Of a DNA stretch of 64,000 nucleotides, positions 1 through 64,000 are shown piece by piece. The first letter of the stretch is position 1, and every line of letters begins with the position of its first letter. The translations under genes and the position numbers were made by a program. Under the pieces are notes generated by a model. It searched no databases. It had not been told where the DNA came from and saw nothing but the letters and a program-made list of their open reading frames with translations. This DNA comes from Desulfosporosinus youngiae DSM 17734 (GTDB taxonomy: Bacteria; Bacillota; Desulfitobacteriia; Desulfitobacteriales; Desulfitobacteriaceae), in NCBI RefSeq assembly GCF_000244895.1, contig NZ_CM001441.1, positions 4,492,198 to 4,556,197 of the forward strand, written 5' to 3'.

Positions 1-343
1 CACGATAAAGATCCTGATAAGTGAGAACTCGCCGATCTCCCGACTCTCCTTCAAATATTAAAGCTGCCTTGTTCCGGCGTGCCCCTTCCAGATGACGATC
101 CAAGCAATTATAAGCTGCATTTAACTTTCCGCCGCCATACCACTTGGCAAATGGATAATCCCACTCAAAAACAGTATCCCAAGGCTCAAACCAATTCAAT
201 CGTTTCCCTTGTTCGTTCCAAAACCCCTCTCGATCTTGCCCTAGCTCATGAATCTCAGGGTTTTGAATGACGGCTTTTGAGCAAAATTCCTTAGGAGGGA
301 AAAATAGTTCTCTCTCCTCCACTGATCCGAGTTTCTCTTTCAT
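1..343 (-). CDS. acs: acetyl-CoA synthetase, N-terminal part (runs off window)
   Basis: The first 114 codons of a minus-strand gene are present; the rest lies before base 1. The ATG at 341-343 follows AAAAGGAGGGGATT, a strong ribosome binding site. The translation contains FWNEQGKRLNWFEPWD, FAKWYGGGKLNAAYNCLDRH and NKAALIFEGESGDRRVLTYQ, the N-terminal signature of AMP-forming acetyl-CoA synthetase (acetate + ATP + CoA to acetyl-CoA + AMP + PPi). The catalytic core is outside the window, so a propionyl-CoA synthetase cannot be excluded, but the family is clear. It points away from the marR gene and is separated from it by a 334-bp intergenic region. Confidence 0.88.
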   Translation of the reverse strand, partial: MKEKLGSVEERELFFPPKEFCSKAVIQNPEIHELGQDREGFWNEQGKRLNWFEPWDTVFEWDYPFAKWYGGGKLNAAYNCLDRHLEGARRNKAALIFEGESGDRRVLTYQDLYR

Positions 344-373
344 ATAATCCCCCTCCTTTTTCTTATTAGTTCT

Positions 374-401
374 ATAATACACCTTTTCGGGCAATAGTTA
401 A
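374..401 (-). promoter_or_regulatory. candidate promoter for acs
   Basis: On the minus strand TTAACT (396-401) and TATTAT (374-379) are separated by 16 bp, about 30 bp upstream of the acs start codon. The -35 is a weak match to TTGACA. The remaining intergenic DNA from about 402 to 612 shows only A/T-rich sequence and a small CATCGAA...TTCGATG inverted repeat near 555-585, with no gene I can support. Confidence 0.3.
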
Positions 402-606
402 GTCATTATTATTGCAATTCTGAAAACATTGAGTCTTTTTAACATATATATCTGCAATCTCAGCATAGATATTGTTTATCAATATTATAGAACCTTTTCC
501 TATCTTACCTTAAAGTCCACAGTATTGTATTGACACCGGAAACTTCGGTCATCGAAGTCGTGATGTTCAGCTTTCGATGATGGAGCTCACTGTCCAAGGA
601 TCAGAT

Positions 607-662
607 ACAAAAAAGTTGAACAAAATGCCCGGCATAATACGCCAAAGCACTTTGTTCAACTT
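607..662 (-). terminator. terminator of the MarR gene
   Basis: AAGTTGAACAAA (613-624) and TTTGTTCAACTT (651-662) form a 12-bp perfect stem with a 26-nt loop. On the minus strand the stem is followed by a T run (CTTTTTTG). It lies 16 bp past the marR stop codon. Confidence 0.6.
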
Positions 663-677
663 AGTTTTGATGCGATA

Positions 678-1121
678 TTATATTAGCTTTTCCAGCGTGG
701 AGGAAATCGTTTTCAAAGATCTGAGAAGTTCTTGATAGTCATCTTTATTTAAATCAGAAGCAAACACCTTATTAGCATCATCAGATAGTTCAATCAGCTG
801 TTCCAGGACCTTTTCCCCTAACTCCGTAAGGGTAATGCTATAGACTCTGCGATCATTCATATCAATATTTCTAATAACATAGCCTTTTTTGACTAACAAG
901 TCCAAAATTCGTGTTACGTTTGTCTTATCTTTAAGACAAGCACGGGCTAAATCAGTTTGTGAGGCTCCCGGATTGTGATACACCGCATTTAGAATGGCCC
1001 ATTGTTCTGTCGTAACGTTTAAGTCGTGGTCTTTTATTGACTTGCTAAAATAAGTTTTCATGTAATAGTTTGTTTTTGCAACTATAAACCCCAAAGAATC
1101 ATTTATATCAAAATCTTTCAT
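678..1121 (-). CDS. MarR-family transcriptional regulator
   Basis: A 147-aa protein with the winged-helix layout of the MarR family: a helical N-terminus, the recognition region NPGASQTDLARACLKDKTNV at about 51-70, a wing ending NDRRVYSITLTELG at about 93-106, and a C-terminal dimerisation helix. MarR proteins are dimeric repressors often released by small aromatic or electrophilic ligands. The next gene upstream in the same direction is the DUF169 gene, about 100 bp away with a hairpin between, so co-transcription is uncertain. The target is unknown; the DUF169 or acs promoter regions are nearby candidates. Confidence 0.9.
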   Translation of the reverse strand: MKDFDINDSLGFIVAKTNYYMKTYFSKSIKDHDLNVTTEQWAILNAVYHNPGASQTDLARACLKDKTNVTRILDLLVKKGYVIRNIDMNDRRVYSITLTELGEKVLEQLIELSDDANKVFASDLNKDDYQELLRSLKTISSTLEKLI

Positions 1122-1181
1122 ATATATCCCTTCTTAACCCTAGACATCTAAGGACATTAATTGCCTGATTTTCAACCCGCC

Positions 1182-1218
1182 TGGAGTAGGACGAAAGGGG
1201 TAATAGCCCCTTTACTCC
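1182..1218 (-). terminator. hairpin after the DUF169 gene
   Basis: AAAGGGG (1194-1200) pairs with CCCCTTT (1207-1213) around a 6-nt loop, and flanking GGAGTA/ACTCC adds outer pairing. There is no clear T tract, so it may be a weak terminator or mRNA-stabilising stem. Confidence 0.4.
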
Positions 1219-1222
1219 AAGG

Positions 1223-1957
1223 CTAGATCCTTTCCGCAACCTTCAGCCAGGTTTCTTTCGTCAAAAAGCTTTCTTCCGCTTGCTCTTCCAACTCTAAAAA
1301 ACGTTTGTAAGTGAGACTAAACGACAGGATATCTTTATCGATAAATTTACGTGCCGAGGGATCAGTCAGCCCAATAGAACATTTGGGATTTTCCTCCTCC
1401 ACTTGATCCAGCGCATAAAGTATAGATTGATGACAGCCGGCTCCAAAGTCTACTTTAACATTATCCTGGCTTGGTTTGTCATAATTGGCCAAAACCACCA
1501 GGGCCGATATTTGATCAGCATTGGCCAGAAAAACGATAACCTCCGGCGTTTCATCCTCTGCTAATTCTTCCAATGGTTTAAAGACAATATACGTCTTGGC
1601 AGCCACAACCGGCAGCCCTGTAGCAAACTTAGCGGCCACTTCAGGATTCTTTTTGTAATATTCTCCTTCCTTATTACCTACCCCGCCAGTAGACAAAAAA
1701 TACTCTATATATCCTAAGCCGAACTGATTAAATCCCAGACCAACGGAGCCGCCTCCGCACCCAGTGGTTTTAGCATCAAACACTGCGCTCCGCCCCTTAG
1801 TTGCGGCATTTAACATCGATATAACACAGCCCCACTTTCCCTCCTGAAATTGTAGGGCTCCCTCAGGTTTTTGATCCGTCCGAAATACTGCTACAGGTTG
1901 TGTTTTAAGTTTAATAGCCTGGGCGATCTTACTTTTCAATTTCAACACTTCCTTCAT
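1223..1957 (-). CDS. DUF169 family protein
   Basis: A 244-aa cytosolic protein. Features typical of DUF169 are [13 protein letters not shown] near the N-terminus, [20 protein letters not shown], the glycine/cysteine stretch [13 protein letters not shown], and a second cysteine in [17 protein letters not shown]169 proteins are common in anaerobes; conserved cysteines suggest metal or cofactor binding, but no reaction is established. The ATG at 1957 has a poor ribosome binding site. A TTG six codons later (1939), 8 nt after AAGGAAG, is an alternative start. It is divergent from the flavin reductase gene, with about 280 bp of AT-rich shared upstream DNA. Confidence 0.85.
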
Positions 1958-2239
1958 AATAGTTTGTTCTATAGCTATGCATAATGTAATATTGTTACAA
2001 CAATTGTAGGTACAGCAACTTTATTTGTCAATCATTTTAACATCTTATTCCATTAAAAAATTATAAAAAATAAATACCTTATACCTACTGTAATACTGGC
2101 AGAATAATTTGGTATGATATAAGAGGCTCAATAGTCTCACGGGATGTTAATCTGGTTTCATTCAAGTTCTAGGAGTTGGTATTTAGTACATAATTAAACT
2201 TTTCAAATTCAAAAATTTATTTTGAGGGGGACAATGGTA

Positions 2240-2752
2240 ATGCCGAATTTTACCGAAATTAATCCTGAGCTTTTTGAACAGAGTCCATTTAAACTGATAG
2301 GTAAAGATTGGATGCTTATTACTGCTGAAAAGGATGGGAAAATGAATACCATGACGGCCTCTTGGGGCGGTTTTGGCGTAATGTGGGGAAAGAATGTTGC
2401 TTATATTGTCCTCCGCCCCCAACGTTACACTAAGGAGTTTGTTGACCAGTCGGATACATTTTCACTCTCCTTTCTGGATAACAGCTTTAAAACTACACTG
2501 ACTTATCTTGGGACCAAATCCGGCAGAGATGAAGATAAAATCACAAACTCCAAGTTAACTGTCCTCCATAGTGAGAGTATACCGTATTTTGAAGAAGCTA
2601 ATATCGCCGTTCTCTGCAAGAAACTATACGCTCAAGACTATAAACCTGAGTGTTTCATCACTCCCGAACTGAATGAAAAATGGTATCCTGAGGTTGATTA
2701 CCATACTTTATATATCGCGGAGATTACAAAAATACTTATTAAAGAGTCGTAA
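2240..2752 (+). CDS. flavin reductase-like protein (DIM6/NTAB type)
   Basis: A 170-aa protein resembling the flavin reductase-like FMN-binding split-barrel family. WMLITAEKDGKMNTMTASWG is the usual start of the FMN-binding domain and is followed by VAYIVLRPQRYTKEFVDQSD and the SGRDEDKI segment. Members bind FMN and reduce flavins or act as partners of other oxidoreductases; the substrate here is unknown. I start it at ATG 2240, 9 nt after GAGGGGG; ATG 2234 is only 3 nt from that site, and an upstream TTG at 2222 lacks one. The gene stands alone before carB. Confidence 0.78.
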   Translation: MPNFTEINPELFEQSPFKLIGKDWMLITAEKDGKMNTMTASWGGFGVMWGKNVAYIVLRPQRYTKEFVDQSDTFSLSFLDNSFKTTLTYLGTKSGRDEDKITNSKLTVLHSESIPYFEEANIAVLCKKLYAQDYKPECFITPELNEKWYPEVDYHTLYIAEITKILIKES

Positions 2753-2877
2753 TGAGGAAAGGCAGGAAGCGAACATGCTTCCTGTCTTCTATATCACCAT
2801 TTGACAACGATTAATAAATTTTCCGCACACTCTGATTTTATACCTATAAAAAATACCTTTAGAAGGCGTTATTGATC

Positions 2878-2891
2878 TGCATAATTATTCG
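2878..2891 (+). promoter_or_regulatory. possible ARG box (ArgR/AhrC operator) upstream of carB
   Basis: TGCATAATTATTCG resembles the ArgR operator half-palindromic consensus TGAATWWWWATTCA, with one or two mismatches. It lies just upstream of the predicted carB promoter, where a repressor or activator could act. The match is based on one site; ArgR usually binds two boxes. Confidence 0.3.
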
Positions 2892-2918
2892 TTAGTACTT
2901 ATAAATTTGCATTCTTTC

Positions 2919-2927
2919 TGATATAAT
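2919..2927 (+). promoter_or_regulatory. extended -10 promoter of carB
   Basis: TGATATAAT is a perfect extended -10 element (TG-n-TATAAT), 57 bp before the carB start. The -35 position (TTATAA, 2899-2904) is weak, as often tolerated with an extended -10. Confidence 0.5.
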
Positions 2928-2983
2928 TACTTTGCTGCCTTTATTTAGTAAAAATAGCTCAGTATATATAGAGGAGGAGAATT

Positions 2984-5900
2984 ATGCCAATCCGAACTGA
3001 CATCCATAAAATATTAATTATCGGTTCAGGTCCGATTATGATTGGGCAAGCGTGTGAATTTGACTATTCCGGAACCCAGGCTTGCAAGGCTTTGAGAAAA
3101 TTGGGATATGAGATTGTCCTGGTCAATTCAAATCCTGCAACGATCATGACCGACCCAGAAATGGCAGATACAACCTACATAGAACCCTTAAATGTGAAAC
3201 GTCTTTCCGAGATTATCGCCAAAGAACGCCCTGACGCACTGCTTCCGAATTTAGGTGGTCAGTCCGCTCTTAACTTATGTTCCGAACTGCATAAAGCCGG
3301 TATTTTAGAAAAATACGCTGTCAAAGTCATCGGGGTTCAAGTAGACGCCATTGAACGGGGTGAAGACCGCATCGCTTTCAAAGAGACGATGACCCAGTTG
3401 GGGATTGAAATGCCCCGCAGTAAACCAGCTTACAGTGTTAAAGAAGCGGAAATGATTGCCCAAGAACTGGGCTATCCCGTCGTTATCCGTCCCGCATACA
3501 CGATGGGAGGCACAGGTGGGGGGCTGGTCTATAATCTGGAAGAGTTAAGAACCATTGCCAACCGGGGAATTGCCGCCAGTATGGTTGGTCAAATCCTTGT
3601 TGAGGAATCCGTGCTGGGTTGGGAAGAGCTGGAATTAGAAGTCGTTCGGGATTCTAAAAATCAGTTGCTGACCATCTGCTTCATTGAAAACATTGATCCC
3701 ATGGGTGTGCATACTGGGGATTCCTTTTGTTCGGCACCAATGCTGACGATCAGCCCTGAACTTCAACAACGTTTGCAAAACTATGCCTATGCCATTGTCG
3801 AAGCAATCGAAGTCATCGGCGGGACGAATGTACAATTTGCCCATGATCCTAAAACCGGCAGAGTTGTTATTATAGAAATTAATCCCCGTACCTCCCGTTC
3901 CTCCGCTTTAGCATCCAAAGCCACCGGCTTTCCCATCGCTTTGATTTCAGCGATGTTGGCAGTCGGCTTAACCCTTGATGAAATTCCCTACTGGCGGGAA
4001 GGAACCCTGGATAAATACACCCCATCAGGAGATTATGTCGTCATAAAATTTGCCCGCTGGGCCTTTGAAAAGTTTCCCGGCTCTGAAGATAAACTGGGAA
4101 CACAAATGCGCGCTGTCGGCGAAGTAATGAGCATTGGCAAGAACTATAAAGAAGCCTTTCATAAAGCTATTCGCTCCCTTGAAACTAATCGGTACGGTCT
4201 GGGCTTTGCCAAAGACTTTAACCTGAGATCCTTGGAAGAATTGCTGGCACTCTTGGCGGAGCCAACGAGCGAACGTCAGTTTATCCTTTATGAGGCTTTA
4301 CGCAAGGGTGCGGACATCGAACAGCTTCACAAGTTAACCCATATTAAACATTGGTTCCTTGAGCAAATGAAAGAGCTTGTTACCCTGGAAGAAAAACTTC
4401 TCCAGTATAAAGGAGGATACCTGCCTGATGAACTGCTGATCCAGGCTAAAAAGGATGGTTTTGCCGACCGGTATTTAGCGCTGCTCTTAACAACGCCCGA
4501 AACAGACATCCGTGAACGCAGAACCGCCTTAGGCATCGTCGAAGGATGGGAAGCCGTCCCCGTAAGCGGTGTCGAAAATGCTTCCTACTATTACTCTACC
4601 TACAACGCTCCGGATCAGACTAAAAATACGGATCGCCGGAAAGTCATGATTCTGGGCGGCGGACCAAACCGGATTGGCCAGGGGATTGAGTTTGATTACT
4701 GCTGTGTGCACGCCGCTTTCGCCCTGCGTGATTTAGGGTATGAAACAGTTATCGTCAACTGTAATCCGGAAACGGTTTCTACCGACTATGACACATCTGA
4801 TAAGCTGTACTTTGAACCTCTCACAGTCGAAGATGTCTTAAGCATCTACGAAAAGGAAAAACCGCTGGGAGTTATTGTTCAGTTTGGAGGACAGACCCCC
4901 TTGAATATCGCAGCCGAACTGGCCCAAGCCGGAGTGAAAATTCTCGGCACGACACCTGATACGATTGACCTTGCCGAAGATCGTGATCGCTTCCGTCAGA
5001 TTATGGAGAAGTTGGATATTCCTATGCCCGAATCTGATATGGCGGTCAATCTTGAGGAAGCCTTGACCATTGCCGACCAAATTGGCTATCCTTTGATGGT
5101 TCGTCCATCTTATGTTTTAGGTGGTCGCGGGATGGAAATTGTACACGATGAAGGAATGCTTCGTCAGTACATGGATGCAGCCATCGGAGTTACTCCGGAA
5201 AGACCGATTCTGATCGATCGCTTCTTGAATAACGCAATCGAAGCTGAAGCAGACGCCATTGCGGACGGAACCAATGCTTTCGTTCCGACGGTTATGGAGC
5301 ATATTGAACTCGCTGGAATCCACTCCGGAGACTCAGCCTGTGTGATTCCACCGATTAGTATTCCCGCCCGGCATATTGATACTATCGTAAGCTATACTCA
5401 GAAGATTGCCCAAGAGCTGAACGTGATTGGACTAATGAATATGCAATACGCCATTGCTGACGACCGGGTTTATGTTCTGGAAGCCAATCCGAGAGCTTCA
5501 CGGACGGTTCCGCTTGTTTCTAAGATCTGTAATGTTTCGATGGCCAGAATCGCCACTGAAATTATGTTAGCCTCCCTTACCGGCAATGAATCTCCTGTCA
5601 GTAGTCTAACCGCTAAAGAGATCCCTCATTTTGGAGTCAAAGAAGCGGTCTTCCCCTTTAACATGTTTTCAGAAGTCGACCCCATTCTGGGACCGGAGAT
5701 GCGTTCTACCGGCGAAGTATTAGGAATTGCCGATTCCTTTGGGCTTGCTTACTATAAAGCACAGGAGGCTATCCAATCTCCTCTTCCCACATCCGGAAGG
5801 GTTCTGCTTAGTGTGACAGATCAAGATAAACCAGCAGCGCTGGAAGCTGCCCAGGCATTTGTCAAGCTGGGCTTCAAAATCAAAGCAACCGATGGAACCC

Positions 5901-6214
5901 ATAAATTTCTTAGAGAAAATGGGATTGCTTCCGAAGCAATCAAAAAGTTACATGAGGGACGCCCAAATATAGTTGATGGTATTACAAATCAGGAAATCAA
6001 TTTAGTGATCAATACTCCCTTCGGAAAACGCAGTCAGTATGATGACTCCTATATCCGCAAGGCCGCTATTAAATATAAAGTTCCGTATATTACCACCATG
6101 GCGGCAGCCTTAGCAAGTGCTAAAGGGATTGCAGCCTATAGTGAAAAAAGTTCCGCCCCCTTAAATTCTTTACAAGAATATCATTTAAATATCATGAATA
6201 CCCAAACAAACTAA
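2984..6214 (+). CDS. carB: carbamoyl-phosphate synthase large subunit
   Basis: A 1076-aa protein, the full usual length. It makes carbamoyl phosphate from bicarbonate, two ATP and ammonia supplied by the small subunit, feeding arginine and pyrimidine synthesis. The two homologous halves are visible: GSGPIMIGQACEFDYSG near residue 14 and GGGPNRIGQGIEFDYC near residue 556, each followed by an ATP-grasp domain (RPAYTMGGTGGG and RPSYVLGGRGME). The C-terminal allosteric methylglyoxal-synthase-like domain (about 930-1060) ends the protein. GAGGAGGAG lies 7 nt before the ATG. No carA or pyr/arg neighbour is present, so the partner subunit must be encoded elsewhere. Confidence 0.97.
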   Translation: MPIRTDIHKILIIGSGPIMIGQACEFDYSGTQACKALRKLGYEIVLVNSNPATIMTDPEMADTTYIEPLNVKRLSEIIAKERPDALLPNLGGQSALNLCSELHKAGILEKYAVKVIGVQVDAIERGEDRIAFKETMTQLGIEMPRSKPAYSVKEAEMIAQELGYPVVIRPAYTMGGTGGGLVYNLEELRTIANRGIAASMVGQILVEESVLGWEELELEVVRDSKNQLLTICFIENIDPMGVHTGDSFCSAPMLTISPELQQRLQNYAYAIVEAIEVIGGTNVQFAHDPKTGRVVIIEINPRTSRSSALASKATGFPIALISAMLAVGLTLDEIPYWREGTLDKYTPSGDYVVIKFARWAFEKFPGSEDKLGTQMRAVGEVMSIGKNYKEAFHKAIRSLETNRYGLGFAKDFNLRSLEELLALLAEPTSERQFILYEALRKGADIEQLHKLTHIKHWFLEQMKELVTLEEKLLQYKGGYLPDELLIQAKKDGFADRYLALLLTTPETDIRERRTALGIVEGWEAVPVSGVENASYYYSTYNAPDQTKNTDRRKVMILGGGPNRIGQGIEFDYCCVHAAFALRDLGYETVIVNCNPETVSTDYDTSDKLYFEPLTVEDVLSIYEKEKPLGVIVQFGGQTPLNIAAELAQAGVKILGTTPDTIDLAEDRDRFRQIMEKLDIPMPESDMAVNLEEALTIADQIGYPLMVRPSYVLGGRGMEIVHDEGMLRQYMDAAIGVTPERPILIDRFLNNAIEAEADAIADGTNAFVPTVMEHIELAGIHSGDSACVIPPISIPARHIDTIVSYTQKIAQELNVIGLMNMQYAIADDRVYVLEANPRASRTVPLVSKICNVSMARIATEIMLASLTGNESPVSSLTAKEIPHFGVKEAVFPFNMFSEVDPILGPEMRSTGEVLGIADSFGLAYYKAQEAIQSPLPTSGRVLLSVTDQDKPAALEAAQAFVKLGFKIKATDGTHKFLRENGIASEAIKKLHEGRPNIVDGITNQEINLVINTPFGKRSQYDDSYIRKAAIKYKVPYITTMAAALASAKGIAAYSEKSSAPLNSLQEYHLNIMNTQTN

Positions 6215-6231
6215 CCCGGTGCATGTTCATT

Positions 6232-6259
6232 GACCCGGCAAAACATTTGCCAGGGGGTC
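6232..6259 (+). terminator. possible carB terminator
   Basis: GGCAAA (6237-6242) and TTTGCC (6246-6251) form a hairpin with outer GACCC/GGGTC pairing. The T-rich tract only comes about 20 nt later (CCTTTTTCTTCT), so this is an imperfect intrinsic terminator. Confidence 0.35.
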
Positions 6260-6384
6260 CATGGCCCTTGCCCTTTTTCTTCTAAAGTGGAATTGATCCT
6301 TTAAACCTTGTCAGAAATCTTCACCTCCACAGGCCCGGCCACATATTCTATCAATAAAGTTCCAAAAAAGGACGGGCCGAAAAC

Positions 6385-7281
6385 ATGAACAATGTAATCT
6401 CCAAACGCACACCGCTGGTTATCGCGGCTGAAATCAATACTATTAAACATCAGACTTCCAGAGTCCTGCTTGCCAACGCCATTGAGATAGGCCGGCGTCT
6501 AAAGGAAGCCAAGGATCTGTTCCCCCATGGGGAATGGGGAGATTGGCTGAAGGAATCCGTCAGTTACTCCCAGCGTACGGCCCAAAGGCTGATACAGCTC
6601 TTCCAAGAGTATGGAAAGAAGCAGCTGGCTTCTCTCGACAGTAACGACGGCTCAAATGCGTCACTGGTGACGCATTTGACCTACACCCAGGCGATCATCC
6701 TCCTTAGAATCCCGGAAGAGGAGCGGGAGGAATTTATCGAAAAGCATGATATCGAGAGTATGACTAAATCGGAACTGCAGCAGGCGGTCAAGGACAGAGA
6801 CCAAGCCATTGAGGATAAGAATGCCCTCCAAAAGGATCTGGACGCGAAAAGCAGCGAAATCACTCAATTAACCGATCAAGCCAAACGTCTCAAAAAACAG
6901 GTGGAGGACTGCCAAGCGAACTACGTGGCTGAACAAGAAAAAGTCACGTCGACGCTAAAAGAACTGGAAGCAGCAGCCAAGGAAGAGGTCCCCTCCGCCA
7001 AAGAGACCGCCGAACTGGAAAATAAGCTTCAAGCTGAAAAAAGCCAATCCCCCATCTCGAAGGCTGATGCACAATTCACCATTCACCGGGATGTCATTCT
7101 CAATGCTTTCAACGAGCTTTCACAAATCCTCTCCGCCTTAAACAGGATCGATCCTGAGATCAAGGAAAATTACAGGGAGAAATTGCATACCCTGCTTCAG
7201 AACCTGGCTAAGCAAATAGAAGTGTGGCCCCCCATTGTCAAGACAAATTTAGAGATTAATACCGGCTCTTCCGGGAGTTGA
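6385..7281 (+). CDS. DUF3102 domain protein
   Basis: A 298-aa protein. Residues about 10-130 match the DUF3102 pattern: LANAIEIGRRLKEAKDLFPH, GEWGDWLKESVSYSQRTAQR and LIQLFQEYG, a helix-turn-helix-like segment also seen in plasmid and phage proteins. Residues about 130-215 form a lysine/glutamate-rich coiled coil, followed by a helical C-terminal region. DUF3102 proteins occur on both chromosomes and mobile elements and their function is not established; DNA binding is plausible. No strong ribosome binding site is visible. It is followed by a strong terminator. Confidence 0.8.
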   Translation: MNNVISKRTPLVIAAEINTIKHQTSRVLLANAIEIGRRLKEAKDLFPHGEWGDWLKESVSYSQRTAQRLIQLFQEYGKKQLASLDSNDGSNASLVTHLTYTQAIILLRIPEEEREEFIEKHDIESMTKSELQQAVKDRDQAIEDKNALQKDLDAKSSEITQLTDQAKRLKKQVEDCQANYVAEQEKVTSTLKELEAAAKEEVPSAKETAELENKLQAEKSQSPISKADAQFTIHRDVILNAFNELSQILSALNRIDPEIKENYREKLHTLLQNLAKQIEVWPPIVKTNLEINTGSSGS

Positions 7282-7371
7282 ACCTTTAACAAATATGGCC
7301 TCGCACTCATGCCCGATACCTGAATCTACAAATTATAGGATTATTAAGTTTTTATGGTTGACTTAAAGCCC

Positions 7372-7403
7372 AAAAACCTCTACAGGCATCTGTAGAGGTT
7401 TTT
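7372..7403. terminator. strong bidirectional terminator
   Basis: A perfect 14-bp stem, 7372-7385 with 7390-7403, around the loop GCAT. It starts AAAAACC and ends GGTTTTT, so there is a T run on both strands. It ends the DUF3102 gene. The rest of 7282-7568 has no gene I can support. Confidence 0.85.
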
Positions 7404-7568
7404 CCAATTCCGTTAGCCGGACATTGATCGCTGATTTCCGGACATTAACGACACCTGACCTATCTTCCGCAGGCTCCTGTGTGACCGCAACAAGCAGATC
7501 TTCTGGCTTAAGTTCATCGCAGCCTTACTCCTTCCCGGGTAACCCAGCGGCATTATTGTAAGGCCGCT

Positions 7569-8441
7569 TTAAAGGCTGCCTGAATCCGCCTGTCTGAATT
7601 GATCTTCCGGAATACATAAACGTTGCTTGAGCAACTCTAATATTTGAGGCTTATCTTCAGGGATAGTTCCATTAACCCAAGCAAAATTCAAGTAATGGTC
7701 ACTGAGCAGTTCAAAAGGCCCCTCTAAGTTTTCAACTAGGAGATGAGTTTCTTTTAAAGCTTCATGAGGGCTAAGTAATTGGAAGTGCCCCTGTTGATAA
7801 TCCTCATATAACGGAGTTCCCCTCAACGGGACAAACGTACGCAATCTAACAAAGTCTGGGGTAAAAGCGTTTAGTACCCGAGCGCTTTCTATAGCATGTT
7901 CTTGGGTGCGCTCACGTCCGCCAATCCCAATGAGAATATATTCACTCAGTTCAATACCTGCTCCTTTCACCTTGAGACCTTGTTCAATCATTTCTGAAGA
8001 TGTGAACCCTTTATTAATTCTTCGCAAAACCTCGTCATCCCCGCTTTCCATTCCGGAGTGTATGCGGGCTAAACCTGCCTCCTTCAGACGGCGAAGCTCG
8101 GCTGAACTTTTCAATTTGAGATATTTGGCAGAGCCATAAACTGTCATGCGTTTCAAGAAAGGAAACAATTCTTGAGCATAGTTCAGGATTTCCACAAGCT
8201 GGTCCGTCTTCATTAAGATCGTGTTCCCATCGGGAAAAAAGATCGACTGAACGTTCTCGCCATAATAATTTCGGGCTGCTTGGAGGTCCTCTTTAATATC
8301 TGATACTGACCGGATACGAAACTTTGTTTCTCGATACATACCGCAAAAAGTGCATTTATTATGAGGGCAGCCGATGGTTGCTTGAATCAGTAAACTTTCG
8401 GCTTCACTGGGCGGACGATAAACAGTTCCTTCGTAACGCAT
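7569..8441 (-). CDS. radical SAM protein
   Basis: A 290-aa radical SAM enzyme. The cluster-binding cysteines are in CPHNKCTFCGMY (Cys25, Cys30 and Cys33). The spacing C-x4-C-x2-C differs from the classical C-x3-C-x2-C but is seen in some subgroups. FFPDGNTILM and the glycine segment GIGGRERTQEHA fit the SAM-binding TIM barrel (about 20-220). There is no extra domain for auxiliary clusters, although a downstream CIPEDQ region carries one cysteine. The substrate cannot be read from the sequence. The gene is alone, with AT-rich DNA between it and the divergent DUF2889 gene. Confidence 0.85.
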   Translation of the reverse strand: MRYEGTVYRPPSEAESLLIQATIGCPHNKCTFCGMYRETKFRIRSVSDIKEDLQAARNYYGENVQSIFFPDGNTILMKTDQLVEILNYAQELFPFLKRMTVYGSAKYLKLKSSAELRRLKEAGLARIHSGMESGDDEVLRRINKGFTSSEMIEQGLKVKGAGIELSEYILIGIGGRERTQEHAIESARVLNAFTPDFVRLRTFVPLRGTPLYEDYQQGHFQLLSPHEALKETHLLVENLEGPFELLSDHYLNFAWVNGTIPEDKPQILELLKQRLCIPEDQFRQADSGSL

Positions 8442-8664
8442 TTTTCTAAGCCCCTCTCTAACAAATAATTCAAGAACTCAGCTGCCTTATGCACAGATGA
8501 ACTCTTGTCACAAGGTTAACTCCAATCCATCCTTTATTATACAAATACAGGGAAATCTCCTGCAACAATAAACCAAAATGCTGCTAAAAATATGTCAAAA
8601 CAGAAGGATTTAACCCATTAATACAGAATAATCTGATTAATAAGCACTAAGCAGGAGGCACTTT

Positions 8665-9492
8665 ATGAAAAATATCGCTCAGCGCAATTGGTATACGGAA
8701 GTACGACGCAGCGGCAATGGAGAGCTTACGGGAAAAACAAGTTATGTAGATACTTTTCGTGAAGCTGCAGCATATCTTTTGGTTGATGTTCATTCATTTA
8801 TTATTAATGAGGCCTGGTGGGAAGAACAGAGATCTTCAAATCCAATCCCCGCCCAAACCCGTCAGGTCACACCTCTGCAAGGTACAGAAGCCTACTTCAG
8901 TTCCGGCCCAGCTCTTAAAGAGGCAGGAGCATTCCTCAAAGATCCTCTTGCGGCTGCTCTGTTTTCCGAAACCGTCAAAGGGATTATTCAGGCAGAAACC
9001 TTTCTTCTAAGCGAGCGGGGCTACAATTCAGAGGATGACTATACAAAGAAATGGTCTGACTTCTATGCCGGTTCCTGCAGATATTACAGCAACTTAGACC
9101 AGGTCGCCAAGGATTGGTATGAATATATTGGGGGAAGTAAACGAACCGGCAACTTGTTTGTACGTTTCAAAACCCAAAGCCTCTTTGAGTTGGGAGAGAA
9201 TCAATACTTATTAACTGGGAATTTAAGCGACTCATTCCATGAGGTTAATGTAAGTCTTAGGATAGATGATGAATTTATAGTTAAAGAGGCGGATGGGGTT
9301 CTTTTGCGTAGCCCAGACATAATTTGCCGTGAGACAGCCTCTTTACTAGTAAATCTGGAAGGCATCAAGCTAAAGGGGATGGTTAAAAAAGAACTGGCAA
9401 GCATTTTGGGCAATGGGCAAGGATGTGTTCATTTAATTGATTTAGTGAACGATTGTATGCAAATGTTAGACACCTTCTCTTTCAGGCTCTAA
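8665..9492 (+). CDS. DUF2889-like protein
   Basis: A 275-aa protein with GCAGGAGG before the ATG. The C-terminal part (about 165-270) resembles DUF2889: VSLRIDDEFIVKEADGVLLR, a cysteine in SPDIICRET, a conserved glycine helix, and GNGQGCVHLIDLVND near the end. The N-terminal 160 residues are less familiar and rich in aromatic residues. DUF2889 proteins have no established function; the conserved Cys/His near the end could bind a metal or cofactor. It stands alone and is followed by a terminator. Confidence 0.65.
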   Translation: MKNIAQRNWYTEVRRSGNGELTGKTSYVDTFREAAAYLLVDVHSFIINEAWWEEQRSSNPIPAQTRQVTPLQGTEAYFSSGPALKEAGAFLKDPLAAALFSETVKGIIQAETFLLSERGYNSEDDYTKKWSDFYAGSCRYYSNLDQVAKDWYEYIGGSKRTGNLFVRFKTQSLFELGENQYLLTGNLSDSFHEVNVSLRIDDEFIVKEADGVLLRSPDIICRETASLLVNLEGIKLKGMVKKELASILGNGQGCVHLIDLVNDCMQMLDTFSFRL

Positions 9493-9594
9493 GCCAACGA
9501 AGGAGAACATCGAATGATTGGCAGCTCGTAAGAATGAAGCTCCATTAGCAATTAAAGACCAAAATCAAACTAATTAAGGAGTCTCTAAATGAAG

Positions 9595-9631
9595 ACCCCC
9601 AAACCTTGGTTAAAGGATTGGGGGTTGTTTT
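9595..9631. terminator. terminator between convergent genes
   Basis: ACCCCCAA (9595-9602) pairs with TTGGGGGT (9618-9625), followed by TGTTTTAA. It ends the DUF2889 gene and lies about 30 bp from the 3' end of the opposite PG-binding gene. Confidence 0.7.
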
Positions 9632-9657
9632 AATAGCTCTGATAATCTATGCCGACT

Positions 9658-10896
9658 TTAACAGCAATTTACGCCCAAAGCAGTCCAGGTTTGTATATTG
9701 ACAATCCCATCCGGCACAAGCCCCATGCACTCTTGGAAAGCACAAACAGCCGCTCTGGTAACAGGTCCAAAGATCCCATCAATACAACCTGTATAGAAAC
9801 ATTTTACTGTCAGGAGTTCCTGCAGGGTTACTACAGCCGGCCCTGTGCTCCCTTGCTGGAGGATGGGACAGTGATTGACCGGCGGAGGGGGTGGGGGTGG
9901 CGGAGTTGGAGTATGACAATTTACGCCTAGTGCTGTCCAGGTTTTTATTCCGACAATCCCATCTTGTAATAGACCCATGCTCCCCTGGAAGGCAACGACA
10001 CCCGCTCTGGTAACAGGCCCGAAAATCCCATCGATATTTCCTGCATAGAATCCTCTGGCTTTCAAAAGCCCTTGTAGATTGACTACAGCTGGCCCGGTGC
10101 TCCCTTGCTGAAGGGTCGGACAGTGATTGACTGGCGGCGGCGGTGGTGGTGGCGGAGTTGGGGTATGACAATTTACGCCTAGTGCTGTCCAGGTTCTTAT
10201 TCCGACAATTCCATCCTGCACCAGACCCATGCTCCCTTGAAAGGCAACAACAGCTGCTCTGGTAATAGGCCCAAAAATTCCATCAATATTTCCCGTATAG
10301 AATCCTCTCGATTTCAATAGTTCTTGTAGCCGGACTACTGCTGGTCCGGTACTCCCTTGTTGAAGTGTCGGGCAATAATTTGCCGGAGGTTGCGGTCGCG
10401 GTGGTGGCGGCGATGGTGGAGCTGAGGTATGGCAATTTACGCCTAATGCTGTCCAGGTTCTTATCCCGACGATTCCATCCTGTACCAGACCCATGCTTCC
10501 TTGGAAGGCAACGACAGCTGACCTGGTAAGTGGCCCAAAGATACCATCAATATTTCCTTTATAGAATCCCCTGTTTTTCAATCGTCTCTGAAGATCTGAA
10601 ACTGCTGGTCCGGTACTTCCTTGTCGGAGAGTCGGACAATGATTACCCGGCGGCGGGGTTGGGGTATGACAATTTACGCCTAGTGCCGTCCAGGTTCTTA
10701 CCCCGACGATCCCATCCTGCGCCAACCCTTTGCTTCTTTGAAAAGCAAGAACAGCTGCTCTGGTATTTGAACCAAAGATTCCATCAATTTTCCCAGGGTT
10801 AAAACCGGCTGATGCTAATTTTCTTTGTAATCGTTTAACGCTGGCGCCGGAGGAACCCATTTTTAATAAGGGACACTGCGATTGTATGTTGTGCAA
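9658..10896 (-). CDS. protein with five peptidoglycan-binding repeats
   Basis: A 412-aa protein made almost only of five PG_binding_1 repeats of about 65 residues. Each starts like CPTLQQGSTGPAV, contains IDGIFGPxTRAAVVAFQ, and ends GIRTWTALGVNCH, with polyproline linkers (PTPPPPPPPP) between most of them. The last repeat has extra cysteines (KCFYTGCI, FQECMG, VNCC). I place the start at TTG 10896, 8 nt after GAGGAGG; a 59-residue upstream extension in the same frame lacks any such site. From this start there is no signal peptide. The divergent neighbour is another PG-binding protein with GH18, so both likely act on the cell wall or spore cortex. Confidence 0.8.
   Translation of the reverse strand: MHNIQSQCPLLKMGSSGASVKRLQRKLASAGFNPGKIDGIFGSNTRAAVLAFQRSKGLAQDGIVGVRTWTALGVNCHTPTPPPGNHCPTLRQGSTGPAVSDLQRRLKNRGFYKGNIDGIFGPLTRSAVVAFQGSMGLVQDGIVGIRTWTALGVNCHTSAPPSPPPPRPQPPANYCPTLQQGSTGPAVVRLQELLKSRGFYTGNIDGIFGPITRAAVVAFQGSMGLVQDGIVGIRTWTALGVNCHTPTPPPPPPPPVNHCPTLQQGSTGPAVVNLQGLLKARGFYAGNIDGIFGPVTRAGVVAFQGSMGLLQDGIVGIKTWTALGVNCHTPTPPPPPPPPVNHCPILQQGSTGPAVVTLQELLTVKCFYTGCIDGIFGPVTRAAVCAFQECMGLVPDGIVNIQTWTALGVNCC
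9900..10700 (-). repeat. tandem coding repeats of the PG-binding domain
   Basis: Near-identical stretches recur about every 240 bp, for example the sequence encoding WTALGVNCHTPTPPPP at about 9900-9950, 10140-10190, 10430-10470 and 10660-10700. This level of nucleotide similarity makes expansion or contraction by recombination likely between strains. Confidence 0.7.
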
Positions 10897-11066
10897 GTCA
10901 AAGCCCTCCTCTTTTTTTCTAGCATATGTTGGATAGAGAAACAATGTAAATTGTCCACGGTTAAGGGAAATCAAATAAATCGGGTAATCACGAACTCTAA
11001 AAGGTGCATAAAATAATAAAATCCCAGCTAAGTGACTTTTAATTTCAGATGAAAGAGGTGACGATA

Positions 11067-12389
11067 TTGCCAACCTTACGACGAGGATCTCGGGGAAACG
11101 AAGTCAGAGAGCTTCAAAAACTGTTACTGAAATGGGGTTACAACCCGGGACCGATCGACGGCATTTTTGGAGCCAGGACGGAACAGGCTGTCCTTCAGTT
11201 CCAAAGGGATCACGGATTAGCCGCAGACGGAATTGTCGGACCCCTAACTTGGGGAGCTCTTCAAAGTCAACAACCAGGCTACCAAATGTACACAATTCAA
11301 GCGGGTGACACTTTCTATAAAATTGCCTTGAGATTTCAAATCAGTTTATCAAGTTTGTTAGCTGCAAACCTTGGGATCGACCCCAATCAATTACAAATCG
11401 GCCAACAAATTAGGATTCCCCTCCCTGGGCCTGGACCGGAGCCAGGTCTTACACGGGTCGTAACAGGATGGCTTCCATATTGGGTCCAATCTTTGGCTTT
11501 TCAATCCGTTCAAAACCATCCGGAGATATTTCGTTCAATCTCTCCCTTTTGGTATGTAATGACACCCTCTGGTGAGGTCTTAAATCTTCCTAACGCAGAA
11601 GACAGCACCCTTCTTTCCTACACTACTTCCCGCGGCATCAAGGTCTTCCCTCTTATAACCAATAGTTTTGACAGTGATCTTATCTCGACCGTTCTCAATA
11701 ACCCCCTTCTTCGCCAAAGACACGTTCAAAACATCGTCAATAAATTACTCCAAATGAATTATCCCGGAATCGATATTAATTATGAGAATTTGTATGTCCG
11801 GGACCGCGAACTGTTTGTCGTCTTTGTACAAGAACTCAAGGCTGCTCTTTCTGCCTTAGGCAAACTGCTCATCGTAAGTGTTCATGCTAAGACGGATTCA
11901 ACGGGAGCCTGGAGCGGCTCCGAGGCGCATGATTATGCAGGAATCGGGCAAGCAGCTGACGTCGTCCGGGTAATGGGGTATGACTTCCACTGGCAAGGCA
12001 GCGGCCCAGGCTCGATTGCCCCGGCTGATTGGGTTGATGCGGTCCTGGCCTATGCTGTCTCAACCATTCCCAGAAATAAGATAGAACTCGGTGTCCCGGT
12101 CTATGGTTACGATTGGCCGCAAGATCAAACTGCAACCAGTGTTACCTATGCCACTGCTGTTGCGAGAGCCAACCAGTATAATGTTCCAATTATTTCAGAT
12201 ACTTTGCTGGGTCCGCACTATACCTACATCAATGCCAGCGGAGTTCATCATGAAGTCTGGTTTGTGGATGCACTTTATTTCGGCACACTTTTAGACCTGG
12301 TAAACAAATATGATCTGCGCGGGATCTGTATCTGGCATCTAGGTGCTGAGGATCCGAGGATTTACGAAACTATCAGAGCCAAATTCTAG
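11067..12389 (+). CDS. PG-binding / LysM / GH18 glycosidase (SleL-YaaH type)
   Basis: A 440-aa protein with three parts: a PG_binding_1 domain (about 1-58, GYNPGPIDGIFGARTEQAV), a LysM domain (about 70-117, MYTIQAGDTFYKIALRF), and a glycoside hydrolase 18 barrel (about 130-440). The GH18 active site is visible as YPGIDINYENL, where the glutamate is the expected proton donor. This layout resembles spore cortex N-acetylglucosaminidases of the YaaH/SleL type. I choose TTG 11067, 6 nt after GAGGTG; ATG 11049 would add six residues but has no site before it. No signal peptide is seen, which fits deposition on the spore from the mother cell. Confidence 0.85.
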   Translation: MPTLRRGSRGNEVRELQKLLLKWGYNPGPIDGIFGARTEQAVLQFQRDHGLAADGIVGPLTWGALQSQQPGYQMYTIQAGDTFYKIALRFQISLSSLLAANLGIDPNQLQIGQQIRIPLPGPGPEPGLTRVVTGWLPYWVQSLAFQSVQNHPEIFRSISPFWYVMTPSGEVLNLPNAEDSTLLSYTTSRGIKVFPLITNSFDSDLISTVLNNPLLRQRHVQNIVNKLLQMNYPGIDINYENLYVRDRELFVVFVQELKAALSALGKLLIVSVHAKTDSTGAWSGSEAHDYAGIGQAADVVRVMGYDFHWQGSGPGSIAPADWVDAVLAYAVSTIPRNKIELGVPVYGYDWPQDQTATSVTYATAVARANQYNVPIISDTLLGPHYTYINASGVHHEVWFVDALYFGTLLDLVNKYDLRGICIWHLGAEDPRIYETIRAKF

Positions 12390-12424
12390 ACTGCCTATCA
12401 CTCAATATCACTCATCTAAAAAGA

Positions 12425-12466
12425 GCCCCTATAGTACAGATAATTTAACATCTGTACTATAGGGGC
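12425..12466 (+). terminator. terminator after the GH18 gene
   Basis: A perfect 17-bp stem (12425-12441 with 12450-12466) starting GCCCCTATAG, 8-nt loop AATTTAAC, followed by CCCTCTTT. Confidence 0.75.
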
Positions 12467-12511
12467 CCCTCTTTAACTCAACTTATCTAACTAATATAAA
12501 AATTTTGATTA

Positions 12512-12540
12512 TTGTAAAATATCTAAATCCATGGTAAAAT
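12512..12540 (+). promoter_or_regulatory. promoter of first acetyl-CoA transferase paralogue
   Basis: TTGTAA (12512-12517) and TAAAAT (12535-12540) are spaced 17 bp. The same -10 and spacing recur in front of the second paralogue. Confidence 0.55.
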
Positions 12541-12543
12541 TCA

Positions 12544-12563
12544 GTAAATGAACCTTCATTCAC
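12544..12563 (+). promoter_or_regulatory. FadR-like operator, first paralogue
   Basis: GTAAATGA-ACCT-TCATTCAC is an inverted repeat with one mismatch, placed 3 bp after the -10 box where a repressor would block transcription. It matches the operator described for Bacillus FadR (TetR family, released by long-chain acyl-CoA), TGAATGA-N4-TCATTCA, with one change. The regulator is not in this window. Confidence 0.5.
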
Positions 12564-12620
12564 TTATTTTTAGCAACCTTTTTGTTGTTTAATAAAATTT
12601 AATGAATGGCAGGCGAAGCT

Positions 12621-14855
12621 ATGAATAAAAAATCAGGGGCAATCTATACTGACGTCAAAAAATGTGTCGATGAAGTTATTCAATACGTTGGTAAGGATAT
12701 AGTCTTTACCATGACCCTAGCCTTAGGCAAACCTGTACTCTTTATGAATGAACTCTACCGCCGGGCAAAAGAAGACCCTGAAATAAGGCTTAGAGTCATC
12801 ACCGCTCTCACCCTTGAAAAGCCTAAAGGTCACAGCGACCTGGAAAAGCGATTTTTAGGCCCTCTGTCAGATAGGATCTTTGCCGGTGTTCCGGAATTCG
12901 ATTTTATGCTTGATTTCAGAGCCGGCAAACTCTCTAAAAATGTTGAAGTGCTTGAATTCTTCTGTAAAGCGGGAGGATATCTTTCCTTCCCCGAAGCCCA
13001 ACAAAATCATTTAGCCACCAACTACACCCATGCCAATCGTGATGCTGAGGCCTTGGGAGCTAATGTTTTTGGTCAGTTGATTGGTTATCAGGAAATCAAT
13101 GGAAGAACAATGTACTCAATGGGATGTAATCCGGATGTCTGTCTTGAGGCTTGTAAAAACTTTAAAGAGTTAAGAGCCCAGGGAAAAAAAGTTGCTATCA
13201 TAGGAGAGGCAAACAAAAACATGCCCTTTATGTATGGAGATGCCGTTGTAGAGGCGGATACTTATGACATTATTCTTCAAGGGTCACAATATGATTATGA
13301 ATTGTTCTGCCCTCCTAAAGATCCCGTTGCCCTGAGTGATCACATGATCGGAATCAATGTCAGCACCTTGATCAAAGACGGGGGCACCATACAGGTAGGA
13401 ATCGGCGCTTTGGGCGATGCTATTGTATCAGGACTTATTCTGCGTAATGAACATAACGATTTATATCAAGAAATCTTGGAAAAGTCCGGTATCATGAAGC
13501 GCTATGAAAAACTAATCGCCGCCTGGGGAGATACAGGAGTTTTTGAGAAAGGACTGTATGGCTCCTCTGAAATGTTTGTTGATGCCTTCATGCAAATGTA
13601 TAAAAGTAAAATTCTAAAACGAAAAGTCTTTGAAAGCATCCCCTTAATGAAACTTATTAATGAAGGAAGACTCGCGCCAGATAACATTCCTTTAGACATC
13701 ATAGATCAACTTATTGAAATGAAAGCAATTCATTCCAAACTAAGCGAAGAAGACTTCACATTTCTTACTGAATCTGGAATCTTAAAAAAGGGACTCTCCT
13801 ATGAATCAGGCTGCATTCTGGATGGAGGAACAAAATACTCCGGGGATATGAACAATGAACAAAATCTCCTGGAGATTCGAAAGTTGCTTGGCAAAGAGCT
13901 GCTGGGCGGTCAGGTTATCCTTGGTGCTTTCTTTGTCGGCCCAAAAGCTTTTTATCAAGCTCTCAATGACATGAGCGAAGAAGAACGAAAACTCTTTGGT
14001 ATGTCCGGCGTGCAAAAGGTTAATCAGCTTTATGGCGGAGAAGAGCTAAGAACCCTGCAGCGGAAAGACGCGAGATTTGTTAATACCGGAATGGTAGCCA
14101 GTGTTCTAGGCTCGATTGCTTCTGATCAGCTTGAGGATGGCCGGATTATCAGCGGAATTGGCGGTCAGTATAATTTCGTGGCTATGGGGCACGCTCTGCC
14201 GGATGCCCGGGTTATCATAATGATTAAAAGCACAAAAGGTTCCGGTAAAACCCTTAAGTCTAATATTGTGTTCAGCTATGGTCATTGCTCTATACCCAAA
14301 CATCTGAGAGATATCATTGTTACAGAGTATGGGATTGCCGATGTTCGCAGCAAGCCAGAAAAGCAAGTTATCGCTGAAATCATCAACGTCGCTGATTCCC
14401 GATTTCAAAAACAGCTCTTGGATCAGGCAAAAAAAGCGGGTAAAATACCTTTAGACTATGAGATCCCAGAAGAATACCGGCATAATTACCCGGAAAAGAT
14501 CACTTCTCTGCTAAAACCCTATCAACAAACCCACGGAGTTTTCCGACCCTTTCCTTTCGGAACAGATTTGACGGAGATTGAAATTGCTCTGGGGGGAGCT
14601 TTGAAGGGTTTGAAGAGGCTCAGCACTGGCAACCGTCTTAAGATGGTTACAGGGTTGCTGCAGGAATTTCTTAGACCGATCCCAGAATCTGCTTATCCCT
14701 ACATGGAACGATTAAACCTTCTCGCGCCGTCGTCTATCCAAGAAAGAATCACGCGAAAACTCGTCGTATTCGCTTTAAGGAACCATAACCTTCTCAAGTC
14801 GCCTCCTCCTCAAGGAGCGGTTTTAAATCGGGTCTCGGATAAACACTCAGTTTAA
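12621..14855 (+). CDS. long acetyl-CoA hydrolase/transferase family protein, copy 1
   Basis: A 744-aa protein, much longer than the usual 430-550 aa of acetyl-CoA hydrolase/CoA-transferases. The N-terminal catalytic fold is marked by NVSTLIKDGGTIQVGIGALG at about residues 250-270; GSSEMFVDAF (about 314) probably carries the catalytic glutamate. The C-terminal domain shows ARFVNTGMVASVLGSIASDQ, SGIGGQYNFVAMGHALP and VTEYGIADVRSKPE. The first 200 residues and an extra segment near 340-430 are additional. It probably hydrolyses acyl-CoA or moves CoA between acids; the acyl chain is unknown. ATG 12621 follows GGCAGGCG; the upstream ATG 12606 lacks a site. It aligns along its whole length with the copy at 25088. 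Confidence 0.85.
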   Translation: MNKKSGAIYTDVKKCVDEVIQYVGKDIVFTMTLALGKPVLFMNELYRRAKEDPEIRLRVITALTLEKPKGHSDLEKRFLGPLSDRIFAGVPEFDFMLDFRAGKLSKNVEVLEFFCKAGGYLSFPEAQQNHLATNYTHANRDAEALGANVFGQLIGYQEINGRTMYSMGCNPDVCLEACKNFKELRAQGKKVAIIGEANKNMPFMYGDAVVEADTYDIILQGSQYDYELFCPPKDPVALSDHMIGINVSTLIKDGGTIQVGIGALGDAIVSGLILRNEHNDLYQEILEKSGIMKRYEKLIAAWGDTGVFEKGLYGSSEMFVDAFMQMYKSKILKRKVFESIPLMKLINEGRLAPDNIPLDIIDQLIEMKAIHSKLSEEDFTFLTESGILKKGLSYESGCILDGGTKYSGDMNNEQNLLEIRKLLGKELLGGQVILGAFFVGPKAFYQALNDMSEEERKLFGMSGVQKVNQLYGGEELRTLQRKDARFVNTGMVASVLGSIASDQLEDGRIISGIGGQYNFVAMGHALPDARVIIMIKSTKGSGKTLKSNIVFSYGHCSIPKHLRDIIVTEYGIADVRSKPEKQVIAEIINVADSRFQKQLLDQAKKAGKIPLDYEIPEEYRHNYPEKITSLLKPYQQTHGVFRPFPFGTDLTEIEIALGGALKGLKRLSTGNRLKMVTGLLQEFLRPIPESAYPYMERLNLLAPSSIQERITRKLVVFALRNHNLLKSPPPQGAVLNRVSDKHSV

Positions 14856-14885
14856 TTTCTCACCCAGGTGAAGAAAATTTGGCTG

Positions 14886-14914
14886 TACCTGCGAAGATAC
14901 TGTCTTCGCAGGTA
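14886..14914 (+). terminator. palindrome serving as possible terminator; also a repeat module
   Basis: TACCTGCGAAGA (14886-14897) and TCTTCGCAGGTA (14903-14914) form a 12-bp stem, followed on the plus strand by TTAAGTTTATTTT. The core CGAAGATACTGTCTTCG is one of four copies of a short palindrome found near the dispersed repeats of this window. Confidence 0.5.
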
Positions 14915-15035
14915 TTAAGTTTATTTTCAGGATAGCTGCCCATGCCGCTGACGCGGCACCAGCATGAGGATGAAAAGGAGCTGTGTCCGGGTCGGGCAGC
15001 TTCGTCCACATCCGTGCAAGATTAGTTAATTCGTG

Positions 15036-15085
15036 CGAAGACAGTGTCTGCGAGAAGGGTAATCCGTGCGAAGACAGTGTCTTCG
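15036..15085. repeat. two copies of a 17-bp palindromic module
   Basis: CGAAGACAGTGTCTGCG (15036-15052) and CGAAGACAGTGTCTTCG (15069-15085) are spaced 33 bp start to start. Related copies lie at 14892-14908 and 48404-48420. Both sit in a block that is absent from repeat copy B. Confidence 0.7.
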
Positions 15086-15128
15086 TGTACCGCAGCATTC
15101 CGAGGCTCGCCCACTCGCCGGCGCGGGA

Positions 15129-15230
15129 GCTACCTTCAGCGGATAAGTATTCTTTGGAGATAGCCGCTTCGGCGAAACTGTATCCTACGCCGGTGAGGAT
15201 TCCTTAAGGGATCACAGCTTCGGCGATACT
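15129..15230 (-). repeat. two diverged 51-bp tandem units inside repeat copy A
   Basis: Positions 15129-15179 and 15180-15230 are adjacent 51-bp units. Both contain GCTTCGGCGA near their 3' ends (plus strand) and similar TATCC and AGCGG/CGCCGG motifs; about two thirds of positions look identical by eye. Neither is in copy B. Confidence 0.55.
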
Positions 15231-15442
15231 CTCCGCCGGAGACTATCGTACCGGACACTTTCGTGCCAAACCTCCGGGTAATACCTGATGTGAACCCGTG
15301 GCTCCGTCTCCCCGCACCGTCTTGTGGGCTTTTATCGCCTCTCCATGCAATGGGTTCGCTTCTGTGGGCGAAGCTGCCCTGCTTGCGGGTCTGGGGATTC
15401 TCCTGCAGGTCTATCATCGTGTCTTCAGTTTTTCAGAGTATT

Positions 15443-15490
15443 AAAATAAGCTTCCTCTCAATTAGCATTGCTAAGAGGAAGCTTATTTTT
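15443..15490. terminator. long bidirectional hairpin terminator
   Basis: A 16-bp stem pairs 15443-15458 with 15474-15489; it starts AAAATAAGCTTCC and ends GGAAGCTTATTTT. A shorter inner stem, TTAGC/GCTAA, lies in its loop. T runs on both strands suit the end of the minus-strand usp operon and read-through from repeat copy A. Confidence 0.65.
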
Positions 15491-15511
15491 GATCGTTATG
15501 CTCATCAAGGA

Positions 15512-15543
15512 TTCAACTCCCACTTATAGCTGTGGGAGTTGAA
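15512..15543. repeat. 12-bp inverted repeat
   Basis: TTCAACTCCCAC (15512-15523) pairs with GTGGGAGTTGAA (15532-15543), 8-nt loop. It lacks a T tract. Such hairpins resemble subterminal structures of IS200/IS605-type elements, but no transposase or ORF remnant is present. Confidence 0.5.
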
Positions 15544-15570
15544 CGATAGATAATGCTTGGAGCGTTTTGA

Positions 15571-16029
15571 TTATTGGGGACCAATATAAATAGGGCATTT
15601 CACCTTTTTGCTTAAAGAATTGAGATTATATCGAAGACCTGCAGTGGCCGCCGGAGCGGTAGCATGAGGGTTTGGCAAAACCAGCAAGGCGGTTTCCTGT
15701 TCAGCGGTCAGTTCTACAATGACTTTCTCTGTTTTCCCGACCTTTATCTCAGTCTCGACTTGTCCGCCCTTCTCCTTGACCTTTTCTGCAACCTCAGCCA
15801 GTACATCTTCAGAATGCTTATGAAGACCATCCTCGAACCAGTGAAAAAATTTCATTCGCGTCGAAGACGTATTGATCCATTCATCCCCGAGAAAGTTTTT
15901 CCACCCTTCATCTAAAATGAAGACTGCTCGCAAAGGCTGCTTGAGACCCAGGGACAGCTCGGTCGCCATTTGCACGGCTGCATCTGCCGAAGGTGAGCCA
16001 TCGGTAATCAATAGAATTTGACCGTTCAT
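15571..16029 (-). CDS. universal stress protein (UspA family)
   Basis: A 152-aa protein with the UspA start ILLITDGSPSADAAVQMATE and a C-terminal nucleotide-binding-like segment ending LSKKVKCPIYIGPQ. The usual ATP-binding G-x2-G-x9-G-S/T motif is replaced by LPNPHATAPAATAGLRYNLN, so nucleotide binding is uncertain. It is the last gene of a three-gene operon after a YeiH-family permease and a 37-aa membrane protein. This suggests it helps signal or protect in the same physiological condition as the permease. Confidence 0.85.
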   Translation of the reverse strand: MNGQILLITDGSPSADAAVQMATELSLGLKQPLRAVFILDEGWKNFLGDEWINTSSTRMKFFHWFEDGLHKHSEDVLAEVAEKVKEKGGQVETEIKVGKTEKVIVELTAEQETALLVLPNPHATAPAATAGLRYNLNSLSKKVKCPIYIGPQ

Positions 16030-16046
16030 TGGAAACCCCTTTCTTA

Positions 16047-16160
16047 CTAAAAAATCAAAACTAGAATCATTACAAGGGCTGCCCCAAAAATAGCTACTAA
16101 ATCCTCATGTTTATCATTACTAAATAGGGATAATTGCTTTTCTTCTTTTTTCTCTGACAT
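16047..16160 (-). CDS. 37-residue membrane protein in the yeiH operon
   Basis: A small ORF between the YeiH permease and the stress protein. The product starts MSEKKEEKQLSLFSNDKHED (charged, about 20 residues) and ends LVAIFGAALVMILVLIF (one hydrophobic helix), then TAG. GGAGGTAATGAT is placed ideally before the ATG at 16158-16160. The acidic/basic head and single helix suggest a small inner-membrane partner, possibly a regulatory or stabilising subunit of the permease. I do not recognise a named family. Confidence 0.7.
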   Translation of the reverse strand: MSEKKEEKQLSLFSNDKHEDLVAIFGAALVMILVLIF

Positions 16161-16203
16161 ATCATTACCTCCTTAGATTATAACCCTTTAATAGAAACTC
16201 TAA

Positions 16204-17316
16204 TTAAAAGAGCCATAGAACCACGATTAAGGAAAGTGCAGCCTTCAAAAAGCCTGCTACAGAGCCGATAACCAGCGGGGTTCCTCCTGCTTTTCTCATT
16301 TCGGCAAAGGAAATTTGCAAACCTAAGCCAGTAAGACCGATGGAGAAGAACCAACCATAAATTTCACGAAATGCTTTCAGATCTGCGGAAACAGGATTTG
16401 TAGGGCCGAAAGCACCAAAGGACGTTAATGTAACCGTTGCGATAAAACCAAGAACGAATAAAGGAAACTTGCTAAAGAAGGTTTTCCCTGCATTAGCCGT
16501 TGTATCTACGGTTTTGTCATCAGACATACGAGCATAAAGAATCGTGATTAATAGAACGACCAGGGGCAGGAACACAACACGGGTCAAGTTGTAAATCTCT
16601 CCCACCTTTAAACTGATGGAAGGAACATCGGCAGTACCGGGGTCAAAGGCCAGGGCTGCAGCTAATACCTGCCCGGAGTTTAAGATACCTGTGCCAGCCC
16701 ACATTCCGAACTGCTCAGGGGTTAATCCTAATAAGTGACCAAGAATAGGAAAGGTAAATAAACAAACGATACCAAAGGAAAGAATTGTGGCAATGGAGTA
16801 GGCAATGTCTTCCCCTCGGGCCTTAACAGCCGGAGCAACTGCCACGATAGCGGAAACACCGCATACACCGGCACCGGCGGCCAGGCAAGCTGCGGAACCG
16901 GGATGCATATTATATTTCTTACCTAGCCACATCGTAAAAATAATTGTTGAAAACATAAAGGTGGCAATGAGTAAGACAGACGTCGAACCCAATGTAGCCA
17001 ATTCGGTTAAGCTATAAAGCGATCCAAGCAGGATTACACCCATCTTAATAAAAATACGGGATGTTTTTACACCGGCCTGAGCCCAAGAAGGAATTCCAAT
17101 GGTATTTCGAATCACCATACCAATGATAATAACAATGATAACGTGATTGATTTTCAATACATTGCCCAAAAAGTTGGAGTTGGTTTTTATCCACCCCTCT
17201 ATACCGGTCCACTCACCACCGAATGTTTTTGTACCCATGGTTAGCAAGGCAATAATAAACATAAATAGAAGTCCGGGGATAACTTTAGCCCATTTACTAG
17301 CTGTACTCTCGTTCAC
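16204..17316 (-). CDS. YeiH-family permease (putative sulfate exporter), copy 1
   Basis: A 370-aa very hydrophobic protein with about 10-11 membrane helices, of the conserved hypothetical UPF0324/YeiH family annotated as putative sulfate exporters. Landmarks are NVLKINHVIIVIIIGMVIRN, GSAACLAAGAGVCGVSAIVA, the helix break AVKARGEDIAYSIATI, and GWFFSIGLTGLGLQIS. GTG start at 17316, with AAAGGAGG upstream. A minus-strand sigma-54-like promoter lies 117 bp upstream. It is followed by the 37-aa protein and the stress protein. The substrate is not demonstrated; sulfite, sulfate or related organic sulfonates are the usual suggestions. Confidence 0.85.
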   Translation of the reverse strand: MNESTASKWAKVIPGLLFMFIIALLTMGTKTFGGEWTGIEGWIKTNSNFLGNVLKINHVIIVIIIGMVIRNTIGIPSWAQAGVKTSRIFIKMGVILLGSLYSLTELATLGSTSVLLIATFMFSTIIFTMWLGKKYNMHPGSAACLAAGAGVCGVSAIVAVAPAVKARGEDIAYSIATILSFGIVCLFTFPILGHLLGLTPEQFGMWAGTGILNSGQVLAAALAFDPGTADVPSISLKVGEIYNLTRVVFLPLVVLLITILYARMSDDKTVDTTANAGKTFFSKFPLFVLGFIATVTLTSFGAFGPTNPVSADLKAFREIYGWFFSIGLTGLGLQISFAEMRKAGGTPLVIGSVAGFLKAALSLIVVLWLF

Positions 17317-17432
17317 AAAAATGCCTCCTTTAAATTTTCGTTCTCTTTCTTATTCTTGACTAAACATTTTCACTTTAACAAAACACCCTCTTTCCATTTT
17401 AATTAATTGTAACTTCTTTCACTAAATTTCAT

Positions 17433-17448
17433 TGCAAGTCTTATACCA
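17433..17448 (-). promoter_or_regulatory. predicted sigma-54 promoter of the yeiH operon
   Basis: The minus strand reads TGGTATAAGACTTGCA. The invariant GG and GC are separated by exactly 10 bp, and TTGCA is a perfect -12 element; the -24 element TGGTAT differs from TGGCAC at two positions. It points to the GTG of the YeiH gene, and the adjacent upstream operon encodes a sigma-54 activator. Confidence 0.55.
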
Positions 17449-17621
17449 TTTTTTCATAAGTACTATTGAAAAATTTTATAATTCCACTTACAACTGCTTC
17501 GCACCTTGCCTTATCTCAGTGATACTATTCATTTTTCAACTTGAAACTTCGTCACAGAAGCTGAGTCTGGGTATTTATTCGACATTTTAGAACGTAAAAT
17601 TTTGTTTTCATGTTATATAGG

Positions 17622-17646
17622 AAAAACGACTCGAAGAGTCGTTTTT
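17622..17646. terminator. terminator of the two-component operon
   Basis: AAAAACGACTC (17622-17632), GAA loop, GAGTCGTTTTT (17636-17646). T runs on both strands. It separates the regulator gene from the downstream yeiH promoter. Confidence 0.8.
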
Positions 17647-17695
17647 TAGGTCAATAATTATCCTTATTTATCACCTATTTATCAGTTCACACTCG

Positions 17696-17737
17696 TGCCA
17701 AGATGTCACCATGACATTATGTCATGACATTGTGTCA
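17696..17737 (-). promoter_or_regulatory. three 13-bp sites, candidate activator-binding (UAS) array
   Basis: TGCCAAGATGTCA (17696-17708), TGACATTATGTCA (17712-17724) and TGACATTGTGTCA (17725-17737) share the pattern TGaCAttaTGTCA; the middle one is a perfect palindrome. They lie about 250 bp upstream of the sigma-54 promoter, a normal enhancer distance, and overlap the stop codon and last ten codons of the regulator gene. Confidence 0.5.
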
Positions 17738-19160
17738 CTTCATTGCTAGCATACGATTCTATTTTGCGATATAAGTTTCGTACGCTGATGCCAAGTAATT
17801 TTGCCGCCTGGGCTTTATTTCCCTCGACTAATTTGAGAGCGGAAAGAATGTATAGTCTTTCCACCTCTTCAAGCTTAGGATTACCCTGGGTCTTTTGAAT
17901 TTGAATAAAGGTTTTCACAAAATCCGAGTCGCATACCTTTTCTTGTTCAATCTGATCTCTCTCTTGTTTTAAGTCCTCCCGGTATTTCTCAGGCCATATA
18001 TCTTGAGGATGAATTACATTACCTGTCGCCAAAATCTGACCACGTTTAATTAAATGCGAAAGTTCTCGAATATTCCCCGGAAAATCATAGTCTAACAACA
18101 TTTCTTTAGATTTCTCAGATAGCACATACTTATCGAAACCATCTTCTTGATTGGCCGGGGATGTCTTGAGAAAATAATCTGCCAGAAGAAGGATATCGCT
18201 CTTACGTTGGCGCAGGGATGGAACGTCTAAAGAAATAGCATTTAGACGATAAAACAAATCTTGGCGAAACCGTTCCAGATTCATCTCATTCTGCAAATCC
18301 CGATTGGACGCCGCAACAATTCGCACATTAACCTGACGCAGCCGATTATCTCCAACACGTCTGAATTCCCCGGTTTCTAAAAATCGCAAGAGTTTAACTT
18401 GAATGGATAACGGCATTTCTCCGATCTCATCTAAAAACAGCGTCCCTTGATCTGCCATTTCAACAAGACCTATCTTTTTAGTTCCAGCTCCGGTAAAAGC
18501 ACCTTTTTCATGACCAAAAAGCTCACTCTCAAAGAGAGTCTCGGGAATTGCTCCGCAGTTTATTGGGATATAGGCACGGTCGGCACGCGGACTCCAAAGA
18601 TGCACCGCCCGGGCGATGAGTTCTTTCCCGCTCCCACTTTCTCCCTTAATAAGAGCAGTTTCATCCGTTTGAGCAACTTTCTTCGTAATAGCCAAAAGGC
18701 CTTTCAGTAAAGGACTTTCCCCGATAATCTCTAATCCAGGGGTTTGGCGGTGAAGAACTTCTCGAAGTCCTGTGTTTTCCACGAGCAGCTTGCGCTGCGC
18801 ACAGGCTTTTTGCAGGGTAATTTCCAATTCGGATAAATTACAAGGTTTCGTCAGGTAATCAAACGCGCCTAACTTCATCGCCTCAATTGCGGATTCGATC
18901 GTACCATGTCCGGTCAGCATAATAATTTGCACATCCGGTTGTTGAACTTTTATTTGTTCCAAGAAATCAAGTCCATTGCCATCAGGCAACTTTAGGTCTA
19001 ACAGCACCCCGTCGAAAAGATTTGCCCGCAAAAGAGCAAGCGCATCTTCGATCGTCCCTGTTTCGAGAACCTCATACCCTTTACGACTTAAACGTTTGCT
19101 AATGACGGAACGCAACTCAGCTTCATCATCCAGGATCAGGATTCGATGCTTATATATCAC
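17706..19160 (-). CDS. sigma-54-dependent response regulator (NtrC/AtoC type)
   Basis: A 484-aa activator with three domains. The receiver (about 5-120) has the phosphoacceptor Asp55 in GVLLDLKLPDG. The AAA+ sigma-54 interaction domain (about 140-370) has Walker A GESGSGKE, the sigma-54 contact GAFTGA, and Walker B FLDEIGEM. A Fis-type helix-turn-helix is at the C-terminus (GNKAQAAKLLGISVRNLYRK). GTG start with GGGGGG before it. It lies 3 bp after the histidine kinase gene and should be phosphorylated by it. The nearest sigma-54 promoter candidate is that of the yeiH operon directly downstream. Confidence 0.93.
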   Translation of the reverse strand: MIYKHRILILDDEAELRSVISKRLSRKGYEVLETGTIEDALALLRANLFDGVLLDLKLPDGNGLDFLEQIKVQQPDVQIIMLTGHGTIESAIEAMKLGAFDYLTKPCNLSELEITLQKACAQRKLLVENTGLREVLHRQTPGLEIIGESPLLKGLLAITKKVAQTDETALIKGESGSGKELIARAVHLWSPRADRAYIPINCGAIPETLFESELFGHEKGAFTGAGTKKIGLVEMADQGTLFLDEIGEMPLSIQVKLLRFLETGEFRRVGDNRLRQVNVRIVAASNRDLQNEMNLERFRQDLFYRLNAISLDVPSLRQRKSDILLLADYFLKTSPANQEDGFDKYVLSEKSKEMLLDYDFPGNIRELSHLIKRGQILATGNVIHPQDIWPEKYREDLKQERDQIEQEKVCDSDFVKTFIQIQKTQGNPKLEEVERLYILSALKLVEGNKAQAAKLLGISVRNLYRKIESYASNEVTQCHDIMSW

Positions 19161-19163
19161 TGT

Positions 19164-21296
19164 TTAACCCCCCTTATAAGCAGGCAACGCAATACTCACG
19201 ATAGTCCCCTTACCTTCTGTACTTTCTATACTTAATCGTCCATTCATACGTCGTACGATGCCGTAACTTACAAACAATCCAAGACCGGTCCCTTTGCCCA
19301 CAGGTTTCGTGGTAAAGAACGGATTCAAGACATACTTTAGTTCATTTTGAGGTATACCTTGACCATAGTCTTTTACAACAAAGTAAATACTCTGACCGCT
19401 GGGATAAGTCTCTATTTCAATTAGGGCATTAGCTGGGGAAGCATCTAAAGCATTTGATACTATATTTAAGACCACTTGCTGCCATTCATTTTCATTGCCC
19501 ATAATATATAGACCCGGATCCAGCCGCTTTTTAAGGGTTATATATCTTTGTTTCGCTTTATATTCTAAAAGCTTAATCATTTGAGAACTGGAAACCCCAA
19601 TATCCAGTAAATTATATTCATAGGTGCGTTTGCGTGAAAATTGCAAAAGACCATTTGTAATTTGTTTGCAGCGAACAATTTGCTCAGATGTAATTCGCAG
19701 ACTCTCCTTGATTTCGTCAATATCGACTTTATCCGGTTTTTCATTTAAGCAATCCAGCAAATCCTCACTGTAGGCTGAAACGATCGCCAGGGGATTATTG
19801 ATTTCATGGGCAATCCCTGATGCCAAAAGCCCTAAAGTAGCCATTTTATCTGTTTCGATAACTCTGGACTCCATCTCAACCTGTTGGGTGACATCTTCCA
19901 GTATGACGAGGTATTCCGCCCCTTCACTATTTCCACTGGGAATTTGATAGTGTAGCTGCCTGAGATATTTCCGTTCCCCGTTCAAATTAAAGGAGCTCAC
20001 ACGACCGCTTTCGAGGAGCAAACAATCAACGTCTTCTTCACTCTGCATAACGTCTTCACAGGAAAGATTTAAATAATTGTTCTCTCCAAACCATTTCGAA
20101 AAGGTCGGATTCCACCATATGATTTGCTTATGATAGTTTAACAAAACCATGCCTGCGCCAATGCCATCGACAACCGTTCTTAAAAGCTCCTTTTCTGATT
20201 TGATGTTTTGATTTTTTTCATCCAACATCGCCATAAGTTGTTTAAATGAGTAGGCCAGTCTACCGATTTCGTCTTGAGTTGAATGAGAAATATCTGCCTG
20301 TAAATCTCCTGTTGCCCTGATTTTTTGGACTTGAGCTTCAAGGTCTTCAATTGGCCGTACCAGCCTTAGTCCAAAGACAATGCTAAGCATTGTCACCACC
20401 GCAATGGTTAGGAATAAAACCCCCCCCAAGTTCCTCGCCAGCGCATAAATCGGTTCGTACGCTTCTTTAGCAGGTTGCTCAATAAAGACTCCCCAATTAG
20501 TTTTTTCCACACGAGCAAACAACCCAATAACCTTCTCTCCTTGTTCGCCTGTATACTCATTCGGGGGATCCTCACTATTTAAAAAACTACTTACTGCCGG
20601 ATTTTCTCTAATATCCTCCCGGCGCAAGACCCTGCTAAAATCGGTATGACCAATTAGGGAACCCTTTTCATCAACAAAAAAAACATAGCCTTTATGCCCT
20701 ATACGCGTATCTATATATTGGGTAATCATTAATTTCAAATCAGCTTTAGCCTGAAGATATCCGAGGGGTTCACGTGTCTGCGAATCCCTTATTCCTAAGG
20801 TAATATAAAATTGAGGCCGTCGGTCTTTAGAGAAAAAAATATCACTTACAACGTAGTATTCAGGTATTGTTTCCGGGCCAATGTAATCCACATTTTTAAG
20901 ATTAGCATTTGTTATGACTTCCCGCCTGGAGACTTGAACCAAAATCTTGTGGTTTTTATCCAAAATCTTAATATCCTCTAAGTAAGGTTCCTGACGCAAT
21001 ACGATATTCAGGATCCCCTCTTGTTCTTTATCCTTCCCTTTGATTAGGGCTGAAGAATTTACATCGGTAAGATTAGACAAACTTTCTACAATATTCGTAA
21101 TTGAAACCTGGAGCTTTGTGGCAATGAGTGTAGCCTTTTGTAAGTTTTGTTCTCTAATACTTTCTTTAAACTTGTACGTTACCGTATTAAAGGTAGTCAG
21201 GGAGATAAACACCATCGGAATAATTGACATTAAGATTCCAAAAACTAACACTCTAATTTTAATATGCTGCTTCCAGGGCGTCTTTCCCGCTTTCAA
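19164..21296 (-). CDS. sensor histidine kinase (Cache-HAMP-PAS)
   Basis: A 710-aa membrane kinase. A first membrane helix (about 12-35) is followed by an extracellular Cache sensor region (about 40-280), a second helix (about 287-307), HAMP, a PAS domain (about 370-480), HisKA with ASGIAHEINNPLAIVSAYSE (His near 497), and HATPase with NIVSNALDAS, DYGQGIPQNE and GKGTGLGLFVSYG. TTG start overlaps the stop of the preceding gene (TTGA), behind AAGGAGG. The extracellular Cache domain plus the binding protein encoded just upstream suggests that a small molecule, perhaps an organic acid or sulfur compound, is sensed outside the cell. Confidence 0.93.
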   Translation of the reverse strand: MKAGKTPWKQHIKIRVLVFGILMSIIPMVFISLTTFNTVTYKFKESIREQNLQKATLIATKLQVSITNIVESLSNLTDVNSSALIKGKDKEQEGILNIVLRQEPYLEDIKILDKNHKILVQVSRREVITNANLKNVDYIGPETIPEYYVVSDIFFSKDRRPQFYITLGIRDSQTREPLGYLQAKADLKLMITQYIDTRIGHKGYVFFVDEKGSLIGHTDFSRVLRREDIRENPAVSSFLNSEDPPNEYTGEQGEKVIGLFARVEKTNWGVFIEQPAKEAYEPIYALARNLGGVLFLTIAVVTMLSIVFGLRLVRPIEDLEAQVQKIRATGDLQADISHSTQDEIGRLAYSFKQLMAMLDEKNQNIKSEKELLRTVVDGIGAGMVLLNYHKQIIWWNPTFSKWFGENNYLNLSCEDVMQSEEDVDCLLLESGRVSSFNLNGERKYLRQLHYQIPSGNSEGAEYLVILEDVTQQVEMESRVIETDKMATLGLLASGIAHEINNPLAIVSAYSEDLLDCLNEKPDKVDIDEIKESLRITSEQIVRCKQITNGLLQFSRKRTYEYNLLDIGVSSSQMIKLLEYKAKQRYITLKKRLDPGLYIMGNENEWQQVVLNIVSNALDASPANALIEIETYPSGQSIYFVVKDYGQGIPQNELKYVLNPFFTTKPVGKGTGLGLFVSYGIVRRMNGRLSIESTEGKGTIVSIALPAYKGG

Positions 21297-22303
21297 TGAT
21301 AACCTCCTTGTCCAATCACTTCATCTGCGAAACCTAAATAAGCTTCTTCAAGAGAAATCCCTAATTTTCGAGCGACCTCTAGGTTAACCTTAAAACTTAG
21401 TTTTTCGGCTGTTTCAACAGGGATAGACTTAGGAGAATACCCAATTATGATTTTATGAACCATATGTGCGGTTTGAGCGCCTTGATTGTAATAAGACGTC
21501 CCGTAAGAGGCAATACATCCTCTCTCAATATCACTAGGGTAAACCCCAAAAACGGGCACACCCTTTAATAATGCATAGCTTGCTATCTCTTCTGTATGTG
21601 TTTCCAGAAAAGATCCCGGCATAATGAGAATAGCGTGGCTATTTTTGCTGATTTCATCAACAATTCCAGGAATATCTTGCTCGTTAGTTATGTCATACAT
21701 CTTATACCTGATATTCAATGCCTGAGCTGTCTGACTAAGACCCGGCTGAGAATCCTGAAAGTAAATTGTGCGCTGATCTCCCAGAACTGCGACCTCTTCA
21801 ACCTGAGGAATCAACCGTTTGAGCAGATCAAGTCTTTTCGAGATGAGTTCATAATGATAGTTATTGAGTCCTGTAACATTTGTTTCGGGGAAAACCTCGT
21901 TTTCTACCAAGCCAATGGCTATCGGAGAAAGTGTCCCCATAAAAATGATCGGCGGAGGATCGTTAAGCTTTGCTACTGTCTTTGCCAGAGAACGAGTCTC
22001 CCCCTCCCCGGAAGCAACTAAAACATTAAATTTCTTAGAGACTAATTTCTCCGCGAGCTGATCCATTTCCGTATAATCGTTTGGGGCAGTCATTACCTCA
22101 TAGACAACATCCTTACCCTCTTCATAATTTAAGTTCTTCAGTTCGTCCTTAAGCCCTTCAAACTTCTCCAAACGACCCTCATTCTGAGACAGAACTCCAA
22201 TTCTGATAACCTTCTCATCACCGATGGACACTTTACTCATATAAAAACCCGCTCCAATTAAGTATAATATATAAATTATATAAATAATACGTCCCAAATT
22301 CAA
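21293..22303 (-). CDS. periplasmic-binding-protein-like sensor partner (ABC_sub_bind type)
   Basis: A 336-aa protein of the ABC_sub_bind family: an N-terminal membrane anchor (about 6-23), then two-lobed binding-protein segments such as VIRIGVLSQNEGR, VLVASGEGETRSLA, PPIIFMGTLSPIAIGLVEN and GVPVFGVYPSDIERGCIASY. TTG start after GAGGCGC. No transporter permease is linked; it overlaps the kinase gene by 4 bp. In such three-gene sets the binding protein delivers a ligand to the kinase, so it is best read as the first component of a signalling system. Confidence 0.85.
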   Translation of the reverse strand: MNLGRIIYIIYILYLIGAGFYMSKVSIGDEKVIRIGVLSQNEGRLEKFEGLKDELKNLNYEEGKDVVYEVMTAPNDYTEMDQLAEKLVSKKFNVLVASGEGETRSLAKTVAKLNDPPPIIFMGTLSPIAIGLVENEVFPETNVTGLNNYHYELISKRLDLLKRLIPQVEEVAVLGDQRTIYFQDSQPGLSQTAQALNIRYKMYDITNEQDIPGIVDEISKNSHAILIMPGSFLETHTEEIASYALLKGVPVFGVYPSDIERGCIASYGTSYYNQGAQTAHMVHKIIIGYSPKSIPVETAEKLSFKVNLEVARKLGISLEEAYLGFADEVIGQGGYH

Positions 22304-22583
22304 AGCGCCTCATCTCAGTTTTAATTTAAAGTCTATAATAACCTAGTTGGTTATTCTTCATTTTATCAGAAGTAAAAGAATATAGCACCACCTTCATTGT
22401 AATGTAAAAAATTCCATACTAATTGGATAAGAACCAAAATAATCTCTGAATAATTTGTGATTCCTGATTCTGCACCTACTCTTGCATTTTGTAATGCTAT
22501 TATGATAAAGTTTGGACTTAGGAAACTAATTTAACCCATCCTATCCCAGTAATGGGGAAAACCTGCCAAAAATAGGGGGTCAA

Positions 22584-24686
22584 ATGTTGCTTCAAAGGAT
22601 TTCAAATCATAATCCCAACTTTAAATGTCATACTAGATTCCTTAATCTGAGTTTGATCACTTGTCTTCCCCTATCAATGCTCTTAGCCCTGGAGACAGCT
22701 TATAGAGGAGCATTCCCTAGTGCACTCTCCTGGATGATAAATTATCCCAAACAATTCTTGGTGAGCTATATCCTGATGTTTGGATTTATTAATTTTTTTT
22801 ATATTTTGCATCGAAAACTATATCTGGTGATTGGCGTCTTATTAATTTCTCTATTATCGATTATAGGCCTGATTAGCAGACAAAAATTAGTCCTTAGAGG
22901 AGAACCCCTTCTGCCTTGGGACCTTATCCTCGGTAAAGAAGCTCTTAATATAACGAAAAATTTCAGCGGTGCTATTGAGATCATTCCCCTATTATACATA
23001 GGTGTTTCTGCAATTGTTCTTTTAGCATTTATTCGATTGATTCCTAGGGAAACTTTCAGTTGGCAAAAGAAACTAGCAACTTTTACCTTATCCTTAGCCG
23101 TGCTTGTCTCCTTTTCAACAGAAATACTATCTCTGGAAAGGACCTTTTCGCTGCGTCAGATTAACTGGAGCCAAAAACTTAACTATGACGAAAATGGTAT
23201 GTTTCTGGGCTTTATTCTTAACACTGCTTATCTGACCGTTGATAAGCCGAAGGATTACGAACAGGAACTTGTAAAAGAGATCATGGACAATACAGAGCCG
23301 GCTTATGCTGTTGACCCTGACTTTAAGCCAAATATTATTTTCGTTATGAGTGAAGCCTTTTGGGATCCGACTCTGTTAAATGAAATTTCGTTTAGTGAAG
23401 ACCCCCTTCCCTATTTTCGATCTCTGCAAAATGATTACACCAGCGGCATGATGCTTTCTCCAGTTTATGGAGGTGGTACGGCTAACACTGAATTCGAAGT
23501 ATTAACAGGGCTGTCAACCCAATTTCTTCCTAAGGGTGTTATTCCTTATGTCGAATATGTTCGTAAACCTATCGTCGCTTTACCCGCCATCTTAAAAAAA
23601 CAAGGGTATACAACAACAGCTATTCACACCTATGATAACTGGTTTTATGGCCGTAATAATGTTTATAAAAATCTTACCTTTGATAAATTCATCAGCAAAG
23701 AGTTCTTTGATCAACCCGAATACTACGGCCAATATATTCGTGATACGGAGCTTTCCAAACGAATTCTCGAAGAAATTAAGAAAACAGAAAAGCCTGATTT
23801 CGTTTATGCTATTTCTATGCAAGCCCATGGGCCATACTCTACAGAAGAAAACCCAGATAAGTTAATTGAAGTAAGCGGAAATATAAGTCCCTCATCCAAG
23901 GCTATTTTAGCAAACTATACTCAAACCATTTCCGATGTTGATCAATCCCTTAAGCTCTTAATTGAAGGATTAGAGCAGTTGAACGAACCTTCAATCGTCG
24001 TTTTCTTTGGAGATCACTTACCTATGCTGGGAACGAATTTTGACGTTTATAGTGAAGCAAATTTCTTCCGGGATGAACTTAATTACCAGGATTATTTGAA
24101 TATGTACAGTGTCCCTTTTGTCGTTTGGGATAACTATTCCGGCAACAAGGAAGAACTTCGTATTTCCGCCAACTTTTTAAGTTCCTATATTTTAGAACGC
24201 ACTAAAAAAACAGGAAGTCCGACGACAGACTTCCTTAATTCCCTTACGCAAAATGGTTCCAATGTCTTAATCAGTGAACATCATCAAATGAGAGAGGCCA
24301 TTTCTCAGAAGGAAATTGATCAATACCAGCTGCTTCAATATGATCTTCTTTTTGGCAATGAGTATGCCTATCTCTTACAACCGGACCATAAACCCCAGCC
24401 AAATAATGATTATGTTTTAGGAGACGGTCGGGCTATTATTGTCAATGCGACACCTCCCAATACCTCTGTTATCGAAATACAAGGGGAACATTTTTTGCAT
24501 GACCACAAGGTCTATGTGAACGGTCAGCTCGTTCACACCGATTTTGAAAATCCGACTTATATGACGGCCAGTCTTCCCGAGCGCTTAAATAGTCTTTCGG
24601 AACCACTTGATATCCAAATCAAGTTAACCGATAGTATGGGGAACGTTATCTCAGAATCCAATACGTTTAAACTTGACACATTTTAG
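22584..24686 (+). CDS. LTA synthase family sulfatase-fold protein
   Basis: A 700-aa membrane enzyme. Five membrane helices fill about residues 15-190, and an extracellular alkaline-phosphatase-like domain spans about 250-520. Active-site landmarks are NIIFVMSEAFWDPT (metal site), YGGGTANTEFEVLTG (nucleophilic Thr), AISMQAHGPY and VVFFGDHLPMLG. The family includes lipoteichoic acid synthase LtaS, which polymerises glycerol phosphate from phosphatidylglycerol. An extra C-terminal segment (about 590-700) looks beta-rich, with ASLPERLNSLSEPLDIQIKL, and could bind cell-wall polymer. AGGGGGTC precedes the ATG. Role in teichoic acid synthesis is inferred from family; phosphoglycerol transfer to another glycan is an alternative. 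Confidence 0.88.
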   Translation: MLLQRISNHNPNFKCHTRFLNLSLITCLPLSMLLALETAYRGAFPSALSWMINYPKQFLVSYILMFGFINFFYILHRKLYLVIGVLLISLLSIIGLISRQKLVLRGEPLLPWDLILGKEALNITKNFSGAIEIIPLLYIGVSAIVLLAFIRLIPRETFSWQKKLATFTLSLAVLVSFSTEILSLERTFSLRQINWSQKLNYDENGMFLGFILNTAYLTVDKPKDYEQELVKEIMDNTEPAYAVDPDFKPNIIFVMSEAFWDPTLLNEISFSEDPLPYFRSLQNDYTSGMMLSPVYGGGTANTEFEVLTGLSTQFLPKGVIPYVEYVRKPIVALPAILKKQGYTTTAIHTYDNWFYGRNNVYKNLTFDKFISKEFFDQPEYYGQYIRDTELSKRILEEIKKTEKPDFVYAISMQAHGPYSTEENPDKLIEVSGNISPSSKAILANYTQTISDVDQSLKLLIEGLEQLNEPSIVVFFGDHLPMLGTNFDVYSEANFFRDELNYQDYLNMYSVPFVVWDNYSGNKEELRISANFLSSYILERTKKTGSPTTDFLNSLTQNGSNVLISEHHQMREAISQKEIDQYQLLQYDLLFGNEYAYLLQPDHKPQPNNDYVLGDGRAIIVNATPPNTSVIEIQGEHFLHDHKVYVNGQLVHTDFENPTYMTASLPERLNSLSEPLDIQIKLTDSMGNVISESNTFKLDTF

Positions 24687-24726
24687 ACTATTTGCTCTAA
24701 AAGTCTGCATTCTTTTAAGAAATGCA

Positions 24727-24768
24727 ACTCCCTCAGATGCCGAAAAGCACTCCTGGGGGAGTTTTTTT
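24727..24768 (+). terminator. terminator of LTA-synthase-like gene
   Basis: ACTCCCTCAG (24727-24736) pairs with CTGGGGGAGT (24753-24762, one G-T pair), followed by TTTTTT. Confidence 0.75.
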
Positions 24769-24867
24769 AGCTATTATTTAAAGAAACTTGCTCCCGATTC
24801 TTGCACAACCCTGCTCTGTAAGGAATCCGTACTAAACAGGAGTGACGCAAACAAATTCCCCACGAAC

Positions 24868-24881
24868 TTGATCTATATCAA
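24868..24881 (+). promoter_or_regulatory. FNR/CRP-type box upstream of second paralogue
   Basis: TTGAT-CTAT-ATCAA is an exact FNR consensus (TTGAT-N4-ATCAA), extended to an 8-bp inverted repeat AACTTGAT/ATCAAGTT. A -10-like TATAAA at 24902-24907 would place it near -41, the class II activator position. Confidence 0.45.
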
Positions 24882-24925
24882 GTTTTGGAATAATATAAAT
24901 TTATAAATAATTTAGATTATTGCTA

Positions 24926-24954
24926 TTACATTTTTTTAGGAGTTGTGATAAAAT
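24926..24954 (+). promoter_or_regulatory. promoter of second acetyl-CoA transferase paralogue
   Basis: TTACAT (24926-24931) and TAAAAT (24949-24954), spacing 17 bp. Same -10 sequence and spacing as the first paralogue. Confidence 0.5.
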
Positions 24955-24989
24955 TTAGGTGAATGAATTGTCATTCACCTAAATTTTAT
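24948..24989 (+). promoter_or_regulatory. FadR-like operator, second paralogue, 19-bp arms
   Basis: Arms 24948-24966 and 24971-24989 are perfect inverted repeats around ATTG, starting ATAAAATTTAGG. The core GTGAATGA-ATTG-TCATTCAC (24959-24978) matches the FadR operator pattern TGAATGA-N4-TCATTCA and overlaps the -10 region's downstream edge. It could also fold as an mRNA hairpin. Confidence 0.6.
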
Positions 24990-25087
24990 GTTTCTCTTGA
25001 CGTTATTTGCTCTTAGGCCTAAGTAAATAACAATTAGTCTGTGATGCACTCATTTATCAATTTCTTAGATGGCAGGTGACTTTTCAA

Positions 25088-27316
25088 ATGAAAGAAACCT
25101 CAGGAATAATCTATGACGATGTAACCAAATGTGTCGATGAAGTTATTCGCTACATAGGGAAGGATATCACCTATGCTATGACCCTTGCCCTAGGCAAACC
25201 AGTTCATTTTATCAATGAGCTTTACAGTCGGGCCAAAAAGGATCCCGAGCTGAATCTTAAGATCATTACCGCTCTTTCTCTGGAAATACCTAAAGGCAAA
25301 TCTGAACTCGAACGACGCTTAATGGAACCTATTATGGATCGGGTTTTTGCCGGTGTCCCTGAATTTGACTATGTGATTGATTTCAGAGCAGGTACCCTTC
25401 CTAAAAATGTCGAAGTCTTTGAATTCTACTCTAAAGCAGGTTCTACTATCAATAATCCTGTAGCCCAGCAGCACCATTTGTCTTCTCACTACACACATGT
25501 GGTTCGAGATGCTATAGCTCTCGGAACAAACGTCTTTGGCGAGCTTATAAGTTACCAGGAAATTAACGGTAAAACCATGTATTCAATGGCCTGTAATCCA
25601 GATATCTGTCTCGAAACTATACGATTATTTAAAGAGAAACAGGCCAAAGGTGAAAAAGTCCTTGTTATAGGGGAAGCAAACAAAAAGCTGCCCTTTATGT
25701 ATGGAGATGCTGTCGTAGAAGCAGAAACCTATGATATGATTCTTCAGGGCCCGCAATTTGACTACGAACTTTTCTGTCCTCCTAAAGATTCTGTTTCCCT
25801 AACTGATCATATGATTGGCATCAATGTCAGCCCCTTGATCAAAGACGGCGGCACAATCCAGGTCGGGATTGGCGCCCTGGGGGATGCAATCGTTTCGGGG
25901 CTTATTTTGCGTAATGAACATAATGCTGTATATCAGGAAATCTTGGAGAAGGCTGGTATTAAAAAGCGATATGACAAACTAATCTCCTGCTGGGGGGATA
26001 CCGGTACCTTTGAAGAAGGGCTTTACGGCTCATCCGAGATGTTTGTCGATGCCTTTATGCAGATGTACAAAAGCAAGATCCTCAAACGAAAAGTCTTTGA
26101 CAGCATCCCCCTTATGCAATTGATCAATGCCGGAAAGCTCGACGCCGATAACATTCCTCCGGACATCATAGATCAACTGATCGGGATGAAAGCAGTGCAT
26201 AGAAAACTGAAGGCTAAGGACTTCGCTTTCCTCACGGAATTCGGAATCCTGAAAAAAGGCCTTTTCTATGAAAACTATACCATTTTTGATGGAGAGAAAC
26301 GTTATTCAGCCGATATGAATGATGAGAAAAACAGACTAGAAATCAGAAAACTGCTCGGAAAAGAACTCCTTAAGGGAACCGTAATCTTGGGAGCATTCTT
26401 CCTAGGTCCGAAAGCCTTCTATCAGGCCCTCAACAACATGAGTGAAGAAGAACGGCAAGTTTTCGCTATGTCCGGTGTGGAAAAGGTCAATCAGCTTTAT
26501 GGCGACGAGGAATTACGAACCTTACAACGAAAGGATGCCCGCTTCATTAATACCGGCATGGTTGCCAGCGTTTTTGGAGCCATTGCATCAGATCAACTTG
26601 AGAATGGTCAAGTTGTCAGCGGAATTGGCGGACAATATAACTTTGTGGCAATGGGCCATGTCCTGCCCGACGCTAGAATTATTATCATGATCAAAAGCAC
26701 AAGAGGATCGGGCAGGAGCCTTAAGTCCAACATAGTCTTTAACTACGGCCATTGTTCTATCCCTAAACATATGAGAGATATAGTAGTAACTGAGTATGGA
26801 ATTGCTGACATTCGAAGCAAACCAGAAAAAGAAGTTATTGCTGAAATGATAAACATCTCCGATTCCAGGTTTCAAAAGCAGTTAGTTGAGCAGGCAAAGA
26901 AAGCCGGAAAGCTTCCTCTGGATTATGAAATCCCGGAAGAGTATCGAAATAATTTACCGCAAAAAATCTCTGCCCTTCTTAAGCCCTATCAATCTCAAGG
27001 GCTCTTTCCTCAATTTCCCTTCGGTACGGAATTGCCAGAGGTTGACCTGACCCTAGTTAAAGCCTTGAAGGGCTTAAAAGGACTTGCTAAGGGAAATCGA
27101 CTTAAACTGGTCAAAGGAATGGCGCTGGAATTATTCAGACCAATTCCTGGAACAGCGGCCCAACACTACTTGGAAAGGATGAATCTTCTCCACCCTTCTT
27201 CTATCAATGAGAGAATCATGAGAAAGATTGTCGTCTTTGCCCTTAGAAACGCCAATGTCTTTCAATCGTCTGCTTCTCTTCCTCTGCAAGCATCATCCCG
27301 CGTAGTATCCAAGTAG
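25088..27316 (+). CDS. long acetyl-CoA hydrolase/transferase family protein, copy 2
   Basis: A 742-aa paralogue of the protein at 12621, aligned end to end and with the same key segments: NVSPLIKDGGTIQVGIGALG, GSSEMFVDAFMQMYKSKILK, SGIGGQYNFVAMGHVLP and VTEYGIADIRSKPE. It should likewise act on acyl-CoA or transfer CoA. The start is ATG 25088, about 11 nt after GGCAGG; an in-frame GTG at 25076 is inside the binding site. This copy has the perfect long operator and an additional FNR-type box, so its control is probably richer than that of copy 1. Confidence 0.85.
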   Translation: MKETSGIIYDDVTKCVDEVIRYIGKDITYAMTLALGKPVHFINELYSRAKKDPELNLKIITALSLEIPKGKSELERRLMEPIMDRVFAGVPEFDYVIDFRAGTLPKNVEVFEFYSKAGSTINNPVAQQHHLSSHYTHVVRDAIALGTNVFGELISYQEINGKTMYSMACNPDICLETIRLFKEKQAKGEKVLVIGEANKKLPFMYGDAVVEAETYDMILQGPQFDYELFCPPKDSVSLTDHMIGINVSPLIKDGGTIQVGIGALGDAIVSGLILRNEHNAVYQEILEKAGIKKRYDKLISCWGDTGTFEEGLYGSSEMFVDAFMQMYKSKILKRKVFDSIPLMQLINAGKLDADNIPPDIIDQLIGMKAVHRKLKAKDFAFLTEFGILKKGLFYENYTIFDGEKRYSADMNDEKNRLEIRKLLGKELLKGTVILGAFFLGPKAFYQALNNMSEEERQVFAMSGVEKVNQLYGDEELRTLQRKDARFINTGMVASVFGAIASDQLENGQVVSGIGGQYNFVAMGHVLPDARIIIMIKSTRGSGRSLKSNIVFNYGHCSIPKHMRDIVVTEYGIADIRSKPEKEVIAEMINISDSRFQKQLVEQAKKAGKLPLDYEIPEEYRNNLPQKISALLKPYQSQGLFPQFPFGTELPEVDLTLVKALKGLKGLAKGNRLKLVKGMALELFRPIPGTAAQHYLERMNLLHPSSINERIMRKIVVFALRNANVFQSSASLPLQASSRVVSK

Positions 27317-27475
27317 GGTTAACCTTCTTGCAGTATATAATGCAAGTTTATACTTTCTGCCCTAAAAAACCAAAAACACTCAAAAAACCTGTAGACCTCA
27401 AAGTCAGGCAGCTTCTCCCATTTTCACCTGGGATTCAACCATAAATTAAGCTAAAAGCCCACACGATGCGGATTT
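27317..27475 (+). repeat. dispersed repeat, copy C, left part
   Basis: Similar to 48424-48600: GGTTAACCTTCTTGCAGTAT, ATACTTTCTGCCCTAAAAAA, CAGGCAGCTTCTCCCA and TAAAAGCCCACA recur in the same order, though more diverged than copies A and B are from each other. Similarity stops near 27473, where insertion-sequence DNA begins. Confidence 0.65.
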
Positions 27476-29330
27476 CCGAAAAAATTTCTAGACTACATCT
27501 GGCAGTCCGATCTTTTTAATGTCATAGGTATTAAGTAATCGTCGTTGGTCTTTACCAATCGTCGTCAAGGAATATCTTTTTTCTCCAGTGGGAAGAAGAA
27601 TTTCTATCAAGCCAATCTTATTTAATTCGCTTAAGATCTTACGTGCCGATTTCTTCACATTCTTCCGATGGGCAATGGTTTCAAGCGCAATAATTGTAAA
27701 ATAAGCTAATACACAGACATAGATATGTCCTTTGACCCTCGCTTCTTTCCTATGATACATCGGTCGAATATCTAAGTCATTCTTAATGATGCGAAAAGCC
27801 GTCTCAACCTTATTTAGGTTTTTGTATATTTTGACAAGCTTCTCGCCCTCGTAACCCTGTTCATTCGTTTGAATGACAAACGTACCGTCCAGACGTTGAT
27901 CCGATTCTACTTTATCCGATTTTAGACTGTACTCCAAAACAAATCCTAAGGGGCTGTTAGTGTCTTCTTTGCCTTGAACATCAAAATATTTGCCTGTTTT
28001 GTTTTGCTTTAAGATCGCGCCGACCTTTTTCATCGCTTCATCGCGTGTCTTAATACGGCTTTTTTTATCCTCAATTAAGGTCTTGTTTAAGGTATTGAGC
28101 CCTTCTTTAATAGCCTCTATACAATGATTTCGGTACTCTGTATCATCAGTTCTCTTCTGAGTATTTAGACATAACAGGAACCTTTGACCATCAATGGGAG
28201 GCAAAAACCGAACAAAGAGATTGTCCTGAATCTCCTGCATCTGAGTTTCATCGATAGCAATATCTATGAGGTATTTCTTGCTCCAGGCCCTCGGAATCGC
28301 CATAACGTATTTCTGTTCCAGGCCGATAATCGCTTTAATATTTTTGTCGCTTAACATTCCTCTATCCCCGACAAAAATGAATTCTTTGATCTGGTAGGTA
28401 TTCTTTAGTTCCTCCACAATTCTTGGCACAGTCGTTTTATCGGAAGTATTACCCGAGTAGATGTTACATTTAATTGGAAACCCGTCCGGGGTAGTAACTA
28501 GGCCGATAACAAGTTGTTCCCGATCACCTCTGTGGTCACGAGAATACCCGTAGTCTGAGATGATACATTGATGACCTTCAAAATAAGAACTGGTAATATC
28601 GTAGTAAAGCTCCTGCATGTTCTGGTGGAAAACTAATTTGGCAAAATCATAAAGACACTGCTCTACGACAGGATAATTATCGTTTAAAACCTCAAGAGAA
28701 CGGTAAATCGTTTGTAGATCAGGGACCTTCTCACCATCGAGAAGAAAATGGCGAACGGGAGTAGCATCGAGCCACTCCGTCAAAGCCAATTTACTATCGG
28801 GTTGAATAATACGCTGAAAAATCATGGTCATCAGGCAGGTTAATGCCGTGTCAATCGTAATATGTTTATCCTTTGAAACAAAGTGTTTCTTAAAAAGAGG
28901 GAACATCTTAAGTCTTTCAAAGATAGAGTGAATCAAGAAAAAGGAACCATAGGGTACTGCACTCAAAAAATCCACTTTATTAATGTTGGTAAACGAATCA
29001 AAATCCTTAGAGAATACAATTTTAAGTTTTTCAGCAATCTCTAGGTCTACACTACCAAAGTATAAAATTCGTTTATGTTTTACCTTGCCGCCTTCGCGGT
29101 AAGCCTCAACTAATTCGGCAAAATAATAAGTTTTCCCGCCCTTGGTACGTGGCGTAACTTTTACAAACAAGGTGATCCCTCCTCATAGGTCTACACTACA
29201 ATTATAAGGGGTCATCCTTAAAAATCAATCTATTCCGACCACTTTCAAGGATAAATATTGTAAAAGTCTATACTACAACGCGTGTTGGATATGGCTTGAT
29301 TACTGGGTTTGTGGAATTTTGGGGGTACTT
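27476..29330 (-). mobile_element. IS1634-type insertion sequence
   Basis: A single transposase gene with AT-rich flanks, lying between two parts of a dispersed repeat. Its exact ends are not certain: I could not identify terminal inverted repeats or a target duplication by eye. The coordinates are bounded by loss of repeat similarity on the left and by repeat sequence on the right. Confidence 0.5.
27488..29170 (-). CDS. IS1634 family DDE transposase
   Basis: A 560-aa transposase, apparently intact. DDE positions are visible as YYDITSSYFEGHQ (first Asp), FIFVGDRGMLSDKNI (second Asp), and NKVETAFRIIKNDLDIRPMY (Glu, the IS4-superfamily Y-x-E-x-FR-x-K region), followed by HRKEARVKGHIYVC. The N-terminus FVKVTPRTKGGKTYYFAELV is typical of IS1634 proteins. 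It has GGAGG upstream and no frameshift, so the element could still be active. Confidence 0.9.
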   Translation of the reverse strand: MFVKVTPRTKGGKTYYFAELVEAYREGGKVKHKRILYFGSVDLEIAEKLKIVFSKDFDSFTNINKVDFLSAVPYGSFFLIHSIFERLKMFPLFKKHFVSKDKHITIDTALTCLMTMIFQRIIQPDSKLALTEWLDATPVRHFLLDGEKVPDLQTIYRSLEVLNDNYPVVEQCLYDFAKLVFHQNMQELYYDITSSYFEGHQCIISDYGYSRDHRGDREQLVIGLVTTPDGFPIKCNIYSGNTSDKTTVPRIVEELKNTYQIKEFIFVGDRGMLSDKNIKAIIGLEQKYVMAIPRAWSKKYLIDIAIDETQMQEIQDNLFVRFLPPIDGQRFLLCLNTQKRTDDTEYRNHCIEAIKEGLNTLNKTLIEDKKSRIKTRDEAMKKVGAILKQNKTGKYFDVQGKEDTNSPLGFVLEYSLKSDKVESDQRLDGTFVIQTNEQGYEGEKLVKIYKNLNKVETAFRIIKNDLDIRPMYHRKEARVKGHIYVCVLAYFTIIALETIAHRKNVKKSARKILSELNKIGLIEILLPTGEKRYSLTTIGKDQRRLLNTYDIKKIGLPDVV

Positions 29331-29343
29331 ATGGTTGAAGTCC

Positions 29344-29392
29344 AGTTTCACTAGTGGTGCCGCACAGCGGCATGGGAGTCTGATAGTACAAG
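29344..29392 (+). repeat. dispersed repeat, copy C, right part
   Basis: The 35 bp from about 29356, starting TGGTGCCGCACAGCGGCATG and continuing to GATAGTA, are identical to copy B at 48749-48782. With the left part at 27317-27475 this shows one repeat copy split by the insertion sequence, with its middle section lost. Confidence 0.7.
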
Positions 29393-29394
29393 AA

Positions 29395-29445
29395 AAACAC
29401 GCCTATGAGTAGAGCAAAGAGCTACTCATAGGCGTGTTTCCTTTT
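29395..29445 (-). terminator. terminator of the nucleoside transporter operon
   Basis: A perfect 18-bp stem, 29395-29412 with 29422-29439, starting AAACACGCC, followed on the minus strand by a T run. Confidence 0.75.
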
Positions 29446-29493
29446 AAAGGGTTCAAGGGGCCTTCGCGGAACGACAAGTTCCGCCGAGTACCG

Positions 29494-30474
29494 TCATCGC
29501 TCTTCCCGGAAATATGGATTGCCCAAACTACCCGGCGGTTGGCTTTCCAAATTGTTGCGCCTGCTGGTAATAACCAAAACCAAAATGGTTACGACATAGG
29601 GCAGCATTTTGACAAGCTCCTGAGTGGCACGGGTAAGTCCCGGCAAATAGATGTAAAGGATAAATAAACTGCCGAACAGGAACGACCCCCAAATGGCATT
29701 GACCGGCCGCCACAAGGCTAGGATTACCAAGGCAATGGCCAGCCAGCCCCTGTCTCCGAAGCCATTGTTGGTCCATGTCCCGCCAAGGTATTCCATAACA
29801 AAATACAATCCACCCAAACCGGAAATAACGGAGCCGAACACTGTGGCCAAGTATTTATACAGCCGCACATTAATACCCGCGGCATCGGCTGTGGCCGGAC
29901 TTTCCCCTATTGAACGCAGGTTAAGTCCCTTTCTTGTCCTACTCAAGAAAAAGGTTAGATAGATCGCCAAAGCAATCGCCAGATAGGTTAAAAAGCCATA
30001 GGAAAAGAACAACCTCCCGATGACAGGCAGCTCGGAGAGGCCCGGGATGGTGGCGCGATAAGCGGCTGCAGTCGTTGCCACGGAAATCTGGCCGACACCG
30101 CCGGCCAGCTTGGAGATGGAGCCTCCGAAAAAGTTTCCGAAGCCCACACCAAAGGTCGTTAAAGCCAAACCGACTACGTTCTGATTCGCACGCAGAGAAA
30201 TCGTGAGAAAACCATAGATCCCTCCCCCAATAGCGGCGGCGAACATTGCCGTCAGCATGGAGACGATCAACCCAATGAATCCGCTGGGATCAACCGCTGC
30301 TTTTTCATAGAAAAAGGCACCCATCAGGCCGGCGATACCACTCATATACATGATACCCGGAACACCAAGATTAAGATTGCCGGATTTTTCGGTTATGATT
30401 TCACCGGTCGCGCCAAGGAGAATGCTGGTACTCTGCCCGATAGCTTTTTGAATAAATATCAGGATTATTTCCAC
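29494..30474 (-). CDS. BMP-type ABC transporter permease 2 (nucleoside)
   Basis: A 326-aa permease of the branched-chain/ribose type with about 9-10 helices. Landmarks are GATGEIITEKSGNLNLGVPG near the N-terminus (typical of YufQ/NupQ-like proteins) and LRSIGESPATADAAGINVRL. It pairs with the permease gene immediately upstream (1 bp apart) to form the membrane channel. Last gene of the four-gene operon, before a strong terminator. Confidence 0.9.
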   Translation of the reverse strand: MEIILIFIQKAIGQSTSILLGATGEIITEKSGNLNLGVPGIMYMSGIAGLMGAFFYEKAAVDPSGFIGLIVSMLTAMFAAAIGGGIYGFLTISLRANQNVVGLALTTFGVGFGNFFGGSISKLAGGVGQISVATTAAAYRATIPGLSELPVIGRLFFSYGFLTYLAIALAIYLTFFLSRTRKGLNLRSIGESPATADAAGINVRLYKYLATVFGSVISGLGGLYFVMEYLGGTWTNNGFGDRGWLAIALVILALWRPVNAIWGSFLFGSLFILYIYLPGLTRATQELVKMLPYVVTILVLVITSRRNNLESQPPGSLGNPYFREER

Positions 30475-31593
30475 CTACAGCACCTCCCTTTTCTTTCTAC
30501 CGAAGACAACTTTATATTCGATGAAGAATTCACAGCCTATTAGGAAAAACAAAAGGATTCCCGTAATAACATCCGAGGCATTTTCATTCAAGCCATACTG
30601 GGTAGCAATTTGAATAGCTCCCTGCTGCATGAATACTAAAAATGAAGATACTGCGGCCATGGCCAGTGGATTAAACTTGGACATCCAAGCCACAATGATC
30701 GCCGTAAAACCCCTTCCGCCACCGGTACTCAGGGAAATGGTATGACTTGAACCGCTGACAATGATGGCACCGGCAATACCGCAAACCGCTCCTGAAATAA
30801 GCATTGTCCGGATTATAACTTTTTTTACATCGATACCGGCATATTTCGCGGTATTATGGCTTTCACCGACCACCGCAATTTCATAACCCTGTTTGCTGTA
30901 TTTCATATAGATATAAACCATAACTGTAATAATGAAAACAACGGCAAGGTTCATTCCATAGTTCAAGCCAAATACAGAGGGGAACCACCCCTTTTGGGTG
31001 CCCTGGTTAATAATCCCGACAGTATTGGAGCCCGCGGGACTTTCCCAAAACACGATGCAAAAGTTAACGATCTGCATCGCCACATAGTTAAGCATCAGGG
31101 TAAATAAGGTTTCATTGGTATTGAAATAAGCCTTGAATATTCCCGGCAGCAAGCCCCAAATCGCGCCCGCAATTGCACTGGCTATGACGATTAGGATCAG
31201 CAGCAACCAATTGGGAATATTGCTGCCGGCATAGATCATTAAGGCGGCTGTGGCAGCCGCGCCCATCAATATTTGACCTTCTGCCCCAATATTCCAAAAT
31301 TTCATCCTAAAGGCCGGAATCAGACCAACCGCTATAATAAGCAGCGTCAGCATTTCGCGGATTGTCACCCATAAACGGCGGTTGGTACCGACTGCCCCGT
31401 TGATAATCCCGAGATATACTTCAAATGGATTCTGCTTGGTAATCACAACAATTACAAGAGCACAGACAACCAGGGAAAGCAATATGGCTATAACGCGCAC
31501 AAGCCATGCCTTTGATAAGGAAATGCTGCCGCGCTTAGTGATGCGCATGATTGGTTCCTTGTTGGCACTCGTATTAATGCTCTTCATGTGCAT
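30475..31593 (-). CDS. BMP-type ABC transporter permease 1 (nucleoside)
   Basis: A 372-aa membrane protein with about 10 helices. FWNIGAEGQILMGAAATAAL and YEIAVVGESHNTAKYAGIDV are characteristic of the YufP/NupP-type permease. The ATG at 31593 follows GGATAGAT; the next ATG (31587) is a near alternative. It overlaps the ATPase gene end by 20 bp, implying translational coupling. Confidence 0.9.
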   Translation of the reverse strand: MHMKSINTSANKEPIMRITKRGSISLSKAWLVRVIAILLSLVVCALVIVVITKQNPFEVYLGIINGAVGTNRRLWVTIREMLTLLIIAVGLIPAFRMKFWNIGAEGQILMGAAATAALMIYAGSNIPNWLLLILIVIASAIAGAIWGLLPGIFKAYFNTNETLFTLMLNYVAMQIVNFCIVFWESPAGSNTVGIINQGTQKGWFPSVFGLNYGMNLAVVFIITVMVYIYMKYSKQGYEIAVVGESHNTAKYAGIDVKKVIIRTMLISGAVCGIAGAIIVSGSSHTISLSTGGGRGFTAIIVAWMSKFNPLAMAAVSSFLVFMQQGAIQIATQYGLNENASDVITGILLFFLIGCEFFIEYKVVFGRKKREVL

Positions 31594-33115
31594 ATCTATC
31601 CTTTCCTGTGCTCATCATCAGTCCAATTTCTTCCTTGGTCGACTGCCGGGCATCCACAATGCCCGCTACACTACCGCCGGCCAGTACTAGAATCCGATCA
31701 CAAAGCTCAAGGAGTACATCCAGATCTTCGCCCACATAGATCACCGCAACCCCTTTGCTTTTCTGCTCGTTCAACAAATTATAGATTGTGTAGGAGGAAT
31801 TGATATCGAGTCCCCTTACAGGGTAGGCCACCATAAGGACGCTGGGATTCGAGGCAATCTCACGACCAAGCAGAACCTTTTGTAAATTTCCGCCGGAGAG
31901 TCTGCGTACAGGAGTTTCGACACTCGGACAGGCAACCTGCAGTTGATCCACGATAGAAAGGGCCAGATTCCTCGGCTTTTTGCGATCGGCAAAAAAACCC
32001 CTGCCCTCTTTGTAACATCTGAGCATCATATTATCCGTCAGATCCATTGAACCTACCAGTCCCATGCCCAACCTATCCTCGGGCACAAAAGCCAGGCTGA
32101 TGTTCAGTTTATAGATATCCGCCGCCTTCATTTGAGAGATCTTTATGGTATCTCCTTCGGGTGAATAGTATAATATCTCTCCCGATTCAATTTCCTGCAG
32201 CCCCGCAATGGATTCAAGTATCTCCTTTTGTCCGTTTCCGGCAATACCGGCTATACCAAGGATTTCATTGCTAAAAGCCAAAAAAGACACATCCTTTAGT
32301 ACTGTGGTGCCTTCCTTGTTACTACAGGTGATTCCCCGTACCTCAATACGTTTCTGCTGCCCCACCGGATCAGTGCGGGCTATATCCAAAGTGACCTTTG
32401 CCCCAACCATCATTTCGGTCAGAGAAGCGGCTGTGGCCTCTTTGGTATCAACTGTCCCGATATATTTTCCCCTGCGCAGTACGGAAACACGATCGGACAA
32501 TTCAAGAACCTCATTAAGCTTATGGGTAATAATGATGATGGATTTGCCGTCATTCTTCATATTTTTTAATACGCCAAAAAGCTTTTTGGTCTCCTGCGGA
32601 GTAAGGACTGCCGTGGGCTCATCAAGGATTAAAATTTCCGCGCCGCGGTATAAGACCTTGATGATTTCTACGGTTTGCTTTTGAGAAACGGACATATCAT
32701 ATATCTTCTGGGCAGGATTAAACTCAAAGCCATACTGCCCGGTGAGCCTCTCAATTTCCTTTGTTATGGTTTTCATTTTCAGGTTTTCTTCCCCGGGCAG
32801 TCCAAGGGTAATATTCTCCGCTGCTGTTAAAACATTGACCAACTTAAAATGCTGATGGATCATGCCAATGCCAAGGGCAAAAGAATCCCTTGGCGAACGG
32901 ATGGTCACTTCCTTACCGCCCACAAAAATATGCCCTTCATCAGGAAAGTAAATACCGGAGAGTATGTTCATCAGTGTCGTTTTTCCGCTGCCGTTCTCCC
33001 CTAAGATCGCCAGGATTTCACCTTTTCTCACGGATAAGCAGACTTTGTCGTTAGCTACAACCTCACCGAAACGTTTGGTAATATCCTTTAATTCAATTGC
33101 GATTTCATGTTCCAT
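31574..33115 (-). CDS. nucleoside/BMP ABC transporter, double ATPase
   Basis: A 513-aa protein with two ATPase domains, as in YufO and RbsA. Domain 1 has Walker A GENGSGKTT, and LDEPTAVLTPQE. Domain 2 has a degenerate Walker A GIAGNGQKE and a signature RRLSGGNLQKVLLGREIA. It powers import of purine nucleosides by family. GGGGGAGG precedes the ATG. Confidence 0.92.
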   Translation of the reverse strand: MEHEIAIELKDITKRFGEVVANDKVCLSVRKGEILAILGENGSGKTTLMNILSGIYFPDEGHIFVGGKEVTIRSPRDSFALGIGMIHQHFKLVNVLTAAENITLGLPGEENLKMKTITKEIERLTGQYGFEFNPAQKIYDMSVSQKQTVEIIKVLYRGAEILILDEPTAVLTPQETKKLFGVLKNMKNDGKSIIIITHKLNEVLELSDRVSVLRRGKYIGTVDTKEATAASLTEMMVGAKVTLDIARTDPVGQQKRIEVRGITCSNKEGTTVLKDVSFLAFSNEILGIAGIAGNGQKEILESIAGLQEIESGEILYYSPEGDTIKISQMKAADIYKLNISLAFVPEDRLGMGLVGSMDLTDNMMLRCYKEGRGFFADRKKPRNLALSIVDQLQVACPSVETPVRRLSGGNLQKVLLGREIASNPSVLMVAYPVRGLDINSSYTIYNLLNEQKSKGVAVIYVGEDLDVLLELCDRILVLAGGSVAGIVDARQSTKEEIGLMMSTGKDRYAHEEH

Positions 33116-33270
33116 GAGAAGCCTCCCCCGTAAAAGTCATATATCACTGTCCATTAATTATCCGAATAAACAAATCTGCGGAACTGCGAACAAGGGCAGC
33201 TCCGCATAAATTAAAATTTATACAATCTAGGCTTTTACAGACACTGGGAGGATTTTATTTAGTTAATTTA

Positions 33271-34485
33271 CTAATTTGTTAATTCTTTAATTCCGTCAAT
33301 TTTCAGGTCAAAGGCCGGTGAGGATATAAGTTCTGATTCATGAAAATAGCCATCTTTAACATAAGGCGCATATTTAGCGAAGTTCGTATCGGAACTGATA
33401 AGGTCTTCAAGGGATTTTCCGCCAATGGTAAAGGTTTTAGTATCAAAAACATGAAGAGTGCCGGCCTTGAGAGAGTCTTCGACTTCCTTCACCTTATCAG
33501 CTGTCCCTTTGGCAATGACCTTTTCGTTGAGGGAAGTAATGGCAACTGCTCCATCTTTAAAACCTTGGCACCAATCGCTCGGCATAGTCGTACCATCTAT
33601 GACACTTTTAACCGCATATGTATAATAAGAGCCCCAATTCATGGCTGCTGATGTCAATGCGGTGTTAGGTGCAACAGATATCATGTCAACATTGTATCCG
33701 ACGACGGGAACTTTTGCGGCTTCAGCAGCCGTAGGAGCACCGGTAGTATCCGCATGCTGGCTGATTAAAACTGCGCCCTTCGCAATCAGCTGTGTGGCGA
33801 CTTCCTTCTCGCCTGCCATATCCGACCAGCTGTTGGTATATTGAACATCCATCGTAACCGTGGGGCAAACGCTTCTGGCGCCAAGGAAGAAAGACGTATA
33901 ACCGGAAACAACCTCAGCAAAAGGGAATGCTCCGACATAACCTATTTTCGCTTTGTCCTTGGTAATCTTTCCGCCTTCAATCATTTCGTTAAGTTTTAAT
34001 CCCGCTGCTACACCGGCTACATAACGTGATTCATAGACGGCATTAAAATAGTTATGCATATTAGGTAAACCGGAAGATTTTGCCTTGAATCCCGAAGCAT
34101 GTGCGAATTGGATATTGGGGTATTCTTTGGCAGCCTGAATCATATAGTCTTCCATGCCGAAGCTGTTGGCAAAAATAATATTGCAGCCCTGCTCCGCCAA
34201 ATCAACCGCTGCGTCATAGGAGGACTCATCTTCTTTGATATTTGTTTTTTCGATCACCTGATCTTTGGACAGGCCAAGGGTCTTGATCATTTCTTTAATT
34301 CCGTGCATATGGGCTTCTGAGTAACCTTCATTTTCGTCCCCGATATAAATTATACCAACCTTAACCGAGGGTTTTGTTGTTTGCTCATCCTTAGATTTGT
34401 CCGCCGCAACATCCTTTTGCCCGCAACCAGGCAACATCAAGAGAACCACCAGCAATACTAGCACTAAACTCCAAATCTTTTTCAT
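33271..34485 (-). CDS. BMP family nucleoside-binding lipoprotein
   Basis: A 404-aa substrate-binding protein. Lipoprotein signal: hydrophobic VLVLLVVLLMLPGCGQ, with lipobox LPGC and Cys21 as likely lipidation site. The mature part has the BMP/PnrA family pattern: VGIIYIGDENEGYSEAHMHG, GCNIIFANSFGMEDY and KIGYVGAFPFAEVVSGYTSF. The family binds purine nucleosides or related ligands. It is the first gene of the operon (binding protein, double ATPase, two permeases). Confidence 0.93.
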   Translation of the reverse strand: MKKIWSLVLVLLVVLLMLPGCGQKDVAADKSKDEQTTKPSVKVGIIYIGDENEGYSEAHMHGIKEMIKTLGLSKDQVIEKTNIKEDESSYDAAVDLAEQGCNIIFANSFGMEDYMIQAAKEYPNIQFAHASGFKAKSSGLPNMHNYFNAVYESRYVAGVAAGLKLNEMIEGGKITKDKAKIGYVGAFPFAEVVSGYTSFFLGARSVCPTVTMDVQYTNSWSDMAGEKEVATQLIAKGAVLISQHADTTGAPTAAEAAKVPVVGYNVDMISVAPNTALTSAAMNWGSYYTYAVKSVIDGTTMPSDWCQGFKDGAVAITSLNEKVIAKGTADKVKEVEDSLKAGTLHVFDTKTFTIGGKSLEDLISSDTNFAKYAPYVKDGYFHESELISSPAFDLKIDGIKELTN

Positions 34486-34537
34486 CTAACGCCCCCCTAA
34501 TTCTTTTATCCCCCAACCTATGTCTGCTTATGTCCCT

Positions 34538-34566
34538 ATTGTATAACATATGTATTTTTTAGTAAA
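34538..34566 (-). promoter_or_regulatory. promoter of the nucleoside transporter operon
   Basis: On the minus strand TTTACT (34561-34566) and TACAAT (34538-34543) are spaced 17 bp, about 50 bp before the lipoprotein ATG. No purine riboswitch is visible in this short leader. Confidence 0.45.
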
Positions 34567-34580
34567 TAACCTAGTTTCGA

Positions 34581-34618
34581 CTGTTGGAGGGGCAATTTAT
34601 AAATTGCCCCTCCAACAG
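34581..34618. terminator. long palindrome between two operons
   Basis: A near-perfect hairpin: 34581-34598 pairs with 34601-34618, starting CTGTTGGAGGGGC. T run only on the plus strand side. It follows the LUD gene end and precedes the transporter promoter, so it may end the minus-strand transcript without a good T tract. Confidence 0.55.
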
Positions 34619-34638
34619 TTTTAGCCCATATCTTTCTT

Positions 34639-35853
34639 TTAATCCGAGAATTTGCCATAAACGATACGTTCACGAAGTTCTCCAATCATGCCGGGAACAT
34701 TGATACTCATCGGGCAACGCTCTACGCATCTTCCGCATCTCAGACAGGAATAAACAAGCGGTGCCGCTTTCTCCATTCCTCCCGACACAAATGCCGTCCA
34801 GATCGCACCTATGCCGCCCATATAGGTGTGTCCAAAATGACCGGCTGTTACCTGGAACACAGGACATTCATACATACATCCGCCGCAACGCAGACAATGC
34901 AGAGCCTGGCTGAATTTATCCTCCTTGGCCATTTCAGTCCGGCCATTGTCGACAAAAATGACATAGAATTCCTTAGGACCGTGTGCTCCATAAGTCGTTA
35001 CTTTTTCAATATCCCCGGTTTTACTGGGTCCGCTCACAATGTTGACATACCCTGGAACACCATACTGAGCATATCTCCAAGTAACCTCAGCAACTTTCAT
35101 CGCATCCTGGAACGTAGGCACTAATTTCTCGACTCCCACCATCACGATATGAACCGGAGGAGCACCGGTAGCCAGCCGTATATTTCCTTCGTTTTCAATA
35201 ATCACCATTGCACCGGTATCCGCTGCCACTACATTGGCCCCGCTGATGCCCACATCCGCAGTAAAGTATTTTTCACGCATGAATTCTCTTACAACCTTCA
35301 CTTCTTCAGCGATGTCCGGCGGAACTTCTTTATTAAAGAACTTGCTAAAAACCTCTGCCACCTGTTCCCGGGGCACATGAACGGATGGAGAGAGAATGTG
35401 CATTGGGCGTTCCTTACGCAGCTGCAGTATAAACTCACCCAAGTCCGTCTCCCAAACTTCGTTGCCATTCTCCTCCAGGTATTCACGCAAATGAAGCTCT
35501 TCACCCAGCATACTTTTCCCTTTAACAACGGTTTTACCCTTGCCAATCAGTCCCAGGGCTATTTCCAAAGCAGCTTGATGATCTTTAGCATAAAATGCTT
35601 TTCCCCTGTTGCGCTCTACAGAAGCCATTGCCTGTTTCAGTAAGTCGTCTAAATCAGCCATCGATTGGCTCTTGATCTCCTGCACCTCTTCTGCCAGCTT
35701 CGGAGTATGCGGAAAGCGCTCTAAGGTTTCAGAAACTGTGTTGCGATAAGAAGTGACCGCCCGTGAGATCGCAGTTCGAATATTATTGTCCTCGCTTGCT
35801 GCATTAAGGGACTTGGCATACTTGACGAAGTCCTTTCTCAAATCCACTGTCAT
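34639..35853 (-). CDS. LUD-domain 4Fe-4S protein (LutB type)
   Basis: A 404-aa protein with a LUD domain (about 60-300; KGKSMLGEELHLREYLEENG, VGISGANVVAADTGAMVI, NIVSGPSKTGDIE) followed by two 4Fe-4S motifs, CLRCGGCMYECPVF and CLRCGRCVERCPMSINVP. It resembles LutB of lactate utilisation, and also redox subunits used by sulfate reducers. It overlaps the CCG-domain gene by 4 bp (ATGA), so the two products likely work as a complex oxidising lactate or another hydroxy acid. LutC is absent here. Confidence 0.88.
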   Translation of the reverse strand: MTVDLRKDFVKYAKSLNAASEDNNIRTAISRAVTSYRNTVSETLERFPHTPKLAEEVQEIKSQSMADLDDLLKQAMASVERNRGKAFYAKDHQAALEIALGLIGKGKTVVKGKSMLGEELHLREYLEENGNEVWETDLGEFILQLRKERPMHILSPSVHVPREQVAEVFSKFFNKEVPPDIAEEVKVVREFMREKYFTADVGISGANVVAADTGAMVIIENEGNIRLATGAPPVHIVMVGVEKLVPTFQDAMKVAEVTWRYAQYGVPGYVNIVSGPSKTGDIEKVTTYGAHGPKEFYVIFVDNGRTEMAKEDKFSQALHCLRCGGCMYECPVFQVTAGHFGHTYMGGIGAIWTAFVSGGMEKAAPLVYSCLRCGRCVERCPMSINVPGMIGELRERIVYGKFSD

Positions 35854-36830
35854 GCTTTAACCCCCCTATATAGGAATTCAATTAAATCTTCGATCACAGC
35901 CGAATCCCCTTTGGCCAGTCCGCCCTCTAACGCCGACAGACAATAAGGACAGGACGTCAGAATGTGCTTTGAACCACTTTCCTTCAATTCGACCACTCGT
36001 CGGCCGCCAATGACATGAGATAACTCCGGGAACAAAATTTTGATAGGCCCGCCGCAACAAGACGTCCATTCCCGATTCATAGAAGCCTCTTTCACCTCTG
36101 CCCCAACACTTTCCAAGATATCTCTCAATTCCTGGTGTATGCCTAATTCACGAGCCAAACGACATGAGTCATGAATGACAACCGACTCCGGGGATTGGAT
36201 CTTAGCTAACTTATCCCGGCGTTCCCAGACGAGATCCACATAAGTACGGATTTCAAAGTTAAAATCCTCAACCATTTTTGGATAAATAAACTTAAAGACC
36301 TCTGCCGCATGAGGAGAGAGACAAACAATAGTTTTAGCACCGCTCCTCTTAATAACTTCGACCACTCTTTTGACATAATCCTTCATATCTTCTAAATAAC
36401 CTAATTCATATAACAGTGCACCACTATACAGTTCCTCGCTTCCAGAGTAACAGAACTCATAGCCCAGCTCTTGAAGCACCTTAGCAGCTTTAAAGCAAAC
36501 CGAATTATAGCGATCCTTATCTTTAGCAAGTACTGAAGCGTACATCTTCTCCGGGCTGAACCCAGTTTTATTGAGGATATTTCGGGCACCCATCATCATG
36601 GAAAATACTTTGCTGCCTTGATCAAGATGTGTAATCGTTTTAACTAAGGAGTCGATAAAGGGGAGCATCTGGTATTCCCCACCTGTATAAAAAAGCATTT
36701 CTCCTTTAGCCGGTAATTTAAGTTCCTTAGCCCATGAAGCAACCTCAGAACCCTTTAAGGCTAATGGGCTGCCATGTTTAATAATATTTTCACTTATAAC
36801 GTCAAGTACCATTGGCATTTTTGTTTCCAC
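35850..36830 (-). CDS. CCG-domain Fe-S protein (LutA/HdrB type), one motif degenerate
   Basis: A 326-aa protein related to LutA and heterodisulfide reductase subunit B, normally with two cysteine-rich CCG domains. The C-terminal one is intact: HDSCRLAREL, SCCGGPIKILFP and TSCPYCLSAL. At the first position the motif reads SEELYSGALLYELG and LSPHAAEVF, so the CCG and CxxC cysteines are replaced. One cluster therefore seems lost. No strong membrane segments. It is co-transcribed with the LUD protein; electron transfer to the 4Fe-4S partner is inferred. Confidence 0.85.
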   Translation of the reverse strand: METKMPMVLDVISENIIKHGSPLALKGSEVASWAKELKLPAKGEMLFYTGGEYQMLPFIDSLVKTITHLDQGSKVFSMMMGARNILNKTGFSPEKMYASVLAKDKDRYNSVCFKAAKVLQELGYEFCYSGSEELYSGALLYELGYLEDMKDYVKRVVEVIKRSGAKTIVCLSPHAAEVFKFIYPKMVEDFNFEIRTYVDLVWERRDKLAKIQSPESVVIHDSCRLARELGIHQELRDILESVGAEVKEASMNREWTSCCGGPIKILFPELSHVIGGRRVVELKESGSKHILTSCPYCLSALEGGLAKGDSAVIEDLIEFLYRGVKA

Positions 36831-37169
36831 AACCTAACACTTCCTCCCCCAATTAATATCTGAAAACAGACATTCTTTCATTCAGAAAGCGCGCATCGAA
36901 TCACTCTTAGCGCGCCTTCATTATTCCTCATTTGAAACCAATTAAACTGCATGTATTTCATTATATCTAAAAAATCAACCAAAAGTAACCCCATTCGTGT
37001 ATTGTATTATGTATACCTTTTTTAATTTAACATTTATTAGTATCCTTTGTATATTTATCCTTTTAAAGAGTTATACTTACTAATTAGTTAGAACAAAGCT
37101 TGTTCAACTCATTTCAGTCATCATTTAAATAGCCTCTATAAAAAATAGTTTTATTATTTGGGGGAACCA

Positions 37170-38093
37170 ATGAAAGATAAATATACCATAATATTCATAC
37201 CACCCGATCATTCCACAACTCATCAATTTCAACTTTCTAAGCATGGGAAAAGATATCTAAATCTGGGTATATTCCTTTTAGGAGTCTTGATTATCGGACT
37301 ATTCGCTCGAAATTTCTATCTTAGCCATTACATAAAAGATCTCACCCCCGCTATTAAGCACATTACACAACTCAAATCCACCATTGAAGAGCGTGATCAG
37401 GAAATATCCGCTTTAAATGAAAAGTCTCTTCAAATGACTAAAGACCTCTCAAGAATCGAGGACTTAGAGAAAAGACTTTCTTCTATGTTGCAACTACATC
37501 CGGCTTCCTCACCAACCACATCCCTAAGCCGCAGTGTTAACCCTGATGCTCAAAACTTTATTCTAGCGAACCCGACCGTTCAAACTCCTGAGCAAAGCGC
37601 CAAAATCGTCGCTGACTATTTAAGTCTCTTAGAGAGATATTATGGGGCGGCTATTCTTAAAAAAGACCATCTGGACCACACTCCCAGCATACTGCCGGCC
37701 GAAGGAGAAATTACATCTCCTTATGGCTATCGGCGGAATCCCTTTGGAGGTCTTTCCAAAGAGTTTCATAGCGGAATTGATATCGGCTGTGACTACGGAA
37801 CTCCAGTTTTGGCTACTGCAGATGGGATTATTACCTTTGCGGGCAGCAATCCCGTTTTCGGCCTGAGAGTAGATATTGATCACGGTCATGGAATCGAAAC
37901 CTTCTACGGTCATAATTCCCGCCTTCTGGTAAAGAAAGGGGACTTAGTGAAAAAACATGACCTCATAGCCTATAGCGGAAATTCCGGGCGAAGTACAGGA
38001 GCCCATCTTCATTACGGAATGATTGTTAATGGAAAGAATGTGGATCCCCTAACTTATACAAAAATACCAAAGGAGCACAACGAGAATGTTTAA
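37170..38093 (+). CDS. M23 family peptidase with N-terminal membrane anchor
   Basis: A 307-aa protein: one membrane helix (about 34-52), a coiled-coil stalk with KSTIEERDQEISALNEKSLQ, then a C-terminal M23 (LytM) domain (about 185-300). Zinc ligands are visible in FHSGIDIGCDYGTPV and GRSTGAHLHYGMIV; the HGHGIETFYGHNS segment is between. It should cut peptide cross-links in peptidoglycan. ATG 37170 follows GGGGGAA; an upstream TTG at 37158 lies within that site. It overlaps the bactofilin gene by 8 bp; bactofilin and M23 peptidases are a known pair in cell-shape control. Confidence 0.9.
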   Translation: MKDKYTIIFIPPDHSTTHQFQLSKHGKRYLNLGIFLLGVLIIGLFARNFYLSHYIKDLTPAIKHITQLKSTIEERDQEISALNEKSLQMTKDLSRIEDLEKRLSSMLQLHPASSPTTSLSRSVNPDAQNFILANPTVQTPEQSAKIVADYLSLLERYYGAAILKKDHLDHTPSILPAEGEITSPYGYRRNPFGGLSKEFHSGIDIGCDYGTPVLATADGIITFAGSNPVFGLRVDIDHGHGIETFYGHNSRLLVKKGDLVKKHDLIAYSGNSGRSTGAHLHYGMIVNGKNVDPLTYTKIPKEHNENV

Positions 38094-38523
38094 AAAGCTT
38101 ACCAATTCCAACTCCCAATCTAACGGAGACACGACGTTCATCGCGGCTGACTGCCAAATAACCGGAACCATTGTCATTAATGGAAATGCAAGAATTGACG
38201 GAAAAATCGAAGGAAGTGTTCAAGTAACCGGGGACTTAATCATTGGCACGACCGCTTACCTAAAGGCTGATATCGAAGCAAATACGGTCAGCATGGCTGG
38301 GGAAGTACACGGAAACCTAAAGACGACGGATCTTTTAGAGTTAAATACGACTGCCCGTTTATTTGGTGATATACGCACACGTCAATTTAAAGTTGAACAA
38401 GGTGCGCGATTCACTGGGATGAGTCAGCTTCTTGAAGAATCTGCCCCTTCTTTGATTATCCATGAAACGAATAAGGAACCCCACTCAACTAAGGAAACAA
38501 AGCTAGTCTCTTCCCAAGCCTAA
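38086..38523 (+). CDS. bactofilin
   Basis: A 145-aa protein with the polymer-forming DUF583 core (about 20-120): repetitive beta-helix segments such as GTIVINGNARIDGKIEGSV, VTGDLIIGTTAYLKADIEA and TVSMAGEVHGNLKTTD. Bactofilins self-assemble into filaments without nucleotide and localise cell-wall enzymes. The gene starts inside the end of the M23 peptidase gene, implying coupling; its filament probably scaffolds that peptidase. Confidence 0.92.
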   Translation: MFKKLTNSNSQSNGDTTFIAADCQITGTIVINGNARIDGKIEGSVQVTGDLIIGTTAYLKADIEANTVSMAGEVHGNLKTTDLLELNTTARLFGDIRTRQFKVEQGARFTGMSQLLEESAPSLIIHETNKEPHSTKETKLVSSQA

Positions 38524-38549
38524 ACATTGAAATTTCTTCTTCAAAGTCC

Positions 38550-38595
38550 AGAGGGCAGCTAAACCATTAACTTTGGTTAAACTGCCCTCTTTTTG
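38550..38595 (+). terminator. terminator of the M23-bactofilin operon
   Basis: AGAGGGCAG (38550-38558) pairs with CTGCCCTCT (38582-38590), with inner CTAAACCA/TGGTTAA pairing, followed by TTTT. Confidence 0.8.
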
Positions 38596-38647
38596 GCTTG
38601 TCAGAGTATATAACCCTCTAACAGGTTGATTTTAATTTATGCCTCGC

Positions 38648-40159
38648 TCACACTTCAATAGGCAGATCTTTCTTATCCAAAGCATTGATATAAGCCTTGG
38701 CACTAGCTTCAATAATATCTGTAGAAAAACCCTTTCCTACTACAAGGCGGCCATCTTCATAACGCAGTTTAACCGTAGCCTCGCCCAGGGCCTCGCTGCT
38801 CCGTGTCACAGATTTAAGCGTATAATCCTCAAGGGTTGCCGTATTTCCTGTTATTCGGTCAATCGTGTTAAACAGCGCGTTCACCGGACCATTGCCACAA
38901 GCGGCATCGGTCATCATGTTGCCCTCTATTTCCAAAGTTACGGTAGCCGTCGCCATCTCAACCCCATTTGTTGCGATAGACATACTCTGGAAGACAATAT
39001 TGTTCGCCATACTTCCCGAATCCCCCATTAAGACATAAAGATCCTGATCAAACACTTCTTTTTTCAGATCTGCTAACTGTAAAAACCGTTGATAAACATC
39101 ATCAAGCTGGGCACCTTCCACTTCGTATCCCAGTTCCTGCAGGCAATGCTTCAAAGCATGCCTTCCCGATCTGGCCGTAAGACTGATCAAATTTTTTGGA
39201 ACTCCGATTGTTTCCGGTTGAATAATCTCATAAGTTTTCCGGTCTTTGAGAACTCCATCTTGATGAATACCCGAGGCGTGATTAAAGGCATTGGCTCCGA
39301 CAATCGCCTTATGATCTGGAACGGTCACTCCTGTTATCCTGGAGACCAGCCTGCTCGTGGCCGATATCTCGCGGGTATTGACTTTACTCTCTACGCCGTA
39401 GCCATCGCGCCGAGTGTAAATCGACATAACTACCTCTTCAAGAGATGTATTTCCTGCCCGCTCACCAATACCATTAATCGTTCCCTCTACCTGGCTTGCT
39501 CCCGCCTTAATGCCCGCCAAGGAATTCGCTGTTGCCATTCCCAAGTCGTTGTGACAGTGAACACTCACGATAGCCCGGTCAATATTCCGGACGTTTTTAA
39601 AAACCGATTCAATCAATTCCCCGTATTCCCAAGGACTTGCATAGCCTACCGTATCCGGCAGATTTACTACAGTGGCTCCTGCTGAAATCACATTTTCAAT
39701 CACCTTTGCCAGGAAGATTGGGTCGCTGCGAAAAGCATCTTCTGCGTAAAACTCCACATCACTTACATATTTTTTAGCGTACTTAACAGCCGCCACAGCT
39801 TGTTCTACAACTTGATCCGGGGTTAGTTTTAATTTCTTTTCCATATGCACGGGAGAAACTCCTATACCCGTATGAATTCGGGGATACTCCGCTTTGCGCA
39901 GAGCTTCAGCACAAAGATCAATATCCGGCGCTACAGCCCGTGTTAACCCGCAGATGACAACTCCTTTCAGTTCCTTAGCAAGCGTGCGGACTGATTCCAT
40001 ATCTCCGGGGGAGGATGCTGGAAAACCTGCTTCAATAATATCGACTCCAAGCTTGACCAACTGCCGACCAATTTCTAATTTTTCCTTGACATTTAGAGTA
40101 ATCCCCAAGGATTGTTCCCCATCTCTGAGAGTCGTGTCAAATACATATAACCTGCGCAT
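38648..40159 (-). CDS. leuA: 2-isopropylmalate synthase
   Basis: A 503-aa protein that condenses acetyl-CoA with 2-oxoisovalerate, the first committed step of leucine synthesis. The catalytic barrel starts RRLYVFDTTLRDGEQSLG, with HCHNDLGMATANSLAGIKAG and INGIGERAGNTSLEEV; NAFNHASGIHQDGVLK precedes the regulatory domain (about 375-503) that senses leucine. I use ATG 40159 after AAAGGAGG; an in-frame upstream extension reaches into the T-box terminator. The T-box leader reads leucine. No leuB, leuC or leuD follow; the gene is alone. Confidence 0.9.
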   Translation of the reverse strand: MRRLYVFDTTLRDGEQSLGITLNVKEKLEIGRQLVKLGVDIIEAGFPASSPGDMESVRTLAKELKGVVICGLTRAVAPDIDLCAEALRKAEYPRIHTGIGVSPVHMEKKLKLTPDQVVEQAVAAVKYAKKYVSDVEFYAEDAFRSDPIFLAKVIENVISAGATVVNLPDTVGYASPWEYGELIESVFKNVRNIDRAIVSVHCHNDLGMATANSLAGIKAGASQVEGTINGIGERAGNTSLEEVVMSIYTRRDGYGVESKVNTREISATSRLVSRITGVTVPDHKAIVGANAFNHASGIHQDGVLKDRKTYEIIQPETIGVPKNLISLTARSGRHALKHCLQELGYEVEGAQLDDVYQRFLQLADLKKEVFDQDLYVLMGDSGSMANNIVFQSMSIATNGVEMATATVTLEIEGNMMTDAACGNGPVNALFNTIDRITGNTATLEDYTLKSVTRSSEALGEATVKLRYEDGRLVVGKGFSTDIIEASAKAYINALDKKDLPIEV

Positions 40160-40544
40160 GATTAAATCCTCCTTTAAAATAAATAAACCCTTCGTCTCTG
40201 ATTGAGACGAAGGGTTAGTTCGCGGTACCACTCAAGTTGACAGCAAAAAAGCCGTCTTCTCTGCAAGATACGGGAGCAACGCGAGGTTCGAGGCACGATG
40301 TGCGAAGTTCAACTTTAAAATAACTTTACGGGTCGAACTACAGGCATCGAACATCGAGGTTCCGATATCTCCTTCCTTTTAACGGCGGAAGCTCCGTCCG
40401 AGCCTACTTTTATCATTTCGGTCGGCTACTCGAGGAAGAGTTCCAATTCCATACCATTACTGCCTTTCACCACCCGGCAGCTCTCTAAAAACAGCACTAG
40501 GAAATGTACTATTTCCTCTCATCGTCATTTTAACAGTTGTAAAT
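40160..40544 (-). promoter_or_regulatory. T-box leader of leuA (leucine, specifier CUC)
   Basis: Contains the T-box core GAGTGGTACCGCG on the minus strand (40221-40233) and a downstream 13-bp terminator stem starting AACCCTTCGTCTC (40186-40198 with 40204-40216) followed by TTTATTTATTTT. Stem I pairing GAGGAA/UUCCUC places the codon CUC at 40438-40440, immediately 5' of the pairing strand, where the specifier is expected. Uncharged leucyl-tRNA should favour the antiterminator. The middle of the leader is longer than usual and holds related GTTCGAGG-type repeats at 40283-40360. Confidence 0.9.
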
Positions 40545-40550
40545 ATTTTT

Positions 40551-40578
40551 ATTTTACACTAGTTTCTTTAGATGTCAA
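40551..40578 (-). promoter_or_regulatory. promoter of the leuA T-box leader
   Basis: TTGACA (40573-40578) and TAAAAT (40551-40556) spaced 16 bp on the minus strand. Confidence 0.6.
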
Positions 40579-40595
40579 GGGTTTTTCCGAATATT

Positions 40596-42017
40596 TTACG
40601 GCAATAAATTATTTGGCTTAATGTAATTTTTACGATTGTAGGAAATCACGGCAGCCAGAATAGCAATGCCCATCGCCACCAACATAACCGAATGATAAGC
40701 AAACATGAACTCTTCGACTTGACCAGGTTGGGGCAGGGAAACGCCGCCCCATGCGTCGAACAAGGATACGGATAAAGCAATACCTATAACCATTCCTAAA
40801 TTTCTCACTAAGCTATTGATCCCTCCGGCTATACTCAGTTTATGAGGAGGAACTGAGCTCATCACACTGCTGTTGTTCGGAGATTGGAACATACCGGCAC
40901 CTAAACCCATCAGGATCGGGCCGGGGATGATCTGCATAAAACTTGCCGTGGTCGAAAGAGTCGAAAAATAGAACAAGCCAAGGGCTGTTATCACTAACCC
41001 GCTCGTCGTGAGAATCATCGGCCCAAATTTGTCAGAGGCATGACCACTGATAGGCGCTGTAAAGGCCATTACAAATGGAAAGATCATTAACATCAGCCCA
41101 AGCTGATGGGGCTCGTAGTTAAGTACCCCTTGTAAGTAAAAAGGTAAGAGCATGTTATTGGCAAACATAGCGACAAAGGATAGTCCCCCTGAGAGATTTC
41201 CTATAAGAAATGGACGGTTTCGAAAAAGGGATAAGTTAATCATGGGATGTGGGACTTTGCGTTCCGTCCTAACGAAGAAGACCAAGGATATCATCCCCAG
41301 CGCTAAGCTTAATAGAATCGGAAGACTAAACCATCCCCACGTCTCGCCATTGGTAATTCCCAAGAGTACACCCAGCATTCCAAACGTAAATGTGAAAGCA
41401 CCTATAAAATCAAAACTCTCTTGGCCTTTAGTGGATACATCGTTGGGTAAAATCATTAGAACCGCTATATATCCAATAATGCCAATTGGAATGTTTATCC
41501 AAAAAATCGAGCGCCAGCTAGTCAAGCCAATGATAACACCGCCTAAGGCCGGTCCTGTCAGCGAACCAAGGGCAACGACAGTTCCTGTCAGGCCAAGGGC
41601 TCTTCCCCGTTCCTTCGGCGGAAAAATGGCAGTGATAATAGCAGGAGCATTAGACATTAACATGGAAGCACCTACCGCTTGCAACACTCTGGTTCCAACC
41701 AGAAACCAGATATTTTGGGCAAAGCCACAGAGAACCGAACCCAGAGTAAACATCAGAAAACCAAGGGCAAAGACCCTTTTACGTCCGAACATATCAGCTA
41801 TCCGACCAAAGACGGGCAATAAACTGGTGATAGTTAAAAGATAGGCGCTAACCACCCATTGAAGTGTCGCAAGGTCCGAATGCAGTTGCCTGGATATGGT
41901 TGGCAGGGCAACACTTACAATACTGCTATCCAATGTTGACATAAACGTGCCGATCGCGACCGTGGCCAGGACATACCAGCGGTAGTTCGGAGAACTCTTA
42001 ATAGTTTCTAACATCAT
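40596..42017 (-). CDS. MFS drug efflux transporter (DHA2 type)
   Basis: A 473-aa permease with 14 predicted helices. The DHA2 family start is clear: FMSTLDSSIVSVALPTISRQ, then LLPVFGRIADMFGRKRVFAL (motif A) and the motif C region LTGTVVALGSLTGPALGGVI. These proton-driven exporters remove lipophilic toxic compounds. GAGGAGAGGG stands before tandem ATGs. No regulator adjoins it. The end lies only 12 bp before the T-box promoter region of leuA. Confidence 0.9.
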   Translation of the reverse strand: MMLETIKSSPNYRWYVLATVAIGTFMSTLDSSIVSVALPTISRQLHSDLATLQWVVSAYLLTITSLLPVFGRIADMFGRKRVFALGFLMFTLGSVLCGFAQNIWFLVGTRVLQAVGASMLMSNAPAIITAIFPPKERGRALGLTGTVVALGSLTGPALGGVIIGLTSWRSIFWINIPIGIIGYIAVLMILPNDVSTKGQESFDFIGAFTFTFGMLGVLLGITNGETWGWFSLPILLSLALGMISLVFFVRTERKVPHPMINLSLFRNRPFLIGNLSGGLSFVAMFANNMLLPFYLQGVLNYEPHQLGLMLMIFPFVMAFTAPISGHASDKFGPMILTTSGLVITALGLFYFSTLSTTASFMQIIPGPILMGLGAGMFQSPNNSSVMSSVPPHKLSIAGGINSLVRNLGMVIGIALSVSLFDAWGGVSLPQPGQVEEFMFAYHSVMLVAMGIAILAAVISYNRKNYIKPNNLLP

Positions 42018-42177
42018 TTTCCCTCTCCTCTATGTAAGCACCCATCTTGTCGGCATCCAAAAACCTATTACATTGGTCCAACATTACTTGCTATAGCAAT
42101 AGTTGTCTTCGATAATTTTTAAGCCTATTATATCAAGAGGGGTCAAAATCATCAACGGCTCTTTAAATGTTGTAAAA

Positions 42178-42217
42178 CGATGAAATAGAACCACACTTTG
42201 GCGGTTCTATTTCATCG
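42178..42217 (-). terminator. terminator of the 201-aa membrane protein gene
   Basis: A perfect 15-bp stem, CGATGAAATAGAACC (42178-42192) with 42203-42217, followed on the minus strand by TTTTAC. Confidence 0.75.
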
Positions 42218-42226
42218 TCCCATCGT

Positions 42227-42832
42227 TCAGTGAAATGCCGGTATTTCTTGAATCCTCTCTTCATTATTTTCTGTCGTTAAATGATTTCTAATGCTTACCA
42301 TTGTCTCAGGGTTTTCAATTCGTTTATCAAACAAGGATGGATCAGCACACCTGACCATCAGCCAAGACGTGGCAAGGCCATATAAAACATTATGCCAAAT
42401 AGCCGCATAATGGCTTTTGGATAAATGGGGTTTTGCTTTGTATAGGCCCACTCGTTGACCACCGTTATATAAAGTCGCCCAAATAAAGAGACCCCATACG
42501 CCTCCTTTGAACAAGTGATGGTCTTTACCGGTATGTTTTAAAAAATGAAAAAACGGTATGGCAAGCGCAGCACTGGTGGTCCAATGAAAGATCTGCCCTA
42601 AAAAGAAATTTTTAGCCCGATTTGTCCGAAAAGCTTTCATAAAGACAGAGCCGCCTAAATGTCCATAGAGAACCTCGGATTTGCCAACTCTCCATAAGAA
42701 TGCATTAGAAATATCCATTGCAACACCACCGAGGAATCCACTAAAGGCGGCTAATACAACAGAGTCTTTAATTTTAAGATTTGTTGCCCGATCTACAAGG
42801 TTTCGCAATTTTATACCGCTCTGTTTTTTCAT
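42227..42832 (-). CDS. membrane protein of unknown function
   Basis: A 201-aa protein with about four membrane helices: SVVLAAFSGFLGGVAMDISN, FHWTTSAALAIPFFHFLK, GVWGLFIWATLYNGGQRVGL and NVLYGLATSWLMV. A conserved-looking YAAIWHNVLYG segment follows. Similar small membrane proteins appear in related Firmicutes, but I do not recognise a named family. GGATTC-type sites are weak; the ATG at 42832 follows GAGAATGGAGG. Alone, with terminator. Confidence 0.7.
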   Translation of the reverse strand: MKKQSGIKLRNLVDRATNLKIKDSVVLAAFSGFLGGVAMDISNAFLWRVGKSEVLYGHLGGSVFMKAFRTNRAKNFFLGQIFHWTTSAALAIPFFHFLKHTGKDHHLFKGGVWGLFIWATLYNGGQRVGLYKAKPHLSKSHYAAIWHNVLYGLATSWLMVRCADPSLFDKRIENPETMVSIRNHLTTENNEERIQEIPAFH

Positions 42833-43039
42833 ATGAATCCTCCATTCTCACCTTATTGTTCACGTTCTTCAATTTTTCAGCTTTCCCATCTTGGCATTTA
42901 CCTCAGACTTTAGTTAGGCTATGAGAAAAAGCCATAGAAGCTTTCTTAGTTTAACTGTCATCGTTGTTTCTTATTCTATTTGAATGTTATCCCATTGCTG
43001 TGTCTGTCAATAGACTCGGCCAGAAATTATGGACACGAT

Positions 43040-43070
43040 AAAAGACCGCGGCCTATCCAGCCGCGGTTCT
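43040..43070 (-). terminator. terminator of the HlyD/ABC operon
   Basis: ACCGCGGC (43045-43052) and GCCGCGGT (43060-43067), loop CTATCCA, followed on the minus strand by CTTTTATC. Confidence 0.75.
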
Positions 43071-43104
43071 CATTTGTTATGATTATTTGACGATGTAACT
43101 TCGT

Positions 43105-44397
43105 TTAGAGAATCCCTTTAAGGCGCTTACCTTCTTTAAGTTCCTTCAGGTTAGGATCATGCAAAACAAGATCCCCCACCGTTAATCCTTCCTCAATTAT
43201 GACTTGACTGTCATTTTCTAATCCTTTTTTGACCGGTTGAATAGTTGCTTTGCCCTCCCGCATTATCCAGACCGCATCCCCCTCTTGATAGGGAAAAAGG
43301 GCTGTCTTAGGGATCATAAGCTGACCGGGTACTTCTACAGTGGTGAATTTCACATCTACGTTGCTGCCCAGAACCACATTGGGAGCGTTTTCTGCAAGCA
43401 GAATGGTGATCTTAACACGGTTTTCCTTAAGTCCAAGGGGAGATACCCTCTCCACCGCTGAGACAGCGACTTCATCAACCGTACCTGCAAAGGACTTATT
43501 ACCTGAGCTGGTTGCCTGAATCACTTGAACTAAGCTCCCCACCTTGATATCCAGGGCATCACTGGCCAGAACAAAGCTCTCTAATTTATAACCCTCATTT
43601 GTGAACACAGTCATAATTTGCTGGCCTTGAGAAATGACGTTGCCTTCTTTAAGAGTAAGATCTTTGATAACCCCGTCTTGCAATGCAATCACGACAGCTT
43701 TACTAATCTTATCTTCTAACTGGTCTATTTGCGCTTGAAGAGCTTTTTTCTGATTACTATAATATAGTTCTGTCCCTTGAGAGGTCTGATGTTGCTCGTA
43801 GATTAATTGTAAGCCTAATTTCTGCTGCTCTAAGAGATTTTTAGCTCTTTCGAAGGTTCTCTCTGCTTCTTCATACTGAACACGGGCAATCGAACCGCTA
43901 TCATAGAGAGCCTTCATTCGAGCCAGATTTTCTTCCTCGGCCTGAGCATCCTTTTCCGCCAGCTCTATGAGTAAGGTTTGTTGGGCTATTTGTGCCTGAT
44001 CGGGACTCTTATAATTCTGTAAGCGTTGCCCTTCAAGGCTTTGCAATTGGGCCTTCAGCCCCTCCAGTTGATACTTTAAATCACTGGTGTTTATCTCTAA
44101 AAGCACCTGTCCCTTTTTTACGATGTCTCCATTTTGAACTTTGAGAGATTGTAATTTCCCCTCAACGGGATTGAAGATTGGCCACTCCTGGGCTGCCATA
44201 ACTTCCCCTTCCTCAGTAAACCCTTTGCTAAAGTCCCGGGGCTGCAGAGTAAGAACGTCGACCGGCAAAGGCATGGCTTTAGAAATGATGACCGAAATAA
44301 GAATCAGGAGTGCAAGCCCTCCAACTATTAAGACTTTAGGTTTGGGTAATTTAAACAGTTTCGGAGTTAGATTCAGCTTAGATTTTTCAACGGTCAT
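43105..44397 (-). CDS. HlyD-family membrane fusion/adaptor protein
   Basis: A 430-aa adaptor: one membrane helix (about 23-43), a lipoyl half-motif VEGKLQSLKVQNGDIVKKGQ, a long coiled-coil hairpin (about 100-215), the second lipoyl half VIALQDGVIKDLTLKEGNVI, and a C-terminal beta-barrel. ATG 44397 follows AGGAGGAG; nine upstream codons lack such a site. It links the adjacent ABC permease to the cell surface, as in MacA-like exporters. In a Gram-positive cell it probably guides a peptide or lipid-like substrate. Confidence 0.88.
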   Translation of the reverse strand: MTVEKSKLNLTPKLFKLPKPKVLIVGGLALLILISVIISKAMPLPVDVLTLQPRDFSKGFTEEGEVMAAQEWPIFNPVEGKLQSLKVQNGDIVKKGQVLLEINTSDLKYQLEGLKAQLQSLEGQRLQNYKSPDQAQIAQQTLLIELAEKDAQAEEENLARMKALYDSGSIARVQYEEAERTFERAKNLLEQQKLGLQLIYEQHQTSQGTELYYSNQKKALQAQIDQLEDKISKAVVIALQDGVIKDLTLKEGNVISQGQQIMTVFTNEGYKLESFVLASDALDIKVGSLVQVIQATSSGNKSFAGTVDEVAVSAVERVSPLGLKENRVKITILLAENAPNVVLGSNVDVKFTTVEVPGQLMIPKTALFPYQEGDAVWIMREGKATIQPVKKGLENDSQVIIEEGLTVGDLVLHDPNLKELKEGKRLKGIL

Positions 44398-44466
44398 TTT
44401 TCTCCTCCTACTCTCTACTATCAAATTAACAATTTTAACTCATGATTCAGTTTCTGATAGATCCCT

Positions 44467-46845
44467 TTAATCTCGAGTTGCAAGAATCTCAACATAAGGA
44501 AGAGATTTGATTTTGTAGTAAGCCCTGGTTTGGGCTACCAGAACAGAAAAAGCCGTTCCTGCAGCCGCCCCAAGCAAAGCCATAGGCGGCAAGTCGGCAG
44601 GAAGAGAGTACATATCGTTACTCATGGACTGTGCCATACTTATGCTTAATCCATAGGCCATTGGTATACCAATCAAGATCCCCAAAACATATAGTGTCCA
44701 TTGTTCTGAGGTAATCACTCGTAATACCTCTCTGGGTGTCATTCCCAGCACACGTAGAGACGCTAATTCTCGTTTCCGTTCAGAGAGGGAGATGATACTG
44801 GCATTATAAATAAGAGCAAAACCGCAAAAACCTCCGAGAATGGCAAGCAGCCAAACCGTAAATCCGAAGGATTCCATCATTTTTTTGATTTTTTCCCCTG
44901 TATCTTCGAGGGATTCGATCGAGGATACATTGCTGGCATTTTGGTATTTGCTTTTCATGGACCCTATATCAGCGGAGTCCATCTCAATCAGCATTGCTGT
45001 ACTGATTTCTCCTTGCCGTAAAAATCTCTGTAGTTCTGTATCTATCATAAAGGCATTAAGTCCAACGTATTGGGGAACGACCCCTTGGACCACTAAATTC
45101 TCACCCTTTTGGCTAAGGGTTTCTCTCCGCAAGGGACTTTCCACGTAAATGGTGTCTCCAACTTTGACATTCAAGGATTTGGCTAAATGCTCCGATAGTA
45201 AAACTCCGTGGTCAGGAACCTCCAGCCGCCGGCCGTTTTTATCCAAGATATTGTAGAGTGTCGAGTCTTTAGAGAGACCCATGAGCGCCACTTCTTTCTT
45301 CATCCAACCGTTTCGCAAAGAAGCTGGTACTTCTAATAAAGGTTCAACCTTGGATACCCCCGGTTCATGCGCAACAGCATATTTTGTTGTCCCCGCAGGA
45401 GAAGGCCGGGCCAGCTGTAACTTGACATCGAAGGTTTGAACTTGTTCCAACTGAACCACGGTTAGCAAATCAGTCATGTTTTGCATGGACCAAGACACTG
45501 TCATTAGGCTAAAGACAACGGCAATTCCCAGGACGTTAAAGAGGCTCCTGGTTGGAGTACGAAAGACATCTCGAATACCCATCTGGGCTTGAGCTGAAAG
45601 GGTTTGCCAAAACCACGCAAACTTTTCGATCAACGTTTTGCGCGCAGTCCCTGGAGCTGGAGGCCTCATGGCCTCGGCCGGCTGCAGGCGCAAAATATCC
45701 AGGCTCCCTTTTACTCCACTGAGTACGCTAAAGATAAACGCCAACGCCAGGCTGAAAAAGAGGTATTTTAGTGAGAACTCGCTTTTAAGACCAGGCAGAG
45801 CAAAAAATTCTCTGTAGAGATTCGTTAAAGGAAATGAGAGAGCGACTCCGGATAATCCTCCGAGTAACCCGCCCGCCGTTCCAATAACTACGGGATAGGT
45901 CAGATAATGTAAGACAATCTCCCGGTCCGTGAAACCGAACGCCTTAAGATTACCAATGGACACTCGCTGCTGTTCAATAAGACGTCTCAACATGGTGTAT
46001 AAGATAATAGCGGCTACTCCTAAAAAAACGACAGGAAGGGTTTTGGTCATGGTTCGTATTTGTTTTATTTCACTGGTCAGAATGGCGTGACTTGTCTGAT
46101 CTTTACGGGGAACAATACTTCGGACACCATAAGGTTTTAATTCAGCCTGGAGACTGTCTTTTACCGAATCAAAACTTACTCCGTTCTGCAAAGTAATCAC
46201 AATATCATTGACTTGTCCTTTTTCCTTTACTATAGCTTTGAGTGAATTAAGGGAAACATAGGCTATGCCAAATTCTTCAGGTGAAGGATAAATGTCCTGA
46301 GCATTTCTCATAATGTAGATAAATTCCGGACTTTGCGCAGTACCTGTGATATAAAAGGTGACTTGATTACCATCGATACTTACATCTATTGAATCTCCCA
46401 GGGACAAATGATTTGCCGCTAAGAATTTAGGGTCTACCAGAATTTCCGGTTGGTTTTCCTTGGGAAGCTGACCTTCGATCAGATGAACCTGGTTAATAGG
46501 GGGAGTATTCTCTCCGCCCAGAGTGACCATTTTTAAATATCGATTCGAGTTTTTCTGCTCCTCTATCACCCGAACTTCTTTGACAATCCGTCCTGCGGCT
46601 TGATCAATCCCGGGCAGCAAGGTGAGAGAATTTACTTTGTTTTCAGGATACCCTGTTACAGTGATAAATCCGTCAGCGAAGTTTGTTTCCGCATAAAACT
46701 CCTGCTGTGCCTTATCCATACTTTCCACGGCAACGGACATTGAAGTATAGAGGATTAAGCCTAGGGCAATAACCATGACACAAGCAAGGTATACTCCAAA
46801 ATTTTCTTTAATATCTCTCCAAATCTTTCTTCTCAGCATTACCAT
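44467..46845 (-). CDS. ABC transporter permease (FtsX/MacB-like, long)
   Basis: A 792-aa permease with helix near the N-terminus (about 17-35), a large extracytoplasmic MacB periplasmic-like part (about 45-250), FtsX helices (about 260-390), a second extracellular part, and a C-terminal FtsX domain (about 680-790) with GFALIYNASIISLSERKREL and SLRVLGMTPREVL. Its overlap with the ATPase gene (7 bp) shows coupling. Likely moves peptides, lipids or signals rather than small solutes; the substrate is not known. Confidence 0.9.
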   Translation of the reverse strand: MVMLRRKIWRDIKENFGVYLACVMVIALGLILYTSMSVAVESMDKAQQEFYAETNFADGFITVTGYPENKVNSLTLLPGIDQAAGRIVKEVRVIEEQKNSNRYLKMVTLGGENTPPINQVHLIEGQLPKENQPEILVDPKFLAANHLSLGDSIDVSIDGNQVTFYITGTAQSPEFIYIMRNAQDIYPSPEEFGIAYVSLNSLKAIVKEKGQVNDIVITLQNGVSFDSVKDSLQAELKPYGVRSIVPRKDQTSHAILTSEIKQIRTMTKTLPVVFLGVAAIILYTMLRRLIEQQRVSIGNLKAFGFTDREIVLHYLTYPVVIGTAGGLLGGLSGVALSFPLTNLYREFFALPGLKSEFSLKYLFFSLALAFIFSVLSGVKGSLDILRLQPAEAMRPPAPGTARKTLIEKFAWFWQTLSAQAQMGIRDVFRTPTRSLFNVLGIAVVFSLMTVSWSMQNMTDLLTVVQLEQVQTFDVKLQLARPSPAGTTKYAVAHEPGVSKVEPLLEVPASLRNGWMKKEVALMGLSKDSTLYNILDKNGRRLEVPDHGVLLSEHLAKSLNVKVGDTIYVESPLRRETLSQKGENLVVQGVVPQYVGLNAFMIDTELQRFLRQGEISTAMLIEMDSADIGSMKSKYQNASNVSSIESLEDTGEKIKKMMESFGFTVWLLAILGGFCGFALIYNASIISLSERKRELASLRVLGMTPREVLRVITSEQWTLYVLGILIGIPMAYGLSISMAQSMSNDMYSLPADLPPMALLGAAAGTAFSVLVAQTRAYYKIKSLPYVEILATRD

Positions 46846-47552
46846 GATATCTCCTCAGGACAAAGTGGTTTTTCAATCACTTTGACATCATCCAGCAACC
46901 CGTCTTTTAAATAAAAAACCCGGTTCGCCATTTTAGCGATTTCTACATTATGAGTGATGATCATGACGGTCTTATGGTATTCACGATTTAACTTCTGCAA
47001 GGCTTTTAGAACTTGAATGCCTGTTTGAATATCTAAGGCACCCGTCGGCTCATCGCAAAGGAGAAGCTCTGGATTTTTAACGATGGCCCGAGCGATAGCC
47101 ACCCTCTGCTGCTGTCCTCCTGAGAGTTGGGAAGGGAAATGATTCGACCAGTTTTCCAGACCGACTTCACGCAAGATATCTGAGACGGAGAGTGGATTTT
47201 GAGCGATTTCCACCGCTAGTCTTACATTTTCATAGGTTGTAAGATTTGGCATTAAGTTATAGTTTTGAAAGACAAAGCCCACTTCATTGCGCCGATAAAG
47301 CGTAAGCTGCTGATCATTAATCTTGTGAAGAGGCTGTTCCTTATAATAGAGCTCCCCTGAAGAGGCCTGAGTCATCCCACCGATAATATTTAGCAAGGTT
47401 GTCTTACCAGAGCCGCTTTGGCCTAATACGACGATAAATTCTCCATAAAAAATTTGGAAGTTAATTCCCTTCAGAACCTCGATTTCCACTTCACCGGTAC
47501 GATAATGCTTACGCAGGTCCTTTCCTTCCATAAGAACGTTCATCCCGCTCAC
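46839..47552 (-). CDS. ABC transporter ATPase (LolD/MacB type)
   Basis: A 237-aa ATPase. Walker [11 protein letters not shown]-loop [13 protein letters not shown], signature [14 protein letters not shown], Walker [12 protein letters not shown] and switch IITHN are all present. It energises the FtsX-like permease downstream, forming a mechanotransmission-type exporter with the HlyD protein. Confidence 0.93.
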
Positions 47553-47563
47553 CTCCTCAAAGG

Positions 47564-48208
47564 TTACAAATTCGATCCTTTCTGAGCGTACATCCCATAC
47601 TTTAAAATTTCCATGTATTCCATATACTCTGCCAGGATTTTATCATAGTCTTCTAACATCTCTCGTTCCTTACCTCTATAGTCTTTGAGATATTTTTCTC
47701 CCAGAGCCCCCAGAAAAAGCATAATAACCTGAATTGCCTTAGCGGGCTCCACTTTGCTTCGAAACCTTGAATAATCAATATTCTCAAAGAGCATGGGCAT
47801 AAATTCTCTTGAGACTTGAAGATATTTCATCTCGATCTCAGAACGCATCTCTTGAGGAGTACTTGCAATGGCTTTCATAAATAGTTTAACCATATAGGGA
47901 TGCTCCCGCGCTATCTCAAGCTTGATCACTCCTACTTCACTTACCCTTTGAAAGATATCCTTAGTCTCTTTCAATGGGTATTTCTTAAATTCATCCATCA
48001 TTGTCTGTACACAGTAATCAATGACATAGAAAAAGAGACGTTTTTTATTCTTAAAATAATGAAACAAAATTCCTTTAGAAATGCCTGCTTCTTTAATTAT
48101 CCGATTAGTTGAGGCCTGCTCAAATCCTTTGTCAGCAAATTCATGAATACAGGCATTTAAAATAATTTTCTTTTTATCGTCCTTTAGATTCTCAAAACTA
48201 TCGTACAA
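47564..48208 (-). CDS. TetR-family repressor of the ABC exporter operon
   Basis: A 214-aa regulator with an N-terminal TetR helix-turn-helix (about 10-55): KKKIILNACIHEFADKGFEQ, STNRIIKEAGISKGILFHYF. The C-terminal part is ligand-binding and helical. I start it at TTG 48208, 8 nt after GAGGAG; 68 upstream codons in frame read through the operator and repeat and are not protein-like. A TTGACCA-GG-TGGTCAA palindrome sits on the -35 of its promoter, so it very likely represses its own operon (ATPase, permease, HlyD). Confidence 0.9.
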   Translation of the reverse strand: MYDSFENLKDDKKKIILNACIHEFADKGFEQASTNRIIKEAGISKGILFHYFKNKKRLFFYVIDYCVQTMMDEFKKYPLKETKDIFQRVSEVGVIKLEIAREHPYMVKLFMKAIASTPQEMRSEIEMKYLQVSREFMPMLFENIDYSRFRSKVEPAKAIQVIMLFLGALGEKYLKDYRGKEREMLEDYDKILAEYMEYMEILKYGMYAQKGSNL

Positions 48209-48247
48209 ACTGTTCTCTCCTCGTAAGAATTTACTTATGATGATAGG

Positions 48248-48277
48248 ATTATACACCTCTTTTGACCAGGTGGTCAA
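48248..48277 (-). promoter_or_regulatory. promoter and TetR operator of the exporter operon
   Basis: Minus strand: TTGACC (48272-48277), 18 bp spacer, TATAAT (48248-48253). The palindrome TTGACCA-GG-TGGTCAA (48262-48277) covers the -35 box. Confidence 0.7.
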
Positions 48278-48403
48278 TGCAAAAAAAAGATAATGAAAGT
48301 ATACCCTAAACACTTCCAGAAGTATAAAGAAAACCCGGCTTCGCCGAGCCTTAAACGCATACTCACAAATGAGGCGAAACCGTTGGTTGCCCTTATGCTT
48401 AGA

Positions 48404-48420
48404 CGAAGACACTGTCTTCG
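48404..48420. repeat. 17-bp palindromic module CGAAGACACTGTCTTCG
   Basis: A copy of the module also found at 14892, 15036 and 15069. It directly adjoins the left end of dispersed repeat copy B and continues into GCACGGGTTAGACCTTCTTG, similar to the sequence after the module inside copy A. Confidence 0.7.
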
Positions 48421-48785
48421 CACGGGTTAGACCTTCTTGCAGTATAATAACGTAAGTTTTATACTTTCTGCCCTAAAAAAAGGAACCCGAAAGCTCCAAA
48501 ACAATCTGAAGAATCCCCAGACCCGCAAGCAGGGCAGCTTCTCCCACAGGAGCGAACTCATTGCATGGAGAGGCAATAAAAGCCCACAAACCGGTGCGGG
48601 GAAACGGAGCCACGGGTTCACATCAGGTATTACCCGGAGGTTTGGCGGAGTCCCGCGCCGGTGAGTGGGCGAGCCTCGGAGTGCTGAGTGAACGGATGTG
48701 GGAGAAGCTGCCCGACCCGAGGGACCTGGACCTATTTTCATTCATCAATGGTGCCGCACAGCGGCATGGGAGTCTGATAGTATAA
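48421..48785 (+). repeat. dispersed GC-rich repeat, copy B
   Basis: The longest copy without extra blocks, in plus sense. It starts GGGTTAGACCTTCTTGCAG and ends with the hairpin TGCCGC-ACA-GCGGCA and GGGAGTCTGATAGTA. Copies A (14935-15410, minus) and C (27317-27475 plus 29344-29392) match it. It is clearly richer in GC than flanking DNA. No convincing protein is encoded; overlapping ORFs on both strands are explained by the repeat. A stem CAGGGG/CCCCTG with a minus-strand T run follows at 48792-48807. Confidence 0.75.
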
Positions 48786-48928
48786 AAAAAACAGGGGTTG
48801 CCCCCTGCTTCCTGCAAATAGCTACAGCTTAACCTACATTAATTTAAAGTGCTAAGCTTTTCTGCCATAGTATATATTATTACAACAGTATTTTCAGGCT
48901 AAAGATACCTTTACGTGGAAATAACTAA

Positions 48929-49504
48929 ATGATACGTAAGCTAAAGGGGGCTAAACGCTTGGAAGAGATATATTCACCCAATGACATTATTGATTTAGGT
49001 CCTTCCGACTTAGTGATTGTATCGCAGTTAGAGTCTGATCCAGATGTTACAACCTTAAACGTTTATGAGAGAGAACGTTTTTTTGCGAATCCCAACTCTG
49101 TCAATAATGAAGAACAAATAGCAGTGTATTCAATTTGTTCGAGGTTCTATAACCAAGCTGTTGCAGAAATCCGGGATTTATACGCAGGATGGACCAGGAT
49201 CGATAAAACCGAGCCTACGAAAGTGATCGGTATTCATAATCAAAATCCTAAGATTCTCTATATCCAGTTTTCCCACGGCAAACGCTATTTTATCTATAAA
49301 CGCTGCTTAACGATTAATAAGGATATGGTTTACGAAGAGCTATTCGGAAAAACGCATAATCTTAGCCGGCGTTCCTTGAACAGAGAAGACGAACAGTACC
49401 TTATTTCAAAATTAAGATTCATGCCAAAAACTAAAAATGCCATTAGCTTCTATGCGTTTAAAGCTCATATCCGTGCTCGACGGCATTTTGCGTTTTCTCA
49501 TTAG
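48929..49504 (+). CDS. protein of unknown function
   Basis: A 191-aa protein. It begins MIRKLKGAKRLEEIYSPND and carries the segment TLNVYERERFFANPNSVNNE, an aromatic, basic middle part LYIQFSHGKRYFIYKRCLTI and a basic C-terminus KAHIRARRHFAFSH. No membrane helix, signal peptide or cofactor motif is seen. I do not recognise a family. It is preceded by AT-rich DNA after repeat copy B and ends 9 bp from the convergent YeiH gene. Confidence 0.55.
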   Translation: MIRKLKGAKRLEEIYSPNDIIDLGPSDLVIVSQLESDPDVTTLNVYERERFFANPNSVNNEEQIAVYSICSRFYNQAVAEIRDLYAGWTRIDKTEPTKVIGIHNQNPKILYIQFSHGKRYFIYKRCLTINKDMVYEELFGKTHNLSRRSLNREDEQYLISKLRFMPKTKNAISFYAFKAHIRARRHFAFSH

Positions 49505-49513
49505 GGTTACAAA

Positions 49514-50554
49514 CTACAGACCAAACCACAGGAGAGTAAAGAAAGAAACCGCTGATACTACGATCGAAGCAATGATCATGGCCCCAAGCGGACGCAGTGC
49601 CCGATTCCGCAAACTTGAAAGATGGACATTAAGGCCTAACCCAACCATAGCAGCTGCCAAAAGGAAAGAGGACACCTTGGAAATATCGTTGAGAACAACG
49701 TCAGGAATTGGCAGATACGTGCCTACTAAACTTGTCAACATGAATCCGGCTAAAAACCAGGGAAAGGGTGCGCTTTGCTTACCCTCCCCCTCTCCTTTGC
49801 GCTTCATCCAAAGAGAAAGAACGATACTTAAAGGGATCAGCAGGAATACTCTTCCCAGTTTGGACAACAATCCCATTGCCATCACATCCTGACCTGCCGG
49901 CATAGAAGCTGCCGCCACATGAGCGATCTCGTGTAAACTCATGCCACTCCATATCCCGTATTCAAGAGCGCTGATCGGTAAAAACGGCATGAGAAAGGTA
50001 TATGTCAAAGCAAAGATGGTTCCTATTAAGGCAATGATTCCCGCTCCAATCGCAGTATCTTCGTCATTTGCCTTTAAAATCGGGGATACCGCCGCAATCG
50101 CGGCAGCCCCACATACGCCCGTCCCAATTCCCAGCAGCAATGATAGGTTCAAATCTGCTTTAAACAACTTGGCCAATAACATAGTCGCTGTAATCGCAAT
50201 GATAATGATCATAGTATCATAAACAAGCAGCATCCCGCCTTTGTGAAGAACCATATCAATATTAAGTTTGAATCCATAGAGCACGATGGCAAAACGCATC
50301 AGAAAACGTGCGGAAAACTGAATTCCTTCACGAATACTCTCCGGATATCCAAGCACATTGCGATAAATTACAGCAATCAGAATAGCACTCAGCATAGCCC
50401 CGATTCGATTGATTCCCGGTAAGGCTCCCACCCATGTTCCGGTACCAGCGATAACCATAGTAAATAGAACTCCTAGTATAAAACGATTCCGCCTCTCTTG
50501 ATCTATCACTAAAGTCTGTTGAACACTTAAACTCTCCTTTGCCTGCAACCACAT
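49514..50554 (-). CDS. YeiH-family permease (putative sulfate exporter), copy 2
   Basis: A 346-aa membrane protein (start uncertain: ATG 50554 is 9 nt after GGGAGG, ATG 50560 only 3 nt) with about 10 helices. It has the family landmarks LNLSLLLGIGTGVCGAAAIA, SPILKANDEDTAIGAGIIAL and AMVGLGLNVHLSSLRNRALR. It is shorter than copy 1 and only moderately similar to it. A LysR regulator is divergently encoded, the arrangement seen for E. coli yeiH with yeiE, where the pair is linked to sulfite/sulfur stress. The transported substrate here is not known. Confidence 0.85.
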   Translation of the reverse strand: MWLQAKESLSVQQTLVIDQERRNRFILGVLFTMVIAGTGTWVGALPGINRIGAMLSAILIAVIYRNVLGYPESIREGIQFSARFLMRFAIVLYGFKLNIDMVLHKGGMLLVYDTMIIIIAITATMLLAKLFKADLNLSLLLGIGTGVCGAAAIAAVSPILKANDEDTAIGAGIIALIGTIFALTYTFLMPFLPISALEYGIWSGMSLHEIAHVAAASMPAGQDVMAMGLLSKLGRVFLLIPLSIVLSLWMKRKGEGEGKQSAPFPWFLAGFMLTSLVGTYLPIPDVVLNDISKVSSFLLAAAMVGLGLNVHLSSLRNRALRPLGAMIIASIVVSAVSFFTLLWFGL

Positions 50555-50792
50555 TTCCATAGGCCTCCCAATCATCTATTCTAGATTCTCACTTTCCAAA
50601 GAACTGAGCCTCTACAAAAACTATAGATTGATTAAGGTAAAGGAGCAATATAGGTTTCTTTAGGGTATCATCAGGAAAATATATTTTTTACTTCTTTCAA
50701 AGTTGTTATATCATTATGTCGAACCCTATCGAATTTTAAGTTATTAGAACCCAAAGTATTTGACCTAGTTTAAATGAACTTGAGGTGTAGTC

Positions 50793-51716
50793 ATGATTGC
50801 CGATCCTTTAAAAATCTTTGTAACAGTTGCTGAACTTAAGAATTTTTCCCGTGCAGCAGAAGAGCTCTTTCTATCCCAGCCCAGTGTCAGCTTACAAATC
50901 CGAAATTTAGAAAATGAACTTGGCTCAAAACTGATTAACCGTTCTCCGAAACACTTGGAGCTTACTCAATCAGGTGAACTTCTTTATGGAATAGCAAAGC
51001 AGATCCTGTTCCTGTATGACAAGGCAAAACAAGAAATCGAACAGTTGACAACCACTGTCACAGGCTCGCTGAAAGTGGGAGCAAGCTATACTATTGGCGA
51101 GTACATTCTACCCTTCGCGCTGGCTGAATTTTCCGATCAATTTCCAAATGTAGACATAGCAGCCTCGATCGGAAATACGGTAGAAATCACTCATGCGGTT
51201 CGATCTAATCATTTGGACCTTGCACTTGTCGAAGGGGAAGTCCATCACTCCGACCTCGATATCCAGCCTTTGATGGATGATGAGATTATTTTGGTAGTCC
51301 CTAACCAACATGCTTTGGCAAGACTTCCCATCGTCACTGCGGATCATCTTCAAGACCGGGTGTGGATTCTCAGAGAGACTGGTTCCGGGACTCGTGATTT
51401 CAGTGATAAGCTGATCAAGGATTGGAAAGTCAATGTAAAAAAATCTCATATCTTTGGCAGCAGTCAGGCTGTAAAGCAAGCGGTTATTGCTGGTTTGGGA
51501 ATTGCACTTGTCTCTGGCTGGATTGTACGAAAGGAATTAAAAGCAAAAGAATTAACGGCCATCCGAATAAAAGGCAAAAAACTAATTCGTACATTTTCAA
51601 TAATAAGGCCCAAGAATAGTGAAATGACCAAAGCCATGGGCATTTTTACAGAAAATTTGCTTTCACCTGACTTTATCTCTTCGCTTATGGATCATAATCC
51701 CTCCGTAATCAGTTAG
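50793..51716 (+). CDS. LysR-family regulator, divergent from yeiH copy 2
   Basis: A 307-aa regulator: N-terminal winged helix (about 5-60, FSRAAEELFLSQPSVSLQIR) and a C-terminal substrate-binding domain (about 90-295) with GSLKVGASYTIGEYILPFAL, VEGEVHHSDLDIQPLMDDEI and WILRETGSGTRDF. Members related to CysL/YeiE often act on sulfur metabolism genes. About 230 bp separate it from the permease and probably hold the shared operators. GAGGTG before the ATG. Confidence 0.88.
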   Translation: MIADPLKIFVTVAELKNFSRAAEELFLSQPSVSLQIRNLENELGSKLINRSPKHLELTQSGELLYGIAKQILFLYDKAKQEIEQLTTTVTGSLKVGASYTIGEYILPFALAEFSDQFPNVDIAASIGNTVEITHAVRSNHLDLALVEGEVHHSDLDIQPLMDDEIILVVPNQHALARLPIVTADHLQDRVWILRETGSGTRDFSDKLIKDWKVNVKKSHIFGSSQAVKQAVIAGLGIALVSGWIVRKELKAKELTAIRIKGKKLIRTFSIIRPKNSEMTKAMGIFTENLLSPDFISSLMDHNPSVIS

Positions 51717-51738
51717 GAAAACCAGCTTGTTTTCAGGC

Positions 51739-51790
51739 ACTAAAAAAGACATGCCCCTGCTAACTATGTTAGGGGCATGTCTTTTTTAGT
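51739..51790. terminator. strong bidirectional terminator
   Basis: A 20-bp perfect stem, 51739-51758 with 51771-51790, starting ACTAAAAAAG and ending CTTTTTTAGT. It separates the convergent lysR and cobK genes. Confidence 0.88.
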
Positions 51791-51792
51791 AG

Positions 51793-52530
51793 TTATGTGC
51801 ATTTTGGAGCAGGAATATTAGCATCTACCCAATCAAACAATTCATGGACACTATACACCGTCAACCCTGTATGCGGGTTGTTTCTTTTAATGAAAATAAT
51901 CTCTATCCCCAACTCTAAGGCAGCCGAGACTTTCGTATCAGTTCCGCCGGCGGACCCGCTATCACGGGTCAAAAGAATATCTGCTCCATAGAATTTAAGA
52001 GATACTTTATTGACCTCTTTAGAAAATTGTCCTTGCATAGCAATGATATTCCTAGGCGATATACCCATATTCTGGCATTTCTGAACCAAACGGCCCTCCG
52101 GCAGAACCCTGACAACGATACGGGCCAATCGAGCAAAAGGACTTCGGACGATGCTTTCCAATTGGTGACTTCCGGTCGTAACAAAAACTGTTACCAGCCG
52201 TCCTTTTTCTTGATACAAAGTACCTACGCGGTCTTCCAATTGGATCAGTGCTTCCTCCCAATTATTCACTGAATATATTAAGGGGCTGACAGGAACGATT
52301 GTCTCAGGTCTTTCTAAGCGAAGATAAGGAATATCCTGCTCTTCACACCATTGGCGCAGATGGGCAAACTTCACACTGCTGGAAGGAGGACTGGCATCAA
52401 TGACCAATGAGGGTAAATGCAGCGAAGCCTTTTCACTCCAGGTTTGCATCCGTGTCAGCTCATACCTTCTGCTATTGAGATATTCACTAATCTCACGTGC
52501 CGCGGCCGTTTCTCCTAAAAGTAAAATCAT
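51793..52530 (-). CDS. cobK: precorrin-6A / cobalt-precorrin-6A reductase
   Basis: A 245-aa enzyme that reduces (cobalt-)precorrin-6A with NADPH in corrin ring synthesis. Typical segments: ILLLGETAAAREISEYL at the N-terminus, SLVIDASPPSSSVKFA, LVTVFVTTGSHQLESIV, and DILLTRDSGSAGGTDTKVSA near the end. It is only 12 bp from cbiO and forms the last gene of the cobalt operon, so cobalt import and corrin synthesis share the same riboswitch. Confidence 0.88.
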   Translation of the reverse strand: MILLLGETAAAREISEYLNSRRYELTRMQTWSEKASLHLPSLVIDASPPSSSVKFAHLRQWCEEQDIPYLRLERPETIVPVSPLIYSVNNWEEALIQLEDRVGTLYQEKGRLVTVFVTTGSHQLESIVRSPFARLARIVVRVLPEGRLVQKCQNMGISPRNIIAMQGQFSKEVNKVSLKFYGADILLTRDSGSAGGTDTKVSAALELGIEIIFIKRNNPHTGLTVYSVHELFDWVDANIPAPKCT

Positions 52531-52542
52531 GGCTACCTCACT

Positions 52543-53403
52543 CTATGCTGTTTGCTGACCGCTTTTAATCGCAATAGTTTTAAACAGATCCTCTTTTGAT
52601 TTCGGCAAAGGGGCCGAAGGAAGCAGCCATCCTTTTTTGACCAACTCAATATGTGTCTCAATCAGCCAGGGAATTGTCAAATCGGCACGCTGCACAATTT
52701 CCGGCTGCAAAAATAATTCGCCGGGTAATCCTTGAGCAATGATCTCCCCACGGTACATAATGACTAACCTATCTGCCCAGCTATATGCCAGATCGACATC
52801 ATGAGTCGATAGAATCATAGTCTTGCCTTGATCACTTAACTTATCCAAAAGCTGCATGAACTCTTGTGAGTGACGAGGGTCCATTCCGGCGGTTGGTTCA
52901 TCAAAAATAATGACTTCCGGCTCCATAGCCAGAACCCCCGCAATCGAAACACGTTTTTTCTGCCCATAGCTTAATAAATGCGTAGGCTTATCCTGAAGGT
53001 CTTTAGTCTCTGTATCTACCAGAGCCCGTTCAACTCTCTCAATGACTTTTTCTTCTGAAAGTCCGAGATTGAGCGGACCAAAGGAGATGTCCTGATAAAC
53101 ACTGGCGGAAAATAATTGACTATCAGGATCTTGGAAGACTATTCCTACGTTTTTGCGTAATTCTATTAACGCTTTGTTTTTGTAGGAAATCTCCTCTCCC
53201 CGATATTTAATACACCCTGAATCCGGACGATATGTTCCGTTCAATTGCATAAATAAGGTGGATTTTCCCGCCCCGTTTGAACCCAAAATAGCTAACTTTT
53301 CACCCTTTATAATCGGTAAATTAACTTTGCGTAAAGCATTTGTACCGTCTGGATAGGAATACTCTAAATTAACTACTTCTAGTATGCACTTAGACAAACG
53401 CAT
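52543..53403 (-). CDS. cbiO: cobalt ECF transporter ATPase
   Basis: A 286-aa ATPase with Walker A GSNGAGKST, Q-loop VFQDPDSQLFSASV, signature LSYGQKKRV, Walker B VIIFDEPTAGMDP and switch STHDVDL. ATG 53403 follows GGAGG and overlaps the stop codon of a 42-codon ORF upstream (TAATG). It should drive uptake through the CbiM/CbiN/CbiQ complex, but a full cbiQ is missing from the operon. Confidence 0.92.
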   Translation of the reverse strand: MRLSKCILEVVNLEYSYPDGTNALRKVNLPIIKGEKLAILGSNGAGKSTLFMQLNGTYRPDSGCIKYRGEEISYKNKALIELRKNVGIVFQDPDSQLFSASVYQDISFGPLNLGLSEEKVIERVERALVDTETKDLQDKPTHLLSYGQKKRVSIAGVLAMEPEVIIFDEPTAGMDPRHSQEFMQLLDKLSDQGKTMILSTHDVDLAYSWADRLVIMYRGEIIAQGLPGELFLQPEIVQRADLTIPWLIETHIELVKKGWLLPSAPLPKSKEDLFKTIAIKSGQQTA

Positions 53404-53591
53404 TACCTCCAAAGCAAATTTAAAACGATCAGGGGAATCCCGATTATTATTATAACAAGATAATTTATAAGATCAACGGGGTATTTCGGGGTCGGGCACC
53501 TTGATTTCTCCGTAGAACACCGTTCTGACATAGAATAATACCTATAATCATAGTCACAATTGCAATAAAGTTTTTTCCGAAGGGTGAGCGT
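53403..53591 (-). pseudogene. cbiQ: probable remnant of cbiQ
   Basis: A cbiQ gene of about 250 codons is expected between cbiN and cbiO; only 190 bp are present. One 42-codon ORF here (53403-53531) ends KYPVDLINYLVIIIIGIPLI, which resembles the last membrane helix of CbiQ. Another frame upstream reads SPFGKNFIAIVTMIIGIIL, like an early helix. The simplest reading is an internal deletion leaving both ends out of frame. Alternatively the 42-aa ORF could be an expressed small membrane protein, since its stop overlaps the cbiO ATG. Confidence 0.4.
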
Positions 53592-53882
53592 TTAATCCCT
53601 CTTACTCAAACTATGTTTACCCTTTGACAGCCCAATATAATAAAAGACAAATCCACTCCCGATCGCAGCCTGCAAAGCAAACAATAAGGATTCAATTTCA
53701 CCGCTGGGCGGTTCCCAAAATGATTCAAACCAAGGGGTATAGTCAGCGTTAAGCTCCGTGATCGCTTCTGATGCCTCACCATCGGCACCGCCAAATTCTG
53801 CATCCTTTGCTACAAAAAGAGGGACGACTGCTAATAAGACTACAAATAATAGAATTATCATGTTCTTGGTAAAGAGTTTCAT
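53592..53882 (-). CDS. cbiN: cobalt transport protein CbiN
   Basis: A 96-aa protein with two membrane helices (about 8-25 and 65-85) and a middle extracellular loop containing [20 protein letters not shown] and [20 protein letters not shown], the normal CbiN signature. It works with CbiM in cobalt capture. The start overlaps the cbiM stop by 4 bp. Confidence 0.92.
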
Positions 53883-54667
53883 GCTTTAACCCCCCGTTTA
53901 ATGGAAGATACGGCCTTGCCTGTAAATGCGGTTAAAACCTGCAAGTCCTTTTGGCTATAAACCATGAGAATATTAAACACCATTACCGTAAGCAGACCTT
54001 CGCTAATCGCTAAAGGAACCTGAGTGACTGCAAAAATGCCCATGAATTTAAGGATAGCGGCACTCACTCCACCTGAAGCCGCCGGAAACGCAAGACCTAA
54101 CTGAATGGAGGTTGTTACGTAGGTCATTAAATTTCCTAAGCTTGCTGCCGTAAAGATCGAGAGCCATTGGGGTGCCCCCAGTTTTTTCAGGCCTTTGTAA
54201 ACACCATATGAGACAAAAGGGCCTACTATTCCCATTGAAAAGGTGTTTGCTCCTAAGGTCGTTATTCCCCCATGGGCCAGCAAAAGAGCCTGGAAGATTA
54301 AGACTATCATTCCTAAAACGGTCATAGCCGCAGGTCCAAATAGAATGGCGCCTAAGCCGACACCTGTAGGGTGAGAGCAGCTGCCGGTAACTGACGGAAT
54401 CTTTAAAGCGGATAGAACAAAAGCAAATGCCCCTGCCATCCCAAGCAGCATCTTCAAATTCGGATGGAGTGCCAGTGTTTTTTTAATGGAGCGTACTCCT
54501 GCAATAACAAAAGGTATCATAGCGATCCACCAGAAGGCGGCCCAGTTAAACGGTAAGAATCCCTCCATGATATGCATACCATAAGCGTTATCCGGGAAGA
54601 AGATGTATACAGCCATAACATAGATCATCAGTAAACCGATATTTTTTATCTTAGGAAGACCTTTCAT
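53879..54667 (-). CDS. cbiM: cobalt transport protein CbiM
   Basis: A 262-aa membrane protein. An N-terminal signal-like segment is followed by [20 protein letters not shown]; in CbiM the freed N-terminal Met-His of this motif helps bind Co2+. About seven helices follow, including [20 protein letters not shown] and [20 protein letters not shown]. It is the substrate-specific component of the cobalt transporter and the first gene after the cobalamin riboswitch. Confidence 0.94.
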
Positions 54668-54780
54668 ATCAACAACTCCTTTTTATGTTAGACACCAATA
54701 AAAATTAAGAATTTAGCAAACTGCCCAGATAAGCTTTACCTGCCACTATACTCTTTTCCACCTCTCCTTTCTAAAAATAA

Positions 54781-54832
54781 CGAGGCAACCAGTACATTAC
54801 TGTCTTTAGACAGTAATGTACTGGTTGCCTCG
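54781..54832 (-). terminator. terminator of the cobalamin riboswitch
   Basis: A 24-bp perfect stem, 54781-54804 with 54809-54832, starting CGAGGCAACC. On the minus strand it is followed by TTATTTTTAG. Likely the expression platform of the riboswitch, 110 bp upstream of cbiM. Confidence 0.85.
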
Positions 54833-55014
54833 AACTATACGGTCTTTTCCACTTTCAAGTCGCACTCGCATTTTGAAGCAGATCCCGCTTGAACAAGACA
54901 TCTACCCGCAGGTCGGTTTCCCTCAGGAAACCACTATTTATGTTATAAACAGTTAAAGCCCTCCACGATATGGAGGGCTTAATCGACAAAAACCCTGCCA
55001 CCCATCCATCGTGA

Positions 55015-55200
55015 GTTAAAGCAGACGAGCAGTCAGGTCTCCTGGCTTAGGTTCTTCGCCCATTGCCTCCTTCCCAAGTTTCCTCAGTGGATATGGCAAT
55101 AAGCTCCCCATTTACAGTGGCGGGACCGCGCCGGATTCACACCGGCTTCCCTGTCGAATTTTTCTTACACAGAAAAATTACTGGCTCGAAGTATTTACTT
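55015..55200 (-). promoter_or_regulatory. cobalamin (AdoCbl) riboswitch
   Basis: On the minus strand the conserved core GCCGGTGTGAATCCGGCGCG and CCCGCCACTG (55115-55149) and the B12 box AGCCAGGAGACCTGAC (55032-55047) are clear. High cobalamin should fold the aptamer and favour the downstream 24-bp terminator, reducing cobalt uptake. A further hairpin, AAGCCCTCC/GGAGGGCTT (54956-54980), lies between aptamer and terminator. Confidence 0.92.
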
Positions 55201-55259
55201 TTTATAAACTTAACATGAATGTTCTTCCTAGTCAAGCACAAGTTTTCCCAATTTAGCAA

Positions 55260-56924
55260 CTATTCAACCTCTTGAATAATCGGTAAGATCACAGGCCTGC
55301 GGCGGGTTTTTTCGTAAAAGTGCTTACTTAAAACCTCACGGATCTGGTTTTTTAAGACAGCCCATTCCGTAATACGATTCTCTCGGCAACGAGCCATGGT
55401 CTGCTTGATTTTTTGTTTAGCCTCATCTAGCATGGTCTCCGACTCACGAACATAAACAAACCCCCGCGTGACTACGTCCGGCCCTGCCACAATCGCCCCG
55501 CTCGCACGGCTTATTGTCATAACAACAATTAAAATTCCGTCTTGGGAGAGTTGCTTACGATCCCGCAGCACAATATTCCCGACATCCCCGATCCCTAAGC
55601 CATCGATCAAGACCTTGCCGGCCATAACCTTGCTGCCTAAAGCGGCACCATGTCGTGTAAACTCAACGACCCCACCATTTTCAGTGATAAAAATATTCTC
55701 TCTGGGGATACCAAGCTGCTCTGCTAATTGCGCATGTTTAATCAACATACGGTACTCCCCATGGACCGGCATAAAATACTGTGGACGGACCATACTTAGC
55801 ATTAACTTTTGCTCTTCTTGGCTCGCATGTCCGGATACGTGCATTCCTTCCGCTGATTCATAAATCACATTGGCACCCAGCTTGAATAATTGATCCACCG
55901 TTTTTGCTACAGATTTTTCATTACCCGGGATGGGGCTGGCGGAAATAATCACAGTGTCTCCCGGCTGAATCGCTACATGCCGATGGTCGTGGTTCGCCAT
56001 TCTAGTCAAGGCAGACATTGGTTCACCCTGACTTCCTGTCGTTAAAATACAGATTTGATTTCCTGGTAAGCCGATTATTTCATCGATATCCATTAAGGTT
56101 CCCTCGGGAATATCCAGATATCCTAATTCCTCGGCAATCCCTACTATGTTCACCATACTCCGTCCTACAACCGCAACTTTACGGTTTGTATTTACAGCCG
56201 CAGTGATAGCCTGCTGGAGCCGGTAGACGTTTGAAGCAAAACTAGCGAGAATGACACGATCCTTAGCGTTACGAAACGCTTCATCAATCATTTCTCCAAC
56301 ATGACTCTCTGAAGGCGTAAATCCCGCTCTTTCTACATTTGTACTGTCTGAAAGTAAACACAAGACTCCTTTATCTCCTAGTTCAGAGAACTTATGAATG
56401 TCTAGTATTTCTCCTGAAACAGGCGTATGATCTAATTTAAAGTCCCCTGTCACAACAATCGTGCCTAGAGGGGAATGGATAGCGATTGATACCGAATCCG
56501 GTATACTATGGTTGACACGAATAAATTCAATGCGAAAAACTCCGAGCTTAATGACATCCCGTGGCTGTACAACGGTTGCTTGGATATTGGGTAAGTTATT
56601 TTCTTTCATCTTGGATTGTATGATACCCAAAGTCAAACGAGTTCCAAAAACGGGCACATCCACATCTCTCAGCAAATATGGCAATGCACCGATATGATCT
56701 TCATGTCCATGAGTGAGCAATATGCCTAAAAGCATTTCCTTGTGTTCAATTAAGTAAGTGTAATCCGGTATTACAATATCAATTCCGAGCATGTCTTCAT
56801 CCGGAAAGGCTAATCCGGCATCCACAACGACCATTTGATTATCATAGCGAATCACTGTCATGTTCTTTCCAATTTCACCAAGCCCGCCCAAGGGAATAAT
56901 TTGCAGTTTGTGTTCTTTTGGCAA
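55260..56924 (-). CDS. rnj: ribonuclease J
   Basis: A 554-aa metallo-beta-lactamase/beta-CASP RNase. The Zn site is THGHEDHIGALPYLL, the N-terminus is IIPLGGLGEIGKNMTVIRYD, and the beta-CASP part includes GMHVSGHASQEEQK and FMPVHGEYRMLIKHAQLAEQ. It acts as an endo- and 5'-3' exonuclease in mRNA turnover. TTG start (56924) after GGAGGTGG. A strong promoter lies about 190 bp upstream, implying a long 5' leader. Only one RNase J is in the window, so J1 versus J2 is not assigned. Confidence 0.93.
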   Translation of the reverse strand: MPKEHKLQIIPLGGLGEIGKNMTVIRYDNQMVVVDAGLAFPDEDMLGIDIVIPDYTYLIEHKEMLLGILLTHGHEDHIGALPYLLRDVDVPVFGTRLTLGIIQSKMKENNLPNIQATVVQPRDVIKLGVFRIEFIRVNHSIPDSVSIAIHSPLGTIVVTGDFKLDHTPVSGEILDIHKFSELGDKGVLCLLSDSTNVERAGFTPSESHVGEMIDEAFRNAKDRVILASFASNVYRLQQAITAAVNTNRKVAVVGRSMVNIVGIAEELGYLDIPEGTLMDIDEIIGLPGNQICILTTGSQGEPMSALTRMANHDHRHVAIQPGDTVIISASPIPGNEKSVAKTVDQLFKLGANVIYESAEGMHVSGHASQEEQKLMLSMVRPQYFMPVHGEYRMLIKHAQLAEQLGIPRENIFITENGGVVEFTRHGAALGSKVMAGKVLIDGLGIGDVGNIVLRDRKQLSQDGILIVVMTISRASGAIVAGPDVVTRGFVYVRESETMLDEAKQKIKQTMARCRENRITEWAVLKNQIREVLSKHFYEKTRRRPVILPIIQEVE

Positions 56925-57110
56925 TCTAAATCCACCTCCTATTTTTTCTATCTCTTGTGCCTATATAGCTACGGGGTCCCCCGTGGTTTCTTCGAAGATA
57001 AAATAAAGCAACAAAAAGACGCGAAATAACAAAACGAACACAATGACGCCCAGTATTCGCCAGTACTTCGATAATCATCTATGAAACTAGCCGCACAATA
57101 AAGATACTAC

Positions 57111-57139
57111 ATTATAGCGCGAAAAACGAAGGCTTGCAA
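57111..57139 (-). promoter_or_regulatory. promoter of the RNase J gene
   Basis: Minus strand: TTGCAA (57134-57139), 17 bp, TATAAT (57111-57116). It implies a leader of about 180 nt, within which a short stem CGGGG/CCCCG occurs near 56973-56984; otherwise I see nothing in 56925-57110. Confidence 0.65.
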
Positions 57140-57253
57140 GTTAGTTCGTATTCACGCAAACCCCCCGAATTACCTATTTTGACATGGATCATGCATTAAA
57201 AACTATAATTCGGGAACTATAGCCTTAATGTTGCTAGAAAGGTGGAAATAGTC

Positions 57254-57391
57254 ATGACCAATGTTGTATGTTCTGCAACCCAATGTAATCATAACGAGGA
57301 TGGACACTGTCAGCTAGAGACATTAAGTGTTACATCCAGCTTAATGGATCGTGAGGCCGAATGTGCTTTTTACGAACCCGGAAATAAATAA
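57254..57391 (+). CDS. DUF1540 mini-protein (45 aa)
   Basis: A 45-aa ORF below usual ORF-size limits: ATG 57254 after AAAGGTGGAAA, ending TAA. Its cysteines are spaced as in DUF1540 proteins: VVCSATQCNHNEDGHCQLE and then REAECAFYEP near the C-terminus, giving four Cys plus His. These small proteins are common in Clostridia and are thought to bind a metal such as zinc; the function is not established. It is followed by a strong terminator, so it is transcribed alone. Confidence 0.82.
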   Translation: MTNVVCSATQCNHNEDGHCQLETLSVTSSLMDREAECAFYEPGNK

Positions 57392-57414
57392 GTTTGAAGA
57401 CTGTCTCTTCTCTG

Positions 57415-57456
57415 ATATAAGTCATCACTTCTTTAGGTGATGACTTATATTATTTT
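57415..57456 (+). terminator. terminator of the DUF1540 gene
   Basis: ATATAAGTCATCAC (57415-57428) and GTGATGACTTATAT (57437-57450), 14-bp stem, 8-nt loop, then TATTTT. Confidence 0.8.
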
Positions 57457-57545
57457 GAAGCAGGAATTTCGCAGCGGCTAGAGAATACTATCTTAATATA
57501 AAAAATATTCAAATATTAATATTTATGATGTGGGGGTAGTAGAGA

Positions 57546-58064
57546 ATGTTAAACTCTAAGGAAGACCTTACCAGAGATCAGGCTCTAGACCTATTGGAAG
57601 ACTTTGCCGTACGTTGGCTGGCTCACGATGGATTATGGTTCCAAGCCATTGAAAAAAAGAGAGGTCTTGAAGAAGCTGTCGAGCTTGATATTGAGGCGTG
57701 GAAGATCTTTACCGTCTTAGAAGCTAAACGCATTATGAAGTTTCTTGGCTTACCTAAGGATGGAGGGCTTGATGCCTTGGAAAGAGCTTTAAAATTCAGA
57801 CTTTATGCCTTTATTAATGTGCAGGAATGCTCAAGGCCTGATGCCCATACTTTGATTTTTAAAATGAAAGACTGCCGGGTTCAATCCGCCCGCAAACGAA
57901 AGAATATGCCTGATCATCCTTGTAAGCCTGTGGGAGAGGTAGAATATTCTTTATTTGCTTCAACAATTGACTCGCGGATTAAGACAAGCTGCATCGCTTG
58001 TCCTCCGGATCCTCATCCCGAAGAATTCTATTGCGGCTGGGAGTTTACCCTTAACGATGCATAA
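57546..58064 (+). CDS. DUF6125-like protein
   Basis: A 172-aa soluble protein: helical N-terminal half (LEDFAVRWLAHDGLWFQAIE) and a cysteine-rich end with KDCRVQSARKRKNMPDHPCK and CIACPPDPHPEEFYCGWEF. The pattern resembles the DUF6125/L-2-amino-thiazoline-like group of anaerobes. The cysteine cluster could bind a metal. GGGGG lies before the ATG. It stands alone, convergent with dapA. Confidence 0.65.
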   Translation: MLNSKEDLTRDQALDLLEDFAVRWLAHDGLWFQAIEKKRGLEEAVELDIEAWKIFTVLEAKRIMKFLGLPKDGGLDALERALKFRLYAFINVQECSRPDAHTLIFKMKDCRVQSARKRKNMPDHPCKPVGEVEYSLFASTIDSRIKTSCIACPPDPHPEEFYCGWEFTLNDA

Positions 58065-58076
58065 TCAAAAATGATA

Positions 58077-58106
58077 AAGAACCTCTGCCTCAGCAGGGGT
58101 TCTTTA
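58077..58106. terminator. terminator between convergent genes
   Basis: AAAGAACCTCTGC (58077-58089), CTCA, GCAGGGGTTCTTT (58094-58106), one G-T pair. It sits between the DUF6125-like gene and dapA. Confidence 0.75.
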
Positions 58107-58121
58107 TGGTCTCACAGACTC

Positions 58122-59078
58122 TTAGACAATTGGTTGACTAGGTTTTCCGGAAGCAACCTTCAATTCGGATACCACTTGTGCCTGAGTTCTATTATTTACC
58201 TGTAAGGATTTAGCACTTTTCAAAAGATCCTGCAAAAATCTTATCTCTTCACTCGTTGCCTCAACTAGGGGCAGACGAACTCCACCCGCTTTAATCCCGA
58301 TCATATTCATGATGGCTTTAATGGGAACGGGATTTGAGGTTACAAATATACCTTTGAAGATTGGATAGAGTTCCAGATGCCATTTTGTTGCCAGTGCTGT
58401 ATCCCCATCAAACCATGCATTCACCATGGCTTTCATCTCATCTCCAATTATATGGGCTGCTACGCTGACGATTCCGCTACACCCTAAGGCCAGCATAGGT
58501 AAGGTCATAGAATCGTCTCCGCTGTATACCGCAAACTCAGACGGTAACAACCGCTTAAGCTCACTGACTTGATCCAGAGAACCTGCGGCTTCCTTTAAAG
58601 CGACTATATTAGGGATTTCTGACAACCTTTTTACAGTCTCAGGCAATAGATTAGCTGAGGTTCTGCCAGGTACATTGTAAAGCATTAACGGTAAGGTTGT
58701 CGCCTCTCCAATCGCCTTAAAGTGCTGGTACATTCCCTCTTGGGAAGGCTTATTGTAATAGGGTACAACTGCCATCACTCCGTCTACACCCGTTGTTGCC
58801 GCCATACGGGCAAGTGAAATACTGGAACTCGTCGAATTCGACCCAATTCCTGCAATCACAGTTGCTTTCGATCCTACAGCATCTTTAATCACCTTGAAAA
58901 GCTTCACTTTTTCCTCAGCGGTTACAGTAGGAGATTCGCCTGTCGTACCACAAACGACAACCCCATCTGATCCGTGGCCGATTAAATACTGGGCTAAGCG
59001 AACAGCTTCCCGATAATCTACCTCTAACGCTTCATTCATGGGAGTTACCATGGCTGTCAAGATTCTTCCAAAAGACAT
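58122..59078 (-). CDS. dapA: 4-hydroxy-tetrahydrodipicolinate synthase
   Basis: A 318-aa enzyme condensing pyruvate with aspartate semialdehyde. The class I aldolase landmarks are [37 protein letters not shown] (Tyr) and [14 protein letters not shown], whose Lys forms the Schiff base. I start at ATG 59078, spaced 8 nt from AGGA, to give [13 protein letters not shown]; an in-frame ATG upstream is possible. It is the last gene of the dap/spoVF operon. Confidence 0.92.
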
Positions 59079-59113
59079 CTCTCTCATCCTTTCTTCCCAC
59101 ATCCAGATTACCC

Positions 59114-60340
59114 CTATATATCTAACTTGAACTTCTTGTGTAAAGCTTGTACTGCAGTCACCATGTCACCTTGATGAACTAATACCCAAATGGTAGTATG
59201 CGAGTCGGCCGATTGCAGGATAGTCACCCCGGCATCTGAGAGCGCTTCAACCATATCTGCCATAACCCCTGGAACACCAGCTATTCCAGCTCCTACTATG
59301 GATACTTTTGCACAACTGGGTACAACCTCTGGTTCAAAGTCCATATTCTGTAATATTTTCACTGCTTTTGCTGCAACCTCATCTGAAATCGTATAAAGCA
59401 CTGCCTCTGGTTGCACACTGATAAAATCGACACTTATATCTGCTAAAGCCATTGCTTTGAAAATCCGCTTGTCTGTAAGCTGTTTATTCGTAGGATCTGT
59501 CGTTAAAATCCGTAATTGCGTAACATTTGGTGTATGAGCAATTCCCGCAATGATTCGGTCATTAGTAATATCTGTTCCTACTTCCCGATCGGGATGTATG
59601 TTGGTAACCAAGGTCCCTGGAGCAGTAGAAAACGTTGATTTTATTCTCAGCGGGATATTCCGCTGCATTGCTATTTCCACAGCACGTGGATGTATGACTT
59701 TGGCCCCTTGATAAGCCAATTGACATATTTCGTTATAGGTAACCGTATCTAAAATTCGTGCATTGTCTACAATCCTGGGATCTGCCGTCATGATCCCTTC
59801 CACATCGGTATAGATATCGATAGATTCTGCCTCAAGGGCAACCCCTAATGCCGAAGCAGTGGTATCGCTTCCTCCCCGTCCAAGGGTTGTAATTTGACCG
59901 CCTTCGGTAACTCCCTGGAATCCTGTCACGACAACCACATTACCTTCAGCCAATGGCTCTAAAATGCGTCCGGGCTCTACTCGGATAATTCGTGCATCTC
60001 CAAAATCATCATTCGTAATAATTCCTGCTTGCCCGCCTGTTAAGAGGACCGCTTTGAAACCAAGGCTATTTAAGGTGCTTACCAAGACGGTTCCTGAGAT
60101 CACTTCCCCACAACTCATGAGAAGATCCAACTCGCGTTTGGGTAAATCCGGATGTATTCCTTTGACCATATTTAAAAAGGTGTCCGTCGCGTAAGGGTCT
60201 CCAGAACGCCCGATAGCTGAAACCACAATAACTGGCGAATATCCCTCTTGAACGGCCTCTGAAACTTTGGAAACCACCTGAGTTCGCCGCTCTTCTGTAG
60301 CCAGGGAGGTACCGCCAAACTTCTGTACTAGAACTCTCAA
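59114..60340 (-). CDS. lysC: aspartate kinase
   Basis: A 408-aa aspartokinase with the N-terminal motif [16 protein letters not shown], the catalytic [19 protein letters not shown], and two C-terminal ACT domains (about 265-400) that bind an effector amino acid. TTG start at 60340, 8 nt after GGGGGG. By its place in the spoVF operon it corresponds to the DapG-type enzyme of Bacillus, which supplies aspartyl phosphate for diaminopimelate and dipicolinate. Confidence 0.93.
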
Positions 60341-60361
60341 TTCCCTTACCCCCCTTTTCAT

Positions 60362-60395
60362 GGTTCGAGGTTCGTGGTTCGAACCTCGAACTCAA
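60362..60395. repeat. TTCGAGG-type short repeat
   Basis: GGTTCGAGGTTCGTGGTTCG followed by AACCTCGAAC forms overlapping inverted and direct repeats. Similar sequences are inside the leuA T-box leader (40283-40360). The 236 bp between lysC and asd hold no gene I can support. Confidence 0.55.
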
Positions 60396-60576
60396 ACTTC
60401 TAATCTCTAAGTTTTATCGTTCACTTCAATCCTTGATCATCATACGATACAATACTCAATCTTTGATCAACCAACTTCGGGCCTTAGCTTCCTAACTCAA
60501 TTTGTATAAATACGTACTTCGCTTGGGCCTCATCTTAATCATAGTCCTTAACCGCACTCAAAATCCCGAACCACGA

Positions 60577-61566
60577 TTAAAGTAGCAGTTCTGCTATTTG
60601 CACAGCGTTTGTAGCTGCACCTTTACGGATTTGATCCCCAACCACCCACATGTTCAATCCCTGGGCAATAGAGAAGTCTTTACGCAAACGTCCCACATAG
60701 ACTTCGTCTTTATCCGAGCTAAACCATGGCATGGGGTATTGATCCTTACCTGGATCATCGATCACTATGACTCCAGGAGCTTTGCTTAAGGCCTCCCGTA
60801 CTTCTGAAATACTGACTGGCCTATCCGTCTCCACATTAATGGATTCCGAATGACTTCGGAAAACAGGTACTCGAACTGTTGTGGCAGTAATGGCCATACT
60901 CGGTACATGAAAAATCTTCTGAGTCTCTTTAACCATTTTCCACTCTTCTTTGGTATAGTCGCCTTCTTGAAATACATCAATCCGAGGAACAAGGTTAAAA
61001 GCAATTTGATGAGGAAAGACGCCAGGTATTAGCTCCCCCCCCTGAGACCAGGCCTTAACTTGTTCGCCTAATTCTTCAATCCCTTCCCGCCCGGCTCCAG
61101 AAACAGCTTGATAAGTAGAAACTACCACACGGCGGATTCCCGCCAGATCATAAATTGGCTTAAGTGCCACTACCATAATGATCGTCGAACAATTAGGGTT
61201 GGCAATAATTCCTTTATGCCACTTTACATCTTCAGGATTAACTTCAGGTACGACAAGAGGCACTTCCGGATCAAGTCGGAAAGCGCTGCTATTATCAATT
61301 ACCACCGCTCCGCTGTCTACAGCAGAACGTGCATATTCTGTACTCGCCGATCCGCCGGCAAAGAGGGCAATGTCTATTCCTTTAAAACTCTCGTGGGTCG
61401 TCTCCTGAACCTCAAGTTCTTGACCCTGCCAGGTAATACGTTTTCCCGCAGAACGCTTCGACGCCAATAACCTCAGTTCACTCACCGGAAACTTACGCTC
61501 TTCCAGAATTTTAAGAAATTCTTGTCCTACTGCACCTGTGGCTCCAACAATTGCTACATTTGACAT
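60577..61566 (-). CDS. asd: aspartate-semialdehyde dehydrogenase
   Basis: A 329-aa NADPH-dependent enzyme reducing aspartyl phosphate. Landmarks: VAIVGATGAVGQEFLKILEE, GGSASTEYARSAVDSGAVVI, active-site Cys in IIANPNCSTIIMVVAL, and catalytic His region FRSHSESINVE. GGAGG precedes the ATG. Downstream lysC follows after a 236-bp gap with a short repeat, so it may have an additional promoter or processing site. Confidence 0.95.
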   Translation of the reverse strand: MSNVAIVGATGAVGQEFLKILEERKFPVSELRLLASKRSAGKRITWQGQELEVQETTHESFKGIDIALFAGGSASTEYARSAVDSGAVVIDNSSAFRLDPEVPLVVPEVNPEDVKWHKGIIANPNCSTIIMVVALKPIYDLAGIRRVVVSTYQAVSGAGREGIEELGEQVKAWSQGGELIPGVFPHQIAFNLVPRIDVFQEGDYTKEEWKMVKETQKIFHVPSMAITATTVRVPVFRSHSESINVETDRPVSISEVREALSKAPGVIVIDDPGKDQYPMPWFSSDKDEVYVGRLRKDFSIAQGLNMWVVGDQIRKGAATNAVQIAELLL

Positions 61567-61664
61567 TACTTATGTTCCTCCTTAATACTATTTATCTGGA
61601 ATCAAAAACTAGGTAGGGGGTGCCTTACTGTATGAGCAAGGCACCTTGTGCTGCTAAACAAAGA

Positions 61665-62258
61665 TCATTTTGCCAAATAATCTACTAATATCGGTTGAAT
61701 CTGTTTTCCAGCATAAGCCATGAGAATGGTATCCGGTATTTTATCCATATGTGCTACTAAAGAATTCGCTTTAGCTTCCGGATTATCTTGCCCAAACGGC
61801 ACCAAGTAAATATTTTTTGTGATGAGTAAGGTTCCAATATTTCGAGCATTTAATCCCAAACCATCATTGCTGGAAATTGCTAAAACTACCGGTTTTTGAT
61901 TTCGAAGATGAGATTTTACAGCCATGAGCACCGGAGTATCCGTAATTCCGTTAGCGAGTTTTGCCAACGTATTTCCGGTACATGGAGCAATCACGACACA
62001 ATCAAACATTTTAGTAGGTCCAATTGGCTCCGCTCCCTGAATCGTATGAATTATCTCTTTATGGGTAATTTCCTTAAATTGATTTTTCCAATCCTCAGCT
62101 TTACCAAATCGCGTATCCATTCTCTCTACGGAATAAGAGATAATTGGTGTCAATTCAGCACCTTCATCCACCAACAGTTTCATAACCCGGGTAACCTCAT
62201 GTATCGTACAGTGTGATCCTGTAATAGCAAACCCAATTTTCAACCCTGCAAACTTCAT
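61665..62258 (-). CDS. spoVFB: dipicolinate synthase subunit B
   Basis: A 197-aa flavoprotein of the SpoVFB/DpaB type: LKIGFAITGSHCTIHEVTRV, VVIAPCTGNTLAKLANGITD and PVLMAVKSHLRNQKPVVLAI. With SpoVFA it turns (hydroxy)tetrahydrodipicolinate into dipicolinic acid, which is stored with calcium in the spore core. GGAGGTG precedes the ATG. It is the clearest sign in this window that the organism forms heat-resistant endospores. Confidence 0.95.
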   Translation of the reverse strand: MKFAGLKIGFAITGSHCTIHEVTRVMKLLVDEGAELTPIISYSVERMDTRFGKAEDWKNQFKEITHKEIIHTIQGAEPIGPTKMFDCVVIAPCTGNTLAKLANGITDTPVLMAVKSHLRNQKPVVLAISSNDGLGLNARNIGTLLITKNIYLVPFGQDNPEAKANSLVAHMDKIPDTILMAYAGKQIQPILVDYLAK

Positions 62259-62262
62259 CCCT

Positions 62263-63180
62263 TTACACCTCCACTTTACAAGTAGCGTTCACTGTGGTCA
62301 AGTGACGAAGAATAAGTTGCGGGTAAATATGAGCTAGAATTCGTCCGGCTGTCTTTGGAGCTACAGTGCCGGGGAGTCCTGGAGCTAACAGCGCTTTGAT
62401 ACCCAGACTCCGGGCATACTCAAAATCCGTGCCTCCAGGTCTGGACGCTAAATCAACAATAACAGCATCCCGCGCGACATTGTCTAACATCATGGGATTC
62501 AGGATCAAATCAGGAACTGTGTTAAAGATGATTTCAGCGTGACCAATCTCATCTTTAAGCTCAGCAAAATCGACTGCCTGAAGTCCCATTTCGACCGCAC
62601 GTGCCAAATCGGAAGGCTTACGGGCCACACCAGTTACCCGGGCTCCAATTCCTTGTAACATACGGGCCAGAGTCCAACCGCAACGACCTAAACCAAGAAC
62701 AAAACTATTGCTGCCGTGAATTGTGATCGTCGTGGCCTCCATGGCCATTTGAATAGCTCCTTCTGCCGAAGGTATAGAATTAAGGATAGCAAGTTCATTT
62801 AACTTTGCAGTTTCTACCAATTGGATTCCCAGATTATCTGCTTCTGACTTCAGCGCTGACCGCGCGAAGCCAATGAACAATGGTACGTGGGCTGGAATAG
62901 CTTCCAGGACCTTCTTGTTTAAGATAATAGGTGAATCCGAGTATTTTGCTTTGACCTCCCCACGTTCATCCGTGCCGAACAACGGAAAAAGCAACACATC
63001 CACTTGGCCAACAGCGTGTTCCAGGGATGGCACAAGCGTCATTCCCGAAATGGGAGAAGCCTTTTCAAATCCGACCCCGACTATGTAGGCTCCCTGTTTT
63101 TGAAGCTCGGGAATTAAATACAGTTCCCGATCATCTCCCCCGATTACAGCCAAACGCATTCCTTTCAAACCCGCACTCAT
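62263..63180 (-). CDS. spoVFA: dipicolinate synthase subunit A
   Basis: A 305-aa protein with an N-terminal nucleotide-fold RLAVIGGDDRELYLIPELQK, a middle Rossmann segment SFVLGLGRCGWTLARMLQGI and AEIIFNTVPDLILNPMMLDN. Partner of SpoVFB, 4 bp upstream in the same operon. The pair is normally switched on in the mother cell by SigK; I could not recognise a SigK promoter nearby. Confidence 0.95.
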   Translation of the reverse strand: MSAGLKGMRLAVIGGDDRELYLIPELQKQGAYIVGVGFEKASPISGMTLVPSLEHAVGQVDVLLFPLFGTDERGEVKAKYSDSPIILNKKVLEAIPAHVPLFIGFARSALKSEADNLGIQLVETAKLNELAILNSIPSAEGAIQMAMEATTITIHGSNSFVLGLGRCGWTLARMLQGIGARVTGVARKPSDLARAVEMGLQAVDFAELKDEIGHAEIIFNTVPDLILNPMMLDNVARDAVIVDLASRPGGTDFEYARSLGIKALLAPGLPGTVAPKTAGRILAHIYPQLILRHLTTVNATCKVEV

Positions 63181-63264
63181 TTTTATGCCCCCTTTGAGAC
63201 AGTGTCCAATTGACTACTATCCATTATATGAGGGTATGCAGGCTCCGGTTACGCTCAAAATTAT

Positions 63265-64000
63265 TTAATCGAGGAAATTCTCAAGCCCTATTACCAGTTC
63301 CGTCAGTTCCGCGGCTTTTCGTATACCCAGAATCACCCCAGGCATATAGGTCTCTCTGGAAAAAGCGTCATGTCTGATCGTCAGCGCCTGACCCAGCCCA
63401 CCGAATAAAACTTCCTGGTGAGCAATCAGACCGGGTAAACGTACAGAGTGAATATGAATTCCTCCAAGGTCGGCGCCACGGGCACCTGGGATTTTTTCGT
63501 ATTCGTTCGGATGTCCTTGGATCATGGGTTGACGGACTTCTAAAATTCCTTCCGCCGTTTTTAAGGCAGTTCCTGACGGAGCATCCAGCTTTTGATCATG
63601 ATGCATTTCGATGATATCAACATTCGGAAAATATTTTGCGGCTTCTCCGGCAAAACGCATCATCAAGATTGCCCCGATCGAAAAATTTGGTGCCAAAAAA
63701 GCACCTACGTTTTGTTTTTCTACAAGGGTACGAATTTCAGCTATTTCAGCTTCATCTAAGCCTGTTGTCCCGATCACCGGAACCACTCCAGCCATAATAG
63801 CAATCTTGGCGTTATTAAAAACCGATTGGGGATTCGTAAAATCAACTAAGACATCAGCTCGCGAAGAACGTAAAAATTCAAGCCCCAATGGACCCGTAAT
63901 ATCGATTCCAACTCTCGGAGCACCAACAACAAACCCAACATCCATACCCTGATGCCGAGTATCTGAAGCTCCCACTAAAAGGAGATCATCTTCTCTTAAA
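63265..64000 (-). CDS. dapB: 4-hydroxy-tetrahydrodipicolinate reductase (start outside window)
   Basis: The frame stays open to the last base of the window, so the N-terminus, including the NAD(P)-binding GxxGxxG, is missing; 244 codons are present. Visible landmarks are VLVDFTNPQSVFNNA, VIGTTGLDEAEIAEI, MHHDQKLDAPSGTALKTAEG (catalytic His/Lys region) and GLGQALTIRHDAFSRETY. It reduces dihydrodipicolinate to tetrahydrodipicolinate, upstream of the branch between lysine/DAP and DPA. First visible gene of the operon. Confidence 0.95.
   Translation of the reverse strand, partial: LREDDLLLVGASDTRHQGMDVGFVVGAPRVGIDITGPLGLEFLRSSRADVLVDFTNPQSVFNNAKIAIMAGVVPVIGTTGLDEAEIAEIRTLVEKQNVGAFLAPNFSIGAILMMRFAGEAAKYFPNVDIIEMHHDQKLDAPSGTALKTAEGILEVRQPMIQGHPNEYEKIPGARGADLGGIHIHSVRLPGLIAHQEVLFGGLGQALTIRHDAFSRETYMPGVILGIRKAAELTELVIGLENFLD

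Follow-up and report, generated by a model that had tools for sequence, protein, structure and literature searches.

A 37-amino-acid protein encoded directly behind a YeiH-type permease in Desulfosporosinus youngiae DSM 17734 is probably a dedicated one-helix partner of that permease, and would stand in for the first helix of a longer form of the same family. We call the permease YeiH-A. The genes lie in a stretch of 64,000 nucleotides (positions 4,492,198 to 4,556,197 of NZ_CM001441.1), which we refer to as the window. Coordinates are those of the window unless another locus is named. The core features are:

16204-17316, minus strand: YeiH-A permease (PF03601), 370 amino acids, GTG start
16167-16173, minus strand: AGGAGGT, ribosome binding site of the small ORF, read in the sequence
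16047-16160, minus strand: one-helix protein of 37 amino acids, putative YeiH-A partner, 37 codons, ATG start
15571-16029, minus strand: Usp-domain protein, 152 amino acids, third gene of the presumed operon

An earlier note on this DNA had described a 37-codon ORF with a ribosome binding site between the permease and the Usp gene, and had placed all three genes in one operon. The ORF and its ribosome site are where the note put them, and the Usp gene lies outside the interval that it named (16047-17316). The small ORF begins 43 nt after the permease stop and ends 17 nt before the Usp gene, and there are no terminator-like sites on the minus strand across 15300-17750. The order of permease, small ORF, and Usp gene is identical in all six of the Desulfosporosinus genomes that carry the permease (one of the Usp genes is cut by a contig end). 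Because of the short gaps, the lack of terminator-like sites on this strand, and the constant gene order, the three genes fit a single operon. AGGAGG precedes the small ORF at all six loci, and the full AGGAGGT at five of them. Searching the D. youngiae genome with the small protein found a single copy, at 16047-16160.

The permease scores 195.7 bits against PF03601 (Cons_hypoth698; Pfam gathering cut-off of 24.5 bits), and the product of 15571-16029 scores 37.8 bits against the Usp family PF00582 (cut-off of 24). Against TIGR00698, which is the YeiH subfamily in NCBIfam, the permease has 118.5 bits, below the curated cut-off of 232.6. So the earlier name "YeiH permease" holds as far as PF03601 goes, but this protein is a relative of the curated subfamily and not a member of it, and we use "YeiH" loosely.

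A second PF03601 permease (353 amino acids) is encoded elsewhere in the window, at 49514-50575 on the minus strand. It is divergent from a gene at 50793-51716 (plus strand) that we read as LysR-type from its sequence, an arrangement like that of the YeiE/YeiH sulfite module. Other features of the window include two related genes of the acetyl-CoA hydrolase/transferase type (12606-14855 and 25076-27316; same BLAST family, with a Pfam assignment for the first), a T-box leader at 40200-40531, and a cobalamin riboswitch at 55015-55196 (both on the minus strand). Also, alike chance ORFs at 14900-15450 and 48430-48830 suggest a dispersed repeat.

The small ORF is a gene, conserved and subject to purifying selection. 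We compared seven of its coding sequences, six from Desulfosporosinus and one from another class. Across the 21 pairs, there were 105, 24, and 272 differences at the first, second, and third codon positions, and dN/dS ranged from 0 to 0.12 (the zeros are pairs whose residues are identical or whose synonymous change is saturated). Given this codon-position bias and low dN/dS, together with the adjacency to the permease across orders, the ORF is more than a chance reading frame.

Members of this family, which we call A-small, have a charged and variable N-terminal part, a majority core of F-x-[TNS]-[ED]-[RK]-x-E-D-[YL]-x-A-[LI], and then a hydrophobic stretch that runs to the C-terminal end. The glutamate and aspartate columns of the core are invariant in the 44 distinct sequences, and ED is present in all 46 A-small entries. 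In the protein from the window, the motif is E-D-L rather than E-D-Y or E-D-W. Its charged N-terminal half leads into a single hydrophobic stretch that ends the protein, which agrees with the charged head and one membrane helix reported earlier. The earlier note had also recognized no named family, and this was borne out: the 37-amino-acid protein has no match in Pfam or NCBIfam at E <= 1. Thirteen members of the family gave weak and unrelated matches only (three in NCBIfam and one in Pfam; the best was to PcxA, with E = 0.012). The sole match in a search of PDB sequences (E = 0.77) was to an unrelated fusion.

The note had proposed a small transporter-associated subunit and had taken conservation of the ORF next to yeiH in relatives as the test of this idea. 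We ran this test, and the ORF is kept beside the permease across orders. Within the order, the small ORF was found in 6 of 73 genomes, all of them Desulfosporosinus (6 of the 29 in the genus), and the same six of 73 carry the permease at over 690 bits. In each of these six, the small ORF is directly downstream. A seventh permease match in the order (in G055; 32% identity) belongs to a different clade.

All of the genomes that we compared are from one phylum. In a sample of 398 genomes from this phylum, the permease query found nine more genomes at over 380 bits (53–58% identity), and the next match was at 268 bits. All nine have an ORF of 39–54 amino acids directly downstream of the permease. 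We built a profile (A1) from 13 small proteins of this type, and it matched at E <= 3.3e-15 in exactly the ten genomes that have YeiH-A above 380 bits (D. youngiae and the other nine). In twelve further genomes, the match was no better than E = 8e-4, and we take these to be chance.

Another class, to which one of these nine genomes belongs and which is represented by 113 genomes, contains 41 YeiH-A loci in 38 genomes. The A1 profile matched 37 of the 113, all of them among the 38 with YeiH-A. Nine of these 37 contributed to the profile and 28 did not; both the A profile and the filter for the B family described below were made from members, which eases the recovery of members. At 39 of the 41 loci, the small ORF is on the same strand and directly 3' of YeiH-A. 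At one exception (in G482; L137 and L138), what reads as an IS-like insert lies behind the permease and runs off the contig, and the small ORF sits behind the same insert sequence on another contig. In the other (G555), the contig ends within the permease. If the small protein is a subunit, it should be encoded with the permease across relatives, and this was found at 39 of 41 loci in this class and at 6 of 6 in the genus. This nearly one-to-one linkage supports the proposal of a transporter-associated subunit, which would physically associate with the permease.

Three genomes of this class (G481, G467, and G502) each have two copies of YeiH-A and two small proteins. One copy of the permease in each genome is 74–88% identical to the permease from the window, and the small protein of that copy has the Desulfosporosinus-like sequence S-L-F-[ST]-N-[ED]-[RK]-x-E-D-L. 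In the other pair, the small protein is of the common form T-E-R-x-E-D-Y in G481 and G502, and of a variant of that form in G467. In a phylogenetic tree, the three window-like copies, along with the single copy of G480 (68% identical), group with the permease from the window (100/97). The subtypes are matched within these genomes, and therefore the pairs of permease and small protein travel together and keep their match.

We also applied a common rule to all types of YeiH loci: an ORF of 28–70 amino acids with a hydrophobic stretch of 17 residues and ribosome-site letters, starting no more than 250 nt past the stop codon of the permease. A candidate with ED was found at 43 of 47 YeiH-A loci. 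The four failures are the insert in G482, the contig end in G555, and two loci (L094 and L133) that do have the small ORF, although the rule missed it. There was a candidate at all six loci of a paralogous permease, YeiH-B. As a control, just 1 of 21 loci of other short YeiH proteins had any candidate, and that one lacked the motif (one of the 21, L032, has just ~60 nt behind the permease). None of the three loci of long-form YeiH had a candidate. Since most short YeiH proteins are without a partner, the fold does not need one. Separately, at a locus in G501 (L099), the search reported two internal stops in the YeiH-A frame, and an intact small ORF lies behind it.

Outside of Desulfosporosinus, the nine loci all have a kinase, a LuxR-type regulator, and a PAS membrane protein near YeiH-A (families are by BLAST, with Pfam names from one locus). 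At six of these nine loci, YeiH-B lies ~6–11 kb from YeiH-A; it is 37–44% identical to the permease from the window. YeiH-B has a small protein of its own, with a core of K-x-R-[KR]-Q-D-[YLIW] followed by a helix. This second type (B-small) is beside YeiH-B at all six loci in these regions and at all 15 loci in the class, of which 14 were found by a filter that requires the motif and one (L177, with Q-D-I) was missed by it and added by eye. A profile built from six B-small proteins recovered those six in the phylum sample (E <= 6.1e-15). The next match (E = 7.6e-7; L187 in G427) resembles B-small and lies next to a YeiH that is shortened and decayed; a further four, with E of 0.006 or above, appear to be chance. 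The A-small and B-small profiles are similar to each other (P of 1.5e-4 or better, probability 51–67%). Also beside YeiH-B at all six loci is a protein of ~150–200 amino acids that has a single helix at its N-terminus (KKEKLVKWYGWI...), for instance at 10607-11074 of L043; the one member that we tried has no Pfam family.

In a tree of 67 permeases with a midpoint root, YeiH-A and YeiH-B form one group (100/99), the long forms form another (100/100), and the other short forms of YeiH lie outside of both. With this root, the group of A and B is not adjacent to the long forms.

PF03601 has forms with 9 and 11 helices, which differ by two extra helices at the N-terminus, and gains or losses of helices within the fold-type affect the N-terminal scaffold subdomain, according to the available part of PMC8396727. 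From their length and N-terminus, the long forms in our genomes probably correspond to the PSE_2 type of that study. We began with 24 candidate long forms, dropped two (L150 and L152) because the YeiH ORF is short or the N-terminus is different, and later added one from D. lacus (L012), for a total of 23. All of the first 22 begin with a charged stretch, then E-D-[WY]-[WF], and then a helix, and L012 adds one more. This resembles the small protein, with its charged stretch and E-D-[YL]. However, the helix of PSE_2 is part of the permease chain, while the helix here is encoded by a separate downstream gene, and PSE_2 has a second extra helix for which we saw no counterpart.

To score this feature, we used a script that locates the first hydrophobic stretch of a protein and requires [EQ]D[WYLF] at its head. 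The motif was found in 23 of 23 long YeiH proteins, in none of 197 other proteins, and in none of 44 permeases of the A, B, and other short types. (Five proteins with EDWWA or EDYWA were left out of the pool of other proteins; all five are long-form YeiH.) It was found in 43 of the 46 A-small entries, where the three misses have long upstream reading frames, and, by construction, in 14 of the 14 filtered B-small proteins. So a helix headed by Glu-Asp or Gln-Asp is common to the small proteins and the long forms.

Profile comparisons point to the same place. When aligned to the long form with HHalign, A-small fits best on the first helix and in register, but the match is weak (P = 0.0036, probability 9%); seven decoys had best P values of 0.028 to 0.58. 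B-small aligns to the same place, and again weakly (P = 0.016, probability 3%; decoys 0.052 to 0.47). With a plain HMM, just 2 of 22 long forms outscored the best unrelated protein for the A model. AlphaFold models, each from 7 sequences, had a mean pLDDT of 49.6 for long-form YeiH and 41.5 for a chain read through YeiH-A into the small ORF, both too low to be of use. Although the aligned segments are short and hydrophobic, the motif and the profile matches are suggestive of the small protein replacing the first of the two extra helices of the long form, and its helix may be homologous to the fused one. Because the tree does not place A and B beside the long forms, the E-D motif could instead be convergent.

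Alternatively, the small protein might be a regulator of YeiH-A instead of a structural part: it would bind conditionally and would inhibit, activate, or stabilize the permease, in the manner of one-helix regulators of other transporters, and the E-D motif would be convergent. Having its own gene and a very strong ribosome site could permit a different dose, and the profile match to the fused helix is weak, with A and B not close to the long forms in the tree. AcrZ, as far as the available account of it goes, is a precedent. Nevertheless, we think that a regulator is unlikely, as the near one-to-one linkage, the matched subtypes, and the parallel A and B pairs would be better explained by a constant partner, and the motif heads the first helix in none of the 197 other proteins.

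Two other explanations seem very improbable, and we rejected both. A leader or coupling peptide that merely aids the translation of Usp or marks a processed transcript would fit with the 17 nt before the Usp gene and with Usp being next at all six Desulfosporosinus loci, but the small ORF is conserved at the amino-acid level, and in the other clades compared Usp is not the next gene, yet 39 of 41 loci keep the ORF after the permease. A free membrane peptide (of the toxin or membrane-stress type) that rides along with the permease would account for the small size, the hydrophobic stretch, and the charged head of the peptide and for nothing more, whereas the A1 profile has no matches without YeiH-A across the 113 genomes and the subtype of the small protein matches that of the permease.

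As a dedicated partner of YeiH-A, the small protein would probably have its charged N-terminus in the cytoplasm, with one helix across the membrane. This helix would probably pack against the nine-helix permease, on the side of its N-terminal scaffold, and take the role of the first of the two extra helices of a PSE_2-type YeiH. The invariant Glu-Asp would lie at the membrane surface and could be a docking or gating contact. More tentatively, YeiH-A and YeiH-B might represent a third architecture of PF03601, in which the first N-terminal scaffold helix of the long form has a separate gene, with two paralogous pairs of permease and helix (A and B) whose partner specificity is kept within one genome; we give this slightly less than even odds.

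Upstream of the permease, all on the minus strand, are:

17433-17448, minus strand: sigma-54-like promoter site TGGTATAAGACTTGCA, upstream of the permease
17706-19160, minus strand: sigma-54-activator response regulator (by Pfam), the next gene upstream and the likely regulator of the operon
19164-21296, minus strand: dCache sensor histidine kinase (by Pfam), the likely partner of the regulator
21293-22303, minus strand: PF04392 ABC_sub_bind-type protein (by Pfam), beside the kinase

The pattern TGG[CT]A[CT]-N5-TTGC recurs in all six Desulfosporosinus genomes, once per stretch and upstream of YeiH-A on its strand (we searched 3.1–11.1 kb per genome, including 5 kb of the window). In five of the six, the site is at the same aligned place, and the spacer has a mean column identity of 63%. 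In D. lacus (L012), the site differs and is shifted. A looser pattern, with up to 2 mismatches, showed no excess over chance in the window (23 found versus 25.5 expected). We credit the site because the tighter pattern has this single occurrence, always upstream of YeiH-A. In Desulfosporosinus, the permease, the small protein, and Usp are probably co-produced from a sigma-54 promoter, which the two-component system encoded next to them would drive. In D. lacus, a long-form YeiH with an E-D-Y first helix (7029-8381 of L012, minus strand) is also encoded near the genes for YeiH-A, the small protein, and Usp, and its gene is adjoined by those for a kinase and a regulator of the sigma-54 type.

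What does YeiH-A transport? A recent study linked YeiH to sulfite resistance: in Salmonella, yeiH is needed for it, according to the available part of PMC12880088. The likeliest cargo of YeiH-A is sulfite or a related small sulfur anion, and the transporter would most likely export it. Among the 113 genomes of the class, dsrA is above its cut-off in 36 of the 38 with YeiH-A as compared to 39 of the 75 others (P = 1.9e-6, Fisher exact test, ignoring kinship). This association is weak because the contrast is mostly between families: f148 and f149 are mostly without both dsrA and YeiH-A.

Adjoining the permease are a dCache kinase and a sigma-54 regulator, and such a kinase and regulator are typical of organic-acid uptake systems. 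YeiH-A and its small protein could instead move a small organic acid, and the permease at L043-L045 is near genes that we read from their sequences as succinate dehydrogenase and malate dehydrogenase. Against this, dsrA is present in most of the genomes with YeiH-A, and the relative in Salmonella has a role under sulfite stress (PMC12880088, in the part available). Overall, we consider an organic acid to be somewhat unlikely, if a serious candidate.

There are precedents for tiny accessory proteins. CydX (37 amino acids) and AcrZ are described, in the accounts available to us, as one-helix accessory proteins of large membrane complexes, and KdpF is another. Like these, the 37-amino-acid protein has a single helix and is tied to one large membrane complex. 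Unlike these, its partner is a secondary transporter of PF03601, and they have no curated family in common. The Salmonella YeiE/YeiH module has a permease that is named for the same family (PMC12880088, available part), but the permease in the window is below the cut-off for TIGR00698, has other regulators beside it, and has a small gene behind it. The terms "small protein" and "subunit" do not appear in the available text of PMC12880088, nor does the word YeiH appear in the main text of a survey of small membrane proteins (PMC10903887). No small subunit of a PF03601 transporter was reported in the open literature that we searched.

These results add two families of small proteins, A and B. 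The ORF from the window and the 12 other members of the A alignment are without a convincing model in Pfam or NCBIfam. A tiny gene that follows the gene for a sulfur-type transporter through dozens of anaerobic bacteria suggests that one helix of this transporter is made as a separate part. If so, YeiH-A that is expressed alone may be an incomplete transporter. The matched pairs within one genome make it possible to swap partners. The one-helix partner, which stands alone in some clades and is apparently part of the permease in others, also offers a way to study the role of the N-terminal scaffold helix.
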